Source: a virus
IMG/VR virus record: IMGVR_UViG_3300037847_004330
Span: 1 to 26,961 of that record
DNA: 26,961 bases
Reading direction: 5' to 3' (one strand)
Below are positions 1-26,961 of the stretch, in pieces. The notes under the pieces are model-generated. The model was given only the letters and a program-made list of their open reading frames with translations. It made no database searches and was not told the origin of the DNA. Both the position numbers and the translations under genes were made by a program. Positions within the stretch are counted from its first letter, which is position 1. Every line of letters starts with the position of its first letter.

Positions 1-1461
1 GCACAAGCCTCTGAACGATCTGAGGTTGTCAAAGCTTTAGAGGACAGATTGGCCGGGGTCAAAGAATCCATCGCCGCCGAGTCTCAGGCTCTGCGCGATC
101 AAGGGTTGCAAGAGCGTGCCGATATACGCCAGCAGCAGCAAACACTTGTGGATCAGCTTCAACAAAATATCGATGCTGCCAAATCTGAATTGGCTGAGTC
201 TCAGGCGCGTGTTTCTGAAGCACAGACCACGGCGCTCGGTGACCTGGAAGACCGTCAGGGGTCGCTGATCGGTGACTTGACGGAAAGGATCTCAGGCTTG
301 AATGATGACCTGGGTACTATCTCATCAGAAATTCGTGCGGACTTGGCGGAGCAGGAGGCAACGCTCTCCGACGATCAAAAAGCGGCAGCGGATCTTCTCC
401 AGGCTCGCATAGATTCGTTGACGACAGAGCTGGGTGCCGTTTCTGACTCTGTCAAGACAGAAACCGCAGCACAAACTGAGCTTTTGCGTGGAGAGCGGGA
501 GCAGCTCGTATCACAGCTTGAAGGTCAGATTGGGTCTTTGAAGGAAGACATTGGCGCTTTGCCGATCGATGAGATTCAAAACAGAATCGCTGACATAACG
601 TCACAAAGCCAAGATTTTGTTGCTACAGCCAGCACAGAAAGAGCCGAGCTTGCGGAGCAAATCGCCGCGCTAGAGGCGTCCGGTCTGACACAGCAGGATT
701 TAGAAGCCGCGCTCGAAGGAAGAGCCACCACAGAGGATCTTGAAAAATTCCGGGGCGACTACCAAGCAACAGGCCGATTAGTGGAAGAGGCTTTGCAAAC
801 AGGGCAAAAGCAAAGGCAGGGTTTGGATGAAAGAATAAGGGCGTTACAACAGGCGCAAATCGACCCCAACACGATTACAGGATTGCAGTCTCAGATTCAG
901 GCGTTACAGGGTCAGACTCCCCAGCAAATTGATGTCGAAGCTCTGAGACAGCAAATCACCGATCAAATTATGGCGCAGTTGGGACAACAGCAGGGCGTTG
1001 GGGCGACCACTGGAACGACGACAGGCGCCGTCCCAGGAACCGCCACGAGCGCAGGCTCAAGCGTTGCTGCGGACATGAATGTAAGTGACGGCGTTGCGGA
1101 CGCTATGGGTTATTTTGAAGAACCGGAGAGAAACATATACGGAACCATGCCAACCACTGAGGGCGCCGCTGAGATGGGTGCGACCCCATACTTCGACTCT
1201 GGTCTTGATTTGAACGCTGGCGCTAAACTGACTCAGCAACAGGGACAGGGAGGTCAGTCATTGCTTGATCAATCACAGCAAACGGCTATGGCACCGCCCC
1301 CTGCTGTGACAGGTGGAGTGGCATCCATCAACCCTGCTGCAACGCAAGCTGCTCAAGCGGCAGCGGTAGCAGCAAATAGAATGCCCCCAGCAGTCAGACA
1401 ACCGCCGACACAAGTTCCCCCGCAATTTGGCATGAACCAGTACGGCATGAGGACGATGTGA
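1..1461 (+). CDS. Coiled-coil virion-type protein, 5' end cut by window edge
   Basis: The frame is open from base 1, so the gene starts upstream of the window; the first in-window start-like codon (TTG at 49) has no special support. The visible 486 residues are mostly charged, Glu/Gln/Ala/Leu-rich heptad-like sequence for about the first 330, consistent with a long coiled coil. A Gly/Thr-rich linker follows, then a Pro/Ala/Gln/Met-rich low-complexity tail ending near NQYGMRTM. No enzymatic motif is seen. It heads the virion gene block and its stop overlaps the next start (TGATG), which suggests translational coupling. A fibrous, scaffold or internal virion role is inference. The reading frame is certain and the function is not. 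Confidence 0.8.
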   Translation, partial: AQASERSEVVKALEDRLAGVKESIAAESQALRDQGLQERADIRQQQQTLVDQLQQNIDAAKSELAESQARVSEAQTTALGDLEDRQGSLIGDLTERISGLNDDLGTISSEIRADLAEQEATLSDDQKAAADLLQARIDSLTTELGAVSDSVKTETAAQTELLRGEREQLVSQLEGQIGSLKEDIGALPIDEIQNRIADITSQSQDFVATASTERAELAEQIAALEASGLTQQDLEAALEGRATTEDLEKFRGDYQATGRLVEEALQTGQKQRQGLDERIRALQQAQIDPNTITGLQSQIQALQGQTPQQIDVEALRQQITDQIMAQLGQQQGVGATTGTTTGAVPGTATSAGSSVAADMNVSDGVADAMGYFEEPERNIYGTMPTTEGAAEMGATPYFDSGLDLNAGAKLTQQQGQGGQSLLDQSQQTAMAPPPAVTGGVASINPAATQAAQAAAVAANRMPPAVRQPPTQVPPQFGMNQYGMRTM

Positions 1462-1940
1462 TGACACAAAAAAAACTCAACAAAGTAATCAAGGGTCTCA
1501 AGAAAGCTAGCAAGACACACGCACAACAAGCTAAGACCTTGGACACAATCAAGATGAAAAAAGGCGGGTCGGCTGGTGATGTACCGAAGAACGTCGCAAA
1601 CCCCTCGTTGTATCGGAAGGCCAAAGCAAAGGCTAAAGCGAAATTTGATGTATATCCGTCCGCTTATGCAAATGGTTGGATGGTGCAAGAATACAAGCGA
1701 ATGGGCGGCAAATACAAAGGAGCCAAAAAAGCAGCAGGCGGCAGTGTTGAAATTGATGAGCAAAAAAGCGATCTAAACAAAGACGGTCGTTTGAGCAAGT
1801 ATGAACGTGCTCGCGGCACTGCTATCGCGAAAAGCATGGCCAAAAAAATGAACACAGGAGGATCAGTGATGGTCCAGGGCCGCGGTTGCGGCGCCATCAT
1901 GCCTTCAAAGCAAAAGAAAACGAGGGTTCCCCGTGGCTAA
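1461..1940 (+). CDS. Small basic protein with EF-hand-like loop and C-terminal tag
   Basis: The product is 159 residues and very Lys/Ala/Gly-rich. ATG at 1461 overlaps the upstream TGA by one base; a GTG at 1458 is an alternative. Residues 61-85 hold KFDVYPSAYANGW followed by EYKRMGGKY, a short conserved block I recall from small phage and giant-virus proteins. Residues 104-115 (DLNKDGRLSKYE) fit a canonical calcium-binding EF-hand loop, with acidic or polar ligands at positions 1, 3, 5, 9 and 12. Residues 141-158 (RGCGAIMPSKQKKTRVPR) recur almost unchanged at the C terminus of the next gene product. It probably acts as a minor virion or DNA-associated protein, but that is inference from charge and position. 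Confidence 0.8.
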   Translation: MTQKKLNKVIKGLKKASKTHAQQAKTLDTIKMKKGGSAGDVPKNVANPSLYRKAKAKAKAKFDVYPSAYANGWMVQEYKRMGGKYKGAKKAAGGSVEIDEQKSDLNKDGRLSKYERARGTAIAKSMAKKMNTGGSVMVQGRGCGAIMPSKQKKTRVPRG

Positions 1941-2289
1941 GCCAAAAGGCGGTTTGACCGAGTGGTTCGGCAAAGGCAGTAAAGGCAACTGGGTTGATAT
2001 AGGCTCACCTAAAAAGGGTGGCGGCTTTGAAAAATGCGGCCGCAAGAGCACTAAAGACTCAAAGCGCAAATATCCAAAGTGCGTGCCGGCAGCTACTGCA
2101 GCGAGAATGTCAAAAGCGGAGATCAAGTCAGCAGTCACTCGTAAGCGGTCCAAAAAACAAGGTGTAGGTGGCAAGCCTACGAACGTTAAAACGTTCGCCT
2201 CAAAAGGTGGCGCTATATCTATACAGGCGCGTGGTTGCGGTGCGATCATGCCATCCAAGCAAAAACAAACACGAGTCCCACGATCTTAA
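1933..2289 (+). CDS. Small basic Cys-containing conserved phage protein with C-terminal tag
   Basis: The product is 118 residues and starts at GTG 1933, inside the end of the previous gene (8-base overlap). The N terminus MAKPKGGLTEWFGKGSKG is followed by NWVDIGSPKKGGGF, EKCGRK and KRKYPKCVPAATAARMS, a pattern I recognise as a short protein family recurring in marine phages and some large eukaryotic viruses; its biochemical role is unknown to me. Two cysteines (CGRK and KCVP) could bind metal. Residues 100-117 repeat the RGCGAIMPSK tag of the preceding protein with one substitution (K to Q). There is no clear Shine-Dalgarno sequence, so translational coupling is likely. Confidence 0.8.
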   Translation: MAKPKGGLTEWFGKGSKGNWVDIGSPKKGGGFEKCGRKSTKDSKRKYPKCVPAATAARMSKAEIKSAVTRKRSKKQGVGGKPTNVKTFASKGGAISIQARGCGAIMPSKQKQTRVPRS

Positions 2290-2298
2290 AAGGAGAAA

Positions 2299-2562
2299 AT
2301 GATGCCAGGACATAAGCCGAAAGGTATGAAATCAAAAGGTATGAAAAAGGGTGGCGCGATGAAGGCCAAAGGCATGATGCGCGGCGGTGCGATGAAGACC
2401 AAAGGCATGAAAAAGGGCGGAAAGATCAAAGCTAAAGGCATGGCTAAAGGTGGTAAGATGGCCACTAAGGGCTACGCGAAAGGCGGAGCGATGAAAGCTA
2501 AAGGATCTGCGCGCGGTGGAGTGCGTAAGCCTTCTAACAAGAACAGCGGTTTGTTTGGATAA
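2299..2562 (+). CDS. Lys/Gly/Met repeat protein (six 11-residue repeats)
   Basis: The 87-residue product is almost wholly made of the repeat KxKGMxxGGxM: six consecutive 11-residue units span residues 11-76. It is extremely basic and lacks acidic residues, so binding to DNA or to an acidic virion surface is plausible. AGGAG at 2291-2295 lies 3 bases from ATG 2299 and 6 bases from ATG 2302, so 2302 may be the true start. Similar Lys/Gly repeat proteins occur near virion genes of marine podovirus-type phages. No function is known to me. Confidence 0.75.
   Translation: MMPGHKPKGMKSKGMKKGGAMKAKGMMRGGAMKTKGMKKGGKIKAKGMAKGGKMATKGYAKGGAMKAKGSARGGVRKPSNKNSGLFG
2329..2526 (+). repeat. Six tandem 33-bp coding repeats
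   Basis: Six in-frame 33-base units encode KSKGMKKGGAM, KAKGMMRGGAM, KTKGMKKGGKI, KAKGMAKGGKM, ATKGYAKGGAM and KAKGSARGGVR. Units differ at many third codon positions, so the peptide period is kept better than the DNA period. Confidence 0.85.
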
Positions 2563-2567
2563 AAAAT

Positions 2568-3266
2568 ATGGCGTACCTCCAAAGCAACATCCCACATTTC
2601 AAAGCGTGGGTGAGGAAGGAGTACACCCATAATCACGAGAAATACCATGGCGAGTTTGTGCACGCTATGGTTATCGCTGTGACGACCATGCCAACGCGCT
2701 GCCTGAGTTTCCAGGTAATCTTTACCGGGGCGGAGACATACGACGACGACAACGAGCCAAATGTCTTGGGCGGTGCAATGTGGGCGCGAATGCCAATTAC
2801 GGCCCTGGTTGGCGATACGCCGTTTGATGAGTGGCCAGAGGCCATGCCCGTTTGGGCGTGTCAGCCGTGGGACTGTTCGAGCCACAATCACGCGGTCTAT
2901 GTTTTGGACCGCGCTACGCCGTGCCCTTGGCTGGCGAAGATCGACGGCGAGTTTTATCCTGCTAAGTACTATTTCACCGTTGATTACGCTGAAAATGAGA
3001 TAGCAGACGACCCAGCGCAGCATAAACAGAGTCATGTTTTAGAGTTGTTGGACGCTGGTCCTTGGACCGGGAACATCGTCGCGTTACCAAACAACAGAGT
3101 TAGAGTCACTCATCCTGCCTGGTTCGAGGCTGGCGACGGTGCCCCTGACTTCAAGCCATCACAACATATCCATTACAGCAAATCCGATTTAGACTACACT
3201 TTGGACGTAAATCAGGTGTTCGATAACTTATACGCGGAGACAAAGAGTGGCGGTAAGCGGAAGTAA
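2568..3266 (+). CDS. Conserved hypothetical phage protein
   Basis: The product is 232 residues, acidic and aromatic-rich, starting at ATG 2568 five bases after the previous stop. The N-terminal block FKAWVRKEYTHNHEKYHGEF followed by a beta-rich stretch and WARMPITALV matches a type of protein I recall from marine podovirus-type genomes, where it sits beside head-tail genes. A central PVWACQPWDCSSHNHAVYVL segment is Cys/His/Trp-rich. No catalytic signature is recognised. It is probably a virion or assembly protein from position alone. Its end overlaps the next gene by 20 bases. Confidence 0.75.
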   Translation: MAYLQSNIPHFKAWVRKEYTHNHEKYHGEFVHAMVIAVTTMPTRCLSFQVIFTGAETYDDDNEPNVLGGAMWARMPITALVGDTPFDEWPEAMPVWACQPWDCSSHNHAVYVLDRATPCPWLAKIDGEFYPAKYYFTVDYAENEIADDPAQHKQSHVLELLDAGPWTGNIVALPNNRVRVTHPAWFEAGDGAPDFKPSQHIHYSKSDLDYTLDVNQVFDNLYAETKSGGKRK

Positions 3267-3942
3267 AGACTTTGAGCTAGATGTAGCCGATTATGTTGAG
3301 GAGGCTTTCGAGCGTTGTGGCTTGGAGCTTCGCACGGGTTACGACCTGAAAAGTGCCACTCGATCCCTTAATTTAATGTTAGCGGATTGGGCTAACAGAG
3401 GGTTGAACCAATGGACGGTCAATCAAAAAACCATCACGATGGTGAAAGACACGACCGAATATACGATCGACACAACCAACCCTACGGCGACGATCGACGT
3501 GCTAGACGTGTTCATACGGGAGACTATCGGCGGTGAGACAACGGATGTACCGTTGAGTCGTATGTCCAGAGCCGAGTACGCGCACATATCCACAAAAAGC
3601 ACGACAGGCAAACCCAACCAATTTTTGATCCAAAAGAAATTGTCACCTTCGGTAACAGTTTGGCCAGCGCCAGACAAAAACAGCACTTATGTGGTCCACC
3701 TAAACGTGTTGAGCCGCATGGATGACGCCGATGTAGGCGCGGACACGTTGCAAATGCCGTTTCGTTTTTATCCGTGCTTAGCAGCCGGGTTGGCCTATTA
3801 CATGGCTCTGAAACGAGCACCGGATAAGGTGGCGATGCTGAAGGGCCTTTACGAGGAAGAATTTACTCGTGCAGCGTCCCAGGACGAAGAGCGCGCGAGT
3901 TTTCGCATAGCTCCCGATTTACGCAACTACGACATCGCCTAG
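3247..3942 (+). CDS. Head-tail connector/adaptor-like virion protein
   Basis: The product is 231 residues and begins at GTG 3247 inside the end of the previous gene. The N-terminal region (DVADYVEEAFERCGLELRTG, then KSATRSLNLMLADWANRGLN) is helical and is followed by a beta-rich middle (TTEYTID) and a C-terminal segment with FYPCLAAGLAYYMALKRAP. This helix-beta-helix plan matches phage adaptor or head-completion proteins that join portal to tail, and resembles conserved proteins of pelagic phages. It precedes a second adaptor-type gene at 4265. The connector role is inferred from plan and position and no homology search was possible. Confidence 0.75.
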   Translation: MAVSGSKDFELDVADYVEEAFERCGLELRTGYDLKSATRSLNLMLADWANRGLNQWTVNQKTITMVKDTTEYTIDTTNPTATIDVLDVFIRETIGGETTDVPLSRMSRAEYAHISTKSTTGKPNQFLIQKKLSPSVTVWPAPDKNSTYVVHLNVLSRMDDADVGADTLQMPFRFYPCLAAGLAYYMALKRAPDKVAMLKGLYEEEFTRAASQDEERASFRIAPDLRNYDIA

Positions 3943-3944
3943 CT

Positions 3945-4268
3945 ATGGCTTTTGCAAGCAACAAGAGAGCCTATGGAATCTGTGATATCACGGGTTTCCG
4001 CTACAGGTTAAAAGACATGAAAAAGACCTGGGACGGTCTTTTGGTGGGGCCAGATCAGTGGTCTCCGAAACACCCTCAGCTCATGAAAAAGCCCACACCG
4101 ATAGATCCCCAGGCTTTGAAAGAAGCCCGGCCCGATCCATCTAGTGATGGCAATGACGGAACTGTTTTTGCCGTCTACACAAATGTTGGTGATGGTAAAC
4201 TTGGCACAACTTTGCAAACATTTGCAATCACTGCTAGTGTGGGAACTGTGGAGGTAACCACGTCATGA
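3945..4268 (+). CDS. Small conserved virion-associated protein
   Basis: The product is 107 residues. ATG 3945 lies two bases after the previous TAG, and the stop overlaps the next ATG (ATGA). The N-terminal half holds YGICDITGFRYRLKDMKKTW and then DGLLVGPDQWSPKHPQL, a block I recognise in many small proteins between the connector genes of podovirus-type phages, sometimes with CxxC-like variants; here only one cysteine remains. The C-terminal half is Thr/Val/Gly-rich and beta-like. No function is known; a structural role is likely from context. Confidence 0.7.
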   Translation: MAFASNKRAYGICDITGFRYRLKDMKKTWDGLLVGPDQWSPKHPQLMKKPTPIDPQALKEARPDPSSDGNDGTVFAVYTNVGDGKLGTTLQTFAITASVGTVEVTTS

Positions 4269-4915
4269 GCTTCACTTTGGCGACTTTGAAATCGACCGTG
4301 CAGGACTACCTGCAAGTCAACGAAACCACGTTCAACAACAATCTGAACACGTTTATTACTGAGGCCGAGGACCGGATCTTTAAGATGGTCCAGCTCCCGG
4401 AGCAGCGAAAAAACGTGCAGGGCACCGTTACGAACAACAATAGGTTTTTGGCCACGCCAACCGATTTTTTCGCGCCATTTTCTTTGGCTGTTATCGACGG
4501 TAATAGCAAGTACCATTACCTCGATTTCAAACACCCGTCGTTCATCAAACAATATAGCCCCACAACCACAACGACTGGTTTTCCAAAATACTACTCGCAA
4601 TTTGACGACGCAGCTTTTGAGCTGAGTCCGATACCAAACAGTGGGTACACTGTGGAGCTGCACTACTTGGCCAAACCAACTTCGCTGACGGCAGGAAGTG
4701 ACTCAGGCACGACATTGTTGAGCACTGAGCACCCTGATCCGCTGCTGTATGGAACCCTGGTAGAGGCTGCTATTTTTCTAAAAGAAACACCTGACGTGAT
4801 AGGAAACTTCGAGAATCGTTTCAAGGAAGGCATCGCCCGGATGAAAAATCTTAGCGAAGGCCGGGGAACAAGAGACGAGTATCGATACGATCTTTTGCGT
4901 ACTGGTGTTAGTTAA
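4265..4915 (+). CDS. SU10-type adaptor (head-tail) protein
   Basis: The product is 216 residues. The N terminus MSFTLATLKSTVQDYLQ, then NNLNTFITEAEDRIFKMVQLPEQRK, NRFLATPTDFFAPFSL, PKYYSQFDDAAFELSPIPN and ELHYLAKPTSLT are the ordered blocks of a phage adaptor family common in marine phages. Such proteins form the ring between portal and tail. The helical C-terminal part (YGTLVEAAIFLKETPDVIGN) fits the family. The gene is coupled by ATGA to the upstream gene and by TAATG to the downstream one. The family is recognised with good confidence; the exact ring position is inference. Confidence 0.85.
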   Translation: MSFTLATLKSTVQDYLQVNETTFNNNLNTFITEAEDRIFKMVQLPEQRKNVQGTVTNNNRFLATPTDFFAPFSLAVIDGNSKYHYLDFKHPSFIKQYSPTTTTTGFPKYYSQFDDAAFELSPIPNSGYTVELHYLAKPTSLTAGSDSGTTLLSTEHPDPLLYGTLVEAAIFLKETPDVIGNFENRFKEGIARMKNLSEGRGTRDEYRYDLLRTGVS

Positions 4916-5637
4916 TGGAAAAAATTGCAGAACTCAAAAACAAAAAAATAGCAATAATCGGCCTGGGAGCCTCTCAGATTGATTACGTCATTGGGGTAGA
5001 AAACAGCAAACAGTGGGATGAAGTCTGGGGCATCAACTCGGCTTTGTCAGTATTTGAGCTGGACCGCGTTTTTATGTTGGACCCGGTCAGCCGATTTCTT
5101 GACACAGAAGATGCCGGCAACCAAACCGAAGTAATGCGTCGGGTGTTACCAAACTACACAAAACCTATTTATACCTGTGAATTGGATGAGCGTGTGCCGG
5201 CGCTGGTCGAGTATCCGTTAGAGGAAGTCATCCAGGACCAGCGTTGCGCGTATATGAACAACACCACTGCATATGCGTTGGCTTTCGCGCTTTGGAATGA
5301 GGTGGGTCATATCGACCTTTTTGGTATGGATTTCAGCTACCGGCACAACTTGCATTTTGCGGAAGCTGGTCGAGCGTGCCTGGAGTTTTGGATCTGCAAA
5401 TGCATATCTAGCCAAATAACTGTGGGCGTAAGCCCTCGATCCTCGCTTCTCGATCAGAACGTTGGGCTTGAGGAGCGACTGTACGGTTATCATCGACTCT
5501 CCAACCCTAAAATAGCTATGCCCGACCCGCAGGGCGAGTGGGTCATCTGCGACCGATCAGAACTCGCGTCGATGGTCGAAAAACACAATCTAGAAACAGT
5601 CGAAGTGCCGCACGCACCGGAACCGTATAAGGGGTAG
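4915..5637 (+). CDS. DUF115/MptE-like Rossmann protein in the virion block
   Basis: The product is 240 residues. An N-terminal strand plus glycine loop (KIAIIGLGAS, residues 11-20) suggests a Rossmann-like nucleotide-binding fold. Later blocks RVFMLDPVSRFLDTEDAG, YMNNTTAYALAFALWNEV and HIDLFGMDFSYR resemble DUF115-like and sialyltransferase-like sugar-handling enzymes, especially the LFGMDFSY motif. It sits between connector and small virion genes with a one-base overlap at its start. Similar enzymes appear at this position in marine phages as I recall. A role in modifying a surface glycan or a nucleotide sugar is inference; no substrate can be named. Confidence 0.75.
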   Translation: MEKIAELKNKKIAIIGLGASQIDYVIGVENSKQWDEVWGINSALSVFELDRVFMLDPVSRFLDTEDAGNQTEVMRRVLPNYTKPIYTCELDERVPALVEYPLEEVIQDQRCAYMNNTTAYALAFALWNEVGHIDLFGMDFSYRHNLHFAEAGRACLEFWICKCISSQITVGVSPRSSLLDQNVGLEERLYGYHRLSNPKIAMPDPQGEWVICDRSELASMVEKHNLETVEVPHAPEPYKG

Positions 5638-5639
5638 TC

Positions 5640-5924
5640 ATGGCGCAGGGCACGTTTGAGCTTGGCCAGGTCATGGTTTCTACAACTGACAACCGTGGCC
5701 ATGATGTAGAGTTTTGGGCTGCAGAGACCACTAAGAAAATCGTCGGCATATCGGCCGAGGCAGACCCCCACATTCGGCAGCAGGCCGAGGCTTTCAGAAA
5801 CCAGGTTTATACTCTAATATATTTGGGGATGAAGAGTGCCATAGCCTCTGATCGAGTGACTTTGCAGGGCCTTCTTGCAAGTCAAGGTCATGAGGATCTG
5901 GCGAACATAATTAGGGAGCTTTGA
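5640..5924 (+). CDS. Small conserved hypothetical phage protein
   Basis: The product is 94 residues, starting at ATG 5640 two bases after the previous stop. The N-terminal third is beta-like (GHDVEFWAAETTKKIVGIS). The rest is predicted helical, ending SQGHEDLANIIREL. I recall the pattern of a bend, then PxxRxQAxAFRxQ, then DRxTLxxLLxxQGHxDLAxIIR, from other marine phages, always uncharacterised. It is probably a small virion or assembly factor by position. AGGGAG at 5913-5918 within its 3' end serves the next gene. Confidence 0.75.
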   Translation: MAQGTFELGQVMVSTTDNRGHDVEFWAAETTKKIVGISAEADPHIRQQAEAFRNQVYTLIYLGMKSAIASDRVTLQGLLASQGHEDLANIIREL

Positions 5925-5925
5925 C

Positions 5926-6354
5926 ATGGCTATCACCTCTGCAATTCCTACCAGCTTCAAGCAAGAGCTTTTGGTCGGAACACATAATTTTACGGCGACT
6001 TCAGGAAACTCTTTCAAGCTGGCGCTTTACACGTCGTCAGCGACCTTAGGCGCTTCGACAACCGCTTTTACGACCACTGGTCAATCGAGCGGAACCAACT
6101 ACACATCTGGTGGCGCAGCACTTACGTCAGTCACCCCGACTACGAGTGGGACCACAGCCGTATGCGACTTCTCCGATCTCACGTTCTCTAACGCAACCGT
6201 TACGGCGCGCGGGTGTATGATATACAACGACACCAATTCCGATAAGGCGTGCGCCGTGATAGATTTTGGCGGAGACAAAACGAGCACGGCTGGTGATTTC
6301 ACTGTCGTGTTCCCCAGTCCAACCGCCACCGGCGCAATCATCCGACTGGCTTGA
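5926..6354 (+). CDS. Small beta-rich phage virion protein
   Basis: The product is 142 residues, with AGGGAG at 5913-5918 seven bases before ATG 5926. It is Thr/Ser/Gly/Ala-rich and almost all beta. Blocks MAITSAIPTSFKQELLVGTH, SFKLALYTSSATLGASTTAF, CDFSDLTFSNATVTARG and FPSPTATGAIIRLA correspond to a small protein type that I recall in very many tailed phages next to tail or fibre genes. A decoration, tail-tip or fibre-associated role is plausible. Family recognition is good, the role is not established here. Confidence 0.8.
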   Translation: MAITSAIPTSFKQELLVGTHNFTATSGNSFKLALYTSSATLGASTTAFTTTGQSSGTNYTSGGAALTSVTPTTSGTTAVCDFSDLTFSNATVTARGCMIYNDTNSDKACAVIDFGGDKTSTAGDFTVVFPSPTATGAIIRLA

Positions 6355-6360
6355 TAAGCC

Positions 6361-8259
6361 GTGGCGCTGCAAACGCTTGAGTTTCAGCCCGGAGTCAACA
6401 AGGAAGCAACAGACTACAGCGCGAAAGGCGGCTGGGTGGATGCAAACCTTGTTCGATTTCGCAAGGGCCGTGTTGAAAAAGTAGGCGGCTGGCTCAAGCT
6501 CGGATCAAATAATTATCTGGGCACCGGCCGTGCTTTGCACTCCTGGATCTCGCTAGGCGGCACCCGGTTTTTAGGCGTTGGCACGACCTTTAAGTATTAC
6601 ATCGAAGAAGGATTCGCCTACAACGACGTAACCCCGATACGTTCAACTACTAGCGCGGGTGATGTCACTTTCGCTGCCACAAACGGCAGCAGCACGATCA
6701 CTGTGACAGACACTGCTCACGGCGCGGTCAACGGCGACTTTGTTACATTCAGTGGGGCGGCAACGCTTGGCGGCAACGTAACCGCTGACGTTCTCAATCA
6801 AGAATATCAAATCGATTTAGTTACGACGGCGAACGCTTATACGATCACCGCCAAGGACACAAGCGGCACGACCGTAACCGCCAACAGCAGTGACAGCGGC
6901 AACGGCGGCAGCAGTGTCGTTGGCACATATCAAATCAACGTGGGCCTTGACACTTACGTCTCTTCTGCCGGCTGGGGTTTGGGCACCTGGGGTTCTGGCG
7001 GATTTGGCTCTGCATCAGCCATCAGCGCGGTCAACCAACTACGCCTTTGGACGCACGATAATTATGGTGAGAATCTGATCATCAATGTCCGCGGGGCAGG
7101 CATATACAGGTGGTTGGAAAACAGCGGCACGAGCACCAGAGCGGTGGAGCTTTCTGGAATTAGTGGTGCGACTGGCGTGCCGACCGTAGGCTTACAGGTC
7201 CTTACGTCCGAGACCGACCGACATTTGATAGTCTTAGGCGCTGATGCTTTATCGAGCGGCTCCCGAACTGGCATTGTCGATCCCATGTTGGTTGCGTTCA
7301 GCGACTCTGAAAACGAACTGGACTTTTTGCCTACGGCAACTAATAGCGCAGGGTCTGTGCGATTGTCCAGCGGGTCGTTTATCGTGGGCGCAATCAAAAG
7401 CAGACAAGAGGTTTTGATCTGGACTGACACGTCCTTGTACTCGATGAATTTTATCGGACCGCCTTTGACCTTTGCCGTGAATCTCGTTAACGAGGGTGCG
7501 GGACTTATCGGTCCAAAGGCTGCAGCGAACGCGCCGAACGGTGTGTACTTCGCCAGCAAAACTGGATTTTACTTTTACAACGGCTCTGTTCAAAAACTGC
7601 CTTGTGCTGTGCAAGAGTATGTGTTCAACGATCTCGATTTGGGCCAGGCGTTCAAGTGTCACATGGGCGTCAACTCAGAGTATGGCGAAGTCTGGTTTTT
7701 CTATCCAAGCATCGAGGACGACACAGGCGAGGTCTCTCGTTATGTAATTTACAATTACGAGGAAAATCACTGGTCGATAGGCAGCTTGATTCGATACGCC
7801 TGGCTCGATGCCGGTATTGAGGACCAGCCTCTAGCGACCGCAAAAACGTCAAGCTCGAATTGTGTGTTTGAGCACGAGCAGGGCTATAACGACAACGACT
7901 CGGCAATGTCGGGTGTGTTCATCGAGTCTGCCGACCTGGACATTAGCTCCGGTGATGCGTTCAGCTTTGTCAAACGCATTATCCCAGATATGAAATTCGT
8001 TCAGGAAGCTGGAGCAACAAACACGCCAGCGATGAACATCGTTTTGAAACGCAGAGACTTCCCAGGTGAGTCGCTAACAACAGATTCCACAACGCAAGTA
8101 ACGCCAACTAGCACCTTCAGCGATGTACGAAGTCGCGCTAGACAGGTGGTTTTTCGCTTTGAGTCAGACGATGACAACACAAACGACAACCAGCTTGGTT
8201 ACAAATGGAGGCTCGGCTCGACCCGCATTGACATTCAATCTAGTGGGCGACGTGGGTGA
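6361..8259 (+). CDS. Nozzle/tail-tube-like structural protein (beta-propeller type)
   Basis: The product is 632 residues from GTG 6361. The N-terminal block LEFQPGVNKEATDYSAKGGW, then VDANLVRFRKGRVEKVGGW, marks a large structural protein type common in podovirus-type phages. The many Gly-bounded strands and repeated Trp-rich segments (HSWISLGGTRFLGVGT, YNYEENHWSIGSLIRYAW) suggest a beta-propeller-like body, similar in plan to the T7 nozzle or P22 gp10 tail hub. Residues of about 96-190 form a Thr/Ser/Gly-rich beta insertion that looks like an added immunoglobulin-like or decoration domain. The stop overlaps the next start as GTGA. The nozzle role is inference from size and plan. Confidence 0.8.
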   Translation: MALQTLEFQPGVNKEATDYSAKGGWVDANLVRFRKGRVEKVGGWLKLGSNNYLGTGRALHSWISLGGTRFLGVGTTFKYYIEEGFAYNDVTPIRSTTSAGDVTFAATNGSSTITVTDTAHGAVNGDFVTFSGAATLGGNVTADVLNQEYQIDLVTTANAYTITAKDTSGTTVTANSSDSGNGGSSVVGTYQINVGLDTYVSSAGWGLGTWGSGGFGSASAISAVNQLRLWTHDNYGENLIINVRGAGIYRWLENSGTSTRAVELSGISGATGVPTVGLQVLTSETDRHLIVLGADALSSGSRTGIVDPMLVAFSDSENELDFLPTATNSAGSVRLSSGSFIVGAIKSRQEVLIWTDTSLYSMNFIGPPLTFAVNLVNEGAGLIGPKAAANAPNGVYFASKTGFYFYNGSVQKLPCAVQEYVFNDLDLGQAFKCHMGVNSEYGEVWFFYPSIEDDTGEVSRYVIYNYEENHWSIGSLIRYAWLDAGIEDQPLATAKTSSSNCVFEHEQGYNDNDSAMSGVFIESADLDISSGDAFSFVKRIIPDMKFVQEAGATNTPAMNIVLKRRDFPGESLTTDSTTQVTPTSTFSDVRSRARQVVFRFESDDDNTNDNQLGYKWRLGSTRIDIQSSGRRG

Positions 8260-8567
8260 GCAGCATCCTACAAACCCGGTTGCCTCTGGCGCAAGGCGAC
8301 ACCGTTTCCGCGGATGTTTTCAATCGCATGATTCGCGTCTTAGAATTGAATCTTTCAGCGGTCGATATAAACATCTCTCCGCATTTCAACGCTACCGAAA
8401 TCAGCGAACTACAGTTTGCCACTGGGGCGATTATCTTTAATACTACATTGGGTATACATCAAGCGTACGATGGAGTGCAGCTAAGAGATCTCTACAGCCA
8501 TCAGACATATCCGACAGGCCAACAAATAACAAGCGCGGTAGGTGCAGTAACGGTGACCATATCATGA
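8256..8567 (+). CDS. Small virion/fibre-adaptor-like protein
   Basis: The product is 103 residues from GTG 8256, overlapping the upstream stop by four bases (GTGA), and its own stop overlaps the next ATG by four (ATGA). The N-terminal block LQTRLPLAQGDTVSADVFNR and RMIRVLELNLSAVD, with a beta C-terminal part (ATGAIIFNTTLGIHQAYDG), recalls a small protein linked to the tail nozzle of pelagic phages. It may be an anchoring domain for a fibre encoded elsewhere. That role is inference. Confidence 0.75.
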   Translation: MSSILQTRLPLAQGDTVSADVFNRMIRVLELNLSAVDINISPHFNATEISELQFATGAIIFNTTLGIHQAYDGVQLRDLYSHQTYPTGQQITSAVGAVTVTIS

Positions 8568-10354
8568 ACCAGATGCTACAACAGAGAATTCAGGGCCTCA
8601 TGGGAGATGCTCCCATGCCGCCTATGCGAATGCAGGCTGGTGGCGAAGTTGACGCTATGCCAGAAATGATGGCGTCGAATCAAAACGCAGAATTAGATGC
8701 GGCCATCAACGAATTGATGATGGCTCGGGATACAGCAGATGAACCAGGCGAGGCTCAGAAAGCTGAGCAACTAGCAGAGGCTGCAGTTATCGGAGCACAG
8801 GCTCCTATGGCTGATATGGCAGCACAGCTATCAGCGGCTGGTCGCGGTGACGACTCCCTGCTTGCACACTTACGGCCTGGTGAGGTCGTACTTCCGCCAG
8901 AAATGTTTGAAGACAGCAAGTTTGAGTCTGCTGTTGAGAACCGATTTAACGAGCTGGATTTAGACCCCGAGCGTTATGTTGTTGGCATGGGAATCGCCAG
9001 TTTGAACCCCTCGACCGGGCTTGAAGAGTTCGGCTTTTTCAAGAAGGTCGGCAAGTTTTTCAAAAAGGTCGTCAAAAAAGTGGCGCCGATCGCGGGGCCG
9101 TTAGCGAACTTCATTCCAGGCGTTGGCCCCTTGGTGGCTGCTGGCATTGGGGCGGCGACTAACTTAGCTGCTGGTAAGGGCCTAAAGGGCGCCATTGCTG
9201 GAGGTCTCAGTGGATATGGCACGGGCAAACTCCTGGGGGGTATCGGCAGTTTAGGCGGTGCCGGGGCTGGTAAAGGCGGCAGCTTCCTAAGCAAGGTCGG
9301 TGAATTCGTCTTACCTGGTAAAGACAAGGTTGGACTGATTGGCAACATTGGCGAGTTCGTTTTACCGGGCAAAGACAAAGTAGGATTGATCGGGAATATC
9401 GGTAAAGGTATCGGCAGCTTATTCGGTGGCGCAAGTCAAAGCCCAGCAGAAATTCTGATGGCGCAAGCTGAGGGTAACCCAGCCTTAACAGAGCAAATCC
9501 GTGGATTGGTGGCGCAAGGCTATGGCCCGGATGAGATTTTGCAGATCGTGGGTGGCGGTCAAGGCACCAACCCTCTCATGCAAGCAGTAAATTATGTGAC
9601 GGGCCAAAGCGGTCCATCATTCGGAAGTGATCCGTATACTCAAGCTTTATTAGATCGTGAGCGACAAGCTGGAACGGGCCGCAACCCAATTCTCGCATTT
9701 TTGGACGATAAGTTAGGTTTGGACCCAAGCGGCAAAGGATTATTAGGCTCAATCACAAATATCGGCGGCGGTGAAGGCGGCGGAATCGGCCTCGGTGGAG
9801 CTGGCATAGCAGCCCTGCTCGGCAAGCTTGCCTTTGACGAAGCGAAGAATAGAAAGGGCGTTCCTCTGACACCGTTAACGCAGATGGACGCTATGGGTCG
9901 ATACAACATAGAGGCTGAGATCGCTCGGCGTATGGGTAAAGAAAAGCCTTCCGCCGTTGAGTTTGGCCTCCTGCCAGAGCGGACACTTCCGCAGCTCAGC
10001 GGCGGGAGACCACCGATGAAAGAAGCGCCACAGGGAATGATGCGTGGCGGTATGGTTATGCCGATGCGTTACGCGGAGGGCGGCAATGTCGCCATGGAAG
10101 ATTTTGAGCGCATGAACGGGGACATCAACGGGCCAGGAACTGAAACCTCTGATGATGTGCCTGCGATGCTCAGCGATGGCGAATTCGTTATGACCGGAAG
10201 AGCTGTGCGTGGTGCGGGAGCGTTTGACATGGCCAAAGGTGATGGCGGAATTATCACGCTCACTCCGAGTAAAGAAGAAGACCGAGATCGAGGAACCAAA
10301 CTCATGTATGACATGATGGACCTGTTTAGTGAGTTTGCCGGCGCGAGGACTTAA
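8564..10354 (+). CDS. Internal virion/ejection protein with membrane-active segment
   Basis: The product is 596 residues. It opens with a Met/Gly/Gln-rich stretch, then LLAHLRPGEVVLPPEMF (99-115) and GIASLNPSTGLEEFGFF, a block typical of long internal proteins of marine podovirus-type phages. Residues 156-173 (FGFFKKVGKFFKKVVKKV) form a cationic amphipathic segment, followed to about 240 by Gly/Ala-rich hydrophobic sequence that could insert in membrane. Two identical 17-residue repeats lie at 246-279. Near the C terminus DDVPAMLSDGEFVMTGRAVR resembles a motif common in tape-measure proteins. Passage of DNA through the host envelope is the inferred role. The start is coupled by ATGA. Confidence 0.8.
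   Translation: MNQMLQQRIQGLMGDAPMPPMRMQAGGEVDAMPEMMASNQNAELDAAINELMMARDTADEPGEAQKAEQLAEAAVIGAQAPMADMAAQLSAAGRGDDSLLAHLRPGEVVLPPEMFEDSKFESAVENRFNELDLDPERYVVGMGIASLNPSTGLEEFGFFKKVGKFFKKVVKKVAPIAGPLANFIPGVGPLVAAGIGAATNLAAGKGLKGAIAGGLSGYGTGKLLGGIGSLGGAGAGKGGSFLSKVGEFVLPGKDKVGLIGNIGEFVLPGKDKVGLIGNIGKGIGSLFGGASQSPAEILMAQAEGNPALTEQIRGLVAQGYGPDEILQIVGGGQGTNPLMQAVNYVTGQSGPSFGSDPYTQALLDRERQAGTGRNPILAFLDDKLGLDPSGKGLLGSITNIGGGEGGGIGLGGAGIAALLGKLAFDEAKNRKGVPLTPLTQMDAMGRYNIEAEIARRMGKEKPSAVEFGLLPERTLPQLSGGRPPMKEAPQGMMRGGMVMPMRYAEGGNVAMEDFERMNGDINGPGTETSDDVPAMLSDGEFVMTGRAVRGAGAFDMAKGDGGIITLTPSKEEDRDRGTKLMYDMMDLFSEFAGART
9299..9400 (+). repeat. 51-bp tandem coding repeat, two copies
   Basis: Two adjacent 17-codon units (9299-9349 and 9350-9400) encode the same peptide GEFVLPGKDKVGLIGNI. 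Twelve of the 17 codons differ between copies, all synonymously. Confidence 0.9.
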
Positions 10355-10356
10355 TC

Positions 10357-12483
10357 ATGGATTTAGATAGTTTCATCTCGGCCAATCCCAACTACGCCCA
10401 AATGGTGGCGGACTTCCGCAGTGCTGGCATGGACGACGCGCAAATTGTCGGAATGATGCAGAACAGCGGACTTGATGTGACCGTGGGAGGACAGGGCGAT
10501 CCTGCTCAAAATGTACGAACCGCAGATTTTCAAGACGCTAATGCCGATGGCATTGATGATCGAGACCAAACGCAGGCTGGCACTGATGTAGCTGGTGGCG
10601 GTGCGACTACTACAGCAGGTGGTGGCACGACGACAACAACCACAGGTGGTGGCACGACTACCGCAGGTTCATCAGAGGTGCCGTTTGTTGACTCAGTCAC
10701 ACGACAAGATCGACGGCTGGACCCTATCACTCAGCAGTTGCTGTTCGGTCTAGACGGTGTTGGCGGTTTCATCCCTGGTGCATTCCAAGCAGCGGAGCGC
10801 ACATTTTTTGACGCACAAGGCCGTCCCATTGTCATACCTCAAGAGGTTGCGGGTCTCACTCCAGACCAGATTCGGGCGGCTCAAATAGCCAGGGGAGCGG
10901 TTGGCGTACAGCAGCCGTTTATTGAACGGGCTGCGTTAGAAGCACGGCAGGGTATCGGCGCACTCGAAAGTGGGCAGACCGATCAAGCAATCGCCCAAGC
11001 TAGGGCGTTACAAGAAATTCAATCAGGCGCAAGGTTTGGGCTTGACCAACGCGATCTCGCTTTGATGGACGCACTCACCGGCATCCAAAGAGGCCAAGCC
11101 AGGGCGATTGGTGCAGAAGAGCGATTGCGTGGCGATCTTGCCGATCTTGCCGGTTTTCAAACTGGTGCAGTGGGCAGGTTTGCTCAACAGCTAGGACAGC
11201 AAGAGCAGGTCGGTCGGCGAGCGGCAGACCAGTTCGGAATGGATCTTGCGCGAGCGCGACAACAGGGTCGCAGGGTGTATGACGAATTCGGCCGCGACGT
11301 TACTGACGCGGTCGGTATCGGCGCGATCGGTGCCGAAGAGTTGTCTCAAGGATTAAGGGAGTCTGAGCGACTCTTGCGCGGGACGACGGGTGACCTGGAC
11401 ATTGGCACCGCCACGTCCAAGTATTTCGACCCTTACGAAGAGCAAGTCGTACAGCAAACTTTGGACGATGCGTTAAAAGGTTTAGCGCAATCTGACATGG
11501 CGCAACGAGCGCGCGACATACAAACGGGCGGAGAATCAGCTTTTGGCTCTAGAGCGCGTCTAACGGCCGATGAGCGAGCTGAGGCATTGGGTCGTGGTTT
11601 AGCCAAGGAGATTGGCGGATTGCGCTCAGCAGGCTTCCAGAGAGCGCAGCAGACGGCTATTTCTGAGGATGAACGGGCAAGACAGGCAGCCCGATCAGCA
11701 GCGTCAGGACTAGCGTCATTAGGCGGTCAGCGATACGGCGCTCGCACTGGTTTGTCTAGTCAGCTTTCACAAGCGGCTCAACAAAAACTCGGCGCAGGAA
11801 CTGGGTTTGGTAACTTGATTCAGCAAACTGCACAGCAGCAGTTAGCAAGCCAGCAGCAGTTGGCGGGACAGATGGGTCAAACAGCTCAGGCTGGCCTTGG
11901 TGCTCAACAGCAATTGGCTAACCAGTTAGGTCAACAGGCACAACAACGGTTTGCGGCCGGCACTGGACTTGGTCAACAGCTCGGCGCGTTTGGTCAGCAA
12001 GCCGCCGGTGCTCGTGGAACAGCCGGGCAACAAGGCATGAATATCGCCGGTCAATTAGCTGGTCAGTACGGACAAATCGGACAACAACGAGCTGCCGCAG
12101 GCCAAGCGATGCAACAAGCGCGGCAAGGCTACGGCGGATTCTTGACCGGGTTAGGTCAACAAGCTCAACAAGCTGCCGCGGCAGACGTGGCGTCTCTCGG
12201 TGGAATCGGTGCCCAGCAACAGCAGCAGAGACAAAGAGAGTTGGATGCTCAAAGAGCCGGGCTGCTACAGGCACAGCAGGCGCCGTTGGCTCAGTACCAG
12301 GCGCTTATGCCGTTTGTACAGATGGCGCCAGCAGGATTCAGTACAACTCAAACGTCGTTCACGCCGTCACCTAGCGCATTGCAGGCAGGTTTAGGAACCG
12401 GATTATCGACGTTGGGTGCGTTGGGTAACTTCTATGGTCAACCTCAAGGAACCTACTACGGTCAGACTGCAGGTGCGGGATAA
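10357..12483 (+). CDS. Gln/Ala-rich internal virion protein with Ca-loop
   Basis: The product is 708 residues. Residues 1-40 are helical and include a UBA/CUE-like pattern (MVADFRSAGMDDAQIVGMMQ). Residues 60-70 (DANADGIDDRD) match a thrombospondin type 3/EF-like calcium loop. A Gly/Thr linker follows at about 78-106. From about 115 on it is long helix, becoming very Gln/Ala/Gly-rich between about 460 and 640 with many LGxQxQxxLAxQ-like units. The plan fits an extended internal core or ejection protein. ATG 10357 lies two bases after the upstream TAA, and the stop overlaps the next ATG (TAATG). No enzymatic motif is seen. Confidence 0.75.
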   Translation: MDLDSFISANPNYAQMVADFRSAGMDDAQIVGMMQNSGLDVTVGGQGDPAQNVRTADFQDANADGIDDRDQTQAGTDVAGGGATTTAGGGTTTTTTGGGTTTAGSSEVPFVDSVTRQDRRLDPITQQLLFGLDGVGGFIPGAFQAAERTFFDAQGRPIVIPQEVAGLTPDQIRAAQIARGAVGVQQPFIERAALEARQGIGALESGQTDQAIAQARALQEIQSGARFGLDQRDLALMDALTGIQRGQARAIGAEERLRGDLADLAGFQTGAVGRFAQQLGQQEQVGRRAADQFGMDLARARQQGRRVYDEFGRDVTDAVGIGAIGAEELSQGLRESERLLRGTTGDLDIGTATSKYFDPYEEQVVQQTLDDALKGLAQSDMAQRARDIQTGGESAFGSRARLTADERAEALGRGLAKEIGGLRSAGFQRAQQTAISEDERARQAARSAASGLASLGGQRYGARTGLSSQLSQAAQQKLGAGTGFGNLIQQTAQQQLASQQQLAGQMGQTAQAGLGAQQQLANQLGQQAQQRFAAGTGLGQQLGAFGQQAAGARGTAGQQGMNIAGQLAGQYGQIGQQRAAAGQAMQQARQGYGGFLTGLGQQAQQAAAADVASLGGIGAQQQQQRQRELDAQRAGLLQAQQAPLAQYQALMPFVQMAPAGFSTTQTSFTPSPSALQAGLGTGLSTLGALGNFYGQPQGTYYGQTAGAG

Positions 12484-13925
12484 TGGCGATTTCGAGGGCA
12501 CAAATGGAAGAGCAGATTCGAGGCTTCAATGCGGGTGGGATCAATAACGTCGATGTCTTTGAAGACTACTCGACCGGCACCGGCCTGAAGCCATTAGACA
12601 TGACGCAGTTTGAAGAGGACGACGACCCTATCGCTCGACTGCAAACTGCTATCACAGAAGCTTTGAAGGCTGACCAGGCGAAACGAGAGGCTGAAGTTGC
12701 CGACAAGACTAAAACATTCAGCACCCGGTACGATGACTACGTTAGCAAGCTGACTCCATTATTCAACGCTCAGCCAGAACCTACCGGCAAACAGAAATTT
12801 TTCGACTTGGCGAGCGATATCGGCGCTGCAATGTTGTCAGCCGATCCGACGGCTGGCGCCTTCAGATCTGCTGGTGCGGGTTTTGCTGCGTTCAATGAGC
12901 GACAAAGAAAGTCACGGGAAGACAAGAGAGCAATCGACCAATCCGTTGCGTTAAAAGCTTTTGAACTTGCCCAGGCTGACGAAGCGGCAGCGCAGGATTA
13001 TTTGAACAAGCGTGATTTGAAGCGCCTTGAGTTAGACTCTAAACCTTTCGATCCTCTCGTTTACGAAATCGACGTGACAGATAATGAAGGAAAGGTAATC
13101 GGCAAGAAGCAGGTGCGCGTCGATCCCAGAAACAAGATCGAGGTAATGGCGGTAGAAGCCAACCCAAGCGCGAGACTCATCAGAACTCCGCAGAGCAGCG
13201 TCACGGTCGAAGCTGCCAGGACGCCGACCAGATTTGACGAGGAGAGCGGAAAAGCATTCGCAAAACTTGAGTCAGACATATTCAAAGCGGCGGAAGACGC
13301 GGCTAATCAGAACCAATTAACCACTATGTTTCTAAACGTAGTCAAGGAGTTGGGCCCAGAAAATTTCGGAGCAATCGAAAGCCAAACTTTGCCAGCCAGA
13401 AAAATTTTGTCCGATCTCGGCTTATTCAAAGAAGAGGACAATGTTTTCAAATATCAAGAGTTGGCCAACACTTTAGGCACTCGGATTGCCATGGGTCTGG
13501 TCGGACAAACTAAGGGCGCGATCACCGAAATGGAAATGCGGCTATTCATCGCCGCATCGCCTGGCTTAGCGTCAACTTACGACGGCGCACTTGAGCAAGC
13601 CAGTATCTTGCAGCGCATGGCAAATCGAAACGTAGAAATACAGCGGGAATACAGTCGTGCAATTCAGAACGGTCTTTTCGATGGCCTGGAAACAGATGCC
13701 GACAAGCTCCGTCAAGCTCGTGCCTGGATTACTAATTGGAGATTAGAAAACCCTTTTTTCAATGCGAAAGAACTACAAAATTTACGGGATTTGGCGGACA
13801 AGCAACCGGCCGCTGCGAAGGCTTTCGGCCAAGATTTCTTGAATAAGCTATATGGCAAGGGGGACTCAGCTCCCAGCGAGCAAATGGCCGACGACGATGA
13901 AGAAATGACTACGGACTTTAGCTAG
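12483..13925 (+). CDS. Internal virion protein candidate
   Basis: The product is 480 residues, start overlapping the previous stop by one base. It is mostly alpha-helical and charged. After an N-terminal MEEQIRGFNAGGINNVDVFE and an acidic stretch, a block QKFFDLASDIGAAMLSADPTAGAF opens a short hydrophobic Gly/Ala patch, followed by a long helix (ERQRKSREDKRAIDQSVALK). The C-terminal half holds GAITEMEMRLFIAASPGLAS, then QREYSRAIQNGLFDG, a helical domain recurrent in long phage internal proteins. The C terminus is very acidic. It abuts the next gene with no gap. An ejection-complex role is inference from position between two such genes. Confidence 0.7.
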   Translation: MAISRAQMEEQIRGFNAGGINNVDVFEDYSTGTGLKPLDMTQFEEDDDPIARLQTAITEALKADQAKREAEVADKTKTFSTRYDDYVSKLTPLFNAQPEPTGKQKFFDLASDIGAAMLSADPTAGAFRSAGAGFAAFNERQRKSREDKRAIDQSVALKAFELAQADEAAAQDYLNKRDLKRLELDSKPFDPLVYEIDVTDNEGKVIGKKQVRVDPRNKIEVMAVEANPSARLIRTPQSSVTVEAARTPTRFDEESGKAFAKLESDIFKAAEDAANQNQLTTMFLNVVKELGPENFGAIESQTLPARKILSDLGLFKEEDNVFKYQELANTLGTRIAMGLVGQTKGAITEMEMRLFIAASPGLASTYDGALEQASILQRMANRNVEIQREYSRAIQNGLFDGLETDADKLRQARAWITNWRLENPFFNAKELQNLRDLADKQPAAAKAFGQDFLNKLYGKGDSAPSEQMADDDEEMTTDFS

Positions 13926-16610
13926 ATGGCAGAATCCAACAAAGCGACCAAACAAATAACGTATATGGGAATCTCGTATACGGTCGGCGCAGATGACACT
14001 TTGGAAGACCTGTTGAAAAAGCCTGGGTTCGAGGCTGCTCATGCCGAAAACATGAAAATACAAGCCCGTAAATTGATTGCGCCATCACCAGAAGATCGTC
14101 TCAAGAAAAAAGAGGAGGATGAAAAATCTGGGTTTTTGACGGCTTTGTTAGCCGGCATGTCGAACGACCAAGCCTATCAACTGGCATGGTTAGCGCGGCG
14201 TCGGTTTCCTGGTTTACTTGAAAGGGACGGCATTGATCCGGTCGAGTTTTACTTTGTCGATGAGGATGAGGACATCGCTTACGTTGACCCTAATACGGGC
14301 CGCGTTGTCAAAGAATTCAAAGAAGGGCTGTTGAGCGACTCTGAGAGAACCTACCTGAACCCAATGCCTCAGTACGATGTAATGGACACGGCGGGGATGG
14401 TTGGTCCCACCTTGCAGTTCTTTTCAGAACTTGGTCTCGGAACGGCTGGCATGACGATGGGTGGATTTACTCTCGGGATACCAGGCGCTATCGCCGGTGG
14501 AGGCGCAGGAACGGGGATAGGTGGCACGATAGCAAACGCAGGGCGTTTAGGTATATCTGCTGCTTTTGATGGGCCTCCCCTGAACGTCGCCCAGGCCAAA
14601 GAGGATCTCATGTACGCTGCTGGATTCGGAGCCATCCCCTTTGGCTCATTCGGCGCAAAAGGTTTGGCTCAAACGCTCGGCAGCGTGAAGTCTAAATTCG
14701 TTGGTGACGATGGGCTGACCGCGCTGCAGACGATCATGCGAGAAGGTGGCACGACGGCAGATGAAAAAATTGATTTCGCCCGAGACAAGTTTGGGATCGT
14801 GCTCACTCGCGGCGAGGCAGAGGGAATCATCAATAACACAGCTCAACTGCAGCGATATCTGCAGATGCAGCCAGGGTCGCAAAAGCTGTGGGACTTCTAC
14901 CACAACCGGGCCTTACAGGTAGAAGAGGCTGCTGATGAGTTTTTTGACCAGGTTTTACGCGGAGATTTTCTAACCAAATTGAAGCAGGGTCGACTCAGCG
15001 GGAAAACAGGGTTTGAGTTTGAGGACGATTTGGCCGAAGCGTCTAACCGAGTTTTAGAAAAACTAGCAGCAAAAAGACAGGAGCGAGCGGACAAGATTTA
15101 TAAAAACGCCTACGAGCTTGAATTAGAAATCGATGTGAGTGATATCGCTCGACAACTACAGATGGATCTGTCTGATCCAAATCTGAGGGGCAAGGCCCGT
15201 ACCGTTAAGCAGGAGCTTTTAGATTCTTTAACGGATTTTTCTGGACTGTCGAAAAACCAACTGGTTACTAACCAGGGCACATTGGCGCTGAAAGACAACA
15301 CTCAGATGTTGCACAACGCCCTCAAAAATGATTTTCGGCCGCTGATTGAAGGCTTGACCAAAGACGGCCAAAGATCGTTGAAAAGAGAGGTTAGCCAGAT
15401 CCGGGCACAGATTTCTGAAAGGATGAAAGGGCTGAACCCCGAGTACAAGCGCGCAACAGAGGTTTACGATCCTTCAAAAGGACATTTGCAAGCGTTGGAA
15501 GCCAGTATTGTGACCAACTTTGCTAAAGCGGCCAGCATAGGTGGCGAAACAGCGATACGCCTGACCGACAAGTTGTTTAGCGGAAAAGCTAAGCCGAAAG
15601 ATATTCGTATGTTACGGCGCCTCATCGAGACTGAAGACCCGCAAGTCTGGCAGAACATGAAAGGCAACTGGCTTCGCACGCAGCTTGATGACGCGATCGG
15701 CACTACAACAAATCCGCTCGGCGCGACCAATTCGTTTTTGCGCCGTATAGGTTTTTCTGGTCGTCCCCGCCAGAGCTTCAACGAATTTTTAAGAGACAAT
15801 CCGCAGATCACTAAGCAGCAAGTGAAGTCTGGTGAGGCGTCAAGGATTTTCCGCGAGCAATCTGCTGAAAACCTCAAATTGCGGGGCAAAAAAGCCCAGG
15901 CACTAAAGGCGATTATGGACCCGCAGGAGCTGCAAAACTTTGTAGATCTGGTGGAGCTGATGCAAGCCACAAGTTTCATTGCAACCAAAAGCTCGTCGCC
16001 GACACAGCCATTCACGGTCATACAAAGGGCTTTGGAAAAAGAAACGGGCGGCATGGGCCGGGTTGCTCAGAACGCATTGCGCGCAGTGTTTGAAATACCA
16101 CAACGCCTGTTAGTTCGCGGCTTCGATGACATGGCCAGAGCTACGCTGACGTTCCAACGGGAAGCTTACGAAGACCAATTGATTCAGGCTTTAATCGATC
16201 CAGCGTTTGCAAAAGAGCTTGCCGAGTCGATTAACAAGGTCAAGCCCTTGGTTTATTTCACCACTCAAGCTGTAGCGCGAGGTGGTGAAGAGGTGTTTGA
16301 GAATCTCACCGAAGGTGATTTCGGCCCTGGTCCTACTGCTGCCGGCATGGTGCGGGGATCAGAAGGGCAACGAACTATTGAGCGCGCTCGTGAGGCTGCT
16401 CGGATTATGGATGAAGAAAATCAACCAGAGCCGGTTGCTCCACCTCAGTCCAGCGCGTTGCCTAGCCCGTCAGAATTAGATCTTTTCGATCCACTACCCG
16501 TTACACCGGCAACGCCTACAATAAACCCGGCTATGTCGCCTACGATATTGCCGTCCGATACGGACAGAGAACTCGCCGCCAGGCGTGCCGGTATCGCTGG
16601 TCTGGTTTAG
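13926..16610 (+). CDS. Large internal virion/ejection protein (894 aa)
   Basis: ATG 13926 directly follows the previous TAG. The 894-residue product starts with a short domain (ITYMGISYTVGADDTLEDLL) like those that bind partner proteins. Next come a Gly/Ala-rich hydrophobic segment at about 156-205 (LGTAGMTMGGFTLGIPGAIA) that could cross a membrane, and a long, largely helical body of about 600 residues. The tail is Pro-rich and disordered (about 820-880), ending with ARRAGIAGLV. Size, helix content and one membrane-like patch fit the largest protein of a podovirus ejection core. I see no lytic transglycosylase motif. It closes the virion block; its stop overlaps the convergent minus gene by four bases. 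Confidence 0.75.
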   Translation: MAESNKATKQITYMGISYTVGADDTLEDLLKKPGFEAAHAENMKIQARKLIAPSPEDRLKKKEEDEKSGFLTALLAGMSNDQAYQLAWLARRRFPGLLERDGIDPVEFYFVDEDEDIAYVDPNTGRVVKEFKEGLLSDSERTYLNPMPQYDVMDTAGMVGPTLQFFSELGLGTAGMTMGGFTLGIPGAIAGGGAGTGIGGTIANAGRLGISAAFDGPPLNVAQAKEDLMYAAGFGAIPFGSFGAKGLAQTLGSVKSKFVGDDGLTALQTIMREGGTTADEKIDFARDKFGIVLTRGEAEGIINNTAQLQRYLQMQPGSQKLWDFYHNRALQVEEAADEFFDQVLRGDFLTKLKQGRLSGKTGFEFEDDLAEASNRVLEKLAAKRQERADKIYKNAYELELEIDVSDIARQLQMDLSDPNLRGKARTVKQELLDSLTDFSGLSKNQLVTNQGTLALKDNTQMLHNALKNDFRPLIEGLTKDGQRSLKREVSQIRAQISERMKGLNPEYKRATEVYDPSKGHLQALEASIVTNFAKAASIGGETAIRLTDKLFSGKAKPKDIRMLRRLIETEDPQVWQNMKGNWLRTQLDDAIGTTTNPLGATNSFLRRIGFSGRPRQSFNEFLRDNPQITKQQVKSGEASRIFREQSAENLKLRGKKAQALKAIMDPQELQNFVDLVELMQATSFIATKSSSPTQPFTVIQRALEKETGGMGRVAQNALRAVFEIPQRLLVRGFDDMARATLTFQREAYEDQLIQALIDPAFAKELAESINKVKPLVYFTTQAVARGGEEVFENLTEGDFGPGPTAAGMVRGSEGQRTIERAREAARIMDEENQPEPVAPPQSSALPSPSELDLFDPLPVTPATPTINPAMSPTILPSDTDRELAARRAGIAGLV

Positions 16611-16852
16611 ATCTTCTCGATTTCAGGTTCCGCGGGACGCGCTATGATCATGGCGCCGTCGACGTTGTAATCGAAGTCGTACCCCATATTGATCTCACCA
16701 TCGATGTCGATCATCAGATTGCGGCTCATGAGGCGCAGGAGAGCCGCCTGCTGGTGCAAAGTCATCCTGGCGAACAACTCTAGCACTTCGCTCGCTTCGA
16801 GCACTGGGCGGTAACTCTGGGGCACTGACGCCTCTTTTTTGAATAGTTTCAT
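16607..16852 (-). CDS. Small acidic hypothetical protein
   Basis: The product is 81 residues. Helical N-terminal half (SEVLELFARMTLHQQAALLR) and an acidic beta-like C-terminal half (DIDGEINMGYDFDYNVDGAM). The start overlaps the upstream gene stop as ATGA, so it is co-expressed with the ribbon-helix-helix-like protein and could be its partner; that is inference. Its TAA overlaps the TAG of the convergent 894-residue gene. Confidence 0.65.
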   Translation of the reverse strand: MKLFKKEASVPQSYRPVLEASEVLELFARMTLHQQAALLRLMSRNLMIDIDGEINMGYDFDYNVDGAMIIARPAEPEIEKI

Positions 16853-17070
16853 GGTCGGCTGTATGCTCTCTCGCTTTCGACACGCCGTTGCTCCGATTCT
16901 CGCGCAACCTTGTCGTTCTCTTCGCCGATCAGACGCTTTAATGCTTCGATCTTAGTCCAACCGCGAAATTTACAAATATCTAGCAGCGCCTGAAATGTTT
17001 CATCATCAACCGCTAGGCTACGCCGCGGACTGCGCCCCTGCGTTTTTGGTGTAGATTCTGTCTGTTCCAT
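16849..17070 (-). CDS. Ribbon-helix-helix-type putative DNA-binding regulator
   Basis: The product is 73 residues from ATG 17070. Upstream in-frame codons up to 17127 are excluded because the predicted promoter (17099-17127) would place the transcript start near 17092. Residues 16-24 (RRSLAVDDE) suit the DNA-contacting beta strand. Residues 25-37 and 39-51 (TFQALLDICKFRG, TKIEALKRLIGEE) suit the two helices of an Arc/MetJ-type fold. The C-terminal 20 residues are charged. As the only regulator-like gene next to palindromic operators, it is the best candidate for the repressor of the early regions, which is inference. Fold confidence is moderate. Confidence 0.6.
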   Translation of the reverse strand: MEQTESTPKTQGRSPRRSLAVDDETFQALLDICKFRGWTKIEALKRLIGEENDKVARESEQRRVESERAYSRP

Positions 17071-17098
17071 AGGTCCAATCTCTGCTGAAATATGGTAA

Positions 17099-17127
17099 AT
17101 TGTATGCTCGTTTGCAAACATTAGCAA
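17099..17127 (-). promoter_or_regulatory. Minus-strand promoter with palindromic operator
   Basis: On the minus strand TTGCTA (17122-17127) and TACAAT (17099-17104) are separated by exactly 17 bases. The spacer contains the 10-bp perfect palindrome GTTTGCAAAC (17110-17119). This would drive the 73- and 81-residue genes, and the palindrome is placed for repression, possibly autoregulation. Confidence 0.6.
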
Positions 17128-17131
17128 CTCT

Positions 17132-17848
17132 ATGTATCAGCTTAAAAACTACATGTTATCCATGCAGAGCCATTGGATGGTCAACCAACCCCTTTACACC
17201 TCTATCCAGGAAACTGTGCCCGAGATCGCTCGATATCGCGCCCAACAGGGCCGTGAGGACCTGCGTCGACTCCCGGTGCTGGATCATGTAAAGAAAAGCT
17301 TCGATGGGGTGTTCAAGGTGCCATTGTTTCGCCGGCAGTTCTGCAAAATGCTTGTGGAAGAAATCAACCATATGAAAAAAGAGATTCCCTTTGAGCCGAA
17401 CTCTGAGGAAGACGTGTTGCGGCAGATCCCAGAAATCGTGTTACGCGAGCATGTACCAGAGCTGTATAGGTCTATGTGGTTTGTCGTGCAGAACGTTCTG
17501 AATCCGATATTCTGGGCGTTATACCAGCGTAATTGTGCGGATATTGCGTCGATTCAGATTGCGAATTACAACATAAAGGACAAGCAACAAGGTGCCTGGC
17601 ATCATGATCACTCCGCTGATATTTCGGTTGTTGTGCCGCTGAACACTGGCGGTTACAAAGGCGGAGGCACTGAGTTTCACAACTACGGAGTGCTAAACCC
17701 GCTACCCACCGGCCACGCGCTGATATTCCCAAGCTTTACCAACCTACACCGCGGCCTGCCGGTTGAGTCTGGCGACCGTTACTTGCTCGTGTTTTGGCTC
17801 TACGATCAGCAGAGGATTATTGAGAATGCGGAGCTGTGGTCCCAGTAA
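17132..17848 (+). CDS. 2-oxoglutarate/Fe(II)-dependent oxygenase (PKHD/P4H type)
   Basis: The product is 238 residues. The double-stranded beta-helix signature is visible: iron ligands H157-x-D159 in AWHHDHSADISVVVPL, distal H206 in SFTNLHRGLPVESGDR, and R216 exactly ten residues on, which binds 2-oxoglutarate. Between them lie GGTEFHNYG and GHALIFPSF, as in prolyl-hydroxylase-like enzymes. The N-terminal 130 residues are helical and lack a known domain. The enzyme hydroxylates or oxidises an unknown substrate; phage members are often proposed to modify proteins, nucleic acids or sugars. ATG 17132 has no clear Shine-Dalgarno sequence; a later ATG at 17153 is possible. It is divergent from the ribbon-helix-helix gene. 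Confidence 0.88.
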   Translation: MYQLKNYMLSMQSHWMVNQPLYTSIQETVPEIARYRAQQGREDLRRLPVLDHVKKSFDGVFKVPLFRRQFCKMLVEEINHMKKEIPFEPNSEEDVLRQIPEIVLREHVPELYRSMWFVVQNVLNPIFWALYQRNCADIASIQIANYNIKDKQQGAWHHDHSADISVVVPLNTGGYKGGGTEFHNYGVLNPLPTGHALIFPSFTNLHRGLPVESGDRYLLVFWLYDQQRIIENAELWSQ

Positions 17849-17852
17849 AAGA

Positions 17853-17905
17853 GTTACAACTAGTTGCAACTAGTAGTAGACACCATGGGTTGTTTTTGAG
17901 ATACT
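17853..17905 (+). promoter_or_regulatory. Operator-promoter module, copy 1
   Basis: Three 10-bp units lie in tandem: GTTACAACTA, GTTGCAACTA and GTAGTAGACA (17853-17882). They include the perfect 16-bp palindrome ACTAGTTGCAACTAGT (17859-17874). TAGACA (17877-17882) and GATACT (17900-17905), 17 bases apart, look like a sigma70-type promoter for the gene at 17949. Copy 2 lies at 19011-19063. Confidence 0.65.
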
Positions 17906-17948
17906 TTCCTTGTCGGGTAATGGTGCTCGGCAAGAACGGAGAATGATG

Positions 17949-18785
17949 ATGAGTAATTTTTGGAACTGGTTGGAAAATCGCATTGACGAGTACGAGGCCG
18001 CTCGGCTACGCGGCATAAAGGCGTATGACACTCGCATCAAGCGTGCGGCAGCGGAATACAACGACGATTTGGAGCCAGTGTATTCTGAGAAGTCCGGTCG
18101 GTTACACGCGCCTTGCGACGGTTACCTCTGGACTTGGTGGGAGGGTGACCATGAGTTGGAGGGCAGATATCTTGCGGGACAGTATTTGCCATTTTCTAAA
18201 GAGCGCGAAAGCATCTTTATAGGCGGATTCACGGGTGAGACCGAGTTTGTAGTGCCTGCTGAGCGCGCCGACAAGTTCATGTCGCAGTGGCAAAATTTAC
18301 CAGCATCGACCCGTGAGATTGTCTGCATCTATCAGTCTAGGGTTTTTCATGACAAGAGAGGCAATCCCTTGTGCTTTCTGAACATCTCTAAATGCCCCGA
18401 AGACATCTGTGAAGCAATCCGCGAAAAGGTGATCGGTGATCTGGTTAGGTTGCAGAAGTATGCTCAGGAACAGCAGCAGTCTGAACGCGAAAAGCGTGAC
18501 GCGGCCCATGAAGCTGGAGAGGATGCACCAGAGGGACGCATCGTTATTACTGGCATCGTGCTGGCGTTCAAACTGCAATCGTCACAATTCGGTGACACCC
18601 TGAAAATGCTAGTACAAGATGATCGAGGGTTTCGGGTGTGGGGTTCAGTCCCTAAAAGCCTTGATGATGCCGAGCGTGAAAACCGTATTACTTTTACCGC
18701 CACAGTCACAGCGTCAGACAGAGACGCCAAGTTTGGGTTTTTCAAGCGCCCCACCAAGGCGGAAATACTAAAGGAGGCCGCGTAA
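17949..18785 (+). CDS. Early protein with C-terminal OB-like domain
   Basis: The product is 278 residues. Three in-frame ATGs (17943, 17946, 17949) follow GGAG at 17938-17941; 17949 has the best spacing (7 bases). The N-terminal half starts FWNWLENRIDEYEAARLRG and has a Trp-rich block (GYLWTWWEGDHE). A charged helix (residues about 170-192) leads to a beta-rich C-terminal domain (about 196-275: GRIVITGIVLAFKLQSSQFG, TLKMLVQDD, KFGFFKRPTKAE). That domain resembles an OB-like domain I recall in uncharacterised phage proteins, so nucleic-acid binding is possible. It follows operator-promoter copy 1 and leads a run of early genes. Confidence 0.75.
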   Translation: MSNFWNWLENRIDEYEAARLRGIKAYDTRIKRAAAEYNDDLEPVYSEKSGRLHAPCDGYLWTWWEGDHELEGRYLAGQYLPFSKERESIFIGGFTGETEFVVPAERADKFMSQWQNLPASTREIVCIYQSRVFHDKRGNPLCFLNISKCPEDICEAIREKVIGDLVRLQKYAQEQQQSEREKRDAAHEAGEDAPEGRIVITGIVLAFKLQSSQFGDTLKMLVQDDRGFRVWGSVPKSLDDAERENRITFTATVTASDRDAKFGFFKRPTKAEILKEAA

Positions 18786-18801
18786 GCGGCCCAGGGAGAA
18801 G

Positions 18802-19011
18802 ATGATGGAAGTCGAACTAATCGCAAGTTATCGCAACGAGGCCGATGGCCTGGAAGCTTTGGTCATGGACGGCAACGACAAGTTTAATTATCGCATCGTG
18901 TTCCGCGACACCGATGCTGATGAGACCGTCTTTGTACGCTTCACGCACACCCATTTGGACTGCATGAAAGGGGTCAGAGAATTTTTAATGGATGATTTCA
19001 TTCAGGTCTAA
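18802..19011 (+). CDS. Small early hypothetical protein
   Basis: The product is 69 residues (or 68 from ATG 18805), with GGGAG at 18794-18798. It is acidic, with a beta-like core (NYRIVFRDTDADETVFVRFT) and a short C-terminal helix. No family is recognised. It uses the same GGGAGAAGATGATGG start context as the later early genes and ends where operator-promoter copy 2 begins. Confidence 0.65.
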   Translation: MMEVELIASYRNEADGLEALVMDGNDKFNYRIVFRDTDADETVFVRFTHTHLDCMKGVREFLMDDFIQV

Positions 19012-19063
19012 TTACAAATAGTTGCAACTAGTTGTAGACACGGGGGTCACTTTTTGGCATTAT
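19011..19063 (+). promoter_or_regulatory. Operator-promoter module, copy 2
   Basis: The tandem units ATTACAAATA, GTTGCAACTA and GTTGTAGACA (19011-19040) match copy 1 unit for unit and hold the 12-bp palindrome TAGTTGCAACTA. TAGACA (19035-19040) and CATTAT (19058-19063) have a 17-base spacer. Downstream TCGGGCAATG lines up with TCGGGTAATG of copy 1 without a gap. It would drive the gene at 19103. Confidence 0.65.
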
Positions 19064-19102
19064 ATCTGTGTCGGGCAATGAGGCTTGACAAGAATGGAGA
19101 AG

Positions 19103-19414
19103 ATGATGGAAGGAATTGGAAAGATGATCGAGGTTGCGGTCGAGGACTACAAAAACCGATTCAGTCGTGAAGACATGATTGAGCGATACGAGAATGGTTT
19201 TGAGGTCAAGACCGGACGCAAGTACATCAAAGTGATCAACGAGGGCGCGGCCTGGGCTTTTGTTGTCAACACTGATGATGACGAGATGTTCGAGAAAGGC
19301 GACATCTTGATGGCTGCTGGATGGGCAACCCCTGCCAGGAACCAAGCTAGAGGCAACGTGTTAAAGGGCGACTTCACTTGGATCAAGTGGACTGGCCCAG
19401 AGTACTTGAACTAA
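19103..19414 (+). CDS. Small early hypothetical protein
   Basis: The product is 103 residues from ATG 19103, or 102 from 19106, which is better spaced from GGAG at 19096-19099. A TTG start at 19085 is less likely. The N-terminal helix (GKMIEVAVEDYKNRFSREDM) is followed by a beta domain (GRKYIKVINE, AAWAFVVNTDD, GDILMAAGWATPARNQARGN, FTWIKWTGPEYL). The second part recalls small proteins of cyanophages and other marine phages of unknown role. It is the first gene after operator-promoter copy 2. Confidence 0.7.
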   Translation: MMEGIGKMIEVAVEDYKNRFSREDMIERYENGFEVKTGRKYIKVINEGAAWAFVVNTDDDEMFEKGDILMAAGWATPARNQARGNVLKGDFTWIKWTGPEYLN

Positions 19415-19431
19415 TCACTAACCAGGAGAAG

Positions 19432-19827
19432 ATGATGGCTTATGTATCGAAAGAAGATAAAAAGGTAATCGCTGAGAGAGTGAAAACCCTTTTCAAGAAA
19501 ACTGGTTTCAAGGGCAGCGTTGCTGGCCAGGGAACTGGCGTCCTCAAGGTTACGATCAAGTCAGGCCCCCTACGCCTGCCGGTCGGCCCAGGCTACGAAC
19601 CCAAGAGCGATTACGGCGAGTCACATTATGTCGTGAACCCTTACCGTTTTCGGGAGTCCAAAGGTTTAAGCCAAGAGTGGAAAGACTTCCTGGTGGATCT
19701 TGAAGCTGCTATTAAGCAAGACATTTGGTTCGACAAGTCGGACATCATGACCGACTATTTTCACACCGCTTTTTACATCGATATTCGTATCGGTGACCGC
19801 AAAAATGGCTACCAGGAGGCTGCGTAA
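19432..19827 (+). CDS. Early conserved hypothetical protein
   Basis: The product is 131 residues from ATG 19432 (or 19435), preceded by AGGAG at 19424-19428. N-terminal SKEDKKVIAERVKTLFKKTG is helical, then a beta segment GTGVLKVTIKSGPLRLPVG, and a conserved-looking C-terminal block SDIMTDYFHTAFYIDIRIGD. The last block resembles one in small plasmid and phage proteins of unknown function, possibly related to the LPD29-like group; I am unsure. The stop overlaps the next start (TAATG). Confidence 0.7.
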   Translation: MMAYVSKEDKKVIAERVKTLFKKTGFKGSVAGQGTGVLKVTIKSGPLRLPVGPGYEPKSDYGESHYVVNPYRFRESKGLSQEWKDFLVDLEAAIKQDIWFDKSDIMTDYFHTAFYIDIRIGDRKNGYQEAA

Positions 19828-20087
19828 TGAAGACTGAAGAATTACTCGACATAGCAAACTCGCTCAGTAACGACGACCTTTGCACGTTGATCAACATGGT
19901 TTCCGATAGGTTGTTCGTCTTCTACGGAGTGCATGACAACATGCAGCAAATGTCTGACGTGACTTTCGCCTGCATGAATGGAGCATCGGTCCAGATCAAC
20001 ACTGAGTCCGCGCAGCAGGAGGATGCGTTCTCAGATGAGCCTTTGGACTGCTGCAAAGAAAATCTGAAAAGCGTGGAGTGCCACTAG
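19827..20087 (+). CDS. Small early hypothetical protein
   Basis: The product is 86 residues, coupled to the upstream gene by TAATG. The first half is helical (MKTEELLDIANSLSNDDLCT); the second is acidic with several cysteines (LDCCKENLKSVECH). No family is recognised. Its TAG overlaps the stop of the convergent 65-residue gene inside the palindrome CTAG at 20084-20087. Confidence 0.6.
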   Translation: MKTEELLDIANSLSNDDLCTLINMVSDRLFVFYGVHDNMQQMSDVTFACMNGASVQINTESAQQEDAFSDEPLDCCKENLKSVECH

Positions 20088-20281
20088 TCAGCGTCTTTTA
20101 ACTTCCTCATACGCTCAGCGTACTCGTTGAGCGTTTCTCCCTCCCCAAACTTTTTCTCCCACCATATCGCCCAGGAGTACTTGCCAGACGGCACTGGGCG
20201 CCGACGTTTTCGCCAGGCCATTCGCGCAGCGTGTAACTTGATCTCCTCGCGCCAGTTGATTTCCTGATCAATAGAGTTCAT
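20084..20281 (-). CDS. Small basic protein following the exonuclease gene
   Basis: The product is 65 residues. ATG 20281 lies inside the end of the exonuclease gene (14-base overlap), with GGAG ten bases upstream; the longer frame up to 20401 would lie wholly within the exonuclease and is unlikely. It has basic WREEIKLHAARMAWRKRRRP and then aromatic KYSWAIWWEKKFGEGETLNE. No family is recognised. As last gene of the recombination operon it could assist replication or recombination, by position only. Confidence 0.6.
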   Translation of the reverse strand: MNSIDQEINWREEIKLHAARMAWRKRRRPVPSGKYSWAIWWEKKFGEGETLNEYAERMRKLKDAD

Positions 20282-21041
20282 CAGCGCCGAACTCCACGGG
20301 TTCTTTGAGGCCATACGGCTTGAGATCATCGCGCGCCTGGGCATCCATACCCAACGCGAGTGCCTGCTCATTCCGGGCATGACCATACTGAATAGCTTCA
20401 TCGCTCAGCGTGTAGACGCCGAACGGATACGGGTGCATCTTCTCCTGCGCCAAGAAGTAAAACTTCTCTGCTGGCAGTCCTACAAACTCGCACGCGGCTA
20501 GGTAAAAAGCTGCTTGCTGGTAGTACTTAAATTGGTTGATTGCCGCTCTAAAGCCGCGGGGTGAGGCGTCACGGCACGTTTTGAGATCCCATACATCGGT
20601 GCCGGTGTACCAGTCAAGCTTCGCCTTACACGGCTGACCGCACCAGTTGAACAGCAGCGTTAGCTCCACGCCGTGCTCCATTTTAGGAATGTATTCGCTG
20701 ACAACCTCACGGCGCTCCATGCAAATGTCGAACATGTCCTGCTTGCAGGGTGTGCGATCGCCTAGTGTTGCCAACCAATCGGCATACTCTTCTTTGCCGG
20801 CTTTGGTGCGCCGGTCGACGTTTGGCTCTATTGCAAACTCATCAAAAAATTTGTCGTACTCCAGGAACACGGTGTGCTGCACGCGCCCTTCCAAGAGCGC
20901 CGGCGACTCTTTCATCTCGCGCTGGTGCTTCCATGTGTACGGGCACTTAATGAGTGTGGTGAGGTCGTGCGAACGCCAGGCGGGTATGCTGGCATAGGTT
21001 GGGTAGTCCAGATCTTCGTAAATGCCTGGTTTGAATTCCAT
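20268..21041 (-). CDS. RecE/DUF3799-type PD-(D/E)XK exonuclease
   Basis: The product is 257 residues with AAGGAG five bases before ATG 21041. It should degrade one strand of linear double-stranded DNA to give single strands for annealing. N-terminal PGIYEDLDYPTYASIPAWRS and ALLEGRVQHTVFLE (His56) match the RecE C-terminal/DUF3799 plan. The active site is visible as D143 (KAKLDWYTG), D152-L-K154 (VWDLKTCRDASP) and the RecB-type Q-x-x-x-Y motif Q176 to Y180 (QAAFY). The SSB-like gene upstream in the same operon is its likely partner in single-strand annealing recombination. Family confidence is high. Confidence 0.88.
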   Translation of the reverse strand: MEFKPGIYEDLDYPTYASIPAWRSHDLTTLIKCPYTWKHQREMKESPALLEGRVQHTVFLEYDKFFDEFAIEPNVDRRTKAGKEEYADWLATLGDRTPCKQDMFDICMERREVVSEYIPKMEHGVELTLLFNWCGQPCKAKLDWYTGTDVWDLKTCRDASPRGFRAAINQFKYYQQAAFYLAACEFVGLPAEKFYFLAQEKMHPYPFGVYTLSDEAIQYGHARNEQALALGMDAQARDDLKPYGLKEPVEFGADELY

Positions 21042-21125
21042 AACTTCTCCTTGTTTTGAAAGGTCCCGCCTTGTAGGTCACGCGGACGGGAACGCGCTGG
21101 AGGGCGTGATGAAGACCCTGACCAA

Positions 21126-21251
21126 TCACAAGCCTGCGATAACTCCAGCAAGGAAGCCAAACACGAAGACTGCAATCATCGCCCAGCTTGTGAACCGTGG
21201 GACGCTTAGCCAAGCAATCCCTTCATCCTGATTTATTCTTGCGAGGATCAT
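21126..21251 (-). CDS. Possible 41-aa single-pass membrane protein
   Basis: This short frame starts at ATG 21251 within the end of the DUF3310 gene and encodes MILARINQDEGIAWLSVPRF, then a hydrophobic segment of about 19 residues (WAMIAVFVFGFLAGVIAGL). It is in the operon, and the downstream exonuclease gene begins 84 bases after its stop. Only a weak GAGG lies before it. The hydrophobic stretch supports a real small membrane protein, possibly a holin-like or host-takeover peptide, but no family is recognised. Confidence 0.4.
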   Translation of the reverse strand: MILARINQDEGIAWLSVPRFTSWAMIAVFVFGFLAGVIAGL

Positions 21252-21483
21252 CGCCTCGCGAGAACCTGAGATACCAAACAGCTTTGTTTTTATCCTCGTT
21301 AGCATCACCTTTTTTCCCCTGTCTCCAGATATATTTGAACGCTGCGATCTCAGCGTACTCTTCGACCCGCTTCTTGCCAAACGCGCTGACCATGGCGTCG
21401 ATGCATTCAACATCACCCGACGCATAGTGCGCCGGGCTGTTAACCATGTCCGGGTTCTTTCGCGGTCTACCTCGCTTAGCCAT
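21223..21483 (-). CDS. DUF3310 protein with N-terminal AT-hook
   Basis: The product is 86 residues. VNSPAHYASGDVECIDAMVS, then AFKYIWRQGKKGDANEDKNK and AVWYLRF match DUF3310, a small domain frequent in phage replication regions and sometimes linked to nucleotide kinase-like functions; the activity is not established. Residues 3-11 (KRGRPRKNP) form a textbook AT-hook for minor-groove binding of AT-rich DNA, also found in the small terminase here. The start overlaps the SSB-like gene stop (TAATG), so the two are co-translated. Confidence 0.82.
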   Translation of the reverse strand: MAKRGRPRKNPDMVNSPAHYASGDVECIDAMVSAFGKKRVEEYAEIAAFKYIWRQGKKGDANEDKNKAVWYLRFSRGDDPRKNKSG

Positions 21484-22181
21484 TAAAACGGTACGTCCTC
21501 TTCAAAGTCTTCTTCAATCACTTGAGCTGCAGGTGCCGCCGCTACGGGTTGTGATGCCGATTTACTCATTGCCGCTTGCAACTCAAAGCATGGATCTATC
21601 TTTTCTTTGTTCGGTTCATCGCACCCCGCAATCTGCCATTTCACAAAAAACGGCAGGTCCTCGAAAATGTCACACGCCTTTTTACTCTTCTCGTTAGACT
21701 TACCAGTGAACTCATCGATATAGTCTTCGAGGTCGAATATGACTCGTTCGTTTTCAGTCGCGACTTTTTTCGGTCCGCCGTCCGCGCAAAACACGCCTGT
21801 GACTTTGTCTTTACCGCCAGACGTGCGGCCGACGCCGATCTTGCACGACACACCCAGAATGCCAGTCAGGTCGAATCCTTCGAGTTCTGCTGGTTCAAAG
21901 ATTTTATTTCGCCAGGCTTGCAAATCCCTCCGCAGAGCTGCTTGTTCATGCAAGCTCAGCCGGTACTCTTTGAACACTGACATCGGACGATCGTCCTCTG
22001 TGCGTGTATTCGGCAACTCCCACCAAATGTACACAGAGTGTTGTTTGGTCTTTTCGCCCTGGAACTCGTTCCAGTTTGTACCTGCATCTACAAGTTTGTA
22101 ACAAATTGCATCATGCATTCCCTCTGGAACCGGCACATATTCGTAATCGCTGCCACCAGAATCAGTTGCAAGTATTGCCAT
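21483..22181 (-). CDS. SSB-like phage single-stranded DNA-binding protein
   Basis: The product is 232 residues with AGGAAA before ATG 22181. N-terminal GMHDAICYKLVDAGTNWNEF, VYIWWELPNTRTEDDRPMSV and LRRDLQAWRNKIF, then FDLTGILGVSCKIGVG, form a beta-rich fold similar to phage SSB or OB-fold replication proteins. A low-complexity Ala/Gln linker ends in an acidic tail EEDVPF. That tail closely resembles the C-terminal tip (DDDIPF) by which bacterial SSB recruits partner proteins. First in the operon with an exonuclease, it likely protects single strands and promotes annealing. The SSB call is inference from tail, fold pattern and context. Confidence 0.72.
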   Translation of the reverse strand: MAILATDSGGSDYEYVPVPEGMHDAICYKLVDAGTNWNEFQGEKTKQHSVYIWWELPNTRTEDDRPMSVFKEYRLSLHEQAALRRDLQAWRNKIFEPAELEGFDLTGILGVSCKIGVGRTSGGKDKVTGVFCADGGPKKVATENERVIFDLEDYIDEFTGKSNEKSKKACDIFEDLPFFVKWQIAGCDEPNKEKIDPCFELQAAMSKSASQPVAAAPAAQVIEEDFEEDVPF

Positions 22182-22194
22182 CGCTTTTTTCCTA

Positions 22195-22230
22195 TTGCTC
22201 GTTTGTAACGAATTGGACTATATTACAAAC
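22195..22230 (+). promoter_or_regulatory. Divergent promoter/operator between SSB-like and primase genes
   Basis: TTGCTC (22195-22200) and TATATT (22219-22224) are 18 bases apart, pointing to the primase gene. The 8-bp perfect inverted repeat GTTTGTAA (22201-22208) / TTACAAAC (22223-22230) spans the spacer and the -10 box. A promoter for the minus operon probably overlaps it but its boxes are unclear. Confidence 0.55.
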
Positions 22231-22259
22231 CTTTGGAATTTCGCAAGCAGGAAAAGTTG

Positions 22260-24434
22260 ATGAGCTTAAAAAAGATTAGAAGCGGTCCAGGCAAAGACTT
22301 GTCTCGGCCGCTCTCAGGTAATTTGCGCGACAGTTTCCTTGGCTTCCTGGCTGACCACATGATGGAGCCAGACCCAAAAGAAGGACTGGTGGAGCACGGT
22401 CGCGGTAAAGCCTGGAGTGCATACGGCGGGAGAGCACGCAAGGACAAGGGCTGGTATTTACTGTTCCTGCACCAGGAAAGCCCCCTGGGGTTGTGCTTCG
22501 ATTGGCGAGAGGGCGATGCACCGATCGCACGCTGGTCCCCTGACGGTCGAGAAGAGCTTACCGAGGAGGAGCGGCAACGTGAGCGAGAGCTTATCGAGCA
22601 GGCGCGCCAGGAGTTCATGGCTAAGCTCGCAGAGCAGCACGCTGCTGCAGCAAGAGAGTGTCGCAAGATCTGGAAGCGCGCGGCAGAGGTAGAGGACCAT
22701 CCGTACCTGACACGCAAGAACGTGCCCAACCTGGGTCTCAAGTTATCCACAGGCCCGGATTACGAGGGCTACCTGATCCTGCCTTACCGTGATGAAACCA
22801 AACAGATCGTCACGCTTTCCTACATACCGGCCGAGGTCGGTGAGCAAAAGTGGTGGCACAAAGGCGCGAAGCGCAAGGGCACTTACGCGCTGATTGGTGC
22901 GGAGCTGCTCAAAGAACCGACTCGCATCAATTACGTTGAAGGCTACGCCACAGGCGCGAGCTGGTTTGAGCACCACAAAAGAGAAGAGCCAGTGATTATT
23001 ACCGGGGATGCCAACGGCATGGTCGATGTGCCGAAGCTTTTCGCAGAGTGGTATCCCGGCGCCACCCATGTCTTTATCGCAGACAACGATGAAAACGAAA
23101 CGGGGCAAAAGGCTGCAGAGAAAGGCGCGAATGAGGTGAAGCTGCGCGGTGGCAACGCTGAAGTGATCATACCCGGTGACACGGGCGAAGACTTCAACGA
23201 CGTGGCAATCAAGGGCGAGATCGTGGACAAAGACTTCCGCGAGCAGGCGGTAGCCGTGGACTACACTCGCAACAGTTCAGGCCGGGTTATGCAGACCAAG
23301 GAGAACTACGAGGTAGTGCTCCAAAAGAACGAGATCAACGTCAGCTATAACGTCATCAAAAAAGAGATGGAGATCGATATCCCAGGCATGTCGTTTATCA
23401 ATGACCTGCAAGAAGACGCCATGCTCGCTGAGATCGAGAACCGCTGCATCAAAGAAATGCTCCCCCACGACCGAATGCGCGTGAATCTGCCGCTCTTGGC
23501 GCGCGAGCACAACCCGGTCAAAGACTGGATAGAAGCTTTTGTGTGGGACGGCACGCCGCGGATTCAAGCGTTGCTCGACACGATAGACGCAGAGGACAAC
23601 GAGCTGAAAGAGATGCTGATGCGGAAGTGGCTCGCGGGATGTGCAGCGGTCGCTTGCCTACCCGAGGGCGCGAACCTAGAGGGCGTGCTCATATTCGTTG
23701 GCCGGCAGGCCCTGGGTAAAACTCAGTGGATGAAATCCCTGGCGCCAAACAAGGATTGGCTGCTGGAGGGCGCAACGCTCAACCCCAGCGATAAAGACAG
23801 TGTGAAGCATTGTGTGAGCCATTGGATTGTGGAGCTGGGAGAACTGGGCAGCACCTTTAAGAAGGCGGACATCGACCAACTGAAGGCGTTCCTGACTAAG
23901 AGCAAGGATGAGCTGCGCCTACCTTACGGCCGCACCTTTAGCCGATACCAGCGGCGTACAGCATTCTATGGCTCAGTGAACGAGCGTGAGTTCCTGGTCG
24001 ATCCAACGGGCAACCGACGGTTCTGGGTAGTCCACGTCAACAACATAAACTTTCAGCACGGCCTGGACATGCAGCAGGTGTGGGCTGAGGTCCTCCACGA
24101 GGTGTACCGAGGCAAACAGGACTGGTTTCTCACGAGCGAAGAACGTGAGCGACTGCAGGCCAGTAATGAGATATCCAGGACACAAAGCGCGGTCGAAGAC
24201 CTACTGTTGCAACAGGTTAACTTCGATGGGCTGAACACTAAGCCGGTACAGATGGCCAAGCTACTCGGTGATTTAGGCATACGCACCCCGCGGATGGCCG
24301 ACTATAAAGAGGCGAGTCGCATACTACAGGAGCGTGGAATCAAGCCGCGCAAGTCTCACGGTAAGAAGATTTACGACGTGGAGTACTCCCCCGTAGATAC
24401 CCCCGCCTCACCCCCGTACACGAGTGACTTCTAA
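22260..24434 (+). CDS. Primase-helicase: Toprim primase plus VirE-type SF3-like ATPase
   Basis: The product is 724 residues. ATG 22260 follows AGGA by 7 bases; a TTG at 22233 falls at the predicted transcript start. N-terminal half: helical region and a TOPRIM-like primase part with E227 in VEGYATGASW, IITGDANGM, and the DxD of FIADND (D275, D277). C-terminal half: VirE/DUF927-like ATPase with FVWDGTPRIQALLDTI, Walker A GRQALGKT (481-488), WIVELGELGS as Walker B region, and FLVDPTGNRRFWVV as the end motif. It should make primers and unwind DNA for phage replication. It is transcribed alone, opposite the recombination operon. The last 25 residues are Pro/Ser-rich. Confidence 0.87.
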   Translation: MSLKKIRSGPGKDLSRPLSGNLRDSFLGFLADHMMEPDPKEGLVEHGRGKAWSAYGGRARKDKGWYLLFLHQESPLGLCFDWREGDAPIARWSPDGREELTEEERQRERELIEQARQEFMAKLAEQHAAAARECRKIWKRAAEVEDHPYLTRKNVPNLGLKLSTGPDYEGYLILPYRDETKQIVTLSYIPAEVGEQKWWHKGAKRKGTYALIGAELLKEPTRINYVEGYATGASWFEHHKREEPVIITGDANGMVDVPKLFAEWYPGATHVFIADNDENETGQKAAEKGANEVKLRGGNAEVIIPGDTGEDFNDVAIKGEIVDKDFREQAVAVDYTRNSSGRVMQTKENYEVVLQKNEINVSYNVIKKEMEIDIPGMSFINDLQEDAMLAEIENRCIKEMLPHDRMRVNLPLLAREHNPVKDWIEAFVWDGTPRIQALLDTIDAEDNELKEMLMRKWLAGCAAVACLPEGANLEGVLIFVGRQALGKTQWMKSLAPNKDWLLEGATLNPSDKDSVKHCVSHWIVELGELGSTFKKADIDQLKAFLTKSKDELRLPYGRTFSRYQRRTAFYGSVNEREFLVDPTGNRRFWVVHVNNINFQHGLDMQQVWAEVLHEVYRGKQDWFLTSEERERLQASNEISRTQSAVEDLLLQQVNFDGLNTKPVQMAKLLGDLGIRTPRMADYKEASRILQERGIKPRKSHGKKIYDVEYSPVDTPASPPYTSDF

Positions 24435-24664
24435 TGGGGGGTAGGCACTGTACCCCCTATACCCCGAAACTGAAACTCGCAAACCCTTATCGTAGCTCGC
24501 TCTGCGCGATGGGTGGGGTGGGGTATAGTAATTCTAATGTTTATTATATTTATATTTATAAGGATAAAGGGCCTTGATTTAGCCCTTAAACGGCTGTATT
24601 TCTGGTCCCCATAGTATAAGGCGAAAATAAGACACCCTACCCCCCCCCATGCCAGGAGGAGCAG
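24435..24664 (+). other. Gap after primase: G/C tracts and AT-rich core
   Basis: This 230-base gap has no gene. It contains GGGGGTA (24437-24443) paired with TACCCCC (24451-24457), then CTATACCCC (24457-24465) matched by GGGGTATAG (24520-24528). G runs lie at 24511-24523, a very AT-rich core at about 24529-24565, a hairpin AAGGGC/GCCCTT right after it, and a run of nine C before 24650. A replication origin or promoter for the terminase genes is possible, but no repeat array of an initiator is seen. Confidence 0.45.
24437..24457 (+). terminator. G/C hairpin after primase-helicase gene
   Basis: A perfect 7-bp stem GGGGGTA/TACCCCC with a 7-base loop begins 3 bases after the stop. No T run follows, so a rho-independent terminator is only one option; it may be regulatory or part of an origin. 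Confidence 0.35.
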
Positions 24665-24874
24665 ATGTTTAAGTATGACGAGTGTGAATCAGATCATTTT
24701 AATTATACGCATTGGCGTTGTGCGAATGATTGCGAGCGAGAAGCGTGGGGAGAGCGTAAACTTAATGACCGGGAAGCCCGAGCACTATTCCAACAACTGA
24801 AGGCAAGCGGATGGCTGAAAAAGCAATCGACAAACCAAAGCGCGGAAGACCAAGAAAGAATAGACCAGCACTAA
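24665..24874 (+). CDS. Small Cys/His-containing protein before small terminase
   Basis: The product is 69 residues with a strong AGGAGG (24654-24659) five bases before ATG 24665. The sequence DECESDHFNYTHWRCANDCE carries three cysteines and two histidines that could bind zinc. The rest is helical and charged. Its end overlaps the small terminase gene by 64 bases. No family is recognised. The very good ribosome site in front of it supports expression of both genes from this start. Confidence 0.65.
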   Translation: MFKYDECESDHFNYTHWRCANDCEREAWGERKLNDREARALFQQLKASGWLKKQSTNQSAEDQERIDQH

Positions 24875-25347
24875 TCGAACCCCCGAGCCAGTTCGAGGCA
24901 AACGACGAATACGGCATAACGGAGATGCAAAGCGCCTTCGTATTTTTTTATACCGAAGGCGCGTGCGGACAAACAGAAGCTGCGCGTAAAGCCGGGTTCA
25001 GTTTCCCAGCAGCAGCCGCAACGAAGATGCTCAACGGTAAAGACTTCCCGAAGGTGACGCGCGCTGTACGGATCGCCCAGGATGAAATGCGAGAGAAGTA
25101 CGCCATCACGCCCGAAAAGACCGGCAGCATGTTATGGAAGATCGCCGAGACCAGCTTCGAGACAGGCGCGTACAACGCAGCGGTGAGCGCAATCAAAGAG
25201 CTGAACCAGCTCGCCGGCTTGACGATACACCGGAGCCAGAACCTCAACATTAACGCGAACATCGACCAGATGACCAAGGACGATATCAAGTCTAGGCTCA
25301 ACCAACTGCTGGGTGTGCAGGAGGATCTCGACCCGAAAGACCGCTGA
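24811..25347 (+). CDS. terS: Terminase small subunit with N-terminal AT-hook
   Basis: The product is 178 residues. YGITEMQSAFVFFYTEGACG, then QTEAARKAGFSFPAAAATKM and FPKVTRAVRIAQDE match the Terminase_2 helix-turn-helix domain (about 36-90) that binds the packaging site. A helical C-terminal part (SAIKELNQLAGLTIHR) would form the oligomer. Residues 9-17 (PKRGRPRKN) are an AT-hook, unusual here and shared with the DUF3310 protein. The large subunit is not adjacent within the window, which is atypical; it may lie beyond the right edge. ATG 24811 has AAGG upstream. Confidence 0.85.
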   Translation: MAEKAIDKPKRGRPRKNRPALIEPPSQFEANDEYGITEMQSAFVFFYTEGACGQTEAARKAGFSFPAAAATKMLNGKDFPKVTRAVRIAQDEMREKYAITPEKTGSMLWKIAETSFETGAYNAAVSAIKELNQLAGLTIHRSQNLNINANIDQMTKDDIKSRLNQLLGVQEDLDPKDR

Positions 25348-25384
25348 CAGTCGGGCCGGGAGAGAGGGGTGATCTAAACCATAA

Positions 25385-25402
25385 AAAGGCCCTCTGCCTT
25401 TC
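25385..25402 (+). terminator. Weak terminator-like hairpin after small terminase
   Basis: AAAGGC (25385-25390) and GCCTTT (25396-25401) pair around a 5-base loop. The stem is short and the T run brief, so support is weak. Confidence 0.3.
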
Positions 25403-25831
25403 TACCCCCGCAAAATCGCCAAAAAAGCCAAAATTTGGCAAAACTCACCTAAATTATTGATTTGATTGCAGTTTTTTGCACGCAGTGGCAACTGTTTGCA
25501 TACGCTCAGGGGTCGCCCCGTGCTCACGGCAGTAACCAGGCGCCGGCCGACCTGGTGCACGAGCACTGAATCGCGCGTCTAACGCACGCAGAGCGCGCCT
25601 GAGAGGCGCGACACACCAACCAATGGGTCTCTATGGGTCCAGAAAAAGGGCCTGAAATCGCGCATACGGGCGACCCCCTACACCCCCTATATACGGTCGC
25701 GGCCGCGCGCCATGGCTATAGCTGAGTTTGGTACATTCAGTGATCAAAAAATTTCAAAGGGAAAGGGACCCTCAAACCATCGGCTGGAGTAGGTGCCGAT
25801 TGACGGGGTGGTAAGAGGGTCCCAGTAGAGT

Positions 25832-25863
25832 CGGTGTGGAAACATCACCGCTCTTTCAATTTT
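25832..25863 (+). terminator. Hairpin with T-rich tail before the Met/Gly-rich gene
   Basis: CGGTG (25832-25836) and CACCG (25846-25850) pair, and CTCTTTCAATTTT follows. It could end an RNA from the gene-free region, or sit in the leader of the next gene. Confidence 0.35.
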
Positions 25864-25918
25864 GTACCACATTCCGCTACTATCGGCACTTCAGATAACG
25901 GTAGCCAGGCTGATCACA

Positions 25919-26731
25919 ATGTATATGTCGCCTTACCAAAATTCGAGATCTCAGTTCATTCGCTATCAACAGCCTATGATGCAGCCTATGTTCCGACCGC
26001 AACCGGCGTTTATGGGACCTCGCCAGTACGTTCTACCGCCTCGCCAAATGCCACCACCTCAACCTATTCAACCTCTTGTGAGCACATCTCAACCGATCGG
26101 TTCCCTATCGGGCGCAGGTGGGCAGTTAGGTCAACCAGCAAGCGGTGCGCCAGGACAAGCTCACAAGTCTTTGGAAGAGGTTCTGGCGGAGAAAGGCTTT
26201 CAGCTACCGAAAAAGCCTACCGGCCCTGTGACTCAAGACCATATGATGATGGGGCCTGATCCGGTGACAGGCAGAATGCGTGGGGGTGGCAGCAGTGAGC
26301 GACCCTATTACAAAGCGATAGACGATTTTTACGCGCAAAACCCAGAAGCTTTGGAAATAGCAAAGCAGTACAATGCTGACCCCGGCTCGTTTGGTTCAGT
26401 TGTTCAACACGGGTTGGCTCGTATTCCCACGCAAATTGGCGGCGGAGTCCCAAACGCTTTGGCGGGACAATTAGGCACCTCCATAGCTCAGCCTGCTCAA
26501 GCACAGCCAATGCAAGCAGAGCCTGCGCGTCTTAGTCAGCAAGGCATGAATCAGATGCAGCAAATGCAGGCGATGATGCAGCAAATGATGCAAATGATTG
26601 CCGCATTGAGCAATCGAGGTGGTTTTGGCGGTGGTTTTGGTGGTGGTTTTGGCGGTTACCAGCCTCCCATGCAGCAAACTCTTTTTGGAGGCATAGGCTC
26701 CATACCCATGGGCCGCGGCCTGTATTTCTAG
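25919..26731 (+). CDS. Met/Gln/Gly/Pro-rich virion-like protein
   Basis: The product is 270 residues from ATG 25919 (AGG nine bases upstream; ATG 25925 also possible; the frame is open further up without a good start). The N-terminal third is Pro/Gln/Met-rich (MQPMFRPQPAFMGPRQYVLP). A small ordered-looking part (SLEEVLAEKGFQLPK; YYKAIDDFYAQNPEALEIAK) is followed by a Gln/Met coiled stretch and GGF repeats near 26620-26655. The composition resembles the start of the internal protein at 8564, so a virion or scaffold role is plausible, by analogy only. Its TAG directly precedes the GTG of the nuclease gene. Confidence 0.7.
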   Translation: MYMSPYQNSRSQFIRYQQPMMQPMFRPQPAFMGPRQYVLPPRQMPPPQPIQPLVSTSQPIGSLSGAGGQLGQPASGAPGQAHKSLEEVLAEKGFQLPKKPTGPVTQDHMMMGPDPVTGRMRGGGSSERPYYKAIDDFYAQNPEALEIAKQYNADPGSFGSVVQHGLARIPTQIGGGVPNALAGQLGTSIAQPAQAQPMQAEPARLSQQGMNQMQQMQAMMQQMMQMIAALSNRGGFGGGFGGGFGGYQPPMQQTLFGGIGSIPMGRGLYF

Positions 26732-26961
26732 GTGGCAGACAGTAGAAACAAGGGAGCTGCGTTCGAGCGCGCCGTATGCAAGCGCCTGAACGAGTTTTTT
26801 CTCGAAGAGGGCATTGATCTTTCTGTGCAGCGAAACTTATCGCAATATCAGGCAAAGGATCTGTGTGACATCGAACTCCCTGGCTACGCGATTGAGTGCA
26901 AAGCCTATAAGTCTGGTTGGTGGCATCTTACTGCTTGGTGGGACCAGGTTTGTGACGCCTG
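26732..26961 (+). CDS. Holliday-junction-resolvase-like nuclease, 3' end cut
   Basis: GTG 26732 follows the previous TAG without a gap, and 76 codons are visible before the right edge. NKGAAFERAVCKRLNEFF, then QAKDLCDIELPGYAIECKAY fit a PD-(D/E)XK nuclease of the Hjc/phage resolvase type: E12, D46 and E55-x-K57 are the metal and catalytic residues. Such enzymes cut branched DNA before packaging. The C-terminal part is missing, so the exact subfamily cannot be set. Confidence 0.75.
   Translation, partial: MADSRNKGAAFERAVCKRLNEFFLEEGIDLSVQRNLSQYQAKDLCDIELPGYAIECKAYKSGWWHLTAWWDQVCDA

Follow-up and report, generated by a model that had tools for sequence, protein, structure and literature searches.

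A control region conserved in marine viruses links a likely DNA-packaging site with a hitherto undescribed RNA hairpin before a nuclease gene

What does a virus keep in a long non-coding gap between the gene for its terminase small subunit (terS) and the next gene? The question arose in a 26,961-base virus record, here called the window, by which we mean the whole stretch of DNA that was analysed. A first-pass annotation of its letters had singled out stem-loops nested in a gene-free stretch, judged them unlikely to be decoration, and proposed either a large non-coding RNA akin to GOLLD or ROOL or a cos or pac element. The stretch is indeed non-coding, and all of the arms are present letter for letter. 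We placed the gap at 25348 to ~25918, because the TTG-started form of the following open reading frame (ORF; 25862-26731) overlaps conserved non-coding sequence and its homologues begin at an ATG equivalent to 25919 or 25925, either of which is the likely start. Comparison with relatives suggests that this gap is a conserved control region of marine viruses, likely a DNA-packaging site (Module A) joined to a previously undescribed RNA hairpin (Module B) that precedes a nuclease gene (Table 1).

Table 1. Positions of the features discussed, numbered along the window.
Feature	Position	Strand	Basis or remark
terS, terminase small subunit gene	24811..25347	+	phrog_51 match, E=2.6e-8
Conserved non-coding region, terS to next gene (~570 nt)	25348..25918		alignment with relatives
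Module A, IHF consensus site AATCAATAATTTA	25450..25462	-	sole perfect WATCAANNNNTTR in the 27-kb record
Nested stem-loops	25505..25611	+	variable spacer between dyad and core; arms exact, not kept in relatives
Module A, conserved dyad GGTCGCCCCGTGCTCACGGCAGTAACC	25511..25537		nearly invariant in clade alignment A1
Module A, 136-nt conserved core	25624..25759		alignment; nhmmer match in 128 distinct loci
Core block GGGTCTCTATGGGTCCAGAAAA	25625-25646		alignment
Core block CGACCCCCTACACCCCC	25671-25687		alignment
Core block ATGGCTATAGCTGAGTTTGGTACATTCA	25712-25739		alignment
Module B, two-tier hairpin	25765..25823	+	outer arms GGGACCCTC/GAGGGTCCC, inner arms ATCGGC/GCCGAT, GGAG in loop
Module B, small second hairpin GAGTCGGTG...CATCACCGCTC, 3' of the two-tier one	25828..25853	+	RNAalifold pairs 486-495/506-514, compensatory changes
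Gly/Gln/Met-rich ORF	25919..26731	+	absent between site and nuclease in close relatives L003-L010
PD-(D/E)XK nuclease / RusA-like resolvase gene	26732..26961	+	cut by record end; matches on the full copy of L001

Searching IMG/VR with TerS yielded 80 loci. The gap is 97% identical in the two closest relatives (L001 and L002) and ~76% identical over ~510 nt in L003, L004 and L008-L010, whose TerS proteins are 91-93% identical. The TerS assignment is a single PHROG profile match, searches of Pfam, NCBIfam and the PDB returned no match, and an AlphaFold model of the protein (pLDDT 52.8) was too weak for a fold search. Just 3' of the terS stop (25348-25404 in the window, the first ~50 nt in relatives), a hairpin recurs whose stems vary and which is without a T-run, as in GCAAAGAGAGGCTCTCTCTTTGC of L088; RNAalifold gives it some compensatory pairs in the window's clade. 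No tRNA or tmRNA was found by a dedicated search.

The nested stem-loops themselves are mildly unusual, and modestly so once the search is allowed for. The 116 nt from 25500 to 25615 fold barely better than dinucleotide shuffles (RNA z=-1.07, DNA z=-1.09), and the minimum free energy structure of the stretch keeps the middle and inner arms and loses the outer CTCAGG/CCTGAG arm. Three nested perfect 6-bp arm pairs arise in 2.6% of shuffles of the stretch (P=0.026) and in 2 of the 926 tiled 116-nt windows of the record. Examined for covariation in homologues, as the first-pass annotation had itself proposed, the named arms failed. Across ten distinct sequences, including phages with TerS >90% identical, the nest is paired in 55% of cells and scores 0.143 for covariation, no more than a modest gain over slid controls (up to 0.096); the tight CGCGCC hairpin is paired in 62% of cells with zero compensatory change and does no better than a control shifted by 2.

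A function confined to the window's own clade, such as a lineage-specific packaging or RNA structure, would agree with the nesting probability, with the folding of a 70-nt window over the CGCGCC hairpin (z=-3.07) and with L001 and L002, which retain nearly all of the named pairs. That retention means little because these two relatives are 97% identical, and the pairs are lost in slightly more distant ones; we regard such a function as very unlikely. By sequence comparison, the named stem-loops are real but lineage-specific, and occupy a variable segment of a conserved control region with two modules. The first-pass annotation thus had the wrong arms and the right gap: the observation is confirmed, and the interpretation is partly supported, in that the gap is conserved and functional and the arms are not conserved.

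The conserved core of Module A lies downstream of these stems. In 114 of the 115 distinct loci with enough upstream flank it directly follows terS. Among the 45 loci recovered from the DNA pattern only, and so free of the bias of a TerS-led search, 44 show the same arrangement. In the one exception, L144, small genes separate terS from the core, and an IHF site is kept close upstream of the core instead of next to terS. Every large contig examined holds one copy of the core. Upstream of it, the dyad recurs in relatives as GTGCTCAC or its complement GTGAGCAC with paired flanks that vary; in distant loci it was recognised by inspection. We found no convincing repeat family in the gap, and the run of TTGCA next to the IHF site does not stand out from the rest of the record. 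As a side observation, extra genes enter at two points in the manner of a cargo hotspot, between terS and core in L144 and between core and leader in 13 loci. Blastn, and tblastn with TerS, against cultured phages gave no match. By TerL, which belongs to phrog_38 (phrog_2, tried as the terL family, was wrong), the nearest cultured relatives are 023Pt_psg01, HTVC027P, DSL-LC04 and HTVC023P at 56-62% identity, and a convincing core is absent from these four isolates (best E=0.019, in DSL-LC04). Neither terS nor the core pattern was matched in bacterial genomes.

Position next to terS does not by itself single out packaging, because the nuclease gene is nearly as constant a neighbour (3' of the core in 98/103 loci under strict criteria) and 54/54 loci have a primase no more than 4 kb upstream. 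The packaging reading is drawn mainly from the IHF pattern that adjoins terS. A perfect IHF consensus occurs in 54 of 121 terS-to-core intervals, compared with 1.2 expected by shuffling and with 2.3% of segments of equal length drawn from these loci, and is absent from the other 67. These sites lie at a median of 106 nt after the terS stop, mostly at 60-140 nt, in either orientation. Across relatives, A+T content rises to 0.63-0.66 at 60-120 nt past terS, and the window has an A+T-rich stretch at 25408-25500. In phage lambda, cosB holds an IHF site between the R sites bound by TerS, and TerS and IHF cooperate there (PMC4669245).

Module A resembles such a complex cos (cosQ-cosN-cosB, with R sites and IHF site I1) in occupying hundreds of base pairs beside terS, in containing an IHF consensus site, and in its palindromic and conserved blocks. 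It differs in that it follows the terS stop codon and is itself followed by a PD-(D/E)XK nuclease gene, and the site does not lie between the terminase genes, because TerL is ~14 kb away in G001, counted across contig ends. No R-site repeats or cohesive end were identified in Module A, and the likeness described here is one of layout. The cos or pac option of the first-pass annotation is accordingly plausible for the neighbourhood, as a TerS-linked, IHF-containing DNA site, and not for the arms it had named. Three contigs from different samples (L011, L019 and L023) have right ends within ~6 nt of one another, just after the AGCTATAGC block (window ~25721-25726). These ends may mark a genome terminus, or the assemblies may have broken at this conserved block. 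We did not count them as cos evidence, because assemblies also tend to stop at conserved blocks and no contig was seen with a left end to match.

The same features could instead mark a phage replication origin, at which IHF would bend DNA by the A+T-rich stretch and the upstream VapE/Toprim primase-helicase would load. An origin would use IHF too, so the IHF enrichment speaks for it along with the constant primase and the A+T rise. However, GC skew tracks gene strand and shows no turn at the site, an iteron array was not recognised, and the core directly adjoins terS rather than the primase. We consider an origin possible but unlikely.

We also weighed Module A as the target (att or res) of a phage serine recombinase. 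A resolvase-domain serine recombinase of 267-300 aa is encoded in 14 of 15 large contigs (phrog_95 integrase / phrog_125 invertase; for example at L254:4249-5094 on the minus strand and L259:8639-9427 on the plus strand), and the core contains dyads. Against this, in the two mapped contigs the enzyme lies ~7 kb from the core, by tail-fibre genes, the place expected of an invertase; the core occurs once in each large contig examined; no tyrosine integrase was found in the 15 contigs; and neither terS nor the core pattern has a counterpart in the bacterial genomes searched. A recombination target is, in our judgement, highly improbable. Both mapped contigs are broken within a tail-fibre-like gene, and genes of this kind adjoin the recombinase in each. 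A role as a tail-fibre-switching invertase would fit; no shared inverted-repeat pair was found.

A different hairpin, the two-tier hairpin of Module B, is conserved ~155 nt downstream of the named stem-loop interval. In a sequence alignment of the window's clade, six of its pairs change on both sides (shuffle mean 3.4; 7/500 shuffles reach 6), and its covariation score of 0.211, compared with 0.101 for shuffles (0/500), also exceeds every slid control. An independent sequence alignment of a second lineage (group B) gave 13 double-change cells compared with 5.6 in shuffles, although the number of double-change pairs was not above shuffles (130/500). A covariance model built from group B (R1) recovered 56 leaders in 128 sources, all 56 on the strand of the core; an additional weak match corresponds to the reverse strand of a leader. 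In the model's own alignment, which was fitted to the structure, both sides change in 18 of the 22 pairs; compensatory cells number 111, compared with 29 after shuffling, and the score is 0.326, compared with at most 0.105 for slid controls. In an alignment-free scan of 64 representatives, the folding z fell at the hairpin's position but not in its surroundings. Small second hairpins stand at the same place in other lineages, as seen by inspection.

In the lineages matched by R1, the leader also stands at a set distance before the nuclease gene. Inserted sequence, mostly genes, puts 204-1135 nt between core and leader in 13 loci, and there the leader still lies 38-42 nt before the nuclease start codon; most loci without an insertion have the same spacing. 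Because the leader keeps this spacing when genes part it from the core, Modules A and B are separable. The spacing does not extend to the window, where an ORF intervenes, and models from other lineages (R1 and R3) gave no match to 25765-25823, while the model of the window's clade (R2) reaches other lineages weakly (E about 0.02-1). From its position, its covariation in its own clade and the architecture that it shares with the family (outer stem, inner stem, GGAG loop and one-sided bulge), we infer that the window hairpin is the same element as the family leader. An intrinsic terminator was rejected for the two-tier hairpin, there being no T-run in the window.

The family itself shows covariation and a constant spacing to the nuclease start codon, and Module B as a whole would be a structured leader RNA of the PD-(D/E)XK nuclease gene, transcribed and regulatory. 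Like cis-regulatory mRNA leaders of the riboswitch-like or protein-binding kind, it has covarying hairpins that lie on the coding strand and precede the members of one gene family by a set distance; unlike them, it has no Rfam family match. The full nuclease copy of L001 matches PF24608 (E=7e-10) and the RusA-like phrog_244 (E=1.7e-19). In the window, the leader would precede both the Gly/Gln/Met-rich ORF and the nuclease gene, because that ORF sits between hairpin and nuclease; in L033, L034 and L044 its gene lies on the other side of the leader.

Might the whole gap, named stems included, instead be one large non-coding RNA of the GOLLD/ROOL type? It would share with those RNAs a phage-encoded, intergenic and structured character. 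The whole window gap folds better than shuffles (z=-2.51), and in relatives its upstream parts lean towards folding (mean z about -1 in 110-nt windows). But an Rfam search of the window, the gap and 15 loci returned no match, even at E<=5; no conserved structure runs through the gap, and the named arms are not conserved; the core is conserved at the level of sequence; and inserted genes part the two modules in 13 loci. We find this reading unsupported and highly improbable.

With moderate confidence, then, we favour a two-part reading, in which Module A is an IHF-assisted packaging site of cos/pac type beside terS and Module B is a structured nuclease leader RNA. Module A would be a DNA site made up of an IHF consensus ~100 nt after terS, the GTGCTCAC palindrome and the 136-nt core. 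TerS, aided by IHF bending, most likely recognises it on replicated DNA, so that packaging starts, as at lambda cosB; we infer TerS binding, IHF binding and DNA cutting, both its occurrence and its site. Module B, in which a small hairpin follows a two-tier one that has a GGAG-type loop and a bulge on one side, probably controls expression of the nuclease and, in this record, would control the inserted ORF as well. The module structure is well established, and these mechanisms are proposed on top of it. Packaging site and leader could even form one unit, in which the RNA senses TerS, IHF or occupancy of the site and gates a nuclease that trims or resolves concatemers. We think this improbable; if true, it would couple DNA maturation to nuclease synthesis.

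We found no description of this region in the literature, as covered by titles and abstracts, with subscription papers mostly outside that scope. Stem-loops that catch the eye may err in detail yet point to the right gap. As a candidate for a new family of structured RNA, the leader combines strong covariation with a fixed gene context and so is open to test straight away. An IHF-type packaging site in a widespread group of uncultured marine phages would offer a way to recognise from sequence the genome ends that are normally hidden in metagenomes.
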